Assembly: GCA_013203665.1 (NCBI GenBank)
Contig: JABMPU010000164.1
Location: 1 to 63,408 of the forward strand
Reading direction: 5' to 3'
Source of the DNA: Armatimonadota bacterium
Lineage (GTDB): Bacteria; Cloacimonadota; Cloacimonadia; Cloacimonadales; TCS61
DNA length: 63,408 nucleotides
Position numbers and translations under genes: made by a program. How positions within the stretch are numbered: the first letter of the stretch is position 1; every line of letters starts with the position of its first letter. Of this stretch, positions 1 through 63,408 are shown in pieces. Under the pieces are notes generated by a model. It saw nothing but the letters and a program-made list of their open reading frames with translations, was not told the origin of the DNA and made no database searches.

Positions 1-387
1 GTTATTGAGCTCACCATCAATCTTTAAAGGTTGTCTTGGATAAATAGTAATATCCGAAATAATTTCCTTATCAAAATTGGTTACTTCAACAGACACTTCA
101 CCCTGATTGGGAATAGCCACTAAACGAGAAAAAAGCGGTAAATCCGGTTTACCTACATCAATGAATTCACCTTCATTGGCATAAGATATTCTCTGATATG
201 TTTTACCATTTTCTTCATTATTTTCGACAACATAACCATCCAAAGAAAACTCAACCTCGGTTAATCCGAATTCTGAAAAGGATGTTTGAAACATCTCTTT
301 TTCCGTATTACTTTCAATGGAAACCCAATTTCCGAACAATACAAAACTAAGTAGTCCTAATATTACTAAAATTGATATTTTTTTCAA
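1..387 (-). CDS. Secreted gingipain-like (C25) protein, N-terminal part only
   Basis: The 5' part of a gene running off the left edge; 129 codons are visible. The start is a TTG at 387, because a strong GGAGAGGAAA ribosome site sits just upstream and the reading begins with a clean signal peptide (KKISILVILGLLSFVLFG). The mature part contains VGKPDLPLFSRLVAIPNQG, which resembles the propeptide of C25 peptidases (gingipain family), where the protein enters the periplasm as a zymogen and is exported by T9SS. The catalytic domain lies outside the window, so peptidase activity cannot be checked. A second C25 protein lies at 2841-6296 on the same strand. Confidence 0.7.
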   Translation of the reverse strand, partial: MKKISILVILGLLSFVLFGNWVSIESNTEKEMFQTSFSEFGLTEVEFSLDGYVVENNEENGKTYQRISYANEGEFIDVGKPDLPLFSRLVAIPNQGEVSVEVTNFDKEIISDITIYPRQPLKIDGELNN

Positions 388-620
388 TTTCCTCTCCTCG
401 TATCTTATATTTATTAATATAAATTATTCTGCAATATTTATTCCAAAATTTATATATTATTCCTAAATGAACTATTTCCTGACTTATGGGTAATCTGTAG
501 ATTATATCTCCGAATAAAAAAATAAACATCTCCTTATGAACTTTCCAGTTCGTAAGAAGATAAACGCTTATTTCGACTCGTCGTTCTCACGATACGGTCA
601 TTCTTCCCTACGGGAAAAAC

Positions 621-2576
621 TTACAAATCGAGATATGAATTTTTCAGAAACTTTTTTGTGAGAACTCTAACATCACCTTTCCGGATGGTGATTCCCTCTG
701 TATCAAAGAATCCCAATAGAATCAAAGCATTAGCTCGATTAATCTTCATTAAATCTCTAAAATGGGAAACAGTAATGCCTTGCGGATTTATGTTGAGATA
801 AGAAATCAGTTTTTGCCTGGATTCATTCATAAAATCCGAATGAATGTATTTCATTTGAATAAAATATATCTTTTGGGTACTGATTAGATGTGCAAGAATT
901 TGTTTTAGCTCCAGAATCGATAAATTTTCATTTTCCGTTTGAGATGCTAATTCCTGAAAATCCGTAACCTTTTTTTCAGAAAGAAGAATTTTTTCTTCTA
1001 CCTCATTAATTTGAGCTTTAAATCTCTCATTAAGCTCAACTTTGTGTGAAGCAATAATCCAGGTTTTATTCACCTTTTTTACTTTTTGGTTTTCTTCCAA
1101 ATCCTGTAAAATCAATTCGAGAATTAATTTAATAATTTCCTTCTTTTGATTTCCAAAAAGACCGGTCAATTCATTGAAAGTTTTTCCCTGTTCAAGAAGA
1201 GGATTTTTTTTGTGAAATTCAATGAGTTGGGTTAAGATTTTATTTTTGAGTGCAGTCGCTTTTTTCTTTTCCATTAAGAGAATTTTATCTTTTGTTTGAA
1301 AGAAAACAATATCTTTTGGAAGGTCCTGAAAAATAACCGGAATCAAATCATCTTTCTGGATATTTAATTTTTCAGCAATTTCCTCATCTGTAATTGGCAT
1401 TAACGACTTTCGCACTTCAACTGCAATGAGTTCATTATGTTCACCTTTTGCAAGTTTTTCCACATTCTCAATTTGCTCTTTCCGTCTTCTACGATGATGT
1501 AAGGGATATGGGTCAATAACTTTACCGCCACCCAGAGTAATTGTTCCGGATGAATTTCTTAAGATAAAACTATCATCAATTTGTGCTATGATAGATTGAG
1601 GTAAATATATCTGTATCAATCCTGATTCTCCACGTTTCAGAACGTTCTTATCCAAAAGATGAATTCGAGCCATTAAACGCACAGTTCCCATCAAAAACAA
1701 AATCTGATTCCACAATCCGAGGGAAACATCATTCTGGAAAAGTTGGAAATTAGCATCGATTAAACTTGTTGCTTTTATCAATTTACTCGTTAAAACCATT
1801 CCTCGTTTGAAATCCTTCTTTTTGAATCCAACCAGATTTAATGAAGCTCTATCTCCTGCTTTTACTTGTTCCACTTCTTTACCGTGATGTTCTATCCTAC
1901 GAATTCTAACCTCTTTATTTGTTGGCAGAAGGTAAAGTAAATTCTCTTTTTGGATAGAACCGGAAAGAACAGAACCATTAACAATAATACCAAATCCTGG
2001 TTGAATAAAGATTCTATCAATGAACATCCGAAAAGTTCCGAATGAGTTTTTCTCAGGTATTGTTTTAACAATTTCAGATATTGCCTGGATCATCTCGGAA
2101 ATGCCGTAATTTGTTTGAGAAGAAACTTTTATAATCGGGGAATTCTCCAAAAAAGTACCTTTCACAAAATCATGAATTTCCGATTCAGCTAATTCGCTTA
2201 GTTCTTCATCTATCAAATCAATTTTTGTAAGAGCGATTAGACCATATTTTATGCCCAGAATCTGCATTATTGCCAGATGCTCTCTGGTCTGAGGCATGAT
2301 GCTTTCATCACCTGAAATCACCAGAAGAACAAAATCAATTCCTGAAGCACCTGAAACCATTGTTTTGATAAAGTCGGAATGACCCGGCATATCAACAATT
2401 CCGATGCTGTTTCCCTCAGGAAGATCAAGATGAGTAAAACCGAGATTAATGGTGATTCCCCTTTGCTTCTCCTGTTTGTGAGTATCACAGTCGAATCCGG
2501 TTAAAGCTTTAATCAAAGCAGTTTTCCCATGATCGACATGACCGGCAGTTCCCATTATTAAATGTTTAGAATCCAT
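621..2576 (-). CDS. selB: Selenocysteine-specific elongation factor SelB
   Basis: SelB is the EF-Tu-like GTPase that carries Sec-tRNA to the ribosome at UGA codons followed by a SECIS hairpin. At 651 residues it has full bacterial length. Visible GTPase motifs are G1 GHVDHGKT (residues 12-19), the switch segment RGITINLGF, G3 DMPGH (62-66) and G4 TKID (about 116-119). Beta-barrel domains follow, and the last 250 or so residues are the helical winged-helix region that in SelB binds SECIS RNA; it ends in a typical winged-helix stretch (HFRDLMKINRANALILLGFF). The tRNA-Sec gene lies 138 bases upstream on the opposite strand, confirming the assignment. selA, selD and selenoprotein genes are not in the window. 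Confidence 0.97.
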   Translation of the reverse strand: MDSKHLIMGTAGHVDHGKTALIKALTGFDCDTHKQEKQRGITINLGFTHLDLPEGNSIGIVDMPGHSDFIKTMVSGASGIDFVLLVISGDESIMPQTREHLAIMQILGIKYGLIALTKIDLIDEELSELAESEIHDFVKGTFLENSPIIKVSSQTNYGISEMIQAISEIVKTIPEKNSFGTFRMFIDRIFIQPGFGIIVNGSVLSGSIQKENLLYLLPTNKEVRIRRIEHHGKEVEQVKAGDRASLNLVGFKKKDFKRGMVLTSKLIKATSLIDANFQLFQNDVSLGLWNQILFLMGTVRLMARIHLLDKNVLKRGESGLIQIYLPQSIIAQIDDSFILRNSSGTITLGGGKVIDPYPLHHRRRRKEQIENVEKLAKGEHNELIAVEVRKSLMPITDEEIAEKLNIQKDDLIPVIFQDLPKDIVFFQTKDKILLMEKKKATALKNKILTQLIEFHKKNPLLEQGKTFNELTGLFGNQKKEIIKLILELILQDLEENQKVKKVNKTWIIASHKVELNERFKAQINEVEEKILLSEKKVTDFQELASQTENENLSILELKQILAHLISTQKIYFIQMKYIHSDFMNESRQKLISYLNINPQGITVSHFRDLMKINRANALILLGFFDTEGITIRKGDVRVLTKKFLKNSYLDL

Positions 2577-2713
2577 CTAACCTTCCGAGAATATTTTAAT
2601 TGAATAACTTTTTTATTAGTTGTCATATTCGTCAAGAAATGAGTTATTATTCAAGTTTGTTTTGTAAGAAGAAATTGCTTTACATTTATGGATTGAAAAA
2701 TATTTTAGAAATC

Positions 2714-2808
2714 AGAGAGGACGGAACTGGTGTTTCAGCCGGTCTTCAAAACCGGTAATAGGCAGCTAAAACTGTCTACGGCAGGTTCGATTCCTGCCCT
2801 CTCGGCCA
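2714..2808 (+). tRNA. selC: tRNA-Sec (anticodon TCA)
   Basis: A 95-base gene ending in an encoded CCA. The anticodon stem CCGGT/ACCGG encloses the loop CTTCAAA, giving anticodon TCA, which reads UGA. The long variable arm (TAGGCAG/CTGTCTA, 7 pairs with one G-U) is diagnostic of a tRNA-Sec or a class II tRNA. The T arm GCAGG-TTCGATT-CCTGC is perfect. The acceptor pairs as GAGAGG/CCTCTC, but the outermost pair would be A-G, so the exact 5' end is uncertain by a base. The gene is divergent from selB. Confidence 0.93.
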
Positions 2809-2840
2809 ATTTTTTTTATATGCTTGTACAACCCGCAAGA

Positions 2841-5800
2841 TTACTTCAAAATCAGCATCTTACGAGTTGAAGAATAATTCTCTGTTTGTAGTTTATAAAA
2901 ATAAATACCTGAAGTGACCGACTTCCCGGAATCATCTTTTCCATCCCACACAATTGAAGATTGATTATTGAATATTGAATATTGTATAATCTTCTGACCC
3001 TTGATATTATAAATTATAATCTCTGCGTTCTCAGCGTTCTCTGCGGTGAAATAGATTGTAGTTTCCGGATTGAATGGATTGGGATAATTTCCAATAAGCT
3101 TTGTAATAATTGGAGTAGAAATATTATTATTGTTAGATACATTTTCCGTAATTGGTGGGAAAATAATATAATCGATCCAGCCACAATCGTCTCCACTGCT
3201 GAAATAAGAATCTTTCTGATATTTCCATTCAAAGGTATGCATGCCGGCATTCACACTAAAAATTTCTTCGCTCCAACCTGATTCTCCACTCCACTGTTCC
3301 TGTAATTCATTATCAATATAAAACTTGAGAAAATCATAATTCGTTTCGGAAGAAACCTTTTTCCAGAAACTGATTTCTCCATCTGCAACAACATCCAGTT
3401 CAATGATTAGAGAAGATGAACTGTTATTACTGATATCTCCCGATTTGGCACAGAACTGTCCTTCATAAGAATCTGAATCGATTGTCCAATCTGCATTACC
3501 GGCAAGTTGCCATGGGTAACTTAAGAAATCTCCGGTTTCAAAATCTTCGATGCTCAATCCTACTGTCAGCGAAAAACTATCTTCAATATAATAATCATTA
3601 TTGGCAAAAAGTTCAAAATCAAAATAAATGATATGGCCAATTGGTGTTTCCGGGTCAATATTAACATCACAAATCCCATAAGAGCCACTAGAATATGCTG
3701 CTAATGAATCAATTATTAAAGGAGCTATTGTAATAGAAATATAGGGATCATTCGATAGGATACTGGGAATAAGCTCATACGCATCTGCCCCACCTTCATT
3801 AACCAGGTTGATAGCCAGACAAGCCTCTTCTCCAGGATCAAGAAATCCATTTCCTCCATCCCAGACTTCCACGCTTTCCAGGAAGATAACAGGTGCATAA
3901 CCAATCAAATCCAAATTGTGTTCCCAGGTTCCCTCATCTGATGTAATGGTTACATCAAATAGCAATTCATGATTATCCGGAATGGAATTATCCACATCAA
4001 AGGAAAAGGCATCTGATAAAATTAAAGTTGCTCCGGATGCGATAGTTCCAACTTGCTCCGTGAAATCTGTTAATGTAATATATTCATCGGAAATTGAAAG
4101 TGCAACCACAACATTATGAATATCACCTGCACCGCCCACATTCTGAATGGAAATAGTCAATGAAGCTGATTCGCCGAATTCAATCACATCATCATTGCCG
4201 GCATTTACAGAATAATCAATAAGATCGATATAATATCCGCTGGGAATGGTTGGGATGGAAAATGTCGTTTTCAAACAGTTGTAACCTGTAATAATGAGGT
4301 CTGTTTCACCTGCTGTAACAATCGGCGGATCGATCTGAATATCAACCGAACCATCAACACCTGTAACACCTACACCGTGCAGCTCTCCATCTTTCATCAA
4401 AACACAGTTAAGACCTTCTACCGGATTTCCCAAGCTCATTATTTCTACAAAGAAAGAGGGTGCTCCCACCAATATAAAAGGATCATGATTAACCACGATA
4501 TCAAGCGGCTCATCTGTCCAGATAGACATGGCCGGATCTCCCAGCACATTACAATCATAAAAACACCAGCGCAAAGCTCCTTCTTCATGCTGTCCCGGAG
4601 CGTTCACCCAGGGAGCTGTATCAATTTTAGATTCCAGATGTGTTTGACCTATCCTATCTGTCTTACAATCATAAAGAGCATCAATAAATTCGCGATGTAT
4701 ATGATGTGAAGGTCCTTCGGTTTGTCCTTCATTAAACCAGCCATAGCGGGAATTGCAAACAAAGGCAGCAGCAAAATTCTCGATATACAACATCTTTTCA
4801 CCAATGCAGTCATTTGTATCAAAAGAACCGGAATTGCAACCATGACTGTATGCTAAAGTAAAAGTGTGGTCTATTCCATTTACAAGCGAAAAATTATTAT
4901 TGGTAATAGCACTCGAATTCATACGCATGGAATAATTTGAACTGGCATGACCTGCATGATGAATAAAGGATTTTCCTTCATTTATTTTAGCAATTAAATC
5001 CGTACTTGACCACGATCCCAGATCACGATCATACATGGTTTCATAATCGTGGTCTTCAGGAATTCCATTGGTTGTATAGCCATTATCATCATGATATCCA
5101 ATCAGCAAATCGAGATAATCCCCACCCCAGGTTAAGGGATCATTCCACATATTTTCACCTGCTAAAAACGGTTTTTGCAAGTCTTCCAAAACAGGATTAT
5201 CCTGATAGGAAATAGTTTTATTCAGCATATTTTCCAATTCTGTAAGATTGCTGAAAGATAATCGCGCTACAGAAACTTCAGGCAAAAGATCGTCCTCTCC
5301 AATTTCTCCCCAGAGATTGTCTCCATCGTCATTCCAAGTTCCGTCTAGTGCAGAATAATATAAATCCGAGGGAATGTCATCATCCTCATACAAAGAGGAT
5401 GATTGAACCGTGCAATAAAATCCGCGATAAGGCACTACCTCAATATCTCCTGCAAGAAGCACAAATTCAACGCTGTTATTCTGATATTCATCGATAATAT
5501 AATTTCGGATTTGTTCCGGTGAATCTTGACCTGTAACATTTGCATAAATATATTCTGTGGTTTGAATTTCTGTTATCATTCCCTGAGTTAGATACATATC
5601 GATCAAATCCTGAAAATCATTTTCAAACTGAGAACTTGTGATAATCAAAAGTTGATATTCTCCCTCACGAAAATTACTGGTTGGATAAACAGATATTAAT
5701 CCTGGATTTTGTGCAACATGTTCAATTCTCTTTTGTACCTGTTTTGATGAATTCATATTATCCAAAGCTTCTATGGCTCTAACATCTGGTTTAGTTTGGA

Positions 5801-6296
5801 TTCTGATTGTAACTTTCCGGAAAAAAGAGACCTTTCCTGAAAACGGATTATAATTCATCGGTGTGAAGGTTGATAACGCCAGAGCATAACCATTCATAAA
5901 CTCTGTTGAAAATTCTGAAATATGAGAATCCGGATATTGAGTATCTCTTGCATATAGCTCATCATTCTTAACGAATTTGCCAGAAACACCACTGGAGATT
6001 GGCTGATAATACTGTTTTGGATAAAGCTGGAAATTACCGGGAATTTCTGTTTCATTTTCTCCAATTAATTCAATAGATGCGGCAACTTCTCCTGGTGGAA
6101 CCAATAAAGACATTGAATGATACGGCAAAACAGGTTCACTGCTTTTTCCAGTTGGCATTGTATTGCTAAAATTTATAACCTGGTATTCATCGATTTGAGA
6201 TATTTCATAATCTTCAAAATAATAAGTTTTTTCGATAATTTCTGCCGGTAAAAACAAAGCACACATTAATAAAAAGAATAATGCAATTTTCTTCAT
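2841..6296 (-). CDS. Secreted C25 (gingipain-like) cysteine peptidase with T9SS sorting domain
   Basis: A complete 1151-residue secreted protein. Order of parts: signal peptide (1-18), C25-type propeptide (about 20-200), caspase-like catalytic domain (about 205-590), a beta-sandwich/Ig-like region with CARDB-like segments (about 600-900), a carbohydrate- or jelly-roll-like domain (about 905-1060) and a C-terminal T9SS sorting domain (about 1075-1151: YPNPFNPETTIYF ... RKMLILK). The expected His-Cys dyad is visible in SFIHHAGHASSN and AYSHGCNSGSFD. Known family members are surface or secreted endopeptidases; target specificity cannot be read from the sequence. It lies 32 bases from the 3' end of the tRNA-Sec gene and is convergent with it. 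The sorting domain contains two repeat-like segments, listed separately. Confidence 0.9.
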   Translation of the reverse strand: MKKIALFFLLMCALFLPAEIIEKTYYFEDYEISQIDEYQVINFSNTMPTGKSSEPVLPYHSMSLLVPPGEVAASIELIGENETEIPGNFQLYPKQYYQPISSGVSGKFVKNDELYARDTQYPDSHISEFSTEFMNGYALALSTFTPMNYNPFSGKVSFFRKVTIRIQTKPDVRAIEALDNMNSSKQVQKRIEHVAQNPGLISVYPTSNFREGEYQLLIITSSQFENDFQDLIDMYLTQGMITEIQTTEYIYANVTGQDSPEQIRNYIIDEYQNNSVEFVLLAGDIEVVPYRGFYCTVQSSSLYEDDDIPSDLYYSALDGTWNDDGDNLWGEIGEDDLLPEVSVARLSFSNLTELENMLNKTISYQDNPVLEDLQKPFLAGENMWNDPLTWGGDYLDLLIGYHDDNGYTTNGIPEDHDYETMYDRDLGSWSSTDLIAKINEGKSFIHHAGHASSNYSMRMNSSAITNNNFSLVNGIDHTFTLAYSHGCNSGSFDTNDCIGEKMLYIENFAAAFVCNSRYGWFNEGQTEGPSHHIHREFIDALYDCKTDRIGQTHLESKIDTAPWVNAPGQHEEGALRWCFYDCNVLGDPAMSIWTDEPLDIVVNHDPFILVGAPSFFVEIMSLGNPVEGLNCVLMKDGELHGVGVTGVDGSVDIQIDPPIVTAGETDLIITGYNCLKTTFSIPTIPSGYYIDLIDYSVNAGNDDVIEFGESASLTISIQNVGGAGDIHNVVVALSISDEYITLTDFTEQVGTIASGATLILSDAFSFDVDNSIPDNHELLFDVTITSDEGTWEHNLDLIGYAPVIFLESVEVWDGGNGFLDPGEEACLAINLVNEGGADAYELIPSILSNDPYISITIAPLIIDSLAAYSSGSYGICDVNIDPETPIGHIIYFDFELFANNDYYIEDSFSLTVGLSIEDFETGDFLSYPWQLAGNADWTIDSDSYEGQFCAKSGDISNNSSSSLIIELDVVADGEISFWKKVSSETNYDFLKFYIDNELQEQWSGESGWSEEIFSVNAGMHTFEWKYQKDSYFSSGDDCGWIDYIIFPPITENVSNNNNISTPIITKLIGNYPNPFNPETTIYFTAENAENAEIIIYNIKGQKIIQYSIFNNQSSIVWDGKDDSGKSVTSGIYFYKLQTENYSSTRKMLILK
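2951..3050. repeat. Intergenic-type repeats carried in frame inside a T9SS sorting domain
   Basis: Within the coding sequence of the C25 protein, 3020-3050 consists of near-repeats of a 10-base unit (CTCTGCGTTC, TCAGCGTTCT, CTCTGCGGTG), translated as ENAENAE. Bases 2961-2985 hold a tandem TTGAATA-type repeat, translated as QYSIFNNQSS. Both resemble short-unit intergenic repeats rather than ordinary coding sequence, yet the frame is kept and the conserved sorting motif resumes on both sides. The resemblance to intergenic families is from general experience, not a search. Confidence 0.45.
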
Positions 6297-6421
6297 AATT
6301 TCAACTCCATAATTTTTTATATTTATTTATGCAATAATTGAACCAAATCTTTTATAGTTTCATTTTCAGCGAACTGATTTCAATTCAATTTGAAAGGATT
6401 AATCCTTTTTTATCATTCCTA

Positions 6422-7699
6422 CTATTTTATCATCCTCAATATATTATTAATATTATATTTTTTATTTACAGTTATTGTTGGATTCAATATATATTTTTCT
6501 TTCTTCATATTCTCTCTTCCACCTCCAGCAATATTTAGAAGTATATAATCATCTTTATTAACTGTTCCAGATTCTATAGATTTAATGAGAGAAGCAACTG
6601 TTATACCCACTGGAGGTTCGATATCATATCCTTCAAGTTTTTTAAACAATTTCTGTGCTTTAATGGCTTCTTCATTTGTTATACTATAAAATTCTCCAGA
6701 AGTATTCTTTAAAGCATCAAAGACTCCACCTTTGATTGAATATGCCGGATGTCTATTAGTAAGCACGTGTGCATAGACTTGCTTAGTCAACTCAATGGCT
6801 TTTTCATTTTGATATTTCGAGTCTATTATTCTTGATCGTCTCTGCCAAGCTTCATACATGGGAACAAACGGATGATTTTGAGAGCCATGAATCTTAGGTA
6901 ACGTTTTTCCAAACCTACCATCTTCTTTAAGTCTTAATGAAGCTTCATATACAGCAATTGCTCCAGGACCAGAACCAAGTGACTGAAAATAATGGTCAGG
7001 AAGATGTCCTAATAATCTTGTTGCCTCTAACATAATTGTTCCAATACCATCTCTTCTGGCTATATTTAGAGCACCACCTTCAGAAACAAATTGAATATTT
7101 TCCCCAAGTTCATTTGCTAAAGCTATGGAGTTATAATAATCACAATTTCCAAGCATTGATATAAACGTTATGTAAGGATTAGATTTTCTAAACGACCATA
7201 TTCTATTTAGCCTTGCATCTTCTGTAACCGATAGAACAATAGGATATTGGAAAATATTTGAATAATGGATGAATGAAGTCGCTACATTACCATCGGAAGA
7301 TAGAACAAATGGTTTCCCATTTTCCTTTGTTTCAATAATTCTTTGGAAAGACATCTCTGCTTCAATATCCTTGAAAGTTCCGGTTCGCATTGATTCATTT
7401 GAACCAGGCTGATAAGTATTACAACATATTAATAGGTGTTCTAATCCATAATAATCTGCTAATTTACTGCTCATATACATAGAAAAAGAACTGCAATTCT
7501 CGGATAATTGTTTACAAATATTATTAAAAGGTAACCAATTAATGTATTTCAAGATACCTTGGTTTTTCTCTATTATATCTAATTGTTTTTTTTCATATTC
7601 AGTCCTCAATACTGAGTCGCATCCATTAATACATTTTGTTATATACCGATTTTCTGAAAAAGTTTTTCCACATTGTAAACATTTTATATGATATTTCAT
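6422..7699 (-). CDS. Cysteate synthase-like PLP enzyme (threonine synthase fold)
   Basis: Fold-type II PLP enzyme of 425 residues. An N-terminal zinc-ribbon-like segment has C7, C10, C23 and C27. The PLP lysine is predicted to be K110 in TGTFKDIEA. The stretches VSEGGALNIARRDGIGT, LPDHYFQSLGSG and HPFVPMYEAWQ match what I recall of archaeal cysteate synthase (O-phosphoserine plus sulfite to L-cysteate, first described in coenzyme M synthesis) better than threonine synthase. In Bacteroidota an equivalent enzyme supplies cysteate for sulfonolipids (capnine). No other sulfonolipid or coenzyme M gene is adjacent, so the pathway is inferred. The gene stands alone between two T9SS cargo genes. Confidence 0.75.
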   Translation of the reverse strand: MKYHIKCLQCGKTFSENRYITKCINGCDSVLRTEYEKKQLDIIEKNQGILKYINWLPFNNICKQLSENCSSFSMYMSSKLADYYGLEHLLICCNTYQPGSNESMRTGTFKDIEAEMSFQRIIETKENGKPFVLSSDGNVATSFIHYSNIFQYPIVLSVTEDARLNRIWSFRKSNPYITFISMLGNCDYYNSIALANELGENIQFVSEGGALNIARRDGIGTIMLEATRLLGHLPDHYFQSLGSGPGAIAVYEASLRLKEDGRFGKTLPKIHGSQNHPFVPMYEAWQRRSRIIDSKYQNEKAIELTKQVYAHVLTNRHPAYSIKGGVFDALKNTSGEFYSITNEEAIKAQKLFKKLEGYDIEPPVGITVASLIKSIESGTVNKDDYILLNIAGGGRENMKKEKYILNPTITVNKKYNINNILRMIK

Positions 7700-7820
7700 T
7701 TTAAGACATTACATTTCTTTAGATTTTATTACTCTTTTTATCATCCTCATTTTGACTGGGGATCTCACAAATTCCCGCTTTCACTCATAAGTAGACTGTC
7801 ACGGTTGAAACACAGCTTAC

Positions 7821-7869
7821 CTTTCCGAAATCTCTTGGGAAGAAAAACCCAAAGATAGGTTTCGGAAAG
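7821..7869 (-). terminator. Structured 3' hairpin, copy 1
   Basis: Lies 10 bases after the stop of the T9SS cargo gene at 7879. The outer stem CTTTCCGAAA/TTTCGGAAAG is 10 perfect pairs; an inner stem TTGGG/CCCAA follows. A second copy sits at the same distance behind the next cargo gene (9936-9985), with the inner stem changed on both sides. No long U tract follows on the minus strand, so it may be a terminator, an mRNA 3' stabiliser or a processed element. Confidence 0.6.
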
Positions 7870-7878
7870 TTGAAATAG

Positions 7879-9797
7879 TTATTTTATTAAGATCATCTTA
7901 CGAACGAAATCTTCCTTGTCTGTTCGCAATTTGTAATAATAAACTCCGGTTGATACCTCTTTACCGGATTCATCTTTGCCATTCCAAATAAATGACATTA
8001 ATTCATCTTTGGGTATTGTGCCTGCAAATAGATTAACAATTTGCTGACCTTTTACATTATAAATTGAAAGAGAACCGTAAATATCTTCTTTTAATGCAAA
8101 ACTGATTATAGTAGATGGATTAAACGGATTTGGATAATTCTGATGTAAACCATAAATTGCAGGTATTTCCGGAGAACCAGGTTCTTCTCCCTGCTCCGGA
8201 ATTATTAGAGAAATCGGACCATAACTCTCTGTAAGGCCAGAATAGTCGATACTTTCGAGCCAATACCAGTATTCAGTGTTTTCCATTAGTTCAGATTCAT
8301 CTTCATAAATATAATCTGTTGGTTCGGATGTGATGCCTGCTCCGGGAATCAGTTCCGTATTTATTTGAGCAGCTTCTTCCAGAATATCTACCTCTGAACG
8401 ATAAACATTCCAACCTGCATTACTTGTTTCAGATTGGGTAGTCCAGCATAAAACCGGAACACTCTCAATATATTGTGCTGTGAAAGAGGAAAGGGTGACG
8501 GGGAGGGCACCATCTGAACCACACCATTCATAAGCACCAATATCCTTTGTTCCATTGTATACTGCTGCACCTCGCTGGTCTGGATCTGAACCGGTTCCAT
8601 CATCTATCCCAATACTGCTGCCATTTGTGTAAGTGAGTGTAAAGGTTCCATTGGGATTGTTGTTTAAGGCAAGTGTTGAGGAGAGGTCTAAACTGCCAGA
8701 TACTGCAAATGCATTCCTGGTCCAGCTTGAAAATGATGTGCCAGCAAGATCAAATTTTGTATTGTAAAGAATATCATTGGAATTATCTAAACCACCCGTT
8801 GCATTTGCTGCAACATTTGAATATTCGACAACATTATAGCCGTTATCTGTTAATGTTCCGAGTCTATAATAATAATCAGCTCCTCCTTCATTATCAGTAT
8901 TATTAGCCATAATATTATTCCTAATATTTAAATTACCATTATAAAAATATAAGCCACCACCATAATTGCCTGTATTTCCAGCTATTGTGGTATTAGTAAT
9001 AACTGTATATCCTTCCATTGCTATACCACCACCGCCATAGGGAGATGAAGCTGATGTTTGAGCATTATCAAAAATAGTAGAATTATTTACAGTAAGTCTT
9101 TCATTTCCATTCTCAGGTCCTGCATAACTAATACCACCCCCATATTGAGAACATTCATTGCCATTTATTGTGGAACCAGTAATTGTTATGTGACTATAGA
9201 ATACACGTATCCCCCCCCTTTGAATGTTGCAATGCTGTTACTTACTGTAGAATTATTTAAGGAGAATGGACCGCTCAATTCGTTTACAAGAATTGCCCCT
9301 CCATACGCGGCTTTGGAACCAGTTATTGTACAATTTGAAATATAAACTGAAGCATCCTTAATATAAATCGAACCTCCATAAGAATTTTCACCTGATTGTT
9401 CAGAGATATCCCCACCTTTAATCGTCATATTAGAAATATTAACTGTTTTATCGGAAGCATTGATATTAAAAACACGATATGTGGAGGTGCCCGGCGTAGT
9501 AACCTGCACAGTTACCGCTGTTCCGCCATCATCACCATCAATTGTTACAGCATCAGTAATTGTGGGAAGTGCTCCACTTATAGTTACAGTGGACCCGGAA
9601 TCTAAATCAAAAACGATGTCATCGTCGCTGGGAGAAATGTTTGATTGAGTAATAGCCCAGCTTAATTTACCTTCAGTAGCTGTCTCACTTCCTGTATCAT
9701 TAATTGAGGTTACTGTGAAAGTAATAGCCATCAGGCTTGTGCTCATTGCCAATAACATAATCAGCATAAATCCGAGAACTAAACTTGTTTTTTTCAT
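7879..9797 (-). pseudogene. T9SS-exported beta-helix protein, frameshifted at a G8 tract (possibly phase-variable)
   Basis: One gene in two frames. The first part (9797-9186) has signal peptide KKTSLVLGFMLIMLLAM and Pmp-like beta-helix repeats (NNSTVSNSIATFKGGG). It leaves frame at a run of eight G (plus-strand C8 at 9211-9218) and stops at 9186. In the next frame the repeats continue without a gap (RVFYSHITITGSTINGN, YGGGGIAMEGYTVITN) through a fibronectin-like segment to a complete T9SS sorting domain ending at 7879 (YPNPFNPSTIISF ... RKMILIK). Nine G would restore a single frame of about 640 codons. This is either a contingency tract switched by slippage or a homopolymer sequencing error. 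Family members are adhesin-like surface proteins. Confidence 0.85.
9211..9218. repeat. G8/C8 homopolymer at the frameshift
   Basis: Eight C on the plus strand (G8 in the mRNA) exactly where the reading frame of the surrounding beta-helix gene breaks. The expected K-G-G-G turn would need nine. Confidence 0.9.
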
Positions 9798-9935
9798 AAA
9801 ATCTCCCTTTTAGTTTTTATACCTCTTAGTTTTTTCTCAAAAATAATTTACTATTTTGAAAGTCAATAGTTTTATCCATCCCCCTCTAATTTTCACAAGA
9901 AAAAAAGACTGAAATTAATTTTACCTTGGACTTAC

Positions 9936-9985
9936 CTTTCCGAAATCTCTTATGAAGAAAATTCTCATAGATAGGTTTCGGAAAG
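9936..9985 (-). terminator. Structured 3' hairpin, copy 2
   Basis: Same element as at 7821-7869, here 9 bases after the stop of the LamG-like cargo gene. The outer stem CTTTCCGAAA/TTTCGGAAAG is identical. The inner stem reads TTATGA/TCATAG in place of TTGGG/CCCAA, so two base pairs have changed on both strands together. Confidence 0.6.
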
Positions 9986-9994
9986 TCTAAATAG

Positions 9995-11785
9995 TTATTT
10001 TATTAAGATCATCTTGCGAATAAAATCTTTCTTATCTGTTCGCAGTTTGTAATAATATACTCCGGTTGACACCTCTTTACCGGATTCATCTTTTCCGTTC
10101 CATATATTGATTATCAGTTCATCTTTTGGAATTGATTTATCTTTGAACAATATCCTTACTTTCTGACCTTTAACATTATAAATGTTCAATTCTCCAATAC
10201 AGCTTTCCTTCATTATAAAACTTATTTCTGTGTTGGGATTGAACGGATTGGGATAATTCTGATGTAAACCATAAGGTTTGGGAATTACCGGTGAATTAGG
10301 ATTTTGCCATTCATTCTCCGGAATGGTTAGAGATATCGGTCCGTAAATTTCGGACTCTCCGGAATAATCCACACTCTCTAACCAATAGAAATATGTGGTT
10401 CCTTCAATAATCGGAAAGACATCTTCAAAACTGTAATCTGTTGGTTCACTCGTTGTTCCTGCTCCGGGAATCAAACCTAAAGATAAATTAAGCTGATATG
10501 TTTCCTCATTGGAAAGTGCTTCGTTTGTTTCTCCACGAAAGATATTCCAACCTGCATTACCTGTTTCAGATTGGGTTATCCAGCACAAAGTTGGAGTATT
10601 ATCTATGTATTGTGCTGTGAAGGATGAGAGAACTACAGGAAGAGAATTGTCACTGATAGAAGCAAGAATATATTCTGTTCCGGTTTGACCTGCTTTGATC
10701 AGTGTATTATTTGTTGTATTTAAGATTGCATTCAAATCCGTCCAACTCGTTGCTGCATTATTGCTTCTCGAAGCAAGTTCAAGATTGTTCTCATTGGAGA
10801 TGCCCGGATGTCCATCATAATTATATGTAAGTGTATAGGTTGGGCTTGACCCTCCGGCAATGAAGACACCAAAGTAATGTGATTGAGAAAGTTGATCCAG
10901 CCCTGCTGGCGGAGTAGTTACATTTGGTGCGGAATCAACTCTATAAACTTGAACGCCACTAGGAGAACCGGTGATTGTATCAACTATAATATCGTCTCCG
11001 TCATCAGAAGCAAGATTTATACTTGTTGGTGAAGAATAATCATAAGTGCTGGCATCGCCAATTGCTGCTCCGGAAGTTACCCAATCGGAATTATCCATAT
11101 TAGTAAGGGTTCCGGTATTAGAATTTGTACTATTATCTGTTAAAGAAGTACCGGAACCATCAGACATTTTATAATAGGCAACCAATCCACTTTCGTTTCC
11201 AGCAAGTTCTTTGCACATATTAGCGCGGATTTCAGCTTCGGTGCGAGCGTCATTCCAGATGCGCACTTCATCTATCAGACCATCAAACCATTCTGGTTCA
11301 CCCGGTCTTCCACCAATAGCGAAATTACCGGAATAATTAATATTATCTGTGTTATCCGTTGCTTCGTCAACTAAAACTCCGTTTAAATATAGTATTACTT
11401 TGTCAGCGCTAACATCTCTAACCACTGCAACATGATGCCAACTTCCGGCGGATAATGTTCCCCCAGAGACTTGTATTGATTCTAAATCATCACCAAATCC
11501 AGCCATTGATGTAGAGCCGTTAGTCATGAAATAGTAGCCATCAAATGGAGGTGTAGTTCCGTCATTTTTCCAAATAAACCTTTTTGTTCCACTCAACTCA
11601 TCCGGTTTAATCCACGATTCAATCGTAAAACTGCCGATGCCTGGATTTAAGCTCGCTGAATTTCCGCAATTTACGTAATCTTCAGTACCGTCAAAATCAA
11701 GACAGTTGTTTTGGGCCATTAAACTCATACCCATTGCAAATAACATAATCAACATAAATCCTAAAACTAAATTTGTTTTTTTCAT
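9995..11785 (-). CDS. Secreted LamG/concanavalin-like protein with T9SS sorting domain
   Basis: 596 residues. Signal peptide KKTNLVLGFMLIMLFAMGMS is nearly identical to that of the neighbouring cargo gene. Residues about 28-205 form a LamG-type jelly roll (LDFDGTEDYVNCGNSASLNP, GSWHHVAVVRDVSADKVILY, FDGLIDEVRIWNDARTEAEI), a fold often used for carbohydrate or matrix binding. A beta-rich middle region, a fibronectin-like segment (LPVVLSSFTAQYI) and the T9SS domain (YPNPFNPNTEISF ... RKMILIK) follow. The last 200 residues are closely related to those of the gene at 7879-9797, so the two are recent paralogs in the C-terminal half with different display domains. Probably a surface adhesin or matrix protein. 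Confidence 0.88.
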   Translation of the reverse strand: MKKTNLVLGFMLIMLFAMGMSLMAQNNCLDFDGTEDYVNCGNSASLNPGIGSFTIESWIKPDELSGTKRFIWKNDGTTPPFDGYYFMTNGSTSMAGFGDDLESIQVSGGTLSAGSWHHVAVVRDVSADKVILYLNGVLVDEATDNTDNINYSGNFAIGGRPGEPEWFDGLIDEVRIWNDARTEAEIRANMCKELAGNESGLVAYYKMSDGSGTSLTDNSTNSNTGTLTNMDNSDWVTSGAAIGDASTYDYSSPTSINLASDDGDDIIVDTITGSPSGVQVYRVDSAPNVTTPPAGLDQLSQSHYFGVFIAGGSSPTYTLTYNYDGHPGISNENNLELASRSNNAATSWTDLNAILNTTNNTLIKAGQTGTEYILASISDNSLPVVLSSFTAQYIDNTPTLCWITQSETGNAGWNIFRGETNEALSNEETYQLNLSLGLIPGAGTTSEPTDYSFEDVFPIIEGTTYFYWLESVDYSGESEIYGPISLTIPENEWQNPNSPVIPKPYGLHQNYPNPFNPNTEISFIMKESCIGELNIYNVKGQKVRILFKDKSIPKDELIINIWNGKDESGKEVSTGVYYYKLRTDKKDFIRKMILIK

Positions 11786-12076
11786 CTTTTTTCTCCATAA
11801 TCATTTACCCGCGAAATACGCGGACAAATAATTTATTTTTTTATCGGCAATTTAATCGCCTTTGCCGAGTGTTTTTTCAAATTTCAATTAAACTAATTAC
11901 CTTCATGTTTAATCTATTAAAATCTCAATTTTCTAATTGGAATAAAAAGCAATTTTTGTCAACGTTAAATTAAATCCTGTTTTTTATTGTCATTCTCGAG
12001 AAATCGGGAATCCATTGTGTTACGAAACTTGACATAAGTTGAAGAATCTTGTGTTAAGTTGAGTAGATCATATTCA
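11786..12076. other. Intergenic, no gene seen
   Basis: About 290 bases, mostly AT-rich, between a T9SS gene start and the end of ksgA. It contains short repeat-like phrases (GTCATTCTCGAGAAATCGGGAA near 11990; ACATAAGTTGAA and GTTAAGTTGAG near 12040) but no open frame with a ribosome site. Confidence 0.5.
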
Positions 12077-12121
12077 ACAACTTAAGTCAAGACTGGCTAA
12101 AGCCGTCTGAACTCAAGTTGT
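12077..12121. repeat. REP-like palindrome over the ksgA stop codon
   Basis: Imperfect 45-base palindrome: outer arms ACAACTT/AAGTTGT, then AGT/ACT, GAC/GTC and a central GGCT-aa-AGCC. The ksgA stop codon (12113-12115) lies in one arm. On the plus strand it is followed by six T, but no plus-strand gene precedes it. Confidence 0.6.
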
Positions 12122-12904
12122 TTTTTGGATCCTTTCGATTTCTTCATAAAGTTTTATAAATTCTGATTCAGTTAATGTTTCTCCTCTTTTTGAAAGATCG
12201 AAATCATTAGATAATTCATTTATTTGCTCAGCATTTAAAATCTCTTTCAAATTATTCCGCAGCATTTTTCTTCTATTCCTGAAGGAAGTTTCCACAATTC
12301 TCCAGAAGAATTTTTCATCCTCAATTTCAGGTTTTTCTTTCCTGGGAATTAGACTGATTACTGCAGAATCTACTTTTGGTTTTGGATAAAAAAGATGTGA
12401 TTTAACTGTGAACTCATACGAAACATCAAAATAATATTGTATTTTCAAAGTTAGAATTCCATAATCTTTTGAGCCAACTTTTGCTTTTATTCTTTGGGCA
12501 ACTTCTTTTTGGATCATTATCACAATTCTGGAAAAATGCTCTGAAAATTTGACGACTTTGAATAAAAACGGAGATGTAATCTGAAAAGGGAGATTGGCAA
12601 CGATTTTTACTTTTTCACTTGGGAGTAATTTTTTCCAATTTGCTTTTAGAACATCTTCTTTGATTAAATTTATCTTGTTAGAAAATTTATCTTCTAACAT
12701 CGGATATAATTTTTCGTCTATTTCAAATGTAGTTAAATTGCACTTTCTATTAAGAAGTTCTTCTGTTAAGATTCCTTTTCCCGGTCCGATTTCCCAGACA
12801 TAATCATCTGGTTTGATGCCAGCTAATTTCACGATTTTGCGGACGATATTCTTATCTTTCAGGAAATGTTGTCCGAGTTTTTTTTTGTTATGGAAGTTTC
12901 TCAT
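12113..12904 (-). CDS. rsmA: 16S rRNA dimethyladenosine transferase KsgA/RsmA
   Basis: Dimethylates two adjacent adenines in helix 45 of 16S rRNA during late small-subunit assembly. 263 residues, normal length. The N-terminus KKKLGQHFLKDKNIVRKIV is the family signature; the SAM-binding loop is EIGPGKGILTEEL and the catalytic motif is NLPFQITSPFLFK. The C-terminal helical domain has the family segment FRNRRKMLRNNL. The start overlaps the end of an upstream unknown gene by 17 bases, so it is probably translated from the same transcript. Its last codons form one arm of a palindrome. Confidence 0.97.
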   Translation of the reverse strand: MRNFHNKKKLGQHFLKDKNIVRKIVKLAGIKPDDYVWEIGPGKGILTEELLNRKCNLTTFEIDEKLYPMLEDKFSNKINLIKEDVLKANWKKLLPSEKVKIVANLPFQITSPFLFKVVKFSEHFSRIVIMIQKEVAQRIKAKVGSKDYGILTLKIQYYFDVSYEFTVKSHLFYPKPKVDSAVISLIPRKEKPEIEDEKFFWRIVETSFRNRRKMLRNNLKEILNAEQINELSNDFDLSKRGETLTESEFIKLYEEIERIQKTT

Positions 12905-14165
12905 TTCTTATTTCAATATACTTAATAAATTCATTTGCACGTTTCCTCAACTCGTTATCATCAGGTCTTTTAAAGCCTGTAAATTCATAAAATTTATTTA
13001 AGTAATCAGATTCGGTTTTAATATCCCCACTGGCAAAAAATTTGCTAAGCATTACTTTATCTTCCATATCCATTGAAATCTTTTTCAATGATAATCCTTC
13101 AAAAGATATTGTAGAAAAAAAGAAAAAATCTTGGGCTTTATATCTCATCATTGGTCTAAACATCACCCAAGATTCAATATAATTTGATTCTATTCTATCC
13201 ATATGTTTTTTAGTTCTTTTTAGAGTTAGCCAAATTTTATCCATATTTTTTTTATATCGATTCAAAATATTATAATTTATCTTCTTATTTCTAATTTCCA
13301 TTTCTTTGGATAATAATAAGTTAGTTTTTTTTCCATTACAAAAAAGGATAAATAAATAAATGATATTGACATTAATAAAAGCCCAATATCTGAGTCTAAC
13401 TATATTATGTTTTGTAATATAGTCTTCTTGGTATTTATTAAACTTACTTTGAAGTAAGGAAAAAAAATAATAGTCTTCGTATTCAATGCTCTTTATGGAC
13501 AATTCTAAGAGTATATCCAAAAATAGTGTTTCACATTTTATGTCTTTATCTCTAATAGAAAATGTATAAATATTATCAAGTAAATTGATGATAAAATCTT
13601 CTTTTATCATTAGATTTATATTTCTATCCATTTTATTATTTTCGTGTATTATAGTATAATAATGTGCAAATGATTTCGGTACAAATAAGATGAATTCAGA
13701 TGAACAAAAATTGTTACAATTAATCAAAATTCGATTTAACAGATCAGTAATTTTTTTCCTTTTAATATCATAGTAATATGAACTAATTGATACAGATTCA
13801 ATTATACCCGTTAATATTTTCATAATATCAATACTAAAAATATTTTTTGTGAAATCATTGTCTTTAATTTCAGACTGGATTTTTTTATAACTATTTTGAT
13901 GATAAATAATATTACATAAATCTAAGAAAAGATTATTTGATTCTTCATAGAATTCATACTCTCTTAAAGAAAATATTATTCTTTTATATGAATTGAAAAT
14001 ATATCTTACAATTTTTGAATTTAAAGGATGTTCAGAAGCAATAAAAGCTTCTTTAAAAAGTTTTTCCATAAATTTTATATTCTTACTTGCTCCAGTTATA
14101 TCTCCTTTTTTTAAATATTCAATACAATGATTATTCAAATCACTTATGATGTTATTTGCTTTCAT
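12888..14165 (-). CDS. Unknown soluble, helix-rich protein (module gene 2)
   Basis: About 425 residues. I chose the ATG at 14165 because GGTGA lies five bases upstream; an in-frame ATG at 14177 is possible. No family recognised. The sequence is rich in Ile, Asn, Lys, Tyr and Phe with no signal peptide, and a hydrophobic stretch near residues 265-280 (AFINVNIIYLFILFC) may touch the membrane. No catalytic motif is evident. It overlaps the membrane-protein gene upstream by 14 bases and ksgA downstream by 17, so the three are translationally linked. The strong AT bias differs from ksgA and hslO on either side, consistent with an inserted two-gene cassette. Confidence 0.7.
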   Translation of the reverse strand: MKANNIISDLNNHCIEYLKKGDITGASKNIKFMEKLFKEAFIASEHPLNSKIVRYIFNSYKRIIFSLREYEFYEESNNLFLDLCNIIYHQNSYKKIQSEIKDNDFTKNIFSIDIMKILTGIIESVSISSYYYDIKRKKITDLLNRILINCNNFCSSEFILFVPKSFAHYYTIIHENNKMDRNINLMIKEDFIINLLDNIYTFSIRDKDIKCETLFLDILLELSIKSIEYEDYYFFSLLQSKFNKYQEDYITKHNIVRLRYWAFINVNIIYLFILFCNGKKTNLLLSKEMEIRNKKINYNILNRYKKNMDKIWLTLKRTKKHMDRIESNYIESWVMFRPMMRYKAQDFFFFSTISFEGLSLKKISMDMEDKVMLSKFFASGDIKTESDYLNKFYEFTGFKRPDDNELRKRANEFIKYIEIRNEKLP

Positions 14166-14676
14166 AATATTCACCATTTTCAGATTTTATCTCTTCTAAA
14201 ATTATTTTTTTTATTACATCCCTAATATAATCATCAAGATCCTCGGGAAACATTGCCAATCTAAATGATGTTAAAATTAAATATATAATTAGATATGTAT
14301 TTAAAGAAAAAATAAAAATTATGCTGGCAAGCATTTCTTTAGCAACAAAGAAATATAATATAAAAACCATGATAATACTTATCATTATACGAATCGAAAA
14401 AAAATATTTCATTTCTAATATTTCTAAAAATCTTAAACCATAGATTCGTTTCTCGAATAGTGTTTGCATTATAGTAAGAATCATTATCGTTAACGTGGAT
14501 ATTAATGCCTGAACTTGCCAAATAGAATATAATAGCGGCTTGATATCATAATCCAAAAGTAATCCAAATTTATTAAACAAACTGTAGAAATGATACGGTA
14601 AGAAATTAATAAAATAAGCTATAATAGAAATTACAAAACAAACTCCAATACTTATGAAAAGTGATTTTTTATTCAT
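14152..14676 (-). CDS. Unknown four-helix membrane protein (module gene 1)
   Basis: 174 residues with predicted membrane segments at about 6-25, 50-70, 93-111 and 115-137, then a charged cytoplasmic tail (LDDYIRDVIKKIILEEIK). The segment SIWQVQALISTLTIMILTIM followed by EKRIYGLRFLEIL resembles membrane anchors of small, scattered two-gene systems in other bacteria, but I do not know a named family. It overlaps the helix-rich gene downstream and ends 12 bases after hslO begins its upstream gap, so it may start a transcript of its own. Confidence 0.7.
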   Translation of the reverse strand: MNKKSLFISIGVCFVISIIAYFINFLPYHFYSLFNKFGLLLDYDIKPLLYSIWQVQALISTLTIMILTIMQTLFEKRIYGLRFLEILEMKYFFSIRIMISIIMVFILYFFVAKEMLASIIFIFSLNTYLIIYLILTSFRLAMFPEDLDDYIRDVIKKIILEEIKSENGEYYESK

Positions 14677-14688
14677 AATGTTTATCCT

Positions 14689-15567
14689 TTATATTTCTGT
14701 TAAAATCTTTAAAATTTCATTCTCATCGTACATATATTTTTTATTACAAAAGTGACATACTGTTTCTAATTTCTCTTTTTCAGATATTGCTTTTTCCAGT
14801 TCTTCTTTTCCTAAAAGTTTCAGTCCTTTTTTGAATTTTTCTTTGGAACAATCACACCTGAATTTTGCAGGAATTGTCTTTTTTATCTCAGGTTGAAGTC
14901 CTTTTAGAATAAAATCGTTCATAATTTCCTCAATCTTATAATCCATATCCATCACATCAGTCAAATGTGGAAATTTATTCAGATTAGTTTCAATTTTGGA
15001 AATTACTTCTTCAGGAGCGTCTGGCATAAGTTGGATAATAAAACCTCCGGATTGTCGAACTTCACCTTTTTCATTCGTCAAAACTCCCAAACCAACAGAA
15101 GATGGAATTTGCTCGGACTTAACAAAATAATGAGTTAGATCTCTGGCAATTGTTCCGTATATCAATTTTACATTTCCAATATAAGGATTCTTCAAACCAA
15201 GGTCTTTGATAATTGTAATAAGTCCTTTTCCAATGGCAGCTTTTACATCGATAATCTTCTCAGAACTAAAAAGTAACTTTATCTGAGGATTATTAATATA
15301 ACCCTTAATTTCACCTTTATTATTTGCAGTTACAAGAGCTCCTCCAATCGGTCCTTCACATTGCAATTTCAGAGTTAAAAGATCAGTTGAGGATTTCATG
15401 TCAAAGGCTATCATTAAACCTGCACTTAATAATCTTCCCATGATAACAGACGTCGTACCGGATAAATTATGGATTTGCGATGTATACTTTGTTGTTTCTG
15501 TGGAATCTACAGCAAAGAAACGAACGAATTTTTTTTTTGTAATACCGCGAATTATTCTATCTGCCAT
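14689..15567 (-). CDS. hslO: Redox-regulated chaperone Hsp33
   Basis: Hsp33 holds unfolding proteins during oxidative stress and is switched on by oxidation of a four-cysteine zinc site. The zinc site is visible near the C-terminus as CDC ... CHFC. The N-terminal core is typical (DRIIRGITKKKFVRFFAVDS, LKLQCEGPIGGALVTAN). The start at 15567 is preceded by GGAGAAGAA; the frame stays open upstream to 15702 but that extension is not Hsp33-like. About 292 residues, normal for the family. A useful defence for an anaerobe exposed to oxygen. Confidence 0.95.
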   Translation of the reverse strand: MADRIIRGITKKKFVRFFAVDSTETTKYTSQIHNLSGTTSVIMGRLLSAGLMIAFDMKSSTDLLTLKLQCEGPIGGALVTANNKGEIKGYINNPQIKLLFSSEKIIDVKAAIGKGLITIIKDLGLKNPYIGNVKLIYGTIARDLTHYFVKSEQIPSSVGLGVLTNEKGEVRQSGGFIIQLMPDAPEEVISKIETNLNKFPHLTDVMDMDYKIEEIMNDFILKGLQPEIKKTIPAKFRCDCSKEKFKKGLKLLGKEELEKAISEKEKLETVCHFCNKKYMYDENEILKILTEI

Positions 15568-15739
15568 TTCTTCTCCAACTAATTTTACTTTTACCAAAAA
15601 TTGATGTTTTTTGTAAAGTGAAATGTATGGAAAAGTTGAAATCGAATTAAAAAAATATACTTGTTTTAAGGACAGAAAAAAACTTTGACACAAAAACAGC
15701 ACCTAAATAAATGTGCTCCGTGTTTTGAATAGAATATTC

Positions 15740-15816
15740 GGGGGCGTAGTTCAGTTGGTTAGAACGTCTGCCTGTCACGCAGAAGGTCGCGAGTTCGAGT
15801 CCCGTCGCTCCCGCCA
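15740..15816 (+). tRNA. tRNA-Asp (anticodon GTC)
   Basis: 77 bases with encoded CCA. The acceptor GGGGGCG pairs with CGCTCCC (one G-U), the anticodon loop CTGTCAC gives GTC, and the T arm has GTTCGAGTC. Followed 33 bases later by the GIY-YIG gene. Confidence 0.95.
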
Positions 15817-15849
15817 TTTTTTATCTGATTCATTAACATAAAAAGTAAG

Positions 15850-16101
15850 ATGTTTTATACATATATTATCTACTCAAATTCAAAAGACAAATATTATAGT
15901 GGTTATACAGAAAATTTAGAACTCAGATTAGAACGACATAATTCAGGTGGAAGCAGATCAACAAAATCTGGTTCTCCTTGGAAAATTGTTTGTTATGAAG
16001 TTTATAAAACAAAGTCTGAAGCAATTAGAAGAGAAAATGAAGAAAACTATTCCGTTAGAACTTATCGCTCCCTGCGGTATGAATTGTGCTATTTGCAGTA
16101 A
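15850..16101 (+). pseudogene. Truncated GIY-YIG nuclease-like protein
   Basis: The first 60 residues match small stand-alone GIY-YIG (UPF0213-like) proteins: YTYIIYSNSKDKYYSGYTEN with the GYT turn, the catalytic-type R in LRLERHN, and TKSGSPWKIVCYEVYKTKSE. After EAIRREN the expected basic C-terminal helix is missing; the frame instead runs 65 bases through the start of the DUF3795 gene and stops at 16101. A deletion has joined the two genes. The last 17 or so residues are therefore out-of-frame sequence. It may be inactive or a shortened but stable domain. Confidence 0.7.
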
Positions 16102-16489
16102 GTATCTTGCTTATGTAAATGAATTGGATCGGAACTATTGCAGAGGTTGCCGACCTGGAAATAAAAAATGCTCATACCTGTTTGCCAAGTGTTCCGGGAT
16201 CAATAGTGCTTTAGAAGGAAATGCATCTGCCAGTTTCTGCTTTGAATGCGACCAGTACCCTTGTCGGCAGATCGATCGTATGGACAAAAGGTACAAAGAA
16301 AATTACGAAATGAGTGTGAAAGAGAATTTAGAATTTATTCATAAGCTGGGAACCGAGAAATTTTTCGAAGAGCAATATAAGAAATACCATTGCTCCCAAT
16401 GCGGTGGTTTAATATCAATTCACAACAGGAAGTGCTTTAAGTGCCATACAGTAACAAAATTAGTGGAAAAACGTAACAAAAAATATTAA
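16037..16489 (+). CDS. DUF3795 cysteine-rich protein
   Basis: About 150 residues from the ATG at 16037 (KKTIPLELIAPCGMNCAICS). The PCGMNCAICS ... CRGCRPG ... CFECDQYPC cysteine pattern is that of DUF3795, a widespread family in anaerobes thought to bind metal; function unknown. The C-terminus adds a zinc-ribbon-like pair (CSQCGGL, CFKCHT). An earlier in-frame ATG at 15947 would lie inside the GIY-YIG gene and is not family-like. Its start overlaps the truncated GIY-YIG reading frame by 65 bases. Confidence 0.85.
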   Translation: MKKTIPLELIAPCGMNCAICSKYLAYVNELDRNYCRGCRPGNKKCSYLFAKCSGINSALEGNASASFCFECDQYPCRQIDRMDKRYKENYEMSVKENLEFIHKLGTEKFFEEQYKKYHCSQCGGLISIHNRKCFKCHTVTKLVEKRNKKY

Positions 16490-16615
16490 CAGATTGAACA
16501 TATCACCATTCACAAGGATTGACGGGTAAAAGGTTCGAAAATAGTGATTCGAATTTTTTATAGAAGAAGAGGGTAATACCTTTAATGGTTCAAGTTGGAA
16601 TAATCAATCTTGATA

Positions 16616-16646
16616 GAAAAAAACGGCTGAAAAAAAACTTTAGCCG
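16616..16646 (-). terminator. Rho-independent terminator of the outer-membrane protein gene
   Basis: On the minus strand CGGCTAAA ... TTCAGCCG forms an eight-pair stem (one G-T) followed by TTTTTTT. It lies 19 bases after the stop at 16665. Confidence 0.75.
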
Positions 16647-16664
16647 ATTATGACTTATTTATTA

Positions 16665-17450
16665 CTAACCATCAAATCTCCACCATATATTAAATGAAGG
16701 TACTATGATGTTACTAATATTCTCATATGTATAGGAATTTAAACCTACTTTCAATCGTAGTTTTTCCCATCCCCAAAGGAAAGCACCTCCTGTTCTGGTT
16801 CCTTCATACGTGAAATCATATGCAAATTCACCAACGAACTTAGTGCGGTGGGATACACTTATCTCCATTCCTATCGAAGTATATGATCCTTGAACAAACC
16901 AATATGGTTCTGCATCTTTAATATCCTCTTCTTTACTGTTCCAATACATCGAATATTGTCCAGAAAGATGAAATTTAAACTTCTCACTCGTTGAATGTGA
17001 AAAAGCTGCATATGGAGACAAAAATGAATAGTTTGTATCACTTCCAAACGTTTTTAAAGCAAAATGATCAAATCTCAAACCAGTTGCAAAAGCATATTTT
17101 GATGATGTATATAAGTTCGTTTTAATCTGAACATTTCTATCCTGCAGTAAGAAGAGTAACAAATTAGTTCCCACTTGTAGATGATCTGAAATTCCATAAT
17201 ATACAGAACCAAACCCAATAATAAATTCATTCTTTTTTAAGGCAAAAGCTGTCGGCATTCCCATTACATTGAGAATATTTCTATCTTTAAATCCTCTTCT
17301 GCTGTCAATTCTTTGCAATATCTCTTCTTGATTCCTAAGCATTTTTTCTTGATTTTCTAGTAGTTCCTTCTCTGTTTCTGTTGGTTCGTCAGCGAACACA
17401 AGTTGTACAAAAAAGATCATAATTGTAATTACAATAATTTTTTTTACCAT
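16665..17450 (-). CDS. Predicted outer-membrane beta-barrel protein
   Basis: 261 residues. Signal peptide (about 1-20, cut after FAD), then a short coiled coil (TEKELLENQEKMLRNQEEIL) and a beta-barrel with alternating aromatic strands ending in the aromatic-rich IIVPSFNIWWRFDG. No named family recognised. The coiled coil before a barrel could mediate trimerisation or contact with peptidoglycan. Monocistronic, with its own terminator downstream. Confidence 0.7.
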   Translation of the reverse strand: MVKKIIVITIMIFFVQLVFADEPTETEKELLENQEKMLRNQEEILQRIDSRRGFKDRNILNVMGMPTAFALKKNEFIIGFGSVYYGISDHLQVGTNLLLFLLQDRNVQIKTNLYTSSKYAFATGLRFDHFALKTFGSDTNYSFLSPYAAFSHSTSEKFKFHLSGQYSMYWNSKEEDIKDAEPYWFVQGSYTSIGMEISVSHRTKFVGEFAYDFTYEGTRTGGAFLWGWEKLRLKVGLNSYTYENISNIIVPSFNIWWRFDG

Positions 17451-17544
17451 TCTTCCTCCATTATGGATCGTTGTTTCTCAAGACACAACAAAAAAATACT
17501 TTTCCGTGTAAAGCAATTATTAACCAATTTACAAATTTATTCGA

Positions 17545-18078
17545 TTAAAGCCCATAACGCCCTAAGGTAACTTTACGTATTTTCGGTTCATTAAAAAGTG
17601 ACAACCAAGACTGCACTGTGAAAAAATGATCCCTGTCATCTTCTATACTTTCGTAGGTGTTCGCCCACTCGAGGTTGCCGTCAGCATCCAATTTTACAAG
17701 CAGTCCTTAATATTCTCCTACTCCAGGAAACCAATTGTAAGAATCACTTTTACCAACCAGAATGTAACCGCCGTCTGAAGTTTGTTGAGCAGTATAACCT
17801 GGATCATCTGCACCACCGTCAACCATCTTTGCCCAGTCCAGATAACCGTTTGAATCGATCTTCAGAATAAGGAAATCATTATCCTGTTCATTTTCTAGTC
17901 AGTGATTTTTTTTACCGCTCGCGATAATCCCTCCATCATCGGTAAGTCCTATATCGTAGCAAAAATCCAGACTTTCCCCAGTGTAAGCTTTTGCAAAATT
18001 GGTTTGAGCCTGGCAAACTTCCGCTCCTATTAACAACATTGCTGCAATAATGAGTGTCATTAAAATACTAATCTTCAT
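17545..18078 (-). pseudogene. Remnant of a secreted repeat (beta-propeller-like) protein
   Basis: A ribosome site (GGAGAAG) and signal peptide (KISILMTLIIAAMLLIGAEV) start a frame at 18078. It continues with the repeat style of T9SS propeller proteins (DGGYILVGKSDSYNW, LLVKLDADGNLEWANTYE). The frame has an in-frame TGA at 17899-17901 and a TAA at 17707-17709, and ends at 17545 without a sorting domain. Because this genome decodes UGA as selenocysteine, the TGA was considered, but the TAA and missing C-terminus show decay. Confidence 0.75.
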
Positions 18079-18362
18079 TTTTCTTCTCCATAATTTTATT
18101 GAGTTTTTTTTTAAACTCGCATTAAAAAATTAGCAAGTTTTTCTTTTAATGTCAAAAACATTCACGGGAAACGGACAATTAAAGGTTTGAAGTGGACAAT
18201 TTTTTATCCAGATCAAAATAAAAAAATTTATTGGATATAAAATTCATTGATACTTAAAACTTCTATCAAATTACTTTCAAAAGAACTTTTTATTGACTCA
18301 AATCTCATTAAATAAAATATACAATCATTAATTATAGAAATATTTTGAAAAGGAATCATAAC
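18079..18362. promoter_or_regulatory. Divergent upstream region with a possible rfb promoter
   Basis: About 280 AT-rich bases before rfbA. TTGACT at 18293-18298 and AATATA at 18316-18321 are 17 bases apart and could form a sigma-70-type promoter, though the -10 match is weak. No other structure seen. Confidence 0.3.
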
Positions 18363-19250
18363 ATGAAAGGAATCATTTTAGCAGGAGGAGAAGGCTCACG
18401 TTTATATCCTACCTCAATAATATACAGCAAACAACTTACAATGATTTATGATAAACCAATGATTTATTATCCTCTTTCTGTTTTGATGTTAGTGGGAATT
18501 AGAGATATTCTAATTATTTCCAATGACGAAACAATTCTTTTTTATGAAAAGTTGTTTAAGGATGGAAGTCAGTTCGGATTATCATTCTCTTATTCAATCC
18601 AAGATAAACCTCGAGGTCTTGCTGATGCTTTTTTGATAGGTGAAAAATTTATTAGCGATGATTCTGTTACTATGATCTTGGGAGATAATATTTTTTATGG
18701 TAAACTCGACTTTATCCGTAATGCTGTGAAATTAAATAAGGGGGCTACAGTTTTTGGTTATTATGTAAAAGACCCTCAACGATATGGTGTTATTGAATTT
18801 GATGAAAATGGAAAGGTAATCTCAATTGAAGAAAAACCAAAGAAACCAAAATCTAATTTTGCGATTGTTGGTTTATACATTTATAATAATGATGTTATAG
18901 AAATAGCTAAAAAATTGAAACCTTCAACTCGAGGTGAACTTGAAATAACAGATATTAATAAAGAATATCTTAAACTGAACAAATTGAAAGTTGAGTTATT
19001 TGGCAGAGGAATAGCCTGGCTGGATACAGGAACACCGCAATCACTTCTGGAAGCTTCTACTTTTATTGGAGCAGTAGAACACAGACAAGATCTGAAAATT
19101 GCTTGTATTGAAGAAGTTGCTTATATGATGGATTTCATTTCAAGAAAGGAATTAAAAGAACTAATTAATAAAATGCCGAATTGTAGCTATAAATCATATT
19201 TGATAAAAATATTTAGCAATACACACATGCATAATAGATATCAAAAATAA
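18363..19250 (+). CDS. rfbA: Glucose-1-phosphate thymidylyltransferase RfbA
   Basis: Makes dTDP-glucose from glucose-1-phosphate and dTTP, the first step of dTDP-L-rhamnose synthesis. 295 residues. The nucleotide-binding signature KGIILAGGEGSRLYPTS is at the N-terminus; LGDNIFYG and the sugar-binding GVIEFDENGKVISIEEKP are present. The start at 18363 is chosen because AAGGAA lies upstream and homologs begin MKGIIL; an in-frame ATG at 18345 overlaps that site. First gene of rfbA-rfbC-rfbD-glycosyltransferase. Confidence 0.96.
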   Translation: MKGIILAGGEGSRLYPTSIIYSKQLTMIYDKPMIYYPLSVLMLVGIRDILIISNDETILFYEKLFKDGSQFGLSFSYSIQDKPRGLADAFLIGEKFISDDSVTMILGDNIFYGKLDFIRNAVKLNKGATVFGYYVKDPQRYGVIEFDENGKVISIEEKPKKPKSNFAIVGLYIYNNDVIEIAKKLKPSTRGELEITDINKEYLKLNKLKVELFGRGIAWLDTGTPQSLLEASTFIGAVEHRQDLKIACIEEVAYMMDFISRKELKELINKMPNCSYKSYLIKIFSNTHMHNRYQK

Positions 19251-19273
19251 TAAATATACGAAAAGATGAAAAT

Positions 19274-19831
19274 ATGAAAATTATCAATACTCCATTAAAA
19301 GATGTAAAAATTATTATCCCAGTTATTTATCGTGATAATAGAGGATATTTTTTTGAGGTTTTTCAAGCAGAAAAATTTAAGGAACATGGAATTAGTGATA
19401 ATTTTGTTCAGGATAATCAGTCATATTCAAAGTTTGGAACGATTCGCGGATTACATTATCAGGTTGGAAAGTATACTCAAGGAAAACTAATTCATGTTAT
19501 AACTGGAAAAATACTCGATGTAACTGTTGATATTCGTTTTGGTTCTCCAACTTTTGGTAAGCATTTCTCAATTGAATTATCTGCAGAAAACCAAAAATTA
19601 TCCTGGATACCTCCAGGATTTGCTCATGGTTTTTCAGTATTATCCAAAGAAGCAATAGTTTTATATAAATGTACAGCAATTTACTCTCCACAAGATGAAA
19701 GAGGAATCCATTTTAATGATTCAGACTTGGCAATTGACTGGAAGATAAAAAATCCAAAAGTTTCAGATAAAGATAATAACTTATACATGTTTAAAGAAAT
19801 CAAAAAGGATTTCATATTTAAGCAATTATGA
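19274..19831 (+). CDS. rfbC: dTDP-4-dehydrorhamnose 3,5-epimerase RfbC
   Basis: Converts dTDP-4-keto-6-deoxyglucose to dTDP-4-keto-rhamnose. 185 residues, normal length. The catalytic histidine region is RGLHYQVGKYTQGKLIHVI, followed by DVTVDIRFGSPTFGKH and the aromatic loop PPGFAHGFSVLS. Its stop overlaps the start of rfbD by four bases (ATGA), indicating translational coupling. Confidence 0.96.
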   Translation: MKIINTPLKDVKIIIPVIYRDNRGYFFEVFQAEKFKEHGISDNFVQDNQSYSKFGTIRGLHYQVGKYTQGKLIHVITGKILDVTVDIRFGSPTFGKHFSIELSAENQKLSWIPPGFAHGFSVLSKEAIVLYKCTAIYSPQDERGIHFNDSDLAIDWKIKNPKVSDKDNNLYMFKEIKKDFIFKQL

Positions 19832-20688
19832 ATATATTAGTTTTAGGTTCAAAAGGTCAATTAGGAACAGCTTTAAGTAAACTGTTTTTAAAGGAAAACA
19901 TAAAATTCAAAGGATTTGATTTACCTGAATTCAATATAATTGATAAAAATGTACTTACATCAACTTCAGAAAAAATCAAACCGGATATAATCATAAATGC
20001 TTGTGCTTTCACAGATGTTTATCGAGCAGAAACCGAATTTGATAAAGCAATGGAAATTAATGGAATTTCATTAAAATATTTAGTCTATTTGTGTAATATA
20101 AAAGATATTTTTCTTTGCCATATAAGTACTGATTATGTGTTTGATGGCTACAAAACCAAACCTTATTTAGAAGAAGATACAACAAATCCAATAAATTGTT
20201 ACGGGCTTACTAAAGATGTGGGAGAAAAAATAATTCAAAATTATTGTCAACATTATGCGATTGTCCGAACAGCTGCTCTTTATGGTGATAATAAGAATAG
20301 AACTGAAAATATTGTGGATAAAATAATTACATCAGCAAGAAGTAACAAATCTATCAGTTTAGTTGAAGATGAATTTACTTCACCAACATACACAAATGAT
20401 TTAGCTTATCAAATTTATTTAATTATTAAAAACGATTTGCAGGGGATTATCCATTCAACCAGTGAAGGTAAATGCAATTGGGTTGAGTTTGGAAAATATA
20501 TTTTTCAACTTCTGAAATTGAATGTAGAAATTGAAAATGTAAAATCCAGAAATTTCTCCAAATCTTTAAAAAAACCATTATATTCTGTTTTAGAAAATAC
20601 CAGGTTAAAAACCTCAAAAATAAATTTTATGCCACATTGGAAACAATCTATAAAAAAATATCTGATTGATAAAAAATATATTTTCTGA
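19828..20688 (+). CDS. rfbD: dTDP-4-dehydrorhamnose reductase RfbD
   Basis: Last step of dTDP-L-rhamnose synthesis, NAD(P)H-dependent. 286 residues: GSKGQLGTAL nucleotide loop, CAFTDVYRAE, HISTDYVFDG and the catalytic YGLTK. Coupled to rfbC. The 4,6-dehydratase rfbB, needed between RfbA and RfbC, is not in this operon. Confidence 0.95.
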   Translation: MNILVLGSKGQLGTALSKLFLKENIKFKGFDLPEFNIIDKNVLTSTSEKIKPDIIINACAFTDVYRAETEFDKAMEINGISLKYLVYLCNIKDIFLCHISTDYVFDGYKTKPYLEEDTTNPINCYGLTKDVGEKIIQNYCQHYAIVRTAALYGDNKNRTENIVDKIITSARSNKSISLVEDEFTSPTYTNDLAYQIYLIIKNDLQGIIHSTSEGKCNWVEFGKYIFQLLKLNVEIENVKSRNFSKSLKKPLYSVLENTRLKTSKINFMPHWKQSIKKYLIDKKYIF

Positions 20689-20748
20689 AGCATTCTTTAA
20701 TCTAATGTATATTAATGTTAAAATTCCTTTAAAATAGAGGCTCTACAA

Positions 20749-21558
20749 ATGGATGTTTCAATAATAATAAGAACATTTAATGACGAAAAGATTAGAAACT
20801 GTTTAGATGCAATTTTTAATCAAAAAACGGGATATTCTTTTGAAGTAATAATTGTTGATTCAGGAAGCACAGATAAGACATTAGATATAGCAAGAAAATA
20901 TGATGTTAAAGTAATAAATATAACTAACTTTACTTATGGGGGATCATTGAACAAAGGATGTGGAGCAGCGAAAGGAAAATATTATGTATTTTTATCACAA
21001 GATGCAATTCCCCTGAATGAACATTGGCTTGATAACTTAGTAGAACCATTAAAAGATAATAAGATTGCAGGAGTGTTTGGCAAGGAGATACCTCTTGATG
21101 ATTGTAATTTCTGTGAGAAAAGAAGAATAATTGGAACATTTAATAAACCTCCCAAAGGGATGTTTACTAATTCAAATTCTGCAATTAAAAAAGAATTATG
21201 GAAAAAAAACAGATATGATGAAAAGATCAGTATTTCTGAAGACTGGCTTTGGGCAGAAAAAATTCGCAAAAAAGGTTATAATATTGTTTATTCTAAATCT
21301 GCTATTGTGAAACATAGTCACAATTTAAACTTTTCAAATTTATTTAAACGGATAAGAAATGAGACTTATGAGGTTGCAAGAATTCAAAATATCCGCCCCA
21401 TCTCTCTTATTGCAAAAGGGATTGCTAACTTTATTATTTCAATCTATCTTGATTTGTTATATGTTAAATATAATTTTTTGAAATTACCCTATATCTTAAT
21501 CTATGAATTTGTTGTTTTATGTGCTTTTTTTTCAGCGGGATTTAGATTGATATTCTAA
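20749..21558 (+). CDS. Glycosyltransferase family 2, probable rhamnosyltransferase
   Basis: 269 residues with a GT-A fold: SIIIRTFNDEKIRNCLDAIF, VDSGSTDKTLDIA (nucleotide binding) and SQDAIPLNEHWL (DxD-like). A basic region and short hydrophobic segments near 215-269 suggest membrane association. Position directly after rfbACD suggests it transfers rhamnose to a cell-surface glycan; the acceptor is unknown. Confidence 0.85.
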   Translation: MDVSIIIRTFNDEKIRNCLDAIFNQKTGYSFEVIIVDSGSTDKTLDIARKYDVKVINITNFTYGGSLNKGCGAAKGKYYVFLSQDAIPLNEHWLDNLVEPLKDNKIAGVFGKEIPLDDCNFCEKRRIIGTFNKPPKGMFTNSNSAIKKELWKKNRYDEKISISEDWLWAEKIRKKGYNIVYSKSAIVKHSHNLNFSNLFKRIRNETYEVARIQNIRPISLIAKGIANFIISIYLDLLYVKYNFLKLPYILIYEFVVLCAFFSAGFRLIF

Positions 21559-21615
21559 TAGAATCATTTTACTTGCTTTTTTACAATTCATTCAAATGTT
21601 AGAAATTCCTTAAAG

Positions 21616-22692
21616 TCAAGAATTATCCATTCTCTCCTTCCACTGCCATTTCCCTATAATTCCCATCAAAGAAAAGAAAATCAGATAATACGGGTAAAAT
21701 AACAGGAAAATTATGTGAACCAGATAGAATCGTTCTTTATGCTTAATAAGAATTATAATCCAATAAAAAAGAAAAAAGACAAAATAAGAAATGAACGCAA
21801 TCCATTGATTCCAGATAAACACTCCAAAAGGAATGTAAAGATAAAGAAGGCAAACCAGAATAGAGAGAAATTTATAGAAGGGAGATGATAATCCAAATTG
21901 TCCGTATCGTCTTTTTTGCTGGTCAATATAATTTGTTGTATTTGGTTTTGTGAAAACTTTTATGTCAGAATTATAAGCAATTTTATACTTTGTTTTTTTG
22001 ATTAGATTGAGAAGCTGTTTGTCTTCACCGCAAGTATGTTGTTTTATTTTTTCAAAACCTTCCACTTCTTTAAAGGCATTTTTATTTATTGCCAGGTTTC
22101 TACCATGACTGCTGAAAGGAATTCCTAATCCAATCGTGTAAAAATAAATGGAAGCAGACATCATTTGAGTGAAATTTCTGAATAGAGAAACATCTTTCTC
22201 GGGAGAATAGCCCACAATCATTCCCACATCATTAGAAATATAATCATTGAAACTATTCAGCCAATTATATGGAGGAATACAATCAGCATCTGTGAACAGC
22301 AGGAAATCGAATCTGGAGTTTTCAATTGCTTTTTTAAGAGCTGCTTTTTTACCTTTATATTCAGAATTTTTATCTCTTAATTGAAAATGAACTGCATTTT
22401 CGTGTTTGTTACAAAATTCTTCTATCAGGTTTAATGTATTATCTTCTGAGGCATCATCAACGAGAATAATTTCATGTTTTTCTTTTGGATATTGAATTCG
22501 TTCGAGAGCTTTAAAAAGAGATGGTAAATTGCGTTCTTCATTCCTGCAAGCTATTACGATGGAATAAGATTGATCCTGTGGATTTGCAACTTTCCAATTG
22601 CGAAAGATACTGATAATTAACAAGATGATAAATCCAAGAAAAAAAATCGATGGTATTATTAAGTTTGAAAAATTTGTTATGTTTTCAAGCAT
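21616..22692 (-). CDS. Membrane-bound family 2 glycosyltransferase
   Basis: 358 residues. An N-terminal membrane helix (about 10-28) leads into a GT-A domain (SIVIACRNEERNLPSLF, LVDDASEDNTLNLIEEF, FTDADCIPP) with a QQKRRYGQFG motif resembling the QxxRW element of processive enzymes, then three C-terminal helices (about 270-350). Usual roles are polysaccharide or glycolipid synthesis. Convergent with the rhamnose operon and 23 bases downstream of the GcvT-like gene. Confidence 0.85.
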   Translation of the reverse strand: MLENITNFSNLIIPSIFFLGFIILLIISIFRNWKVANPQDQSYSIVIACRNEERNLPSLFKALERIQYPKEKHEIILVDDASEDNTLNLIEEFCNKHENAVHFQLRDKNSEYKGKKAALKKAIENSRFDFLLFTDADCIPPYNWLNSFNDYISNDVGMIVGYSPEKDVSLFRNFTQMMSASIYFYTIGLGIPFSSHGRNLAINKNAFKEVEGFEKIKQHTCGEDKQLLNLIKKTKYKIAYNSDIKVFTKPNTTNYIDQQKRRYGQFGLSSPFYKFLSILVCLLYLYIPFGVFIWNQWIAFISYFVFFLFYWIIILIKHKERFYLVHIIFLLFYPYYLIFFSLMGIIGKWQWKERMDNS

Positions 22693-22715
22693 TTTTATTT
22701 AATTTGAATTCGAGT

Positions 22716-24086
22716 TTATAAATTCAGAATATGTTTCAAAGGTTTTGGAGCAGTAGCAGGAGTTACTCCATCTCCGGAAATATAGCCGAGAACTGGTTTT
22801 CCTTTTGGATTTTTCTCTTCATCCTCGCGAAAAAATTCCACTTTAATTCGAACCGCTTTTCCATCTTTTTCCAGAATATCTTTTCCTTCTTTATCAACTT
22901 CGAATGGATTGATGGAAACCCAACCCAAACCAATCGCTGCAGTTCCATTTTCATCCAAAACATTTTTTCGTTTCGAACCGATAAACCTTCTTTTCTCCAA
23001 TGATACATTCGGTGAATTAATGCTGGATGTAACAGTTCCTATCCGTTTCCCATCAAGATAAATTCCTCTGTGACTCACAATCCCCTCAGTTATAAAAAGA
23101 ACCATTCTCTTATTTATGTTTGATTCTATTTCCTTTTGAAGAGCTTGCTTACCAATGAAATTTTCTTTATTCAAATCAACCGCAGCCTTGAAAAGAGGAG
23201 CATTTGACGGAGTATGAAATTTATCATATTCGCTTCCGTTCAAAGGTAAACCAAAATTTCCTGCAGAAATCCGGTTCTCATCCCGTCCGCCAAGTCCAAC
23301 AACCAATCCGCCAAGTTCCAAGGCTCCCAAGGCAATCCTTTTAAACTGCCGTTCTGCTACTTCAACAGGAACATAAAGCTCCCAGCCCCAGCGATTTGTA
23401 TAACCGGTTCGGCTGATAATATAATGAGCTTGTTCATATTCAAACTCATTGAATGTAAAAAACCTCATATTCTTTTCCGGTTTGTAACGATTTTTCACTA
23501 CAGATTCACCGAATAAACTGGTTACCAATTTGTACGAAAGAGGACCTTGAATATCAATTTTCACAAGTTTATCTGAAATATCTTTAACATTCACATCTTC
23601 CCCATCTTTCTTTAAGGAGACGATATAATCCGCATCTGCAAAAAGGTTTCTCTCTTCATCAGTAATATCGTGTCCGGCATTGATAACTAAAATAAAATTT
23701 TCATCTGCTAATCGCATAATTATCAAATCATCAAGAACAGTACTATTCTCAGTTAAAAGCAAAGTATATTTGCATTGTCCAATTTTCATCTCAGCAACAT
23801 TAGCAGGTAAAACTCTATCCAGAAATGTGACAGCATCTTTACCTTTAAATTGAATTTGTGCCATGTGATCTATATTAAAAATCGCAACTTTTTCGATCGC
23901 TTTTGCTTCCTCAAAAACAGAAGTTAAATAATTCACAGCCATATCATATTCACCGAAATTACTTCTTTTAATTGATTCGTAAGGTCTTCCAATTCTTTCT
24001 GCTAAAAGATTTTGATACCAATCTTCAACTTCATATAAAGCAGTTTTTCTGGGATTCCTGGGAAAATCGAATCCAATCTTTGCCAT
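22716..24086 (-). CDS. GcvT-like aminomethyltransferase family protein
   Basis: 456 residues, longer than standard GcvT (about 370). Folate-binding GcvT fold: FNIDHMAQIQFKGKDAVTFL, YTLLLTENSTVLDDLIIMRL, ISRTGYTNRWGWELYVP and a C-terminal barrel (GKRIGTVTSSINSP, AIGLGWV). The glycine cleavage T protein moves a methylene group from H-protein-bound aminomethyl to tetrahydrofolate. No gcvH or gcvP is nearby, and the long N-terminus and charged insert near 400-440 suggest a specialised relative (for example a demethylase). Substrate unassigned. Confidence 0.8.
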   Translation of the reverse strand: MAKIGFDFPRNPRKTALYEVEDWYQNLLAERIGRPYESIKRSNFGEYDMAVNYLTSVFEEAKAIEKVAIFNIDHMAQIQFKGKDAVTFLDRVLPANVAEMKIGQCKYTLLLTENSTVLDDLIIMRLADENFILVINAGHDITDEERNLFADADYIVSLKKDGEDVNVKDISDKLVKIDIQGPLSYKLVTSLFGESVVKNRYKPEKNMRFFTFNEFEYEQAHYIISRTGYTNRWGWELYVPVEVAERQFKRIALGALELGGLVVGLGGRDENRISAGNFGLPLNGSEYDKFHTPSNAPLFKAAVDLNKENFIGKQALQKEIESNINKRMVLFITEGIVSHRGIYLDGKRIGTVTSSINSPNVSLEKRRFIGSKRKNVLDENGTAAIGLGWVSINPFEVDKEGKDILEKDGKAVRIKVEFFREDEEKNPKGKPVLGYISGDGVTPATAPKPLKHILNL

Positions 24087-24348
24087 CTGATACTCCTAAA
24101 ATCTTTATAATTTTGATTACTAATTTAAAAATGTATTTTTTTTGTAAAGACTAAAAAGGAAAAAGCGAGAAAGGGAGAAAGTGAGAAAGACTAAATATAA
24201 AAGCAAAAAGCAAAAAGAGAAAAAATCAATCAACAAATCTTCAAATGATTAAATCAACAAATTCACAATTGGATTTCCATCTTGACATTAATCATTTGCT
24301 AATATTTATTATCTCAGTTTAAAAAAATGCTTTTCTTGGGGAGTAATA
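24087..24348. other. Purine-rich intergenic region
   Basis: About 260 bases; 24151-24225 is a GA-rich low-complexity run (GAGAAAGGGAGAAAGTGAGA, then AAGCAAAAAGCAAAAAGAG). No gene or hairpin seen. A GGGGAG ribosome site just before 24349 belongs to the next gene. Confidence 0.5.
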
Positions 24349-25437
24349 ATGATTGAGAAAGAAGTTTTTTTTGTTGAATTATCTGAAAACAGCAAATTAG
24401 AAGAACGAGTTACTGCCACAGAAAAAATTATCTCTTTCATGAAATTTGAAAATTACATTACGAAAAAAGATAAAGTTGCTATCAAATTACATGTTGGCGA
24501 AAAAAATAACACAACTCATATCTCTCCAGAAGTTATAAAAATAATTGTTGATGAAGTTGAAAATATTGGCGGACATCCTTTCTTAACAGAAACATCTACC
24601 CTTTATCACGGTTCTCGTTCAAATGCGATCGAACATTTAACCCTTGCTTTTGAACATGGATTTACTTTTGAGAAAACAGGAGCTCCATTTATTATGGCAG
24701 ATGGTCTGCTGGGAAATTCAGAGATGGAAGTTTCGATCCCGGGAATTCTCTTTCAGAAAGTGAATATTGCCAGAGAAATCATGATGACAGATTCTCTGAT
24801 TCTGGTTTCCCATCCTACAGGTCATCTTGTCACAGGAATGGCAGGTGTAATAAAAAATCTTGGTATGGGTTTTGCCAGCAGAAAAGGAAAACTCAAACAA
24901 CACTCTTCAATCAAACCTTTCATTAAAGCAAAACTTTGCAATTTATGTGAGCAGTGTTTCAAGTATTGTCCTGCAGATGCAATAATTGAAAAAGATAAAA
25001 AAGCTTTCATCATAACTGAAAAATGCATTGGATGTGGAGAATGCTTAACTGTATGCAATTATGATGCTGTAAAATATAATTGGGGAAAAGAATCTACTGA
25101 ACTACAAAAAAGTATGGCTGAATATGCTTTGGGAGCAATAATCCAAAAAAGACAAAAATGTATATACCTGAATATTTTAGTGAATATGACAAAATTGTGC
25201 GATTGTATGGATATAAACCAAAAAAGAATAATTGCTGACATTGGAATTTTAGGTTCAGATGATCCGGTAGCACTTGATCAGGCAACTTTAGATTTATCAA
25301 AAATTCATAACAAAAAGGATTTAGGAGAAATATCATTCCCAAATATTGATCCTTTAATTCAGCTTGAACATGCAGAAAAAATCGGGTTAGGTTCAAGGAA
25401 ATATCGTTTAATAAATGTTAGTTCTAAAAAATTCTGA
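24349..25437 (+). CDS. DUF362 protein with two [4Fe-4S] ferredoxin motifs
   Basis: 362 residues. The N-terminal DUF362 domain (KVAIKLHVGEKNNTTHISPE, MVGVIKN-like region) is followed by two cluster motifs, CNLCEQCFKYCP and CIGCGECLTVC, and then the DUF362 C-terminal part ending DPLIQLEHAEKIGLG. The family is common in anaerobes and its reaction is unknown; the clusters suggest an electron-transfer or redox-sensing role in the cytoplasm. A good GGGGAG site precedes the ATG. Confidence 0.9.
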   Translation: MIEKEVFFVELSENSKLEERVTATEKIISFMKFENYITKKDKVAIKLHVGEKNNTTHISPEVIKIIVDEVENIGGHPFLTETSTLYHGSRSNAIEHLTLAFEHGFTFEKTGAPFIMADGLLGNSEMEVSIPGILFQKVNIAREIMMTDSLILVSHPTGHLVTGMAGVIKNLGMGFASRKGKLKQHSSIKPFIKAKLCNLCEQCFKYCPADAIIEKDKKAFIITEKCIGCGECLTVCNYDAVKYNWGKESTELQKSMAEYALGAIIQKRQKCIYLNILVNMTKLCDCMDINQKRIIADIGILGSDDPVALDQATLDLSKIHNKKDLGEISFPNIDPLIQLEHAEKIGLGSRKYRLINVSSKKF

Positions 25438-25459
25438 GTTCTACAAAATAAAGTATTTT

Positions 25460-25589
25460 TTGTCATCCTGCTTGCCAAGTCGAAGCGAGCGAAGACTGGA
25501 GAATTTCTTCTTGCTTTTCCATCGAAGGAACTCCGCTTATAATGAGATTCTTCGAAAGATTACCTATGTGAGAAACCTCAGAATGACAA
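25460..25589. repeat. Intergenic repeat element with TTGTCATNCTG / CAGNATGACAA ends
   Basis: 130 bases bounded by TTGTCATCCTG and CAGAATGACAA, an 11-base inverted repeat with one mismatch. Internal phrases CGAAGCGAGCGAAGACTGG and CATCGAAGGAACTCC are typical of a widespread AT-genome intergenic element. A frame across it is not protein-like. Confidence 0.6.
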
Positions 25590-25642
25590 GCATTTTTCTA
25601 TTTTGCAGAAATCATTTGAAAAATTAAAAAAAAGGAGAAATC

Positions 25643-26458
25643 ATGATAAAAAAATTAATTAAATTCGCATTATTAATGGGACTTTTACCAATTATCGGAT
25701 GTAATGAGCGTTTGGCTATTACAGAAGAATTCAGAGAAACTTATGACCTGGGAAGTGGAACGAAACTCAATGTTTCAAATAAAAACGGAGGAATCTCCAT
25801 TTCAAATTGGGAAAATAGTTTTATCGAAGTTTTTGCTATCAAAAAAACTTTTTTAAATGAAGATGAATTAAAAAAAGTTGAAATTATCATCAACCAAGAA
25901 AACGATGAATTTAATATTCAAACTGAATATCCTACGAAAAATGCAAAAGTATCTGTTTCCTATGAAATCAAAGTTCCATCATATATTATTGTGAATGATA
26001 TTCTCACTTCAAATGGAAAGATCAGTTTGCAAGGTACAACTGGAAACTCAATTTTAAAAACCTCCAATGGAAAGATTTTTGTAAGAAATGTTGATGGAAT
26101 TATTAATGCCAATACAAGTAATGGGAAAATTTCTATTTTTGAAACAAAAGGAATTATTTACGCTCGTACTTCAAATGGAAAAATTGAAGTTGAACTGCCT
26201 GATATAATCGATCAGGATATTGATGTTTCAACGAGTAATGGAGCCATAAAAATCTATCTCTCTCCAGAAACTGATGCTGAATTGGAAATGAAAACTACAA
26301 ATGGAAAAATTTCATTAAATGACATTAAATTAATTGTCAGCAAAATATCTTCAACACACGTGAAAGGTGAGCTGGGAATTGGTGGAAACAGGATTAATAT
26401 CAGAACATCAAATGGAAATATTAATCTTTATAGTAAAAAGAATCTTGAAGCAATTTAG
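25643..26458 (+). CDS. DUF4097-type beta-repeat lipoprotein
   Basis: 271 residues. The N-terminus is a lipoprotein signal with lipobox LPIIGC, so the mature protein should be lipid-anchored. The rest is a regular beta-helix-like array in which T(S/T)NG(K/A/N)I recurs seven or so times at about 20-25 residue spacing (LTSNGKISL, KTSNGKIFV, NTSNGKISI, RTSNGKIEV, STSNGAIKI, TTNGKISL, RTSNGNINL). DUF4097 proteins often accompany envelope-stress or anti-sigma genes; no such regulator is next to it here. An AAAAAGGAG ribosome site precedes the ATG. Confidence 0.85.
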   Translation: MIKKLIKFALLMGLLPIIGCNERLAITEEFRETYDLGSGTKLNVSNKNGGISISNWENSFIEVFAIKKTFLNEDELKKVEIIINQENDEFNIQTEYPTKNAKVSVSYEIKVPSYIIVNDILTSNGKISLQGTTGNSILKTSNGKIFVRNVDGIINANTSNGKISIFETKGIIYARTSNGKIEVELPDIIDQDIDVSTSNGAIKIYLSPETDAELEMKTTNGKISLNDIKLIVSKISSTHVKGELGIGGNRINIRTSNGNINLYSKKNLEAI

Positions 26459-26479
26459 AACGAAATCAACGGAGTGAAA

Positions 26480-26824
26480 ATGTATTGTCCCAAATGTAAA
26501 GCAGAATATGTCGATGAAATTACAGTTTGTCCTAATTGTAATTTGAAATTAGTAAAGAAACTTTCTGAAAATCCAGCAGATGATTTTGTGGAATTTGTGA
26601 CGATTTTAAAAACCGGAAACCAGGCAATTACAGCAATTGCAAAATCTATTTTAGATGAAGCAGAAATAAAATACTTTGCAACTGGTGAACATATGCAAGG
26701 TGTTTTTGGGATGGGATTGGGTTTTGCTCCCAGTGCTACATTCGGAGAAGTTGAAATAAAAGTCAGCAAAGAAGATAGAGAAATCGCTGAGAAATTACTC
26801 GAAGATCTGAAGAACGAAGAGTAA
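26480..26824 (+). CDS. DUF2007-like protein with zinc ribbon
   Basis: 114 residues. An N-terminal zinc ribbon (YCPKCKAEYVDEITVCPNC) is followed by a small alpha/beta domain (FVTILKTGNQAITAIAKSIL ... VSKEDREIAEKLLEDL) like DUF2007, a putative signal-transducing family. The ATG at 26480 follows GGAG by five bases; the GTG at 26474 is too close to that site. Confidence 0.8.
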   Translation: MYCPKCKAEYVDEITVCPNCNLKLVKKLSENPADDFVEFVTILKTGNQAITAIAKSILDEAEIKYFATGEHMQGVFGMGLGFAPSATFGEVEIKVSKEDREIAEKLLEDLKNEE

Positions 26825-26835
26825 CAAATAGAAGA

Positions 26836-27870
26836 ATGATTTCAGAATATCTGTATTTATTTAGAAAATGTTTTAATTTTATACGTTTGATAAATCTCAT
26901 TAAGATTATTATATCTTATTATTTATCCATCCTCTTCAAAAAAAGTATTGTCTGGGGTTTTCCACCAATTGTAATGATAGAACCGACGAATATCTGCAAC
27001 CTCAAATGTCCGATGTGTCCATCTGGAAATGGTTCTTTAAAACGTGAAAAAGGATATATGAATTTTCATTTATTCCAAAAGACTATCGATGAAATCTCTA
27101 AAAAAACATTTCTGGTTGTTCTCTGGAATCAGGGAGAGCCGTTTCTTAATAAAGATTTCTTGAAAATGTCAAAGTATGCATCAGATAAAGGTTTAATAAC
27201 TTTAGTTTCTACGAATGGTAATTATCTACCGGATGCTGATGAATTAGTAAAAGCGGGAATAGATATCCTGGTAGTTTCTTTGGATGGAGCAACTCAGGAA
27301 ACCTATAACAAATATAGAGTGAATGGTGATCTGGCAAAAGTTCTTGAGAATGTGAAAAATATTGTAAAAGCAAAGAAAGAAAATAAATCTCATACACCTT
27401 TCGTAAAATGGCAATTTATTGTGATGAGACACAATGAGCACGAACTTGATAAAATAAAAAACCTGGCAAAAAAGCTTGAAGTAGATAAACTCCAATTGAA
27501 ATCCGTGCAAATATATTCCAAAGAAGATGTTCTCAATTTCTTACCGGAAAATTCAAAATTCAGACGTTACAAAATAAAAGGTGATGATTTTGAATTGAAA
27601 TTCGGCATTCGGAACAGATGTCGCAGATTGTGGTCTCAACCTGTTGTAAACTGGAATGGAGAAATCGCTGTTTGCTGCTTTGATAAAGACATCAAACATA
27701 AGATGGGTAATATCAAAAAAACATCATTGCAGGAAATCTGGAAAAATCAGGCATTTCAGCAAATCAGGAATGAGATTCTAACAGACAGAAAACAGCATGA
27801 AATATGTACGAATTGTGGTGAGGGAATAAAACTGAGAATCAAAGAAACGAAAATTAGCCAAAATAAATGA
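26836..27870 (+). CDS. Radical SAM protein with SPASM-like C-terminus
   Basis: 344 residues. The radical SAM cluster motif is CNLKCPMC (about residues 56-63), with a GE motif in LWNQGEPFLN. The C-terminus has cysteines CRRLW, AVCCFD and CTNCGEG that fit a SPASM-type auxiliary cluster site. A hydrophobic N-terminal stretch (about 12-45) may bind the membrane. SPASM proteins modify peptides or small molecules; the substrate is unknown. It starts 11 bases after the DUF2007 gene and is followed after 9 bases by a membrane protein and then hpdBCA. Confidence 0.85.
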   Translation: MISEYLYLFRKCFNFIRLINLIKIIISYYLSILFKKSIVWGFPPIVMIEPTNICNLKCPMCPSGNGSLKREKGYMNFHLFQKTIDEISKKTFLVVLWNQGEPFLNKDFLKMSKYASDKGLITLVSTNGNYLPDADELVKAGIDILVVSLDGATQETYNKYRVNGDLAKVLENVKNIVKAKKENKSHTPFVKWQFIVMRHNEHELDKIKNLAKKLEVDKLQLKSVQIYSKEDVLNFLPENSKFRRYKIKGDDFELKFGIRNRCRRLWSQPVVNWNGEIAVCCFDKDIKHKMGNIKKTSLQEIWKNQAFQQIRNEILTDRKQHEICTNCGEGIKLRIKETKISQNK

Positions 27871-27879
27871 GGGAGATCG

Positions 27880-28716
27880 ATGGATAACTCGAAAATCGTT
27901 GTTAAAAAAATCGTTACTGCAATTTTGGTTTTTGTTTTAATAACTTTATTCTATTTTTTCATACTCGATAAAGCTGTAAAAATATCTGATAAAAGCCTGC
28001 TGAAACAAACAACAACTTTTATAATCGTATCAACCTTAAAATCGTCTTTGAGTGTGATTGAGGGAAGTACGGTTGGTGGAGGATTTTCGGCTATAGTTTC
28101 TGCAGAAACCAATATCCAGGCAGGAGATATTGTTCAGGCTCCTTATGATTTCGTTGACTTTGTCTGGCGCATTTTATTGTATGGAATATTAATAATCACT
28201 TTTTTCAAAATGCTGTTTATGGCAAATTTCACAGACATCGGAATTTACATTTTGGCAATTGGTTTTTTGTTTTATTGCATCAGTTTTCTTAAAGAAAAAC
28301 TTAGGAAAAATTTTTTGCAAATCGGCAAGAAAATTATTATCATAGGTTTAATCATTTCTATTTTCATACCCTTAACATTATTCATTTCATTTGCTTCGTG
28401 TGAAATCTTCTCAAAAAATATTGAAAAGAACATAAACATTCAGATTGAAGAAATTACTGAAAAATGGACTGAAATAAAAGATAATCTTTTATCTAAAGGT
28501 ATAAAAAAATCATTTAGTTCAACTCTCAAAGGAATAAAAGAATTATTTAAGAAAACACTATTTATATTAATTGAATACACATGTTTGATAATCCTGAAAT
28601 TCATTTTATTCCCAATCTTAATTGGATTTGTAATTTATAAATTTACAAAATTTGTGCTATTATATTTTTTTGGAAGCATCTCAGCAATGAAGTTTGAGAA
28701 ATTATTTCGAAAATAA
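27880..28716 (+). CDS. Unknown multi-pass membrane protein upstream of hpdB
   Basis: 278 residues with about five membrane segments (near 8-28, 92-112, 114-132, 148-168 and 226-256) and a probable extracytoplasmic loop after the first (ISDKSLLKQTTTFIIVSTLK ... VQAPYDFVDFVWRIL). I recall similar unnamed inner-membrane proteins in other Gram-negatives, but no function. It lies 14 bases before hpdB and may be cotranscribed; transport of an aromatic acid is possible but unsupported. Confidence 0.7.
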   Translation: MDNSKIVVKKIVTAILVFVLITLFYFFILDKAVKISDKSLLKQTTTFIIVSTLKSSLSVIEGSTVGGGFSAIVSAETNIQAGDIVQAPYDFVDFVWRILLYGILIITFFKMLFMANFTDIGIYILAIGFLFYCISFLKEKLRKNFLQIGKKIIIIGLIISIFIPLTLFISFASCEIFSKNIEKNINIQIEEITEKWTEIKDNLLSKGIKKSFSSTLKGIKELFKKTLFILIEYTCLIILKFILFPILIGFVIYKFTKFVLLYFFGSISAMKFEKLFRK

Positions 28717-28730
28717 ACAAGGATTAAAAT

Positions 28731-31412
28731 ATGGATTTGAAAAAAACATTATCAGAAAGCGTCATCTATAATTATTATGGCGTTAAGCCTGAGGGAGAAA
28801 TTCAATCAAGAGAGGTTAAGAAATCGCCTTCTGCGAGGGTAGCTAAAACCCGGCAAATGTATTTTGAAACCAAATCATCAGCCTCTGTTGAATTTCCATA
28901 TTGGTACACCAGAAGATGGGATGAATTGGAAGGTGAAATTCCTATAGTGAGAAGAGCGGAAGCTTTGAAAGCCGGTTTCGAGCATATTACTCCTGCGATT
29001 TTTCCAGGTGAATTACTGGTTATAGGAAAAGCTCATTACCTGCGAGGTTCCTATCCAATGCCCTGGCTTTCCGAAGCTTTTTTTATGGCTCAGGAAGACG
29101 AGATGTATAAAGATGCACTAGAAGCAGGCAAAGTCAGTGCCGACAAAGTTACAACCATAGGACAAGGAGGAGGTAATGTTACTCAGAGTGTAGGAAATGT
29201 GATATCTCTTGCCGGTAAGTTTGGATTTCGGAAAGAAGAAATGCCTATTCTTTTGCATATTGCAAAAAAATGGTTTAATAAATCGGTTGATGATGTGGGT
29301 CATAAATATGAACAATTAGTTCCCGGATACAAAGAGAAAGAAGAAATAATGCGTGCTGTAATATGTATGTTTGATTCCGGATATACATTACCCCAGGGTC
29401 GGGAAGTAATGAATTATTACTATCCCCTGCAATATGGAATTGAAGGCATAAAAAATATCTGTAAAGAAAAACTGAAACAAACTGCAGGCTATCCTGATAT
29501 GGACAGACTTTATTTTTACAAAGCAGTACATACTATGCTTGAAGGATTGCAAAGTTGGATTAATAACCATGCTGAAGAAACAAAACTTATGGCTTCTCTG
29601 GAAGAAGATGAAAAGAATAAAACAGAATACCTGGAAATTGCTGAACGGTTATATTGGCTTGCAAATAATCCACCTCGAACGTTCCATGATGCTTTGCAGA
29701 TGGTATGGATTTTCCATGTTGCAGTATTAAATGAGGATGCAATCTCCGGATTATCTCCTGGGCGGTTAGGACAAGTGCTCTACCCTTTCTGGAAACGGGA
29801 TATGGAAAAGGGCTTACTGACACTCGAAAAGACGCATGAACTTCTTGAGTGTATGCGGATGAAATTTACGGAATTAGATTGTTTCGCATCAATGGGCGTT
29901 GTAGGTGGCGTATTAAGTGGTAATACTTTTAATAACCTTTGTATTGGTGGATTAACAAAAGATGGAGAAAGTGCAGCGAATGAACTGGAAATATTGATTC
30001 TTGATTCTGCAATGACATGTGCTACTCCACAACCAACCTTAAGTTTATTATACGATGAAAAACTGCCGGAGGAATTCTTGTTAAAGGGCGTGGAATGTAC
30101 AAAAATCGGAACCGGTTATCCAGCATGGGTCAATAACAGGGTGGCAATGGAATTTCTTCTAAACAATTTTAAAAATGAAGGATTAGATATAGAAGAAGCA
30201 CGGGCATGGTCAATTGGTGGTTGCCTAGAAACATCCGCTGGAAGCTGGATGCCTCTCGAATTGGACGGTGTAACACATTATATTCCTGGTGGCTCTGCTC
30301 CTGCTACAAGTGTTGGGGTACATTTTATATCATTGCCCAAAGTTTTGGAAGCTGTTCTTTTTGATGGTCTGGACAAAAGAACAGGAAGAAGAGTTTATCC
30401 TTCTCATGGCTATAAATTAGAATCTTATGATGAAATCTGGAAAGCTTTCAAAGAATATTTCAGTTTAACAGTTGAAGTATTAACTTTAACAAATAATATT
30501 CAGCATGATGTGTGGGGCAAAATATCTCCATCCATCATAAACAGTATGTTAAAACCTGACTGTCTGGAAAAAGGAAAAGATATCAGCAAAAAAGGAAGTC
30601 GTTATAATCGTACATTTAATGTGGAAATATGCGGTGGTGTAAACCTGGTTAATTCTTTATCATCAATCAAAAAGAATGTCTTTGAAGAAAAGAATTTTTC
30701 TATGGATACATTAAAAACAGTTATCATAGAAAACTTTGGATATATTTCAGCTTCAGAAACCGGCGCTTATAGTTTGACAGAACAGATGAAAACCACAGAT
30801 TATAGAACCTGGCTTAAAATACATAAGCAGTGCCTTGATGCTCCAAAATATGGTAATGATGATAAATATGTCGATGATATATTTAAAGAGTGGCAGAAGT
30901 GGTTTAGTGTAATGTGTGAAAATTATGCATCTCTTTATAATGAACCATTGTATTCGTGTCAAATTTCGGTATCAACACATGGTCCGATGGGAGCTGTAAC
31001 TCTGGCTACTGCTGATGGAAGGCTTAGCGGAACCACTTTTGCCGATGGTTCTGTTTCTGCTTATCCCGGGACTGATAAAAATGGACCTTATGCATTATTT
31101 TCGTCAGCTACCTGTTATAATCACGCGTTATCGCAAAACTCGCAATTGAATATGAAGATCCATCCTTCCGTTATTCAGGGACGCGAAGGAGCTCGTAAAT
31201 TTTTGGAGCTGATAAAAGCTTATCTACGAAAAGGCGGATTTCATGTACAATTCAATATTGTTGACTCTCGCATGCTCAAAGACGCACAAAAGAATCCTGA
31301 TAAATACAGAGGTTTAATGGTACGTGTTGCAGGGTTTACCCAATATTGGGTAGAACTGGGTAAGCAAATACAGGATGAAGTGATTGCTCGAACCGAATAT
31401 GCTGAAATTTAG
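28731..31412 (+). CDS. hpdB: 4-hydroxyphenylacetate decarboxylase, glycyl-radical subunit
   Basis: Glycyl-radical enzyme that decarboxylates 4-hydroxyphenylacetate to p-cresol. 893 residues, close to clostridial HpdB (about 900). The thiyl cysteine is C498 in IGGCLETS with the proton-transfer E500, and the glycyl radical is G868 in VRVAGFTQ. Compared with the Clostridium scatologenes numbering I recall (C503, E505, H536, E637, G873), the window enzyme has C498, E500, H531, E632 and G868: the same residues with a constant shift of five. H531 and E632 contact the substrate hydroxyl in that enzyme, favouring a hydroxyphenylacetate over indoleacetate or phenylacetate decarboxylase. hpdC and hpdA follow directly. 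Confidence 0.92.
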   Translation: MDLKKTLSESVIYNYYGVKPEGEIQSREVKKSPSARVAKTRQMYFETKSSASVEFPYWYTRRWDELEGEIPIVRRAEALKAGFEHITPAIFPGELLVIGKAHYLRGSYPMPWLSEAFFMAQEDEMYKDALEAGKVSADKVTTIGQGGGNVTQSVGNVISLAGKFGFRKEEMPILLHIAKKWFNKSVDDVGHKYEQLVPGYKEKEEIMRAVICMFDSGYTLPQGREVMNYYYPLQYGIEGIKNICKEKLKQTAGYPDMDRLYFYKAVHTMLEGLQSWINNHAEETKLMASLEEDEKNKTEYLEIAERLYWLANNPPRTFHDALQMVWIFHVAVLNEDAISGLSPGRLGQVLYPFWKRDMEKGLLTLEKTHELLECMRMKFTELDCFASMGVVGGVLSGNTFNNLCIGGLTKDGESAANELEILILDSAMTCATPQPTLSLLYDEKLPEEFLLKGVECTKIGTGYPAWVNNRVAMEFLLNNFKNEGLDIEEARAWSIGGCLETSAGSWMPLELDGVTHYIPGGSAPATSVGVHFISLPKVLEAVLFDGLDKRTGRRVYPSHGYKLESYDEIWKAFKEYFSLTVEVLTLTNNIQHDVWGKISPSIINSMLKPDCLEKGKDISKKGSRYNRTFNVEICGGVNLVNSLSSIKKNVFEEKNFSMDTLKTVIIENFGYISASETGAYSLTEQMKTTDYRTWLKIHKQCLDAPKYGNDDKYVDDIFKEWQKWFSVMCENYASLYNEPLYSCQISVSTHGPMGAVTLATADGRLSGTTFADGSVSAYPGTDKNGPYALFSSATCYNHALSQNSQLNMKIHPSVIQGREGARKFLELIKAYLRKGGFHVQFNIVDSRMLKDAQKNPDKYRGLMVRVAGFTQYWVELGKQIQDEVIARTEYAEI

Positions 31413-31442
31413 ACAAAAATAAAACATTGAAAGGATTTTGAA

Positions 31443-31682
31443 ATGAACCATATAGATTGCAAATACTATTTAGCTATTGATGTTTTTAAGGGCATTTGTA
31501 AAATAACAAAGGACAAAATAAACGCAGATGAATCTGGCTGCTCCGACTTTGATAAAGCTTCAAAATGTAAACATTGTAAACATTTCTCAATAAAAGACAA
31601 CAATTTGGGCTTATGTATGAAAAAAACAACTGCGTACCCTGATTTGCAAGCTGTAACTTGTAAGGACTTTTCTTGGAAATAA
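31443..31682 (+). CDS. hpdC: 4-hydroxyphenylacetate decarboxylase small Fe-S subunit
   Basis: 79 residues. Eight ligand candidates, H3, C6, C19, C33, C42, C45, C58 and C73, fit the one-His, seven-Cys pattern that binds two [4Fe-4S] clusters in the small subunit of this enzyme. The subunit is found with 4-hydroxyphenylacetate decarboxylases and not with phenylacetate or indoleacetate decarboxylases, which supports the substrate assignment. It lies 30 bases after hpdB and overlaps the hpdA start by ten bases. Confidence 0.92.
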   Translation: MNHIDCKYYLAIDVFKGICKITKDKINADESGCSDFDKASKCKHCKHFSIKDNNLGLCMKKTTAYPDLQAVTCKDFSWK

Positions 31683-32605
31683 ACCAGCATTCAGGCACTA
31701 TTTTCGACATTCAGGGTTTTTCTGTTCATGATGGTCCCGGAGCAAGAACTTTGATTTTTTTTAAAGGTTGTTCTCTTAGTTGTTTTTGGTGTTCCAATCC
31801 TGAAGGTATCAGCAAATCGAATATTCCATTATATTATTCTGCCAAATGTATCGGTTGTGGAAATTGTAAAACATCATGTCCAAACAAAGCAATACAATTC
31901 ATAGATGAAAAACCTGTGATTGACAGGGATATTTGTGAAAAGTGCCCTGAGAATACCTGTATTGACAATTGCTATACAGATGCTTTGCGTATGAGCGGAC
32001 GTACAATTTCTGTTGATGAGCTTTTTTCAATTATACAAAGGGATCGTCAATACTGGGGTAAAAAAGGAGGAATTACGTTAACGGGTGGAGAACCTTTAAC
32101 CCAAGTGGATTTTGCCCGGGACATTCTGGAAAAATGTTATAATGCTTACATCCACACCGCTATTGAAACTTGTGGTCATGTACCCTGGAAAAACTTTAAA
32201 AAGGTTATCGATTATCTTGATTGGATTTTTTTTGATTTGAAACATATCGATCCGAAACAGCATAAAATAGGAACCGGATCTTCTAATGCAAATATTATTA
32301 ACAACATCCGAAAACTAAATGAAACCTTTAAAGGCAAACTGGTATTTCGCTTACCTTTTATTCCCGGCTATAATAGTTCCAAAGAAAACCTGGAAGGAAT
32401 AGCATCCTTGATTTCAGAGTCAAAATGGAAAGAAATAAATATATTACCATTACATCATTTGGGAAGAGAAAAATATCAGCTTTTAGGTTTGGAGTATAAA
32501 GCAGCCTGCTTTCCAACTCCTTCTTCCGAGGATTTAAAAAATGTCAAAGCAGTATTTGAAGAATTCGGTGTTACATGTTTCATTAGTCAGGATACACCTT
32601 TTTAG
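31673..32605 (+). CDS. hpdA: Glycyl-radical enzyme activating enzyme for HpdB
   Basis: Radical SAM activase that installs the glycyl radical on HpdB. 310 residues. The SAM-cluster motif is KGCSLSCFWC; two additional ferredoxin-type sites, CIGCGNCKTSC and CEKCPENTC, mark the activase group with auxiliary clusters. TLTGGEPLTQ is the family GGE motif. The start is a TTG at 31673, preceded by AAGGA seven bases upstream and overlapping the last codons of hpdC; no ATG lies in the right place. Ends before a strong terminator. Confidence 0.93.
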   Translation: MEINQHSGTIFDIQGFSVHDGPGARTLIFFKGCSLSCFWCSNPEGISKSNIPLYYSAKCIGCGNCKTSCPNKAIQFIDEKPVIDRDICEKCPENTCIDNCYTDALRMSGRTISVDELFSIIQRDRQYWGKKGGITLTGGEPLTQVDFARDILEKCYNAYIHTAIETCGHVPWKNFKKVIDYLDWIFFDLKHIDPKQHKIGTGSSNANIINNIRKLNETFKGKLVFRLPFIPGYNSSKENLEGIASLISESKWKEINILPLHHLGREKYQLLGLEYKAACFPTPSSEDLKNVKAVFEEFGVTCFISQDTPF

Positions 32606-32646
32606 AATTTGAAGAAGAAATTTTAAGAAAATCTCATATAACAGGG

Positions 32647-32694
32647 AAGACGCAGATGATGATTCCGGCAAGATTGTCATCTGCGTCTTTTTAC
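32647..32694. terminator. Terminator after hpdBCA (probably bidirectional)
   Basis: AAGACGCAGATGA and TCATCTGCGTCTT form 13 perfect pairs around a 17-base loop, followed by TTTTT on the plus strand. On the minus strand only a short run follows, but the position between convergent genes suits both. Confidence 0.88.
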
Positions 32695-32704
32695 TTGAGG
32701 AGGA

Positions 32705-35110
32705 TTATTTGATCTCAAGTTTGAGGGGCATTAATTTTAATACTTTTTCATCTCCATACTGCTGCATTTCTTCTGCCAGGTTTATCATGGTTTGCATTTC
32801 ATCCGGTAATTGCAGATTTGTTTTTCTTCCCATATTCGTTGAAAAAGTAAATTTGCTTTTATAACTATCTATTTCAACCAATTCATTTTCATTCGATAGA
32901 TTAGCGATTTTTTTCATCTCTTCGATAGCTGTATTCAAACCACCCAGTTCATCGATGAGACCTATTTCCAAAGCTTGCTTTCCTGTCCAAACTCTACCTT
33001 TGGCTATTTCATGAACTTGTTCTTTATCCATTCCTCTACCTTCAGCAACATCGCTGATAAATGTCTGGTAGCTGTCTTCAATGGCTATTTCAATTTTTTT
33101 AATCTCTTCTTCAGTTAAAGGTCTGGCAGTTGTACCAATATCAGAATGTTTCCCTTTCTTTACAATCGACCAGTTTATGAGCAATTTATCATAAAGACCT
33201 TTCAGGTTGGCAGCCATTCCCAAAACTCCGATGGAGCCTGTAATCGTAGTTGGCTGTGCAATAATTTTATCTGTGAAGCAAGCGATTTCATAACCAGCAG
33301 AAGCAGCTACTCCACCCATTGAAACAACAACAGGTTTTTTGTCTTCACCTTCAAGGCAAAGTCTGATTTCCCTGGTGATAATTGCAGATGCTAAAGATGA
33401 ACCGCCACCGCTATCAATTCTCAGTATGATGCCTTTTATGGATTTATCTTCGCGGGCTTTTCTGATTTTTTCTGCCATTGTTTTAGAGCCGATGGATTGC
33501 CCGATTTTACCTTTTCCCGAATGAAAATTTCCAATTGCATAAATCAAAGCGATCTTATCTTTTTTCTCATCACTCCAATCATAACGAATTTTATCAGTGC
33601 AATATTTCTTAATAATTTTTGCATCAGAGTATGAATCTTTGATTTTATCTTCCAATTCATCTTCATAAATGAGACCATCTATCAAACCAGCATCCATTGC
33701 ATCTTGAGCTATGAAATAAGGACCATCATCGATTAATTCTGTTACAGGTTTATTTATTTTTTCTTCTCTTCCGGATGCGATCATTTTTACCATTTCATCA
33801 TACAATCCATCTAAAAGATATTCATAGGATTCTCGTTCAGCATCGGTCATTTCAGATTCGGTAAAGATATTGGCAGCAGATTTGTATTCATGACTTCTGA
33901 AATTATAGATTTCTATTCCCAGAGTATCGAGCAAACTTCCGATGTAAGGTGATTTAACTGCAATACCACGTAAATCTAAAGAACCTGCAGGATTCAAATA
34001 AATCTCATCTGCAACTGAAGCAGCAAATGCATAATTGATATTTCCTATTGATTCATAATAAAAAACAATCTTTTTACCAGTTTGCTTAAAATCTAAAAGA
34101 GCATCCTTTAGTTCGATTATATTGGCAAAACTAGTTGAGAAATTTCCGGATTTAAAAACAACACCTTCGATATTATCATCATTTTTTAACTGCTCGATTC
34201 TTTCCAAAACTTCTCTTAAAGTTTTATCTTTTGTCATCAGAATTGTGAATGGACCGAACTTGCTACCTCTTTTTTTCTCCAATATTTTTCCGGATAATTT
34301 AAAGTTATAAAATTTATTCTTTTCAAATGGCTTGGTTACGATGGAGCGGAATATATTTTCTGAAATATGAAGGTAATGCTGTCCGCTGGAAAATTCGTTA
34401 TCTTTATCAAATCCTGTTATACTGCCAAAATCAAATTTGCTTAAACTTAACCCAAAATTGATACCAAAAGTTTCGCTTTCAAGATCATAATTTCCACCCA
34501 GATGAACACCATCAAAAATTTCAGTTTGCACTCCGAGAATCGGTTTTTGCCAATCATATTCCGAATATGTTTGAGATGATTTTTCTGCAAATAGAAAATC
34601 TGCTGTTAATGTGATTCTATCTCCAAATTTATTATTAAAGATAACCGGACGAATTGCAAGACCAGTTCGATATGTAGCTTCATCAGTGAATAAATCCATC
34701 GCTGTAGCACCCAAAGAGACAAAATCAAACGGGCGATAAAGAATGGCTTCGTTAAAATCTCCATCTTTATAATGACTATTTTTCCAGTTGTAAGAAACTC
34801 CGAGATAAAGATTCCTGATAATTTTGGAAGAAAAAGCAAAAGTATGTTCATCATTTAGTGCTTTATCAAAAACATAAGCGAAGTTTGCATAATTAAAGAA
34901 AATCGAATATTTATCTTCATATATTCCTTCTTCATCATAATTTCCTAAAAATGCCAATCCTTTGGCATTGCCGAAACTCATTGCTGCAGGATTTACTTTG
35001 GGAGCTAAAAAATTATCCGTATCTGCAACAGATAGCAATGTATAATTTTCTTGAGAAAATAAAGTAACAAATAAGATTGAGATAGTTATAATTAAAATTA
35101 TCTTTTTCAT
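32705..35110 (-). CDS. sppA: SppA-type signal peptide peptidase with N-terminal outer-membrane-like domain
   Basis: 801 residues. A signal peptide (1-19) is followed by about 250 residues of amphipathic beta strands (NYTLLSVADTDNFLAPKVNP, FGDRITLTADFLFAEKSS) resembling an outer-membrane barrel of the PorV/UPF0164 type, and then a tandem S49 peptidase from about residue 290. The general-base lysine is in HEYKSAANIFTESEMTDA and the nucleophile serine in GGVAASAGYEIA, as in SppA. Standard SppA is an inner-membrane enzyme of about 620 residues that degrades signal peptides; the fusion suggests a periplasm-facing enzyme tethered to the outer membrane. It lies 2 bases after the upstream secreted gene. 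Confidence 0.85.
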   Translation of the reverse strand: MKKIILIITISILFVTLFSQENYTLLSVADTDNFLAPKVNPAAMSFGNAKGLAFLGNYDEEGIYEDKYSIFFNYANFAYVFDKALNDEHTFAFSSKIIRNLYLGVSYNWKNSHYKDGDFNEAILYRPFDFVSLGATAMDLFTDEATYRTGLAIRPVIFNNKFGDRITLTADFLFAEKSSQTYSEYDWQKPILGVQTEIFDGVHLGGNYDLESETFGINFGLSLSKFDFGSITGFDKDNEFSSGQHYLHISENIFRSIVTKPFEKNKFYNFKLSGKILEKKRGSKFGPFTILMTKDKTLREVLERIEQLKNDDNIEGVVFKSGNFSTSFANIIELKDALLDFKQTGKKIVFYYESIGNINYAFAASVADEIYLNPAGSLDLRGIAVKSPYIGSLLDTLGIEIYNFRSHEYKSAANIFTESEMTDAERESYEYLLDGLYDEMVKMIASGREEKINKPVTELIDDGPYFIAQDAMDAGLIDGLIYEDELEDKIKDSYSDAKIIKKYCTDKIRYDWSDEKKDKIALIYAIGNFHSGKGKIGQSIGSKTMAEKIRKAREDKSIKGIILRIDSGGGSSLASAIITREIRLCLEGEDKKPVVVSMGGVAASAGYEIACFTDKIIAQPTTITGSIGVLGMAANLKGLYDKLLINWSIVKKGKHSDIGTTARPLTEEEIKKIEIAIEDSYQTFISDVAEGRGMDKEQVHEIAKGRVWTGKQALEIGLIDELGGLNTAIEEMKKIANLSNENELVEIDSYKSKFTFSTNMGRKTNLQLPDEMQTMINLAEEMQQYGDEKVLKLMPLKLEIK

Positions 35111-35112
35111 AA

Positions 35113-35799
35113 TTACCTCTCAATCCCTTTTTTATCATTCTCATCCCAATCATTATCATATTCAAAAATTTCTTTGTTAGATGGGTTTTCGTTGATTATA
35201 CTTTTTATGATTTCCTCGGGATTTTCTCCAGCATAATTAATAGCAGTACTTGCTACAGATTTGATTACTCCACCCAGAAGCTGACCCCAAAAACCAGTAT
35301 AAACCTTATCTCCATCTTCTTTTTCAACAGTTAAACCCTCAGATGTGATTTCTATCTTTTCCCCATCTTCTTCAACATGAATCCCTTCTGAATCGATAAC
35401 GACTTTTGTGTTATCTTCCTTATCGATAACAGTCAATTTACCATTTGAAAAATCAACAATTTCACCTTCATCAGTATTAATAATTACCTGTTCAAAATTG
35501 AATTTGATAAAAGCTTCATCCTTCTTGAAAAAGTAACTTTTCGATTTCGGCAGCCAGATATTGATCTTTTTTTCGGTTGGACTGGAAATCAAAATCTTAT
35601 CGTTAGATTTTTCAATTTTCACATCATCAGCTTTCTCAAATTCAACTATCACTTTTTCTCCCTCAGAAAAAACCAACTCTTCGATTTCTACGTTCTCAAA
35701 ACTTAATTCTACTTCATCACTTTTAATTGAAATCTCCTCTCTTGTTGCCATCAGAAAAATATTCGACAGCATTAGAATTACAATTAAAATTTGCTTCAT
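35113..35799 (-). CDS. Unknown secreted acidic beta-rich protein
   Basis: 228 residues. Signal peptide (about 1-18), then acidic beta-rich repeats (VELSFENVEIEELVFSEG, VVIDSEGIHVEEDGEKIEI) and a more hydrophobic C-terminal part (GQLLGGVIKSVASTAINYAG). The layout is loosely DUF4097-like but no family is certain. Cotranscribed with the SppA fusion downstream, so it could be its partner or substrate. Confidence 0.7.
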   Translation of the reverse strand: MKQILIVILMLSNIFLMATREEISIKSDEVELSFENVEIEELVFSEGEKVIVEFEKADDVKIEKSNDKILISSPTEKKINIWLPKSKSYFFKKDEAFIKFNFEQVIINTDEGEIVDFSNGKLTVIDKEDNTKVVIDSEGIHVEEDGEKIEITSEGLTVEKEDGDKVYTGFWGQLLGGVIKSVASTAINYAGENPEEIIKSIINENPSNKEIFEYDNDWDENDKKGIER

Positions 35800-36005
35800 T
35801 TTTCCTCCCTTTTTTATTTATGCAATCTGCATACCATTTGTATAATTATTTTCTAACTTCTTATAAAGAAAGAAAATAACTAATTGTTCCCAATTCATTA
35901 TTATAGATTTTTTATAATAATGATAATAATTGAAAGCTTTGATTATCATTTTTATCACTTTTAGAAAATTGCTATTTTTCATCCCTGTTTTCCTTTCATT
36001 TACAT

Positions 36006-36854
36006 TTATTTGATTTCTTTATTTTTATAAATCAATGTTGCTCCGGCAAAAAGTGCTCCACTGAACAAAACCTGGTAAAGTGTTTTCCAGTTGAATAAAA
36101 TACTATTCCAGGCATTTTTTATTAGATTTAAAGCTTCAAATTCATCAATCCCAACCAGAATGTTTTTCTCTGTATCAATTATCATTAACTTCATTAAATA
36201 GGATAGCGGCAACGGTAAATTCCAACCAAACAAATTATTGAAAATCAGAAAAAGAAGATGAACAGCAACTAGAATAGATAAACCTTTCAGGAAAGCTTTA
36301 TCTTTAAAAATAGCTGAACAGAAAAAAGTTAAACTGCCAATAATTAATCCAGTTTTTACGAAAGCGGAAAATGCTTGAAGCATTCCGGAAATTGCTGTGG
36401 TAAAATCAAATTGATGTATTGTTGCCAAAATGATATTTACAACGATAAATGTGAACAAGGCGATAAGAAATAAAACTATCCAATTTCCAAGTAATCCAAC
36501 ATAAAATTTTGAACCGGTTCTAAGCCAGATCGATACAGGTTGAGAGCGATGGAATAATTCACAATTCCTTCTGATATCCTCATTAAGAGCACCTTGCATT
36601 AACATGATTATGAAGATAATGCTCATTAATCCTGGCAAACCTACTACTGATAGGTTAGCAATATAACTGATTGCATTAATTGGTGAATCTACAGGGAAAT
36701 CAAATAAGTTACTCTGAATATCTCCTTTATAATAAGCAATTACAATCCCTAAAATTATTAGCAGATAGAAACCTGCAGTAATCCAGAAAGGCATTAACAA
36801 AGTCTTTTTGCTGATTATCCAATCTTTCTTGATAAGAGTTTTAAACTTATTCAT
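36006..36854 (-). CDS. ABC transporter permease (YtrB-type operon)
   Basis: 282 residues with six predicted membrane segments, resembling ABC-2 permeases of GntR-linked operons. The start at 36854 is chosen because GGAGG lies five bases upstream. It overlaps the ATPase stop. Order of transcription is GntR, ATPase, permease. The substrate is not known; Bacillus ytr relatives respond to cell-wall antibiotics. Confidence 0.85.
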   Translation of the reverse strand: MNKFKTLIKKDWIISKKTLLMPFWITAGFYLLIILGIVIAYYKGDIQSNLFDFPVDSPINAISYIANLSVVGLPGLMSIIFIIMLMQGALNEDIRRNCELFHRSQPVSIWLRTGSKFYVGLLGNWIVLFLIALFTFIVVNIILATIHQFDFTTAISGMLQAFSAFVKTGLIIGSLTFFCSAIFKDKAFLKGLSILVAVHLLFLIFNNLFGWNLPLPLSYLMKLMIIDTEKNILVGIDEFEALNLIKNAWNSILFNWKTLYQVLFSGALFAGATLIYKNKEIK

Positions 36855-37692
36855 TTGAACCTCCAACTTTTGCTACAAATAAATCTGAAAGTGATGGTCT
36901 GCTATATTCAGCTCCTTCGATTTGCACATCACTTCCTACTATGGCATTGACTTTCCCTAAAGTATGAGTTATCAACATCGGATTCAGTTTTTCCAGTTCT
37001 TCTTTTCTATTGGATTGAACGGATATCAAGGAATATTGGTTTTTCAATTCAGCAATATCTTCCTGAAGAATTATTTTTCCTTCATCAATAAAAATGATGT
37101 CTTGTAAGATCTGCTCCACTTCTTCAACCTGATGAGTAGAAATTATGATGGTCTTGGTTTCATCAAAGTATTCTCCTAAAATTGTGTTAAAGAACTCTTT
37201 CCTGAACACAATGTCCAATCCAAGTGTTGGTTCATCTAAAAGCAGAATTTTCACATCGATAGAAAGTGTGATTAAAAGATACAATTTGGTTTTCATTCCT
37301 TTGGAAAGATTCCCGACTTTCTGATTTAAAGGAAGATCGCTTCTGGATAAAAGCCTTCCTGCTGTGACTGCATTCCACGATTCATTTAAAGAAGCTACAT
37401 AATCGATGGTTTGCTGAACGGTTAAACGATCATCAAGACTGCTGACATCCGGAATAAATGCTATCAGGTTATGAATCGATTCTTTGTGATGATTAACTCT
37501 TTCTCCCATAATATCGATCTCACCATCAAACTTTAAAAAACCCAGAATACATCGCATTAAGGTGGATTTACCAGCACCATTTTTTCCCAGAAGTCCAATT
37601 ATTCGTCCTTCAGGAATTTTAAGATCTACTTTATCAAGTGCTTTTAAACTTCCATAGCGTTTTGTAAGATTCCTTACTTCAATTAATTCCAT
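36847..37692 (-). CDS. ABC transporter ATP-binding protein (GntR-linked)
   Basis: 281 residues. Walker A GLLGKNGAGKST, signature NLSKGMKTKLYLL (with a K at the second position), Walker B LLLDEPTLGLD and the switch histidine in STHQVEEVE. The C-terminal 60 residues are a regulatory tail. Begins one base after the GntR stop, so tightly coupled. Confidence 0.93.
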   Translation of the reverse strand: MELIEVRNLTKRYGSLKALDKVDLKIPEGRIIGLLGKNGAGKSTLMRCILGFLKFDGEIDIMGERVNHHKESIHNLIAFIPDVSSLDDRLTVQQTIDYVASLNESWNAVTAGRLLSRSDLPLNQKVGNLSKGMKTKLYLLITLSIDVKILLLDEPTLGLDIVFRKEFFNTILGEYFDETKTIIISTHQVEEVEQILQDIIFIDEGKIILQEDIAELKNQYSLISVQSNRKEELEKLNPMLITHTLGKVNAIVGSDVQIEGAEYSRPSLSDLFVAKVGGSNE

Positions 37693-37693
37693 T

Positions 37694-38068
37694 TTAATTT
37701 CCTCCTTCTTTGTAAATTGTGTTAATAGTTTTTACCATCTCACCTTTTGAGATCCCTAACGTCTTTCCTTTGATTATCAGTTTTTTAAACTCCATTTTTC
37801 GAAACTCATTACTTTTTTTGAGCTGTAGTTTTTCTCGACTTCCTTTTTCTACAAACATTCCAATACCTCTTTTTTTGTAGATAATTCCTTCATTCATCAA
37901 TTCACTCACAGCATTCGATACTGTTTGAGGATTAATTCGATATTGCTGAGCTAAAGTCCGAATAGAAGGAATTAATCCGTCCTCTTTCAAAACACCGGAA
38001 ATAATGGCGTTTTCTACTTCCTCCTTTATCTGAAGATAAATAGGAATGCTTTCATCAAATCTTTTCAT
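37694..38068 (-). CDS. GntR-family (YtrA subfamily) transcriptional regulator
   Basis: 124 residues: winged helix-turn-helix (PIYLQIKEEVENAIISGVLK ... QYRINPQTVSNAVSELMNE) with a short C-terminal dimerisation part, typical of the YtrA group which lacks a ligand domain. Start at 38068 with AGGAGGT just upstream; the frame stays open to 38161 but the extra part crosses the operator. It precedes the ABC genes and should repress them, released by an unknown signal. Confidence 0.9.
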   Translation of the reverse strand: MKRFDESIPIYLQIKEEVENAIISGVLKEDGLIPSIRTLAQQYRINPQTVSNAVSELMNEGIIYKKRGIGMFVEKGSREKLQLKKSNEFRKMEFKKLIIKGKTLGISKGEMVKTINTIYKEGGN

Positions 38069-38081
38069 TCCACCTCCTGTT

Positions 38082-38109
38082 TTAGTGTACGGGTCAACTG
38101 GAACACTAA
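38082..38109. promoter_or_regulatory. Probable GntR operator
   Basis: TTAGTGTAC and GAACACTAA form a 9-base inverted repeat with one mismatch and a 10-base spacer, 14 bases before the regulator's start codon. Position and symmetry suit autoregulation by the YtrA-type protein. Confidence 0.65.
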
Positions 38110-38199
38110 GGCGATATGTGTCAAGAAGTTTTTTGTTTTTAGAATATAAAATAATATGCAATTTTACTTTATTTTGTTTAATTACAATCGATTATGAAA

Positions 38200-39270
38200 T
38201 CAACTTTTTTTTAGAAGTTCCCTAATTATAATTTTGGAAGCGTTTCCTGTTCCATAGAATTTCTCATCAAAAAGTAAAGATTTATTCTTCATTTCTAGAT
38301 ATGAAGAATAAATTATATTTGAATCTGCTCCAGCAACAATATTATAGAAATTATCAACAAGTTCGACCCATTCAGTTTCATCACGGAGTGTAACACAGGG
38401 TTTCTTGAAGAAAAAAGCTTCTTTCTGCATTCCTCCGCTATCGGTCATAACCAATGAACAATTTTGTAATAACCAGATCATTTCCAGATATCCAACAGGT
38501 ACGACAATTCTCAAGTTTGAATTTTCGATTTCAAATTTCAAATTATTGATGATCTTTCGAGTTCTTGGATGAAGAGGTAAAATAATTGGAATTTCAGTTG
38601 ATATCTTTTCAAAAGCCTTTAAAATCGAACTAAGTCTATACAGGTTATCTGTGTTTTCCGCTCTATGAATTGTTGAAAGAATAAATTTATCAGGTACTTC
38701 AAAATTAGGTTTTTGAGATAATTCAGAATAGAATAAAGCAGCATCAAGCATCACATCTCCGCTTTTAACAATCTCACATTCAGAATTGTCAAATCCTTCA
38801 GCAATCAAATTCTGCACTGCTATTTCTGTCGGACAAAACAAAACATCACTGATTCGGTCCGTTAAAACCCGATTTATTTCTTCCGGCATGTTCCGGTTGT
38901 ATGAACGAAGTCCCGCTTCCACATGAGCAACTTTTATATGCAACTTTTTAGCAGCTAAAGCTCCTGCAATTGTAGAATTGGTATCACCAAACACAAGAAC
39001 CCAATCCGGTTTTTCTTTGATAAGAACCTTTTCGATCTTCTCCAGCATCTTTCCAGTCATCGCAACGTGGGAAAGACTATTGATCTCAAGATTATAATCC
39101 GGTTTTGGAATTTGCATTTGTTGGAAAAATATCTCACTCATATTTTTATCGAAATGCTGACCGGTATGCACGATAATTTCAGTTATCTCGTTGTGTTTGG
39201 CAATTTCTCTGCTAACCGCAGCTGCTTTTATAAATTGAGAACGAGCTCCGAGGATTGAAAGGATTATCAT
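38200..39270 (-). CDS. wecB: UDP-N-acetylglucosamine 2-epimerase (non-hydrolysing)
   Basis: Interconverts UDP-GlcNAc and UDP-ManNAc for O-antigen synthesis. 356 residues: GARSQFIKAAAVSREIAKHN, VFGDTNSTIAGALAAKK, HVEAGLRSYNRNMPEEINR, HPRTRKIINNL and the MTDSGGMQKEAFFFKKP motif are all present. Last gene of the minus-strand O-antigen operon, overlapping the upstream glycosyltransferase by four bases. Confidence 0.95.
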   Translation of the reverse strand: MIILSILGARSQFIKAAAVSREIAKHNEITEIIVHTGQHFDKNMSEIFFQQMQIPKPDYNLEINSLSHVAMTGKMLEKIEKVLIKEKPDWVLVFGDTNSTIAGALAAKKLHIKVAHVEAGLRSYNRNMPEEINRVLTDRISDVLFCPTEIAVQNLIAEGFDNSECEIVKSGDVMLDAALFYSELSQKPNFEVPDKFILSTIHRAENTDNLYRLSSILKAFEKISTEIPIILPLHPRTRKIINNLKFEIENSNLRIVVPVGYLEMIWLLQNCSLVMTDSGGMQKEAFFFKKPCVTLRDETEWVELVDNFYNIVAGADSNIIYSSYLEMKNKSLLFDEKFYGTGNASKIIIRELLKKS

Positions 39271-40466
39271 GATTTATTCATTATTTCTAATAATTCTAGC
39301 TCTAAAATTTCTGCTTGTTTTTCTCTATTATAGTATTTCTCAACAAATTTTCTTCCTCTTATTCCCATTTCAATTCTTTCTTTTGGATGGTTTTTCATCC
39401 ATAGAATTTTTTTTGCTAAATCTGTTGCGTTTTCTGGTATTGAAGAGATCCCACATCTTGCTTTATTTATTATTTCTACAGATTCCCCTTCTTGAGATAA
39501 TATGACAGGAAGTTCACATGCCATATAACCAAACATTTTAACTGGAATAGAATATTTCACTAAATTAATTTTTTTACCTGAACTAATACCTACTGAACAT
39601 TGCGACAAAAATTCAGAAACTTTAAACAAGCTAATTGAATTATAAAATTGGACCTTTTCTAATTGAAAATTTGTTGTTAAAGTTTGGCATTTTGTTTTTA
39701 AGGGACCATCTCCTACAAAATAAAAAAAGATATCCTCGTTTCTAAGTATATTTGCTGCTTCAATTATTAAATCCATTCCACTTAATAAACCATGATGGCC
39801 AGCATATACTACTATAAACTGTGAAGATTTTATATTTTTTTCTCTTTTAAAAATATCTATGTCAACACCATTAGGAATAAATTTACTTTTTTCAGGAGAT
39901 ATACTACTGATTGATTTGTAAATTCCCTTAGTAAGTGATATTATTAATTCTGATTTCTCATATATTTTCTTTTCTAATATTTTTGACATACTAATCAACA
40001 TTGGATTTTTTAATTCGCCCATTTCAATTGCAACATCAGGCCATAAATCTCTAACTTCAAATACAAATTTTGTTTTGGGAAAAATTTTCTTCAAAAAAAT
40101 TCCAATAACACCAACAAATAAAGGCGGTGAAGTCACATAAATTACATCATATTTCTTCCAATTGAACAAAGTGTAAATTATTCCCATAAACATAAAACTA
40201 AGATAGAACAACATTCGAGTAACAAAATTCTTTTTAGAACTTGTAAAAACCCACACTCTACTTATTGAGAAATGTTCCATTTTCTCTTTTAGAAATATTT
40301 TCTTTTTATATCCATCAAAGATAATTCCTTTTGGATGATTTGGCATTTCGGTAAGAACTTTTACATTATGTCCTTTTTTTGAAAGATATCTGACATTTGC
40401 TAATGCTCTATTTGTTGTAGCACCAACTTCTGGATAGAAATATTGTGTAATGTATAGAATTTTCAT
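39267..40466 (-). CDS. Glycosyltransferase family 4 (WbuB-like)
   Basis: 399 residues with a GT-B fold. N-terminal TQYFYPEVGATTNRALANVR and C-terminal donor-site motifs (FVGDGPLKTKCQTL; KMFGYMACELPVILS) resemble WbuB-type transferases that often add an N-acetyl-fucosamine-like sugar. Donor and acceptor unknown. Sequence is very AT-rich, as in most O-antigen genes. Confidence 0.88.
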   Translation of the reverse strand: MKILYITQYFYPEVGATTNRALANVRYLSKKGHNVKVLTEMPNHPKGIIFDGYKKKIFLKEKMEHFSISRVWVFTSSKKNFVTRMLFYLSFMFMGIIYTLFNWKKYDVIYVTSPPLFVGVIGIFLKKIFPKTKFVFEVRDLWPDVAIEMGELKNPMLISMSKILEKKIYEKSELIISLTKGIYKSISSISPEKSKFIPNGVDIDIFKREKNIKSSQFIVVYAGHHGLLSGMDLIIEAANILRNEDIFFYFVGDGPLKTKCQTLTTNFQLEKVQFYNSISLFKVSEFLSQCSVGISSGKKINLVKYSIPVKMFGYMACELPVILSQEGESVEIINKARCGISSIPENATDLAKKILWMKNHPKERIEMGIRGRKFVEKYYNREKQAEILELELLEIMNKS

Positions 40467-40501
40467 TTTTACCTTTTTTTACAAAATTAATATCCCATTA
40501 C

Positions 40502-40918
40502 TTAATTAATAATTTTGCTATCCACCTTTACTACTGCCGTCCCTTCTATTGAAATTTCATTATTGTTTTTTAGGCAAAGTGTTCTAAAAGTAATAATAGG
40601 TTTATCACTTCGAATTTTTATTACTTCTATAATAGCAGTTACTTCTTCTCCAACATATACAGGTTTTTTGAAATTTAATGTTTGCCCAAGATGGATAGTA
40701 CCACGACCCGGAAGTTTTGAGCCTAATAACCCACCAAATAAACTTCCAACAAGCATACCATGAACAATCCTGTTCTTGAAAATTGTATTTTTTGCATAAT
40801 CAGCATCGAAATGAATCGGGTTAGTATCTTCCGATAATTTGGCATATTGAAGTACTTCATTTTCATTAAAAGCTTTTTTTATTGAAGCTCTATCACCAAC
40901 TTGAATTTTATTTTTCAT
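40502..40918 (-). CDS. MaoC-like (R)-specific enoyl-CoA hydratase
   Basis: 138 residues with a hot-dog fold. The hydratase motif is visible in EDTNPIHFDADYAKNT (catalytic D and H) followed by IVHGMLVGSLFGG. The family hydrates trans-2-enoyl-CoA to (R)-3-hydroxyacyl-CoA. Unexpected inside an O-antigen locus; next to an LpxD-like acyltransferase, it could supply the 3-hydroxyacyl group for a sugar amide. Confidence 0.9.
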   Translation of the reverse strand: MKNKIQVGDRASIKKAFNENEVLQYAKLSEDTNPIHFDADYAKNTIFKNRIVHGMLVGSLFGGLLGSKLPGRGTIHLGQTLNFKKPVYVGEEVTAIIEVIKIRSDKPIITFRTLCLKNNNEISIEGTAVVKVDSKIIN

Positions 40919-40964
40919 TTTTTACCTTCTTTTATCTAAATAATTACAAATTTAATGTATATAA

Positions 40965-41897
40965 TTATTTCTTATTATTTTTGATAATTTTAGCAGGATT
41001 ACCTGCTACTATAACATCTTTTTCAACTGATTTTAGAACATTTGAAGCCATCCCAATAAATACATTATCACCGATTTTTATATTATTCATAATTGAGCTA
41101 TTCGGTCCTACCCAAACATTCTTCCCTATTTCTGTACTTCCACCTATAATTGTACATGCGGTTATAATGCTATTTTCTTTTATTTTAACATTATGTCCAA
41201 TATGGCATTTATGATCGATCTTGACACCTTTGCCAATAAAAGTATTATTAAGTGTACCTCTATCAACATTTGTTTGAGCAAAAATTTCAACATTATCAGA
41301 AATCTTAACTCCTCCAATATGAGGGATTTTATCCCATTTACCATTTTCTGTTTTGACAAAACCAAAACCATGTGTACCAATAGTACAGTTACTATGTATT
41401 TCAACATTTTTATCAATTTCCACATTTTTAAAGATGTGAACACTCGAATGAATTTTTGAGCCTTCACCTATTTCACATTCATCTATTACACAATAAGGAC
41501 CAATAATTACAGAAGGATGTATTTTAGCTTTGTTGTTAATTAAAGTTGTGCTGTCTATTTTTTTTGTGTTGGAGACTGTTTTATTATAAATCGTTATTTC
41601 ATCGGCTTGGACAAAGAATTTTTTTAAAATTCTTGTGAAATCCAAACGTGGATTTTTCGAAAATAAACACATTTGATTTAAGTCATTACAATACTTTTTT
41701 AATTTTTCAGGTAAGATTACTAAAATATTTGAAGAACAACTTTTTAACGAGTTTAGCTTTTTGACATCTTCAGATTTCAAAAAAGTTATTGCCAAATCAC
41801 ACAAATTATCAAAGGAACATGGATAAAGAATATTAAAATTTATTATTTTATTATATGGAATTTTTAAGAATTTAACAACTTGTTTTGATGTTATCAT
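40965..41897 (-). CDS. LpxD-like sugar N-acyltransferase
   Basis: 310 residues. The C-terminal part is a left-handed beta helix of hexapeptide repeats (ISDNVEIFAQTNVDRGTLNN, FIGKGVKIDHKCHIGHNVKI) with the catalytic-type histidine in the HIGHNV motif, as in LpxD. The N-terminal domain (1-100) is divergent from LpxD's uridine-binding domain. LpxD puts an (R)-3-hydroxyacyl group on a glucosamine amine. The position in the O-antigen locus, beside MaoC and PIG-L genes, suggests acylation of an O-antigen amino sugar rather than lipid A. Confidence 0.85.
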   Translation of the reverse strand: MITSKQVVKFLKIPYNKIINFNILYPCSFDNLCDLAITFLKSEDVKKLNSLKSCSSNILVILPEKLKKYCNDLNQMCLFSKNPRLDFTRILKKFFVQADEITIYNKTVSNTKKIDSTTLINNKAKIHPSVIIGPYCVIDECEIGEGSKIHSSVHIFKNVEIDKNVEIHSNCTIGTHGFGFVKTENGKWDKIPHIGGVKISDNVEIFAQTNVDRGTLNNTFIGKGVKIDHKCHIGHNVKIKENSIITACTIIGGSTEIGKNVWVGPNSSIMNNIKIGDNVFIGMASNVLKSVEKDVIVAGNPAKIIKNNKK

Positions 41898-41909
41898 AAC
41901 AACCCCTTT

Positions 41910-42542
41910 TCACATTATCCATCTTATAACTTCAAAAGCTTCAGCATATTTTACTCCAATCTGTGTTCCTCTAGTATTGGCTAAACTCCTAATAAATTTT
42001 TCTGATGCATAATATTTACCTTTTTGAGAATTATAACAATTAAGTGCATTCAATTTTTTATTAAAATGCTCTCCTTTAAAAGTAATAAAACATTGAGTTG
42101 CAAAATTCATATTATTCCAAGGAATTTCATACCCTAAAATTGAGGTTCTTTTAAAAGCTCTTAACCCTTCAATTGCAATTGTGCTGTGGTCTTGATGTAA
42201 ATCATGTAAACAAGGTATAAAAACCAAATCAGGTTTTATTTTCTTGTTCAATTCTACTAAATCTTCTAATATTTCTTGTCTATGATAAGCAAAATGCCTT
42301 ACTTGATATTTAAACAGCAGAAGATTTTTTTGTTTAATTCCCAATTCTTTTACAGCAGCCTTTACCTCCGTTTCTAAAATATTCTTTGGAAAAGGTGAAG
42401 GTACAGATTCTTCAGCTAAAGAAAATGCCACATAGTAAACCTCTTTGCCTTGTTCAATAAACTTTGCGATACTTGCACCACAACCAAATTCCCCGTCATC
42501 TGTATGAGGAGCTAATATTAGAATTTTTCTTTTATTAATCAT
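41910..42542 (-). CDS. PIG-L/LmbE family N-deacetylase
   Basis: 210 residues. Zinc-binding motifs PHTDDGEFGCG (HxDD type) and HDLHQDH are intact. Family members remove N-acetyl groups from GlcNAc-type sugars. Overlaps the upstream glycosyltransferase by four bases and is 12 bases from the LpxD-like gene. Most likely it frees an amine that the next enzyme re-acylates. Confidence 0.9.
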   Translation of the reverse strand: MINKRKILILAPHTDDGEFGCGASIAKFIEQGKEVYYVAFSLAEESVPSPFPKNILETEVKAAVKELGIKQKNLLLFKYQVRHFAYHRQEILEDLVELNKKIKPDLVFIPCLHDLHQDHSTIAIEGLRAFKRTSILGYEIPWNNMNFATQCFITFKGEHFNKKLNALNCYNSQKGKYYASEKFIRSLANTRGTQIGVKYAEAFEVIRWIM

Positions 42543-43666
42543 TTTAATATCTCCTTGTAAATTTTAAATAATTTCTTCTCTTCGTTTTTCCAATTAAATT
42601 TTTCTTCAACTGCTTTTCTGCCATTCTTCCCCATTTGTTTAGCAATTTCAGGATTGTTAATTATATATTCAATAGCATCAGCTATCTCTTTTGGATTAAG
42701 AGGATCAACACATAAACCGCAATTTGTTTCATTTATCAGTTTTTCCCAATTTTGATAATTAGATATTATTATTGGAATTTGATTTTGCATATACTCAAAA
42801 AATTTAGTCAACAATTTCTTTTCATAGTGTTCTTTAGATGAAATCAGTGCCAAACCAATATCTGCACTTAAATACTCTTTATCAATGACTAGCCTATCAA
42901 CAAATTCTCGCTTGCCTATTATTACGACATTCTCATTCAATTTTGTGTTATTTTCGATTATTGAGATAATGTTTTCGTCATTCAAATAACCAACTAAATA
43001 AAGCTTTGCATTAATCTTCCGTTTTATCAACTCTTTGACACCATTAATCATATTTATTGTACCACGCTCTACTGTCACACCACCTGTATAAATAATTTTG
43101 GTAACATTATCTTTTGATTTTTTGCTTTCAATTTTTTTTAATAGGGGATAATTAAGAACATCGACTGATTTCATGATATGCTTATTAGAAAAATTATTTT
43201 TATAATAAATCTCAGCAAAAATAATTGCATCAAAGAAACTACAACTAAATTTTTCTATAAATGAAAATAACAATGCAACAATTTTTCTTAAATATTTAGT
43301 CGGAATCCATTTTTTTAATAGAATTGATGTATAGTAGTTTTCATGAATATCGTAAATCACTTTTTTCTTTTTGAAAATTTTTAACAACATTCCCATAAAA
43401 ACTAATTCCGGATCATGAAAATGAAAAATATCTGCATCTGTTTTGTTAATTCGTTGCCAAATTTCTTTTCTAATCTTCTTTCTCTCTGAAACTTTATACC
43501 ACCGAGGAAGACCATAAATTTTTACACTATTTTCTTCCTTAAAATCAAAATCAGCAGGTGCATGAAGTTCAACCTCATATTTTTTTGCCAAAGATACTGC
43601 TTCTTTATAAAAAATTCGCGTATCGTTCCAATTATGAACAGATGTGAACATAAATATTTTCTTCAT
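42539..43666 (-). CDS. Glycosyltransferase family 4
   Basis: 375 residues, GT-B fold. N-terminus FTSVHNWNDTRIFYKEAVSL is typical of a transferase group in surface polysaccharide loci; donor-binding region AKKYEVELHAP and the C-terminal KFFEYMQNQIPIIISNYQNW and ADIGLALISSKEHYEKKLLT. Specificity unknown. Confidence 0.88.
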   Translation of the reverse strand: MKKIFMFTSVHNWNDTRIFYKEAVSLAKKYEVELHAPADFDFKEENSVKIYGLPRWYKVSERKKIRKEIWQRINKTDADIFHFHDPELVFMGMLLKIFKKKKVIYDIHENYYTSILLKKWIPTKYLRKIVALLFSFIEKFSCSFFDAIIFAEIYYKNNFSNKHIMKSVDVLNYPLLKKIESKKSKDNVTKIIYTGGVTVERGTINMINGVKELIKRKINAKLYLVGYLNDENIISIIENNTKLNENVVIIGKREFVDRLVIDKEYLSADIGLALISSKEHYEKKLLTKFFEYMQNQIPIIISNYQNWEKLINETNCGLCVDPLNPKEIADAIEYIINNPEIAKQMGKNGRKAVEEKFNWKNEEKKLFKIYKEILK

Positions 43667-43667
43667 T

Positions 43668-44951
43668 CTATTCTCTTATTTCAGATAATTTTCTAACAAA
43701 AACAACATACCACATAATTGCGCTGATAATCAATGAAATTGACAAACCGGCAGCAGAAGCGTTAATGCCATATTTTGGAACAAACAAAATGTTGATAAAA
43801 ATATTTATTAACAACATTATTGTAACATTAAAAATTAATACACTTCTCTTAAAGAAAACAATAATAAAATTCTTTAAATATATTTTAAAAACATTGAAGA
43901 TGTATCCGAAAAGAATTATGAACAATACTACTCTTGAATGTGCATAATAATCTAAACCATAAAGAGATGTTATTATAAATTTACCAATAATCATACCAAC
44001 TACAAACATTAATATACCAATTCCCAAAGATGTAAATAAAATGGCTTTTATCTCCTTTAGCTTAAACTCCTTCAAACTTTTCTTTTGTGAAATGAATGGT
44101 AAAAGTATTGTTCTTATCTGAGCAAATGGAAAAGCCAATACCTGAACAACGCTCGTTGCTGCAAAAAAATATGCGACTTGAGTGGGGTCTTTATAATATG
44201 ATATGATATACCTGCTTGACGCAATTAAAAGCAACTCCAAAATTGAAGCAAGAGCAAAGGATGGGGAAAACTTATAAAACTGTTTTAGAAAATTGGAGCT
44301 TATTTTTCCTTTTAGGATATTTATTGTTTTTGGCAATATAATTAGAGTAGCAATTGTTACAATTAAGACATAACCTAATGATATACCTTTTTCCCTAAAA
44401 ACGGAATATAATGGAATTATCAGAATAAACAATATTGCGAAAATAATGTTGTAAATAGCAATTTCTTTAAATTTCAAATCTATTCGCTTCAAAATCAAAA
44501 AACCTTCTCTAATATTATAAACTACAAGGTAAACAGCCAACGGAAAGAGAAATATTTTATAGATTGGATCAATTTTGAATAACTTTGCAAAAAATGGAAA
44601 TATGAAAAAAAATAAAATACCAGTAAAAATTGAAAGAATAAAATTTAATAATAATCCACTTTTAATTAAACCAAACTTTTGATATTTTTCATATTGTGAA
44701 TGAACTCTTATGATTACTAAATTTATACATCCTGGAATTGCAACAATAATGATGTTAATTATTGTCATAAATAAAACAAAAGACCCAAATTGTTCTGCTC
44801 CAAGTTTGTTTGCAATGAAAGGGAATATTACTAATTTTTGTATGCCAACTAACAGAAATGTTGCGAAGAAATAATATAAATTGTAGTTTACAAAATCTTG
44901 AAGAGAGTGTCCTGCTAAAATATTAGGTGTTTTTTTAAATTTTGAGAACAT
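43668..44951 (-). CDS. O-antigen flippase (Wzx-type)
   Basis: 427 residues, about 12 membrane helices throughout, of the polysaccharide transporter (MATE-like) family. Moves lipid-linked O-units across the inner membrane. One base separates it from the polymerase upstream and from the glycosyltransferase downstream. The sequence is divergent, as expected for Wzx. Confidence 0.85.
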   Translation of the reverse strand: MFSKFKKTPNILAGHSLQDFVNYNLYYFFATFLLVGIQKLVIFPFIANKLGAEQFGSFVLFMTIINIIIVAIPGCINLVIIRVHSQYEKYQKFGLIKSGLLLNFILSIFTGILFFFIFPFFAKLFKIDPIYKIFLFPLAVYLVVYNIREGFLILKRIDLKFKEIAIYNIIFAILFILIIPLYSVFREKGISLGYVLIVTIATLIILPKTINILKGKISSNFLKQFYKFSPSFALASILELLLIASSRYIISYYKDPTQVAYFFAATSVVQVLAFPFAQIRTILLPFISQKKSLKEFKLKEIKAILFTSLGIGILMFVVGMIIGKFIITSLYGLDYYAHSRVVLFIILFGYIFNVFKIYLKNFIIVFFKRSVLIFNVTIMLLINIFINILFVPKYGINASAAGLSISLIISAIMWYVVFVRKLSEIRE

Positions 44952-44952
44952 T

Positions 44953-46359
44953 TTATTTGTACTTTGAAAATTTAAATGATAAAATAAATAAGAAAATAAT
45001 GACTAAAATTAATCCACGAGTAAAAAATAAAGTGGTAAAGTTTGAACTAAAAAAACCAAAGGTAAAAATTGGAACAGTTGATGCTATTATTGTGGTAAAA
45101 ATTATATTTTTCCTATATTCTGAAACCGTCAATATTTTCCAATAAAATAGATGAATAATTATTCCAACAATAAAGATGGATAGCAAAACACCGAGCCAGC
45201 CAAAATCTGCCCAAAAATTCCCTATAAATGTAGTATTCGCTAAACCAGTAGTTTTGGGACTTTCCCACCATGTTCTTGCTACATAGTTAGATATAGGAAA
45301 TAATCCTTGATCATGTAACCAGGAAAAAAAATGAGTTGCTCTACCTAATAAAAAATCGTGTGTTTGAGGAAATATTTTAAAATATTGAAATAATGTTTCA
45401 CTTGGCACGATAAAAATTCTATTTAGTAACGAAATATAAAGAACTTTAAAAATATTTTCTTTTCCAAAGTGCAAAAAATACATTATCAAAATTGGAAATG
45501 AAAAAATCATAACAACCGAGGTTAAAATAAATTTAATTGTCAAATTTTTAAGTCGTAGGAAAAATAAAGATACAATCACTAAGAATATAGCTGCACTTGG
45601 TGATTTTTCCAAAGTAATTAAATTTGCTAACATACCAAATGAAAAAAATAATAAGAATAAAGTAATGTATTTTCTTTTTTTATAAACTAAACTAAGAAAA
45701 AGTGAACCAACAATTCCAAAAGGTATAAACAAGGATCGTAACCAACTAAATAAATATTTTTCAATGAAAGTAACAGGAAGAATTTTTAATGCTTGTTCTC
45801 TCATCAATTGCAATTTAGCATATGAACCAGGATTTTTAATCATTTCAAAAAGTGGATATACTTTACTCCTTGCTAAATATAAGAAAATGATTAATAAGCA
45901 AAAAGAAAATAGAAAAAGTAAAACTTTGTAAAAAAGAATATCGTATTTGCCTTTAGTGAATTCAAGGTATTTAATTTCTTTTACTTTTTTAACATCTATT
46001 TTTTTTATTAAATCCCCCAATAATAACCCCAAAGGAAATAAAATATAAAAAAATAAAATTGAAATAAAATAGTTATATTTAGCTGGATGGGTTTTTATAT
46101 TAACAATGTAAACACTCGGTATCGCAATAAAAACAGTAAATATTAAAATTATTAATGATGGGAAAGAGATTATTCTTAAACCTGAAAAACCATAAATTGC
46201 TCTTTTATCAAAAATAATTATTTCATACAAAAATAATGCCAATGTTAGGAAAGAGCCGAACCTTGATATTTCTTCATCTTTAATCAATAAAAAAGCAACA
46301 AGTGCTAAAGGAAGAACAAATATAGTAATTACTATATCAGCATCAAGTTTTCTAAACAT
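44953..46359 (-). CDS. O-antigen polymerase (Wzy-type) candidate
   Basis: 468 residues with at least ten membrane helices and one larger periplasmic loop (about 320-375, FFSWLHDQGLFPISNYVART WW) near the C-terminus, the layout of Wzy. No sequence-level family is certain; the position between Wzx and Wzz supports it. Confidence 0.75.
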   Translation of the reverse strand: MFRKLDADIVITIFVLPLALVAFLLIKDEEISRFGSFLTLALFLYEIIIFDKRAIYGFSGLRIISFPSLIILIFTVFIAIPSVYIVNIKTHPAKYNYFISILFFYILFPLGLLLGDLIKKIDVKKVKEIKYLEFTKGKYDILFYKVLLFLFSFCLLIIFLYLARSKVYPLFEMIKNPGSYAKLQLMREQALKILPVTFIEKYLFSWLRSLFIPFGIVGSLFLSLVYKKRKYITLFLLFFSFGMLANLITLEKSPSAAIFLVIVSLFFLRLKNLTIKFILTSVVMIFSFPILIMYFLHFGKENIFKVLYISLLNRIFIVPSETLFQYFKIFPQTHDFLLGRATHFFSWLHDQGLFPISNYVARTWWESPKTTGLANTTFIGNFWADFGWLGVLLSIFIVGIIIHLFYWKILTVSEYRKNIIFTTIIASTVPIFTFGFFSSNFTTLFFTRGLILVIIFLFILSFKFSKYK

Positions 46360-46372
46360 ATACCAAAATACT

Positions 46373-47458
46373 TTATTTTTTCTTTGTAAGAAGTGCTACA
46401 TAAGAACTAATAATTAATGAAATAACAAAGAATATCAAAACAAACTTCGCCCTCTTCGGTTTACTTTTCCATTCCGGTCTTTTTGCCTTATCTAGAACCT
46501 GAATTGTGGGAATATCTTTTACCTCTTCTATTTTTGCCTGTTCGTATTGAGGAGTCAAATATTCCAACATGAGTTTATAATATTCTGCTCTTCTTTTCAA
46601 TTGCAAAAGCTCCATCTGCAAATTCGGCACGTCGTCGAAATTGATAAAAAGCTCATTATGTTCAGATGTAAAAAAAGTTGTGAATTTATCTTTCAATAAA
46701 TTTAATTCTTTTTCTAAGATTTCGATTTCCGGTCTGTTTATTGAAAAATTATCCTTTTTTATTTCCAATTCAATCTCTTTGGTTGTAATCTTTGCTTGCA
46801 ATTCTGCTGCCTTTTCTACAGCTGCACTTAATTGATCTGTTATGCTGATAATACCTTTCTCTTCCATATAAACTGAAAGCTCATTCTCCAAGTAAAACAA
46901 ACTATCTTTGACAGAAGCGATTCTTTTTTCAATGAAAATGCGATTGTTTTTTGCTTTACTTGTAGAAAACGTGATATTCAAACTATCCAAACAATGAACA
47001 ACATAATTAACAATTTCGGCAACTATATCCTGCTCTGTATCAAAGAAAGAAATTATGATCTGCTCTTCTTCACCAACTTCAGTTCTTAGATTCGATTTCA
47101 GTTTTTTATAGGTTTGAAATTTGAATTTCGTATTATATTTACTTTGAAAATCATATTTTTCATCCAAAGCTACCAGAATATTCTTACTTTTCAGAATTGC
47201 CAATATCCGCATTTGGTTGCTATCCCCACCTAAAATATTTCCAAGTCCAAATGCCGACAAACCAGCTCCAATTCCACTAAAAGATGTTGTAGAACTTTCT
47301 GGCGGCATAATTACTGCAGTAGCTTTATACACTTTTGGTAAAAGAAAACTAATGCCAGCAGCAATTAATGAGACAATCATTACAACAATGATTATAAGTT
47401 TTCTTCGACTCCATAGAATATTCCATAAGTCAATTAGGTTTATTTCTTTCTCCTGCAT
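46373..47458 (-). CDS. Chain-length determinant protein (Wzz-type)
   Basis: 361 residues. Two membrane helices (about 20-40 and 335-355) flank a long periplasmic coiled coil (VKDSLFYLENELSVYMEEKG, IEILEKELNLLKDKFTTFF), ending in a proline-containing segment QVLDKAKRPEWKSKPKRAK before the second helix. Sets O-antigen chain length. No tyrosine-kinase domain is attached. Confidence 0.92.
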   Translation of the reverse strand: MQEKEINLIDLWNILWSRRKLIIIVVMIVSLIAAGISFLLPKVYKATAVIMPPESSTTSFSGIGAGLSAFGLGNILGGDSNQMRILAILKSKNILVALDEKYDFQSKYNTKFKFQTYKKLKSNLRTEVGEEEQIIISFFDTEQDIVAEIVNYVVHCLDSLNITFSTSKAKNNRIFIEKRIASVKDSLFYLENELSVYMEEKGIISITDQLSAAVEKAAELQAKITTKEIELEIKKDNFSINRPEIEILEKELNLLKDKFTTFFTSEHNELFINFDDVPNLQMELLQLKRRAEYYKLMLEYLTPQYEQAKIEEVKDIPTIQVLDKAKRPEWKSKPKRAKFVLIFFVISLIISSYVALLTKKK

Positions 47459-47472
47459 AAAGTTATCCCTTT

Positions 47473-48435
47473 TTAATTTATTTTATAATATTCTTGCATT
47501 TCTTGTAGAATATCATTTAGATTATATTTTTGTTCGTAATTAATTGATTTACAAATTTTAGTTAAATCAGGTATCCTTCTTTTCATATCTTCAAAACCTT
47601 CCCCAAATGCTTCTTTATAAGAAATCAATTTAATTTTTGATTTACTATTGGTTAATTTAATTATTTTTTTTGCTAGATCAATAATTTTAATTTCATCATT
47701 TGAACCGATATTGAAAATTTTCCCAATACAATCAACTTTTTCCATCAAACCAATCATTGCTTTTATTACATCTTTAACATGTGTAAAACATCTTGATTGT
47801 TGTCCATTACCATAGACAGTTAAAGGATGATTCAGCAAAGCTTGTTGCATAAATCGTGGAATTACCATACCATATTGTCCAGACTGTCTTGGTCCTACTG
47901 TATTAAACAATCTGCCTATGACAACAGGTAATTTTTTTTCGTAATAATATGCTAAAGCTAAAAACTCATCTATTGCTTTTGATTCTGCATATGCCCATCT
48001 TCTAATATTTGTTGGTCCATAAACTCTATTAAATTCTTCTTTAAATGGCATACTGTCATTTTTGCCATAAACTTCTGAAGTTGAAGCAATAAAAATCTTT
48101 TTATTAAATCTATTAGCAAATTTAATAACTATATCGGTTCCTAATATATTTGTTTCAATTGTTTCAACAGGATTATTGACAATTAGTTGCACACCAACAG
48201 CAGCAGCCAAGTGATAAATTTGATCACATCTTTGTACCAACTCATTCATAAGTTTTTTATTAAAAATTGTGTCTATAAATATTTCGACATTTTCTTTTGT
48301 TTTGATATTCTCTACATTTTTTAGACTTCCTGTTGAAAGATTATCAATAATAATTATTTTATGTCTTTCAGATAATAATGTTCCAGCTAAATGTGAGCCA
48401 ATAAAACCTGCACCACCAGTAATAAGTATCCTCAT
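47473..48435 (-). CDS. NAD-dependent sugar epimerase/dehydratase
   Basis: 320 residues. GGAGFIGSHL nucleotide loop, ASTSEVYGK, and the catalytic YAESK. The segment RRWAYAESKAIDEFLA with NTVGPRQSGQYGMVIPRFM is typical of a subgroup near UDP-glucuronate decarboxylase and UDP-sugar 4-epimerases. The substrate cannot be fixed. First gene of the ten-gene O-antigen operon. Confidence 0.85.
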   Translation of the reverse strand: MRILITGGAGFIGSHLAGTLLSERHKIIIIDNLSTGSLKNVENIKTKENVEIFIDTIFNKKLMNELVQRCDQIYHLAAAVGVQLIVNNPVETIETNILGTDIVIKFANRFNKKIFIASTSEVYGKNDSMPFKEEFNRVYGPTNIRRWAYAESKAIDEFLALAYYYEKKLPVVIGRLFNTVGPRQSGQYGMVIPRFMQQALLNHPLTVYGNGQQSRCFTHVKDVIKAMIGLMEKVDCIGKIFNIGSNDEIKIIDLAKKIIKLTNSKSKIKLISYKEAFGEGFEDMKRRIPDLTKICKSINYEQKYNLNDILQEMQEYYKIN

Positions 48436-48502
48436 TATGATATTTCCTTTAATTCTTTCTTCACCAATCCAAAATAGCTTTTTTCATCATTTTTAGCATT
48501 CC

Positions 48503-49159
48503 TCACATCTCATATTTAGTAATCACTCCCATCCTCTCACATTCACCATAAATAACACAAGAAGAACATTTTGGATTTCTGGGTGTACAATGATTCTGAC
48601 CAAATGCTACAAGATAAGAATTAAACATTAACCAGTATTTCTCTGGCAATTTATTTCGTAAAGCCATTTCAGTTTCAAAAAGTTTTTTTGTTTGAACATA
48701 ACCTAATCTGTTTGTGATTCGATGAACATGTACATCAACGCAAATAGCAGGTTTTTTAAAAGCAATCGTTCTAACCAGATTTGCTGTTTTCCGACCAACT
48801 CCAGGAAGTTTAATCAAATCCTCAATTTCATCAGGAATAATATTGTTAAACTTTTCTTTTAGAATCTTTGGCAATCTTTTCAAATGAATTGCTTTATTCC
48901 TGAAAAAACCAACCGGATAAATCAACTCTTCAATCTCTTCAAATGTGTACTTCTCAAAATCCTCAGGTTGCTCAATTACTGAAAAAAGAGTTTTCACTAC
49001 TTTTGAAGTAGTTTCATCTTTTGTTCTGGCACTTAAAATTGTTGTGACCAGAATCTTAAAAGGATTTTTTGTTTGAGCTTCGATAGAATCAACAACCGGA
49101 GTTTGAAATTTATCAAATTCCTTTTGTAAGACCTTGTAAACATTATCAATATCTACCAT
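48503..49159 (-). CDS. nth: Endonuclease III
   Basis: DNA glycosylase/AP lyase for oxidised pyrimidines. 218 residues. Helix-hairpin-helix LPGVGRKTANLV with the catalytic lysine, catalytic aspartate in CVDVHVHRITNRLG, and the [4Fe-4S] site CTPRNPKCSSCVIYGEC (C-X6-C-X2-C-X5-C). All key residues intact. Just downstream of, and unrelated to, the O-antigen operon. Confidence 0.97.
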   Translation of the reverse strand: MVDIDNVYKVLQKEFDKFQTPVVDSIEAQTKNPFKILVTTILSARTKDETTSKVVKTLFSVIEQPEDFEKYTFEEIEELIYPVGFFRNKAIHLKRLPKILKEKFNNIIPDEIEDLIKLPGVGRKTANLVRTIAFKKPAICVDVHVHRITNRLGYVQTKKLFETEMALRNKLPEKYWLMFNSYLVAFGQNHCTPRNPKCSSCVIYGECERMGVITKYEM

Positions 49160-49253
49160 ACAATCCCTTTAAAAGCCCGGTTACAAATATTAAGAATATT
49201 TTTCATTTTCTTCTTTTGTGCCTTCTTGTGCATTTTCGCGTTTATTAAAATTT

Positions 49254-49331
49254 TGGTCGGGATGAGAGGATTTGAACCTCCGACCTTTCGCCCCCCAGAC
49301 GAACGCGCTAACCGGACTGCGCCACATCCCG
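49254..49331 (-). tRNA. tRNA-Pro (anticodon GGG)
   Basis: 78 bases on the minus strand, encoded CCA included. The acceptor CGGGATG pairs with CATCCCG, the anticodon stem TTCGT/GCGAA holds CTGGGGG with anticodon GGG, and the T loop is TTCAAAT. Between nth and an ABC-F gene. Confidence 0.92.
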
Positions 49332-49434
49332 AATCGTGTCACATTTTATAACCTTCTTTTCTATGACAAGAAATTTTTCCAACTGAACATTTGACATATT
49401 GATGACTTCTCATTTTTTAGACAATGAGGAAAAA

Positions 49435-51330
49435 ATGAGTTTAATCACAGTTTCTAATTTATCACATAATTTTGGTGATAACGATATTTTCAAGAAGATC
49501 AGCTTCTCAATTGAGAAAAACAGCAAGGTTGGGCTGGTTGGAAAAAATGGGTCAGGAAAAACAACTTTATTTAATATCATATCAAAAAAAATTATTCCTC
49601 ATCAGGGAAATGTACAAATAGCAAAAAATACAAAAATTTTATATCTAACTCAAGATCCGGATTTGAATGAAAACCAAACTCTTTATGAGTGTATTCTGGA
49701 ATCTCGACCGAATTATATTGTGCTCAGTTCAAAATTAGAAGTTGCTGAAAAAGAGCTTGCTACTCATCATTCAGAAGAAAATCTGAAAAAATACTCTGAA
49801 ATTCAGGAACAGTTCGAACAAATTGAGGGATATCATTTCAGAACTGAAATAAAGCTCGTTCTCACAAATCTGAAATTTCCGGAATCAGTTTGGAATCAGA
49901 AGATATCGAAGTTCAGCGGAGGAGAGAAAACACGTATTCAACTTGCAAAATTTCTTCTACAATCCTTTGATTTAATACTCTTGGACGAACCTACAAATCA
50001 TCTTGATATTGAAATGATCTTCTGGTTGGAAAATTACCTTTCCAGATTGGATAAACCTTATGTTATTATTTCACATGACAGAATTTTTCTGGATAAAACT
50101 GTAACCAAAATTGTTGAGATAAAAAATTATTCACTCTTTCATTATTCAGGTAATTATTCGTTTTACCAGGAAGAATCCACAAAACGAGCACTTTTGCAAG
50201 AAAAGGAATTTAAAAAACAGCAGAAAAAAATTAAACAAGTCGAGGATCAAATTAAACGTTATCGCATTTGGGGAAAAGCTCGCGATAGTGAAGTAATGTA
50301 TAAACGAGCCAAAGAACTGGAAAAACGACTGGATAAAATGGAAAATGTGGAAAAACCGAGATCTGAAAAATCAATAAAACTAAAAATACAAAAGAATAAA
50401 CGAAGCGGCAATGATGTGTATACTTTAGAAAATATTTCATTCGGTTTCCCAGGTAAAGTTCTGGCAGAAAAGGTAAATCTGCGAATCGGTTACAAAGATA
50501 AAATCGCTCTTCTTGGTAGAAACGGTTGTGGGAAAACAACATTTTTAAGATTATTAAATGAAGAAATAAAACCTATTTTTGGAATATCAAAGAAAGGAGC
50601 AAGCCTTGATATTGGTTATTACGACCAGCTTCACCTAATTCTGGATGATTCCAAAACCGTGATGGAAACAATCTGGCAGCTTGTTCCTTCCGCTCCAAAA
50701 GGGTATGTCTTCTCCTATTTAGCAAAATTCGGTTTTACCGGTGATGAAGTAGAAAAGAAAGTATCTGTTCTTAGCGGAGGTGAAAAATCGCGACTATATT
50801 TAGCTAAACTTATTCATGAAAAACCTAATTTCCTGATTCTTGATGAACCCACGAATCATCTCGATATTAATATGATTGCAAACCTTGAAATAGCTCTAAC
50901 AAACTTTGATGGTACGATTATTTTTGTATCACACGACCGCTATTTCATTGATAAAGTTGCAACAAAAAAATGGTATTTCCATGTTAAAAATATCATCGAG
51001 TCGGAACTGAGCCTTGAAGAACTTTTTGCTAAAAAGGAAACAAAAATAAAAAAAAATATTCATTATAAAAAGAAAAAAGATAGGAAAATCAATCCTTTTT
51101 TCTTGAAGCAAATTCTTTCTGAAATAGAAGAAAATCAAAACCTTCTTAAGATAAAAACTGAGGAACTGCTTTCAACAGAAGGTGAATTTTATGATAACTC
51201 CATTTATTCAGATGAAAAGAAAGTAAAATCTTTGACGGAAAAAGTTAATAATATTAAAGATGAAACGGATAAAATAAAAACTGTTTTAAATGATCTTGAA
51301 GAAAAATATTTAGAGTTCTTGGAAAAATGA
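49435..51330 (+). CDS. ABC-F family ATPase
   Basis: 631 residues, cytoplasmic. Two ATP-binding domains: Walker A GLVGKNGSGKTT and ALLGRNGCGKTT, signatures FSGGEKTRIQLAK and LSGGEKSRLYLAK, and Walker B LLDEPTNHLD / ILDEPTNHLD. A charged linker (about 250-330) separates them, and a C-terminal coiled coil (about 540-631) resembles Uup. ABC-F proteins act on the ribosome in translation rescue or antibiotic tolerance; Uup-like also affects transposon excision. Start at 49435 (GAGG six bases upstream); the earlier ATG at 49399 gives an atypical N-terminus. Followed after 20 bases by the next gene. Confidence 0.93.
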   Translation: MSLITVSNLSHNFGDNDIFKKISFSIEKNSKVGLVGKNGSGKTTLFNIISKKIIPHQGNVQIAKNTKILYLTQDPDLNENQTLYECILESRPNYIVLSSKLEVAEKELATHHSEENLKKYSEIQEQFEQIEGYHFRTEIKLVLTNLKFPESVWNQKISKFSGGEKTRIQLAKFLLQSFDLILLDEPTNHLDIEMIFWLENYLSRLDKPYVIISHDRIFLDKTVTKIVEIKNYSLFHYSGNYSFYQEESTKRALLQEKEFKKQQKKIKQVEDQIKRYRIWGKARDSEVMYKRAKELEKRLDKMENVEKPRSEKSIKLKIQKNKRSGNDVYTLENISFGFPGKVLAEKVNLRIGYKDKIALLGRNGCGKTTFLRLLNEEIKPIFGISKKGASLDIGYYDQLHLILDDSKTVMETIWQLVPSAPKGYVFSYLAKFGFTGDEVEKKVSVLSGGEKSRLYLAKLIHEKPNFLILDEPTNHLDINMIANLEIALTNFDGTIIFVSHDRYFIDKVATKKWYFHVKNIIESELSLEELFAKKETKIKKNIHYKKKKDRKINPFFLKQILSEIEENQNLLKIKTEELLSTEGEFYDNSIYSDEKKVKSLTEKVNNIKDETDKIKTVLNDLEEKYLEFLEK

Positions 51331-51350
51331 AAACAAGGAAAAGATAATTA

Positions 51351-52322
51351 ATGAAAATAGGTTTTACGACAAGTTTCCCTGTAGAAATAATTTTTGCAGC
51401 AGGACACACTCCTGTTGATCTCAACAATATTTTCATCACTGGAAATGCAAAAAAAATTGTGGAAGATGCAGAATCCGGAGGTTATCCCCGCAACATCTGC
51501 AGTTGGATAAAAGGAATGTATAGTGTGGTGCTTGCTTCAGAAATCGAAACAGTTATTGGCGTGGTGGAAGGAGACTGTTCAAATACACATTCTTTGATGG
51601 ATACTTTGAAAGATCAGGGAATTACAGTAATTCCATTTTCCTTTTCTTACTATCGGAACAAAACAGAATTGGAAAGAGAAATCAAAAAACTCGAAAAGCA
51701 CTTTAAGGTTGAGCATCAACAGGTTCTGGTAGTGAAAAAACGGCTTGATAAGATTAGAAAGAAATTAGTATATCTCGATGAATTAACTTACATCGAAAAT
51801 AAAGTAACAGGTTTTGAAAATCATCTCTGGCTGGTGAATTCATCTGATTTTAATGGAAATCCTGATGATTATGAAAAACGTCTGGATAATTTCATCGCTG
51901 AAGTTGAAAAGAGACAACCATTGAAATTTAATTTGAGATTTGGTTTTCTGGGAGTTCCACCGATTATCAGTGATCTTTACGATTTCCTTTTGGAACACAG
52001 CGTGAATGTTGTTTTTAATGAAATCCAACGTCAATTCAGCATGCCATATTTAGAAAATAATCTTACTGAGCAATACATCAGATACACTTATCCATACTCT
52101 GTTTTTGATAGATTGGAAGATATTCAAATCGAAATAAAAAAACGCAAACTCGATGCGGTTATCAGCTATTCACAATCGTTCTGTCATCGCCAGATCGATA
52201 ATATCCTCATCAAAAAATATGTTAATGTTCCTGTTCTCACTATTGAAGGAGATCAGCCTGGAGAACTGGACGCAAGAACCAAACTAAGGATCGAAAGTTT
52301 CCTGGATATGATGATGTATTAG
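51351..52322 (+). CDS. 2-Hydroxyacyl-CoA dehydratase-like (HgdB/BcrC family) protein
   Basis: 323 residues. The fold signature TTSFPVEIIFAAGHTPVDLN and the cysteines in RNICSWIKG, VEGDCSNTH and QSFCHRQID fit a [4Fe-4S] ligand set of this family, which catalyses two-electron-free radical dehydrations or supports them. It is a single short subunit without a partner subunit or an activator ATPase nearby, so its reaction is unassigned. Confidence 0.8.
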   Translation: MKIGFTTSFPVEIIFAAGHTPVDLNNIFITGNAKKIVEDAESGGYPRNICSWIKGMYSVVLASEIETVIGVVEGDCSNTHSLMDTLKDQGITVIPFSFSYYRNKTELEREIKKLEKHFKVEHQQVLVVKKRLDKIRKKLVYLDELTYIENKVTGFENHLWLVNSSDFNGNPDDYEKRLDNFIAEVEKRQPLKFNLRFGFLGVPPIISDLYDFLLEHSVNVVFNEIQRQFSMPYLENNLTEQYIRYTYPYSVFDRLEDIQIEIKKRKLDAVISYSQSFCHRQIDNILIKKYVNVPVLTIEGDQPGELDARTKLRIESFLDMMMY

Positions 52323-52373
52323 AGTAACTCAAAGGAGAATATAGTCACAAACCAGAGGTTTATGTTACTGTAA

Positions 52374-52393
52374 CTCAAAGCTCCTGCTTTGAG
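52374..52393. repeat. Short palindrome before the GNAT gene
   Basis: CTCAAAGC-tcct-GCTTTGAG, eight perfect pairs, ending eight bases before the ATG at 52402. It could mask the weak ribosome site of the next gene. TAACTCAAAG is also seen at 52325-52334. Confidence 0.55.
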
Positions 52394-52401
52394 AAAATAA
52401 A

Positions 52402-52842
52402 ATGAATAATATTAAAATCAGAGAACCTGTTTCAAAAGAAGAGTTCGAACAATATTACAACCTTCGTTGGAGAATTTTACGTCAACCCTGGAATCAGCCT
52501 TTTGGCAGGGAAAAAGATGATAAGGAAAACCAGAGTATCCACATTATCGCTTGTATTGATGATAAAATCGTTGGTTGCGGACGTGGACATTTCAATTCCC
52601 AAACTGAAGCACAAATTCGTTTTATGGCTGTGGAAGCAGGTTTTCAGGGAAAAGGATTTGGAGCAAAAATATTGAAGGCTTTAGAGAATAAATTGACAGA
52701 AAAAGGTGCAAAATCAATTATATTGAATGCTAGGAAAAACGCTGTATTTTTTTATAAAAAACTCGGTTATGAAATTGTTGAAAAATCACATACTATGTTC
52801 GGAGAAATCGAACATTTTAAAATGAAAAAGGAAATCCAATGA
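52402..52842 (+). CDS. GNAT-family N-acetyltransferase
   Basis: 146 residues. Acetyl-CoA-binding segment MAVEAGFQGKGFGAKILKAL (Q/RxxGxG/A type) and a C-terminal NARKNAVFFYKKLGYEIVEK strand-helix typical of GNATs. Substrate unknown. Overlaps the next gene by four bases. Confidence 0.9.
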   Translation: MNNIKIREPVSKEEFEQYYNLRWRILRQPWNQPFGREKDDKENQSIHIIACIDDKIVGCGRGHFNSQTEAQIRFMAVEAGFQGKGFGAKILKALENKLTEKGAKSIILNARKNAVFFYKKLGYEIVEKSHTMFGEIEHFKMKKEIQ

Positions 52843-53561
52843 GAAGAATAATTTCATTAATTTGTTTTATGCTCATCATATCTTCATTATTATTCTCAGT
52901 AGAAATAACTCTTATTAATAAAGAAATTCTATCGGGCAATTTGCTCAAACAGGAAGATAAAAAAATTTATTTTTCTAAAGACAAAGAGTTATATATTATC
53001 GACGATCAAGTTATCGAAAGTATCCAATATAAAATTGTTGAAAAAGATCAACAGGCTAAAAAAATTAACTGGAATTCTTTTAAAGTAATTCATAAAATCA
53101 ATGAAGAAAACATCTGGACTCATGATTTTTTTGTCACTCGAAATATCGAATCATTTTCTATGAATGGTGAAGAAGTACCATTTAAGTACTTTAAATTAAT
53201 GAAGATTCAATTATCAAATGGAGATATCATTGTTAGCAGATATTTGGGTGAAACTGATACAGAAATCAAATTATTATTACAAGCTGAAAAAAGCTTTTTA
53301 AAACAAAACGTTCAGATGATCTGGTTATTATCTGAACATGAAAAAAATGGTAAAGTAACTGGTGGATTAACAGGTAGTTTATTAGGTTTGTTCGTAGGTG
53401 GTCTTGTTGGTGCATATTATGGTAGTTACTGTAATAATGATTTTCAAGCTTTTTTAAGTATGACTTTAATAACCGCTCTTGGCACTGTTATAGGCAATGA
53501 ATTGGGCAGGTTAACAGGTTCTTTGTTTGAAAAAGAAAAATTAGTTTGGAGCAAAAATTGA
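52839..53561 (+). CDS. Unknown exported protein with glycine-zipper segment
   Basis: 240 residues. Signal peptide or anchor (about 1-22), a mixed charged domain, then a glycine-rich hydrophobic stretch (VTGGLTGSLLGLFVGGLVGA) like a glycine zipper, which commonly packs or inserts in membranes. No family recognised. Coupled to the GNAT gene. Confidence 0.7.
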   Translation: MRRIISLICFMLIISSLLFSVEITLINKEILSGNLLKQEDKKIYFSKDKELYIIDDQVIESIQYKIVEKDQQAKKINWNSFKVIHKINEENIWTHDFFVTRNIESFSMNGEEVPFKYFKLMKIQLSNGDIIVSRYLGETDTEIKLLLQAEKSFLKQNVQMIWLLSEHEKNGKVTGGLTGSLLGLFVGGLVGAYYGSYCNNDFQAFLSMTLITALGTVIGNELGRLTGSLFEKEKLVWSKN

Positions 53562-53712
53562 AATTAAAGTATTTTTTTATGCAAATCATGGATAGAAGAT
53601 AGTTCGGTTTTCCGATTCAAATATTTTTGGATAAAAAAGGAAAAAAATCTCAAATGACTTGCACATTTTTTCAAATAAAATAAATCTGACAAAAGATTAA
53701 GTAGGATAAAAA

Positions 53713-54285
53713 ATGCGTAAAATATTTTTAGTTTTTCTCATCAGTTTATTTCTAACTCCATTATTTGCAAAAGGAAGTATTTTTATCAGTGATGAAAAGA
53801 CTTTCGGAATTTTCCCATCATTTTATTATGTCGAGCACGGCTGGTTCATCGGACCTGTTGCTCAAATTACCAGTATTGCGGGAAACAGTGCGTTTTCCAT
53901 TGGCGGCAGAATCGGCTGGATGGCTAACAGGCGTTATGTTGTTGGACTTGGATATTACGCACAACTTACAAACATTAAAGTACAAACCAATAAAACAGTT
54001 ATGAATTATGGTGGTTTGGAATTGGAGTACATTTTTTTTCCTGATGAATTGATTCATTTCTCGATCTATTCTTTAATCGGTATTGGTGGTTTGAAATGCG
54101 GGAAATATGATCATTTTTTCATTTATGAACCAGGTGCTCACGTCGTACTTAGCATGACTGATATTTTTCATATAGAGGTTGGAATCAGTAAAAGATATGT
54201 CAAAGATGTTGATTCAAATTTTGTAGATTTTTCAGACATAAATGATTATTCTTGGAGAGCTGGATTTAAACTTGGAAATTTATAA
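53713..54285 (+). CDS. Predicted outer-membrane beta-barrel protein
   Basis: 190 residues: signal peptide (about 1-19), then amphipathic strands (FSIGGRIGWMANRRYVVGLG, YSLIGIGGLKCGKYDHFFIY, WRAGFKLGNL). Resembles small eight- to ten-strand barrels of unknown role. Followed by a 55-residue gene. Confidence 0.7.
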   Translation: MRKIFLVFLISLFLTPLFAKGSIFISDEKTFGIFPSFYYVEHGWFIGPVAQITSIAGNSAFSIGGRIGWMANRRYVVGLGYYAQLTNIKVQTNKTVMNYGGLELEYIFFPDELIHFSIYSLIGIGGLKCGKYDHFFIYEPGAHVVLSMTDIFHIEVGISKRYVKDVDSNFVDFSDINDYSWRAGFKLGNL

Positions 54286-54322
54286 ATCTTATGTTATTAA
54301 AAATTTATAGAGGGAGTTCGAT

Positions 54323-54490
54323 ATGATCTCAAGACGTTTTTCAGATGGAATTCCAATTCTCGGGATTGGGATTATAGGTTATGTACATGAATTTGTGATT
54401 AGCAATAAACCGGAAATTTTACCAACATTACTGTTCAGTTTGCTGCTTGTAAAAGGGATAACAATTCTATTTGCTAAGAAAGAAAAATGA
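54323..54490 (+). CDS. Small membrane protein (55 aa)
   Basis: A short frame with GGGAG upstream: MISRRFSDGIPILGIGIIGY ... LLVKGITILFAKKEK. Two hydrophobic segments flank a short charged loop. Its TGA overlaps the ATG of the racemase gene (ATGA), a sign of a real coupled gene. Function unknown. Confidence 0.65.
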   Translation: MISRRFSDGIPILGIGIIGYVHEFVISNKPEILPTLLFSLLLVKGITILFAKKEK

Positions 54491-55173
54491 AAACAATCGG
54501 ACTAATTGGTGGAACTACCTGGGAATCCACTCAGCTTTATTATAAGATAATAAATGAGACTGTAAGAGAAAAACTGGGAGCAAACCATTCTGCAAAAATA
54601 TTATTGTATTCTTTCGATTTCAATGAAATAATTCAAACAAAAGGTGATACTATAAAGTTAGCTGAATTAATCACCAAAATTGCATTTAAACTCGAAAAAG
54701 TTGAAGCTGATTTTCTGCTGATTTGTGCAAATACGCTGCACATTGTATTTAATCAGGTTCAAAAAAATATCAACATTCCCATTTTGAATATTATCGATGT
54801 AACAGGAAAGGAAATCCAAAAATTAGGTGTAAAAAAAGTTGGCTTATTAGGTACAACAACAACAATGGAAAAGAACTTTTACAAAGATAGGTTAAAAAGT
54901 AAATTCAATATTCACGCGATTATCCCAACACCTGAAGAAAGAAACCTGATACAAGATGTAATATTCAATGAATTAGCTTTGGGAAAAATTAAAGAATCTT
55001 CCAAAAAAAAATTAATTTCAATTATAAATAACCTTATCAAAAAAGGTGCTGAAGGAATTATTCTGGGTTGTACTGAAATCCCTCTTCTCATCCAACAAGA
55101 AGATGTGAACATTCCGGTTTTTGATACAACCTATTTACATGCAACTGCTGCTGCTGAAAAAGCTCTTTATTAA
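54487..55173 (+). CDS. Aspartate/glutamate racemase family protein
   Basis: 228 residues. The two catalytic cysteines are in LLICANTLHIVFNQV (about C82) and ILGCTEIPLL (about C196), each followed by the family T. N-terminal GLIGGTTWESTQLYYKIIN is typical of RacD-type amino-acid racemases. It interconverts D- and L-aspartate or -glutamate without cofactor. Substrate not fixed. Starts with a four-base overlap with the preceding small gene. Confidence 0.92.
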   Translation: MKTIGLIGGTTWESTQLYYKIINETVREKLGANHSAKILLYSFDFNEIIQTKGDTIKLAELITKIAFKLEKVEADFLLICANTLHIVFNQVQKNINIPILNIIDVTGKEIQKLGVKKVGLLGTTTTMEKNFYKDRLKSKFNIHAIIPTPEERNLIQDVIFNELALGKIKESSKKKLISIINNLIKKGAEGIILGCTEIPLLIQQEDVNIPVFDTTYLHATAAAEKALY

Positions 55174-55293
55174 TATCGCAGAATTGGGTTGCAAAGAGAA
55201 AAACGAATGTGACTCGAGAATGCTTCAATGTCTTACAGATACTTTATAATATTTTAATTTCCCACTAATATTTCAAAATATACTAAATTTTGA

Positions 55294-55452
55294 TTATTCC
55301 GGTTTTTTACTCAAAATCGCTTTTGCAGGTATCACTATTGCGATTGCAGAAAGTACTATACCAACAATATTCCACACCAAACAACCCATCATAGCTGCGA
55401 TTATTGCTACGTTCAAAGATTTATAAAATATTGGCTTCGTATAAGCCGTCAT
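55294..55452 (-). CDS. Possible small membrane protein (52 aa)
   Basis: MTAYTKPIFYKSLNVAIIAA followed by a hydrophobic stretch (VWNIVGIVLSAIAIVIPAK). Begins eight bases after the stop of the 229-residue gene and is probably cotranscribed. The ribosome site is weak, so the call is tentative. Confidence 0.4.
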   Translation of the reverse strand: MTAYTKPIFYKSLNVAIIAAMMGCLVWNIVGIVLSAIAIVIPAKAILSKKPE

Positions 55453-55460
55453 TATAATAT

Positions 55461-56150
55461 TTAATTTGGTCCAATTTTTATGGTAATATCAAAATCTTCA
55501 TTAATATATCCTCGTGCACATTTATGATTAATGTTAGCCTTAGAAAATACTTTCGAAATTTTATCTTGTAAAATGTCTGATTCTGCAGATTTTGACAATA
55601 TTATTATACCTTTAGAATGTGAAGTTTCCATTTGTTTTATTGTCCATGTATCAATATCAATATCTACTTTTTCTATAACTGATGATAATTGTGATGCATA
55701 ATTTCTACTTTCTAAATCACTTGCATCATATGAAATGTAGATTTTGCTCAATTCCTTAATCAGTATTAAATTATCAATTAAGATCCTTTCTTGTCCTGTA
55801 GTTATTAATCTTTGTTTGGTACCATCTTCTATAGAAGTAACTCTTTGGATAGTTGATTCCAATTCCTGGTTAAACATTTTCAATGCTTCATCTAATTCTT
55901 TACCTGGATATTTTTGTAATGCAAATTCAGCAAATGGTTCTAATCGCACAGTTAGTGTATCAATTAGCTCATTAAGGTTCAAAATTTTGTCATCTTTCTG
56001 ATAAAGTTGATATCCATTGAAAAAGCCTATACTAACGATCAGAACTCCAACAAAAACATGCAGTAAGGTTCTGCCTTTAAATACAGTACTTTTCCAGCTA
56101 ATAACTAGAATCAATAATCCGATTAAAATATTTAATACAATTTCTAACAA
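55461..56150 (-). CDS. Unknown protein with two N-terminal membrane helices
   Basis: 229 residues. Membrane segments at about 4-20 and 28-46, then a soluble, partly coiled domain (ESTIQRVTSIEDGTKQRLI, SKSAESDILQDKISKVFSKA). Family unknown. No ribosome site stronger than background upstream, but length and composition support a gene. Confidence 0.65.
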   Translation of the reverse strand: MLEIVLNILIGLLILVISWKSTVFKGRTLLHVFVGVLIVSIGFFNGYQLYQKDDKILNLNELIDTLTVRLEPFAEFALQKYPGKELDEALKMFNQELESTIQRVTSIEDGTKQRLITTGQERILIDNLILIKELSKIYISYDASDLESRNYASQLSSVIEKVDIDIDTWTIKQMETSHSKGIIILSKSAESDILQDKISKVFSKANINHKCARGYINEDFDITIKIGPN

Positions 56151-56232
56151 ATTTGATCCTTAAAATAATAGAATAAACTTCAAATAAACTATGCTCAGCC
56201 TGCAATCATCAGTTCCGAGAAGCCAGTTCAGG

Positions 56233-56252
56233 GAGACGCATTAATGCGTTTC
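56233..56252. repeat. Palindrome GACGCATTAATGCGTTTC
   Basis: ACGCATTAATGCGT is a perfect 14-base palindrome; GAG/TTC flanks extend it with one mismatch. Surrounded by AGCC ... GGCT, which adds an outer pair of arms. Lies between two small minus-strand genes. Confidence 0.6.
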
Positions 56253-56316
56253 GGCTTTATAAATATTAATTATTTATGTCTTGCTATCTCTTTTATAATA
56301 ACACTTTTTTTGGATT

Positions 56317-56562
56317 TTATATGAAAAGAATTTTATAATGAAAAGCCTTTAACTTGTTCCCTCCAGTATTAGTGAACTCTCCCCCAGACAATCGTTGTAT
56401 AGTATTATATCTCTCTACCCAAAAATCCGTAATTCGTGAAGGAGGAGACAATACTTTTTTTCCCACAAGAATTTTGGTAACTTCAGCACTACTTAATTTA
56501 TCAAGACAGCCTGGATCTTTTTCATCTAATTCACTCAGTACATCATCAATTTTCTGCATCAT
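56317..56562 (-). CDS. Small unknown protein
   Basis: About 81 residues (MQKIDDVLSELDEKDPGCLD ...). AAAGGAG lies eight bases before the start, which supports translation. The C-terminus turns basic and hydrophobic (KLKAFHYKILFI). Family unknown; it could be a fragment of a larger gene. Confidence 0.45.
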   Translation of the reverse strand: MMQKIDDVLSELDEKDPGCLDKLSSAEVTKILVGKKVLSPPSRITDFWVERYNTIQRLSGGEFTNTGGNKLKAFHYKILFI

Positions 56563-56601
56563 TCCATAATCTCCTTTAATAATTAACCCATATTGTTTCC
56601 C

Positions 56602-56715
56602 CTACCCCGCCTTCCTGATTATCATAAATAACAACCCTAGCAGAGCTACACAGGTATTCTTGGAATTTATTATTATCGGAATATATTCCTTATTAGCGTA
56701 AACCATGTCCATCAT
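56602..56715 (-). CDS. Possible 37-residue peptide
   Basis: MMDMVYANKEYIPIIINSKN then TCVALLGLLFMIIRKAG. AAGGAG is well placed before the ATG. The end is hydrophobic, as in small membrane peptides. Short enough to be chance. Confidence 0.25.
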   Translation of the reverse strand: MMDMVYANKEYIPIIINSKNTCVALLGLLFMIIRKAG

Positions 56716-57080
56716 TTCTCCTTAATCGGTGAGTAACATAAACCGTGAGGAAAATGAGAAATTGGAGAAATATGTCAAGGATTTAAATAGTTAATAGTAT
56801 GAAATAAAATGAGATTGAGGATACACATTTGAATACTAAAATAGATTCTTCCATCTTCGCTAAAGCTACGATGGGACAGGTCGTCGAATGCCTTTGTAAG
56901 TTCTTCCTCCAACCTAGGTCCTTCGACAAGCTCAGGATGACACAAGCTCCAGCGTGGCAGGCAGAAAGACAAAAGGGGGATAAAAAAGTTCTTGACGGAT
57001 AAATCATAAAATAATCTCTGTAGACCGACGGTCGGTATAGACCAAAGGTTTAGTTTGTTGATGAGGCTTTAGGAGGTTGA
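56716..57080. other. Intergenic region before the TetR operon
   Basis: About 360 bases. 56850-56960 is an intergenic repeat-type stretch (TTCGCTAAAGCTACGATGGG; GTCCTTCGACAAGCTCAGGA, then TGACA). TTGACG at 56992 may be a -35 element, but no convincing -10 is seen. The TetR operator is listed separately. Confidence 0.5.
57024..57036. promoter_or_regulatory. TetR-family operator
   Basis: ACCGACGGTCGGT is a perfect palindrome centred on G at 57030, of the type bound by TetR-family repressors (ACCGACnGTCGGT), 45 bases before the regulator's ATG. Flanks TAG ... TAT extend the symmetry weakly. Confidence 0.8.
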
Positions 57081-57773
57081 ATGGTGAGAATCGTAAAAGA
57101 ATATGCAGAAAGAAAAAAAGAAATAATGGGTACTGCTCGAGCCCTTTTCTATCAAAACGGGTATGCAAATACTTCCGTGAATTTCATTATAGAAACCATC
57201 GGGATTTCCAAAGGTACATTTTATCATTACTTCAAATCCAAAGAAGACCTGCTGGATAACATCGTAGATGAATTCACTAAAGAAATCATTTCCAAATTGG
57301 AGTTGGTGGTGAATGATAATTCTTTGGACGCAATAAGTAAATTAAACAAATTCTACCGTCAGGCAGGTATGTATAAAGCTGAAAATATCGATGTAATCAA
57401 AACCATTGTAAATGCACTTTATAATGATAAAAACCTTTTGTTGCGATATAAAATGAACAATCGATCTGTAGAATTAATACTTCCTTTGATGAGTAAAGTT
57501 TTCGAACAGGGAAAGAACGAAGGTTCATTCGATATAGAATTTCCGGAAGCAACTGCCAGGATCATCCTGCTTTTCGGAACTTCCCTGGGGGAATACAATG
57601 CAAAATTGATGATGGATCTGGATGAAAATCCAGCTAACATCGAGGAAATGAAAAAGCATTTCAATATATATCAGACGTCTATTCAAAGAATTCTCGGTGC
57701 ACCGGAAGGTTCGATAGAAATATTTGATGAAGAGATCGTCGATGCAATTATGGAAAAATATAATGAAAGTTAA
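57081..57773 (+). CDS. TetR-family transcriptional regulator
   Basis: 230 residues. N-terminal helix-turn-helix ALFYQNGYANTSVNFIIETI ... GISKGTFYHYFKSKEDLLDN is the family signature; the C-terminal helical domain binds an unknown ligand. GGAGGTTGA precedes the ATG. Its last codons overlap the start of the outer-membrane protein gene by 11 bases, so it heads an operon with it and probably the ABC genes. Confidence 0.95.
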   Translation: MVRIVKEYAERKKEIMGTARALFYQNGYANTSVNFIIETIGISKGTFYHYFKSKEDLLDNIVDEFTKEIISKLELVVNDNSLDAISKLNKFYRQAGMYKAENIDVIKTIVNALYNDKNLLLRYKMNNRSVELILPLMSKVFEQGKNEGSFDIEFPEATARIILLFGTSLGEYNAKLMMDLDENPANIEEMKKHFNIYQTSIQRILGAPEGSIEIFDEEIVDAIMEKYNES

Positions 57774-58848
57774 AATATTCTGTTTATTTATCCTACTCTG
57801 CTCTCAAATGCAGGCAGAATTTTTCAATTTGAAAAACGACTTCTGGAGTCAGGCATCTCTTTTTGAAAGATCCAGTACCCAGCAATATCATCTTGGTATT
57901 CAATATAAACCAACTGTTTCATTGAATATTATCCAAAAAGATAACTTCGGGATAGATTTTGAAACGATTGCTAACTTATCTTACAAATACATTAAAAACG
58001 ATTCTACTAATTTTGAAGAAAAAGATGCTGAAATTTATCGGGGCTGGATAAGATATTCCGGCAGTCAGTTTGAAGCACGTGCAGGTTTACAGAAAATCAA
58101 TTTTGGACCTGCCCAGCTACTTCGTTCTCTCAAATGGTTCGATACAATCGATCCGCGTGATCCGCAGGAAGAAACTCAAGGTGTCCGTGCAGGTCTATTT
58201 AGATATTTTTTCCTGAATAATGCCAATATCTGGTTCTGGGTAATATATGCAGAAGATGAGCTTAAAGGATTGGAAACATTTGCATCAACAGAAAACAGCT
58301 TCGAGTTCGGTGGAAGGGTGCAATATCCTTTTGAATTCTGTGAAGCAGCTCTTTCCTATCATCACCGTGAAATGGAGAATACTTTCGAAGACAGGTTCGG
58401 TTTCGATGCACGCTGGGATTTTGAGATCGGATTATGGATCGAAGCAGTTGCTGCGAAATATTGTGAAAATGATTTTATTCCAAATTGGGAAAAATATCTG
58501 ACACTTGGAGCAGATTACACCATTTCGCTTGGAAATGGAATTCACATTCTCGGAGAACATTTTGTTTATTCAAAATCGGAAAGTGATCTTTTTGAAAGCA
58601 GTTATAAAGCAGAATCATCTGCCATCTCATTTAGTTATCCCATCGGATTATTTGATAATATCGTGGCAATGATAGTTTATAGTTGGGAAAGTGAAGACTG
58701 GTTCCGGTTTCTTTCTTATCAAAGAAATTACGATCATTTGAGCATTTACCTGAATCTTTCCTGGAACCCGGAAGTTAATAGCTTTGATCCAGACCAAATA
58801 TCAAATGATGGTAAATCTGTGCAACTGATGATCGGGTATAGTTTTTAA
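57763..58848 (+). CDS. Porin-like outer-membrane beta-barrel
   Basis: 361 residues from the ATG at 57763. Signal peptide (KVKIFCLFILLCSQMQA), then alternating strands with GWIRYSGSQFEARAGLQKIN, PAQLLRSLKWFDTIDPRDPQ and the aromatic C-terminus GKSVQLMIGYSF, as in outer-membrane porins. Likely the outer-membrane exit of the transport system encoded downstream. The reading frame continues upstream to 57724 but lacks a signal peptide there. Confidence 0.8.
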   Translation: MKVKIFCLFILLCSQMQAEFFNLKNDFWSQASLFERSSTQQYHLGIQYKPTVSLNIIQKDNFGIDFETIANLSYKYIKNDSTNFEEKDAEIYRGWIRYSGSQFEARAGLQKINFGPAQLLRSLKWFDTIDPRDPQEETQGVRAGLFRYFFLNNANIWFWVIYAEDELKGLETFASTENSFEFGGRVQYPFEFCEAALSYHHREMENTFEDRFGFDARWDFEIGLWIEAVAAKYCENDFIPNWEKYLTLGADYTISLGNGIHILGEHFVYSKSESDLFESSYKAESSAISFSYPIGLFDNIVAMIVYSWESEDWFRFLSYQRNYDHLSIYLNLSWNPEVNSFDPDQISNDGKSVQLMIGYSF

Positions 58849-58857
58849 GAAGAAATG

Positions 58858-59149
58858 AGCCACGAAGAGCACGAAGGAACACGAAGATGAAAAAGAAATC
58901 GTTCTCATTAACCACCAGTTTCAACTGGTGGGAAAAAGAGATACATCCTGTTCCCTCAGCCGTTTTAACGGCTTCCGGATTTAAGCATGATAAACCGTTG
59001 AAACGGTTAATGTCGTGTTTTGGTTTTTCATCCCACTGGCTGAAGCCAGTGGTTAATGAGAACTTTCGAATCTATTGCTCACCTCGACTCGACGCTTTAC
59101 TTTCGAGTCGAAATAAAAAACTTAGTGTTTCTTAGTGCCCTTAGTGGCT
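58858..59149. repeat. Composite palindromic (MITE-like) element
   Basis: 292 bases with 29-base terminal inverted repeats: 58858-58886 (three CACGAAG units) and 59121-59149 (CTTAGTG-type units), 24 of 29 matching. Inside lies a perfect 15-base inverted repeat (58901-58915 and 59049-59063), and four palindromes: 58912-58931, 58958-58973, 58993-59008 and 59033-59052, each with a 2-base centre (tc, tt or ga). No protein-coding gene; a frame at 58887-59135 merely translates the palindromes. Confidence 0.75.
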
Positions 59150-59166
59150 AATAAAAGAGGTAAAAT

Positions 59167-59859
59167 ATGGAACTTATCAAAATCGAAAAAATGACCAAAC
59201 ACTATCCCATTGGTGGCGGAAAATTCACAGCACTACGGGATATCGACCTGGAATTTAAAAAAGGAGAATTCACCGGCATTGTAGGACCCAGCGGTTCAGG
59301 AAAAACAACGCTTCTTAATATCATCGGTTCGCTGGATACACAAAGCGAAGGAGATGTGGAAGTTATGGGAAATTCTATTAGGAAACTATCATCCACAAAG
59401 GCTGCGAAACTTCGCAGCCAACATATTGGTTTTATCTTCCAGACTTATAATCTGCTACCGGTTTACACTGTTTTTGAAAATGTGGAATTTCCTTTAATCC
59501 TGTTGGGAATGCCAGCAGAAAAACGCAAAAAAGCTGTTCTCGATGCACTCGAGTGGGTTGGCTTATCCGATAAAGTAAAATCCCGTCCTGCTCAGCTTTC
59601 AGGTGGAGAATGTCAGAGGGTGGCAATTGCCAGAGCGATAGTAAAGAAACCGGATCTGGTGCTGGCTGACGAACCAACCGCTAACCTGGATGCGGAAAAT
59701 TCACATCATATATTAAAGACCATGGAAAAGATCAACAAAGAGCTGGGAACTACTTTCATCTTCTCCACACATGATGCAAAAGTAATAAAATATTTAAAAA
59801 GAAAAATTTCACTTCTGGATGGAAAAGTAGATAAAGACGAAATAGTGAATGGAGGTTGA
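59167..59859 (+). CDS. ABC transporter ATPase, LolD/MacB-like
   Basis: 230 residues. Walker A GPSGSGKTT, signature QLSGGECQRVAIARA, Walker B LVLADEPTANLD and the switch H in STHDAKVI. This size and motif set is typical of the MacB/LolD group that works with FtsX-type permeases to move lipoproteins, peptides or lipids outward. AAGAGG precedes the ATG. Confidence 0.94.
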   Translation: MELIKIEKMTKHYPIGGGKFTALRDIDLEFKKGEFTGIVGPSGSGKTTLLNIIGSLDTQSEGDVEVMGNSIRKLSSTKAAKLRSQHIGFIFQTYNLLPVYTVFENVEFPLILLGMPAEKRKKAVLDALEWVGLSDKVKSRPAQLSGGECQRVAIARAIVKKPDLVLADEPTANLDAENSHHILKTMEKINKELGTTFIFSTHDAKVIKYLKRKISLLDGKVDKDEIVNGG

Positions 59860-59885
59860 TCATGATCTTCAAATTTATTAGCTCG

Positions 59886-60013
59886 TTCAATCGTCCCGAT
59901 TGAATGGAATGTTTGAGATCGACCGTCCCGGTCGGAAAAATAGAAGTGGTTTAATAATAACACCGAGACGGTGTTATTGAAAAAACTAATGGTTCAATCG
60001 TCCCGATTGAACC
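59886..60013. repeat. Four palindromes with a constant centre
   Basis: Four inverted repeats: 59886-59904 (TTCAATCG-tcc-CGATTGAA), 59920-59934 (CGACCG-tcc-CGGTCG), 59956-59978 (AATAACACCG-aga-CGGTGTTATT) and 59991-60013 (GGTTCAATCG-tcc-CGATTGAACC). The stems differ but the CG-NNN-CG centre is shared. They fill the 200 bases between the ATPase and the first permease. Confidence 0.7.
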
Positions 60014-60055
60014 AACATTATAATTTTAGTAAAAAAATATAATCAAGGAGAACAG

Positions 60056-61228
60056 ATGATCTTCAAACTCGCTTATAAAAATATCATGGGAGCAGGCTTC
60101 CGCACATGGCTGAATATCTTCATCCTCTCGCTTTCCTACTTCGTTATAATTGCCCTGCAGGGATTCTTTATGGGCTGGCAAGATGATGCTTCTCGTGAAA
60201 TGAAGAACTGGGATTTTGCAGGTGGACAATACTGGCAGGAAGCTTATGATCCGTACGATCCATATACATTGGAAGACAGTCATGCTACGATCCCTGAAGA
60301 TCTGCAAAAACTGTTAGACAACGGTGAAGCTATTTCGATTCTGCTTTCTCCCGCTACGATCTATCCCGAAAGAAGAATGCGAAATATTGTACTTAAAGGT
60401 ATCGATCCGGATCAGGATCTGATCGAACTTCCAACAAAATATCTGGCAGATCCTGATGGTGAGACAAATTGTATAATCGGCTCCGGATTTGCTGATAACC
60501 TGAATATTAAAGAAGGAGATTTCATCGTTCTGCGTTGGCGTGATAAAAACGGAACTTATGATGCCCGTGATATAAAAGTGGCTCACGTTTTTTCTACAAC
60601 AGTAATCACTGTGGAAAGCAATCAGGTATGGATATCTCTACCAGTTCTGCAGGAAATGCTGGGTCTTCCAAATGAAGCTACTATCATCACAATAAAAGAT
60701 GAAATGTATAATAAAGAATTCTCCGGTTGGCAATATAAGAATTTGGATTTCCTGCTAATAGACCTTACAAACATGATCAAGGCAAAAACTATCGGTTCAT
60801 CGATAATGTACATTCTTATGTTGTTCCTGGCTATGATAGCTATTTTCGATACACAGATACTTTCCATTTTCCGCCGTCGTAAAGAAATGGGAACAATGAT
60901 GGCTATGGGAATGACACGACCGAAAATTATTCAACTGTTTACTCTGGAAGGTGTTCTTCACGCAGTGCTGGCAATTTTGATGGGTGCTGTATATGGAATT
61001 CCATTATTGCGATATTTTGAAAAAGTAGGAATGCAAATTGGAATGGATGCTAAAGAATGGGGCTTGAGCGGTTTGGATGATGCACTCTATCCGGTTTATG
61101 GCTGGAAACTGGTTGTTGGAACGATTGTATTAGTTTTGATAACCGTTACTATCGTGAGTTTTCTTCCTACCAGGAAGATAGCGAAACTGAAACCAACCGA
61201 TGCCCTGCGCGGAAAGATGACAAAATAA
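60056..61228 (+). CDS. FtsX-type ABC permease 1
   Basis: 390 residues. One N-terminal membrane helix (about 17-37), a large periplasmic domain (about 40-260), then three helices in the FtsX domain (about 265-385: MYILMLFLAMIAIFDTQIL, RRKEMGTMMAMGMTRPKIIQ). This is the LolC/E-MacB layout. AAGGAG precedes the ATG. Partner of the ATPase upstream. Confidence 0.9.
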   Translation: MIFKLAYKNIMGAGFRTWLNIFILSLSYFVIIALQGFFMGWQDDASREMKNWDFAGGQYWQEAYDPYDPYTLEDSHATIPEDLQKLLDNGEAISILLSPATIYPERRMRNIVLKGIDPDQDLIELPTKYLADPDGETNCIIGSGFADNLNIKEGDFIVLRWRDKNGTYDARDIKVAHVFSTTVITVESNQVWISLPVLQEMLGLPNEATIITIKDEMYNKEFSGWQYKNLDFLLIDLTNMIKAKTIGSSIMYILMLFLAMIAIFDTQILSIFRRRKEMGTMMAMGMTRPKIIQLFTLEGVLHAVLAILMGAVYGIPLLRYFEKVGMQIGMDAKEWGLSGLDDALYPVYGWKLVVGTIVLVLITVTIVSFLPTRKIAKLKPTDALRGKMTK

Positions 61229-61297
61229 TACCTCACCTTAATCCTCTCCTAAAAGGAGAGGAAATATACCCTCTAAGGAGAAAGCTGGGATGAGGTA
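61229..61297. repeat. Inverted-repeat intergenic element
   Basis: TACCTCA ... TGAGGTA ends enclose a hairpin CCTCTCCT-aaa-AGGAGAGG (61243-61261) and a second CCCTCTAAGGAG. This CCTCACC-type element is seen in many bacterial genomes between genes. Lies between the two permeases. Confidence 0.65.
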
Positions 61298-61312
61298 AAA
61301 AAGGATAAAATA

Positions 61313-62578
61313 ATGTTTAGATTTTTAGCAATAGGACTTATACGGGATCGCACCAGGAGCTTCTTCCCCATTCTGATCATTGCATCTGGTGTGATGTTAA
61401 CCGTTCTTTTTTTCAGTTGGATAAATGGTTATGCCACAATGCTGATCGCAGATAATGCCCGTTTCGAAACAGGACACATGAAAATAGTAACCAGAGCTTA
61501 CAATGAACTGATCGATCAAAGACCTTATGATCTGGGTTTGATGAATGTGAATGAGAAAATTGAAGTTCTTACCAGTGAATATCCCTTGATGCATTGGCAG
61601 CCACGCATCTATTTCGGTGGTCTGCTGGATCTTCCCGATGAAAAGGGAGAAACATTAAGTCAGGGAGAAGTGATCGGATTTGGAGTGGACCTTTTTTCTG
61701 ATTCATACGAACGAGATCTTCTGAATCTAAAAGAAGCCATCTCAAATGGACACCTTCCATCCAAACAGGGAGAAATATTAATCAGCCAGGAAGTTGCAGA
61801 AAAACTTGGAATTAAAGTTGGTGATAAAGTTACGATCATTGGAAGCACGATGTATGGCTCGATGGCAATGCATAATTTCACCGTAAGCGGTATGGTTCTC
61901 TTCGGCGTTCAGGCTATGGATCGCGGTGCAGCAATAGTAGATATTTCTGATGTTCGATCGTTTTTGGATATGGAAGATTCAGCGAGTGAAATTCTTGGCT
62001 TCCTACCCAAATACGATGAAGATACAACTTTTGATATCTCTGCAGCATTCAATGAAGCATACAGTAATGAAGATGATGAATTTTCTGAAATAATGCTTCC
62101 TTTAAGGACACAAGGACAGATGGAATTCCTGCTCACTGCTCTGGATGAGAGAATGGGAATGTTCATATTTATATTCATTTTTGTAATGTCGCTCGTTTTG
62201 TGGAATTCCGGTCTTATGAACGGAATACGACGCTACGGAGAAATCGGGATTAGACTGGCTATTGGAGAAAGCAAAGGACACATCTACCGTTCACTGATAT
62301 TGGAATCTTTTCTGATTGGAATTGCAGCAACAATTATTGGAACAGCTATCGGGCTTGTATTTTCCTATTTCCTACAATACAATGGGATCGACGTGTCTTC
62401 AATGTTAAAAGATTCAAAAGTGATAATGAGTGCTACAATGCGGGCACAGGTAACTCCAGCAAGTTATTTCATCGGTTTTTTCCCTGGTGTTATCGCTTCT
62501 GTAACGGGAGCTGTTATCTCAGGAATCGGCATTTATAGAAGAAATACAGCACAACTATTCAAGGAGTTGGAAACATGA
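61313..62578 (+). CDS. FtsX-type ABC permease 2
   Basis: 421 residues. N-terminal helix (about 18-38), periplasmic domain (about 40-285) and FtsX domain with three helices (about 290-410: RRYGEIGIRLAIGESKGHIY). Same layout as the other permease; the two differ in sequence, so a heterodimer is likely. Its stop overlaps the start of the LolA-like gene by four bases. Confidence 0.9.
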   Translation: MFRFLAIGLIRDRTRSFFPILIIASGVMLTVLFFSWINGYATMLIADNARFETGHMKIVTRAYNELIDQRPYDLGLMNVNEKIEVLTSEYPLMHWQPRIYFGGLLDLPDEKGETLSQGEVIGFGVDLFSDSYERDLLNLKEAISNGHLPSKQGEILISQEVAEKLGIKVGDKVTIIGSTMYGSMAMHNFTVSGMVLFGVQAMDRGAAIVDISDVRSFLDMEDSASEILGFLPKYDEDTTFDISAAFNEAYSNEDDEFSEIMLPLRTQGQMEFLLTALDERMGMFIFIFIFVMSLVLWNSGLMNGIRRYGEIGIRLAIGESKGHIYRSLILESFLIGIAATIIGTAIGLVFSYFLQYNGIDVSSMLKDSKVIMSATMRAQVTPASYFIGFFPGVIASVTGAVISGIGIYRRNTAQLFKELET

Positions 62579-63312
62579 AAAAGATATTTATAATTATATT
62601 ACTGCTAATTGCAATTACCCTTTTTGCAGAATTTCCTGATGGGAGCGAACTCATCCGAAAGGTAGATAACAACATGTATTCCAGAAATGCCGTCTCAACT
62701 TCAAGGATGATAGTGCACGGCAGAAGAGGAAGCAGGACAATGGAGATCAAATCCTGGGCAGAAGGCGAAGACAGATCTTTTTCTGAGTATCTTTCACCAC
62801 CACGGGATGCAGGAACAAAAATGCTGAAGTTGGAAGATAAACTGTGGATCTACAATCCGTCTTCAGATCGCACCATTCAAATATCCGGTCACATGCTGCG
62901 TCAATCCATGATGGGTTCCGACCTTTCCTATGAAGATATGATGGAAGAAAACGAACTGATAAAAATTTATAATGCTGAAGTTTCAGGTGAAGAAATTATT
63001 AACGAAAGAGATTGCTGGATCGTTCTTTTAACAGCCAAAAAGGAAGATGCAGCTTATCAAACCAAAAAGGTGTGGATAGATAAAGAACGCTATCTTCCCC
63101 TGCGTGAGGAACGTTTTGGAAAAAGCGGCAAACTGCTTAAAACCACAGAGATAAATGAAGTGTTCAAGATCGGGAAACGCTGGTATCCAAAAAATATGAT
63201 TTTTAAAGATGTTCTGAAAAAAGGTAAAGGCACAGAATTTATCATCGATTCCATCGAGTTCGATGTGGAGATTCCGAAAGCGATTTTTACGAAAGCAGCG
63301 TTGAGGAAATAG
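62575..63312 (+). CDS. LolA-like outer-membrane lipoprotein-sorting protein
   Basis: 245 residues with a signal peptide (about 1-19, FAEFP). The half-barrel signature MEIKSWAEGEDRSFSEYLSP, GTKMLKLEDKLWIYNPSSDR and SDLSYEDMMEENELIKIY is typical of the LolA-like 'lipoprotein-sorting' family that accompanies MacB-like or MMPL transporters. It probably carries a hydrophobic cargo across the periplasm from the ABC permeases to the outer-membrane protein of the same operon. Confidence 0.92.
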   Translation: MKKIFIIILLLIAITLFAEFPDGSELIRKVDNNMYSRNAVSTSRMIVHGRRGSRTMEIKSWAEGEDRSFSEYLSPPRDAGTKMLKLEDKLWIYNPSSDRTIQISGHMLRQSMMGSDLSYEDMMEENELIKIYNAEVSGEEIINERDCWIVLLTAKKEDAAYQTKKVWIDKERYLPLREERFGKSGKLLKTTEINEVFKIGKRWYPKNMIFKDVLKKGKGTEFIIDSIEFDVEIPKAIFTKAALRK

Positions 63313-63340
63313 GAACGAGAAAATTTATCCAATATTTGGA

Positions 63341-63404
63341 AACCGATGAATCGGTTAAAATTTACTATCTTCTTATTAACCACCAACTTAAGTTGGTGGT
63401 TAAT
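63341..63404. repeat. Palindromes at the right edge
   Basis: AACCGAT-ga-ATCGGTT (63341-63356) and a perfect 30-base palindrome at 63375-63404 with half-site ATTAACCACCAACTT. The phrase ATTAACCACC also begins the palindromes of the element at 58858-59149, so this is probably another copy cut by the window edge. Confidence 0.7.
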
Positions 63405-63408
63405 GAAA

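Follow-up and report, generated by a model that had tools for sequence, protein, structure and literature searches.

The element and its neighbours

Within the window (the whole 63,408-nucleotide stretch of DNA that was analysed), a 292-base element at 58858-59149 sits between two co-oriented genes, one porin-like and the other encoding an ABC-transporter ATPase. The features of the locus are listed below.

57763..58848, plus strand: upstream neighbour gene, porin-like, without a Pfam match
58858..58886, plus strand: left outer arm, three CACGAAG units spaced 9 then 10; found again at other loci
58901..58931, minus strand: REP-like palindrome 1 and its tail (CATTAACCACCAGTTTCAACTGGTGG), left half of the inner inverted repeat
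58958..58973, minus strand: REP-like palindrome 2, AGCCGTTTTAACGGCT
58992..59009, plus strand: REP-like palindrome 3, AAACCGTTGAAACGGTTA
59033..59063, plus strand: REP-like palindrome 4 and its tail (CCACTGGCTGAAGCCAGTGGTTAATG), right half of the inner inverted repeat
59084..59111, plus strand: fifth hairpin, TCGACTCG...CGAGTCGA; the same type is seen again in relatives
59121..59149, minus strand: right outer arm, three CTTAGTG units (CACTAAG on the minus strand), spaced 9 then 10 from the outer end
59167..59859, plus strand: downstream neighbour gene, ABC-transporter ATPase

The outer arms are complementary at 24 of 29 positions; shuffling the dinucleotides of the region 300 times never reached this match and gave 21 at most. 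The units begin at 58861, 58870 and 58880 in the left arm and at 59121, 59131 and 59140 in the right. Inside the arms lie a perfect 15-base inverted repeat (58901-58915 and 59049-59063) and four palindromes with 2-base centres (58912-58931, 58958-58973, 58993-59008 and 59033-59052). The original prediction had described this three-level architecture, with three units in each arm, as a non-coding element separating neighbouring genes of one operon, and it was right on all of these points; the sole internal open reading frame (58887-59135, 82 amino acids) has no Pfam match. The fifth hairpin, with an arm of 9 and a loop of 10, had escaped it. No Rfam match was found for the 292-base element, and its single-strand folding is much stabler than that of shuffled sequences, both as RNA (z = -8.8) and as DNA (z = -8.9).

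An insertion at a revisited site

A search for the upstream gene in 59 related genomes, with a reading of the interval up to the ATPase gene, showed the same two genes only about 10-40 bases apart at 15 loci in relatives. If 58858-59149 were cut out of the window, 26 bases would remain between them. The 292-base stretch is an insertion relative to these relatives, and its ends coincide with the insertion boundary, as had been proposed. Other versions of the site exist. The congener G001 keeps the right arm and the junction at this site (L193) with a different interior, and in G030 one copy (L033) has hairpins and no CACGAAG arms, while another (L059) has a right-type arm built of a different unit. 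Therefore, the site has been visited more than once.

The 292-base element as a whole is single-copy, and what recurs, in its own genome and in relatives, is its modules; these copy numbers are partial, coming from searches and from a 580-kb sample of the own genome that was not fully random. The start of the FtsX permease gene (window 59863-60067) has a second hairpin cluster, in which ATGATCTTCAAA at 59863-59874 is repeated at 60056-60067. An insertion there may have duplicated the gene start and supplied a new ribosome-binding site. In the own genome, a Y1 transposase gene (L027) is flanked by hairpins similar to those at 59875-60010 (ACCGTCCCGGT and ACACCG...CGGTGT).

The inner palindromes

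Palindrome 3, AAACCGTTGAAACGGTTA, equals a palindrome already published for Caldithrix abyssi (aAACCGTTgaAACGGTTt, PMC5317091). Palindromes of the window type lie on both sides of Y1 transposase (RAYT) genes in relatives (L237 and L245), and RAYT genes flanked in this way occur in G030 and G034. Both L237 and L245 are flanked by palindromes similar to palindrome 1, and the gene at L245 has 26 bases identical to palindrome 4 on each side; a related palindrome accompanies the Y1 transposase loci L239 and L243. Moreover, the palindromes are repeated and lie between genes in the own genome and in relatives. Judged by the RAYT genes that they flank in relatives, the inner palindromes are REP sequences of a RAYT family, in the REP-RAYT arrangement described previously (PMC3116915). 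The published palindrome, the paired inverted palindromes and the flanked Y1 transposases of relatives all agree with known REPIN/RAYT systems (PMC3116915, PMC5317091). The likeness covers only the interior of the window element: the outer arms are not REPs, and none of the seven Y1 matches in the own assembly is flanked by the inner palindromes. An IS200/IS605-type or REP-associated transposase had been proposed. For the inner palindromes a REP-associated Y1 transposase does exist in relatives; the outer arms are not accompanied by an IS200/IS605-type transposase and instead resemble those of GxxExxY genes. CACGAAG arms were also considered as companions of Y1 transposases and rejected, since doubled CACNAAG units occur within 1.5 kb of the transposase at just 1 of 37 loci (L244, about 0.9 kb from the gene).

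The outer arms as a separate layer

Of 125 genomes from the phylum, 9 contain the arm pattern (at most one mismatch) and none contains its reversed control. The 580-kb own-genome sample holds four paired phased arms against none in shuffles, and its doubled units far exceed a third-order Markov expectation of 0. Some arms adjoin tRNA genes, and right arms frequently end immediately before a ribosome-binding site and start codon.

In G013 (L197), an 84-base CACGAAG element adjoins a REP module and is not wrapped around it, and the interiors of other arm pairs are either very short and A-rich or unrelated (L181, L187, L191, L315, L346, L357 and L372). Arms and REP module are therefore independent layers, found elsewhere apart or side by side, and the window element is a composite in which a REP cluster is nested within a separate outer-arm layer. 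The original prediction of a composite REP or MITE stands as regards the composite and its REP-like interior. It fails as regards a single mobile unit, since the whole is single-copy and the two modules occur separately.

Arms of the same design flank GxxExxY nuclease genes

GxxExxY (TIGR04256, PF13366) is a small Cas4-like PD-(D/E)XK nuclease. In the own genome, the arms on either side of GxxExxY genes consist of short phased units, and every gene has a unit of its own; the idea that these genes carry CACGAAG arms was rejected, as they have other units. Public genomes yielded 80 GxxExxY loci from Bacteroidota, Planctomycetota, Verrucomicrobiota, Ignavibacteria, Aminicenantes, Cloacimonadota and others, chosen by protein similarity only; being the nearest relatives of two query proteins, they do not sample the family at random. 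Inverted flanks were strongly matched at 54 of the 77 genes with both flanks present, compared with 18 of 311 control genes from the same loci, and the median arm score was 24 for a locus's own pair against 13 for cross-locus pairs. Counted as unit triplets, which are not independent arms, most spacings taken from the outer end are 9-9 or 9-10, and none is 10-9. The commonest spacing in the own genome is 9-10, and both window arms have it.

The unit varies from element to element while the two arms of one element match: mismatches per 7-mer were 0.60 within an arm, 0.71 between the arms of an element and 1.66 between elements. Arm similarity also tracks GxxExxY protein similarity (Spearman 0.395; 0 of 999 permutations), and part of this correlation is owed to shared ancestry.

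The strongest case for gene and arms moving as one, and for gene-less forms being alternates of coding ones, comes from the site upstream of a gene that we take to be tldD-like, going by the first residues of its protein and not by a family search. A GxxExxY gene with CACGGAT arms occupies this site in G000 and G001, a different GxxExxY gene with CACGAAT arms occupies it in G023, and elements without a gene are found there in G030 and G034, with a hairpin located inside an arm in G030. The G001 element (L380) has two GxxExxY copies in succession, the first truncated and the second apparently complete, a pattern that suggests duplication via the arms.

Several further loci show the variety of the family. 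A Treponema GxxExxY gene (L073) has long ACACGGAT arrays with a spacing of 11-12 bases, not 9-10. About ten GxxExxY matches, several of them fragmentary, cluster at 786-828 kb of one contig (C1) of G043, which suggests local multiplication. GxxExxY elements lie between apparent atpA and atpG genes in genomes of different phyla (L014 and L127), and shared sites are also found upstream of an rmlA-like gene (L083 and L100) and of an araD-like gene (L099 and L108). Loci L114 and L120 have a neighbour gene in common with L017 of the own genome, from which the organism probably belongs to Cloacimonadota.

In a larger alignment of the protein, D70, K82 and E30 are invariant and E80 nearly so. The structural model (mean pLDDT 95.9) is closest to SSO0001 (E 5e-5), a Cas4 protein, with lambda exonuclease a weaker second. 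PADLOC gave only marginal matches (best E 0.0015). That the nuclease acts at the arms is a reasonable inference. In the open-access literature, we found no account of GxxExxY or PF13366 as a mobile element and no published description of the phased-arm element class.

Genes of the S23 family (four-helix, PF05635) in the same genomes likewise lie between matched phased arms of other units. Over 26 loci, a few of which show no clear arms, the median arm score is 19.5, compared with 12 for cross pairs. The arm design therefore accompanies more than one kind of protein. Among intergenic S23 or 23S-intervening-sequence genes (L141-L149 and L251-L279), the arm units include TTAGCAAAT, GAGTAAGGA and GTCGAGAG.

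Comparison with known elements

The window element shares with GxxExxY elements of many phyla the inverted arms and, in both arms, the 9-then-10 spacing. Unlike them it has no GxxExxY gene, and it is therefore at most a gene-less relative of the class. We found no coding copy with exactly CACGAAG/CACTAAG arms, the nearest units being CACAAAG, CACGGAG and CACAGAG, and no GxxExxY or S23 gene beside perfect or near-perfect CACGAAG arms in 66 loci, in a search backed by positive controls.

Bacterial MITEs, in the part of the published account available to us (PMC10969869), are likewise short and non-coding; they too have inverted ends, of which the genome holds many related ones, and coding counterparts. 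The window element has terminal inverted repeats around an interior without a Pfam-matched gene, is present or absent at orthologous sites, and has ends that are multi-copy as arms, the whole being single-copy. It differs from the MITEs of that partial account in that its ends consist of phased units that vary between copies and its counterpart gene encodes a Cas4-like nuclease and no known transposase. It also differs in lacking a target-site duplication, so we call it MITE-like and not a MITE. Such duplications, which the original prediction had suggested looking for, are absent from the window element and from all 33 GxxExxY elements in which they were sought, which argues against a classical DDE transposase.

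The intervening sequences of 23S rRNA with their S23 protein (PMC4990558) are also short, with inverted ends able to form a stem, and S23-gene relatives in this genome family lie between matched phased arms. The window element is intergenic and has no S23 gene; since it lies between two protein-coding genes, it does not have the location of a 23S rRNA intervening sequence. The TAACTGA repeats of Beggiatoaceae are, in the part of their description available to us (PMC4679880), short heptamer repeats between genes, often near start codons, and a possible mobile origin is discussed there. That part describes direct repeats and not inverted arm pairs, and mentions no nuclease partner.

Origin of the composite element

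We think it rather probable that the window element is related to GxxExxY elements, itself being gene-less and MITE-like, and that a REP cluster is nested in it. The outer layer would belong to a class of small intergenic elements that end in inverted arms, each with about three 7-base units at spacings of 9 and 10 bases; where a member is coding, it bears one short gene, that of the GxxExxY nuclease. REP palindromes of a RAYT family would have inserted into this outer-arm element, producing the nested mirror structure. The nuclease would recognise and cut at the arms, repair would then spread or swap the cassette, and gene-less copies, presumably including the window element, would be served in trans. 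After insertion, the RNA transcribed from between the two genes would fold into a long hairpin, likely an RNA processing site.

That last feature could be taken as the whole explanation. The arms might be kept for RNA, as an RNase III-cut stem like that of 23S rRNA intervening sequences, in a non-mobile element that processes or stabilises the operon transcript. The strong RNA fold and the position between co-oriented genes agree with this, as does the occurrence of matched arms around S23-type genes, which are known from RNase III-excised intervening sequences (PMC4990558). We nevertheless consider it unlikely: differences between paired arms show no G-U wobble bias (89 compatible, 104 not), so that arm matching looks like a property of the DNA, and selection on the arms as RNA only is rejected on this ground. 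Arms also adjoin tRNA genes, and most relatives with the same gene pair have an empty gap.

The link of the interior to REP-RAYT, together with the complex arrays that REP clusters are known to form (PMC3116915), might instead suggest that the whole is a REPIN-type product of RAYT alone and that the CACGAAG arms are just another REP family. This seems quite improbable to us, as the arms by themselves are not palindromic, have the 9-10 spacing of GxxExxY arms, exist both without REPs and beside them (L197), and are nearly absent from Y1 transposase loci. We give as little credence to the view that the arms bind a protein regulating the downstream gene and that local slippage multiplied these binding sites. 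Phased units would suit a protein on one face of the DNA, and right arms often stop just before translation signals; against this, the genes beside arms are unrelated, inverted arm pairs surround a variable interior or a nuclease gene, and the unit differs among sites while the arms within a site stay matched.

Returning to the GxxExxY-related element with its nested REP cluster, we suggest a wider model, which is possible and which we hold only tentatively. Minimal mobile cassettes of about 60-650 bases may be distributed across phyla without a classical transposase, GxxExxY (or S23 in the sister class) acting on the arms, arms and protein co-evolving, and gene-less copies being moved in trans. 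GxxExxY is a widespread family for which we found no function described, and its link to the arms, together with the gene-less copies, gives it a testable role. That link would explain many unexplained intergenic repeats in several phyla. At the window locus, moreover, two unrelated small element systems are seen nested in each other within an operon.
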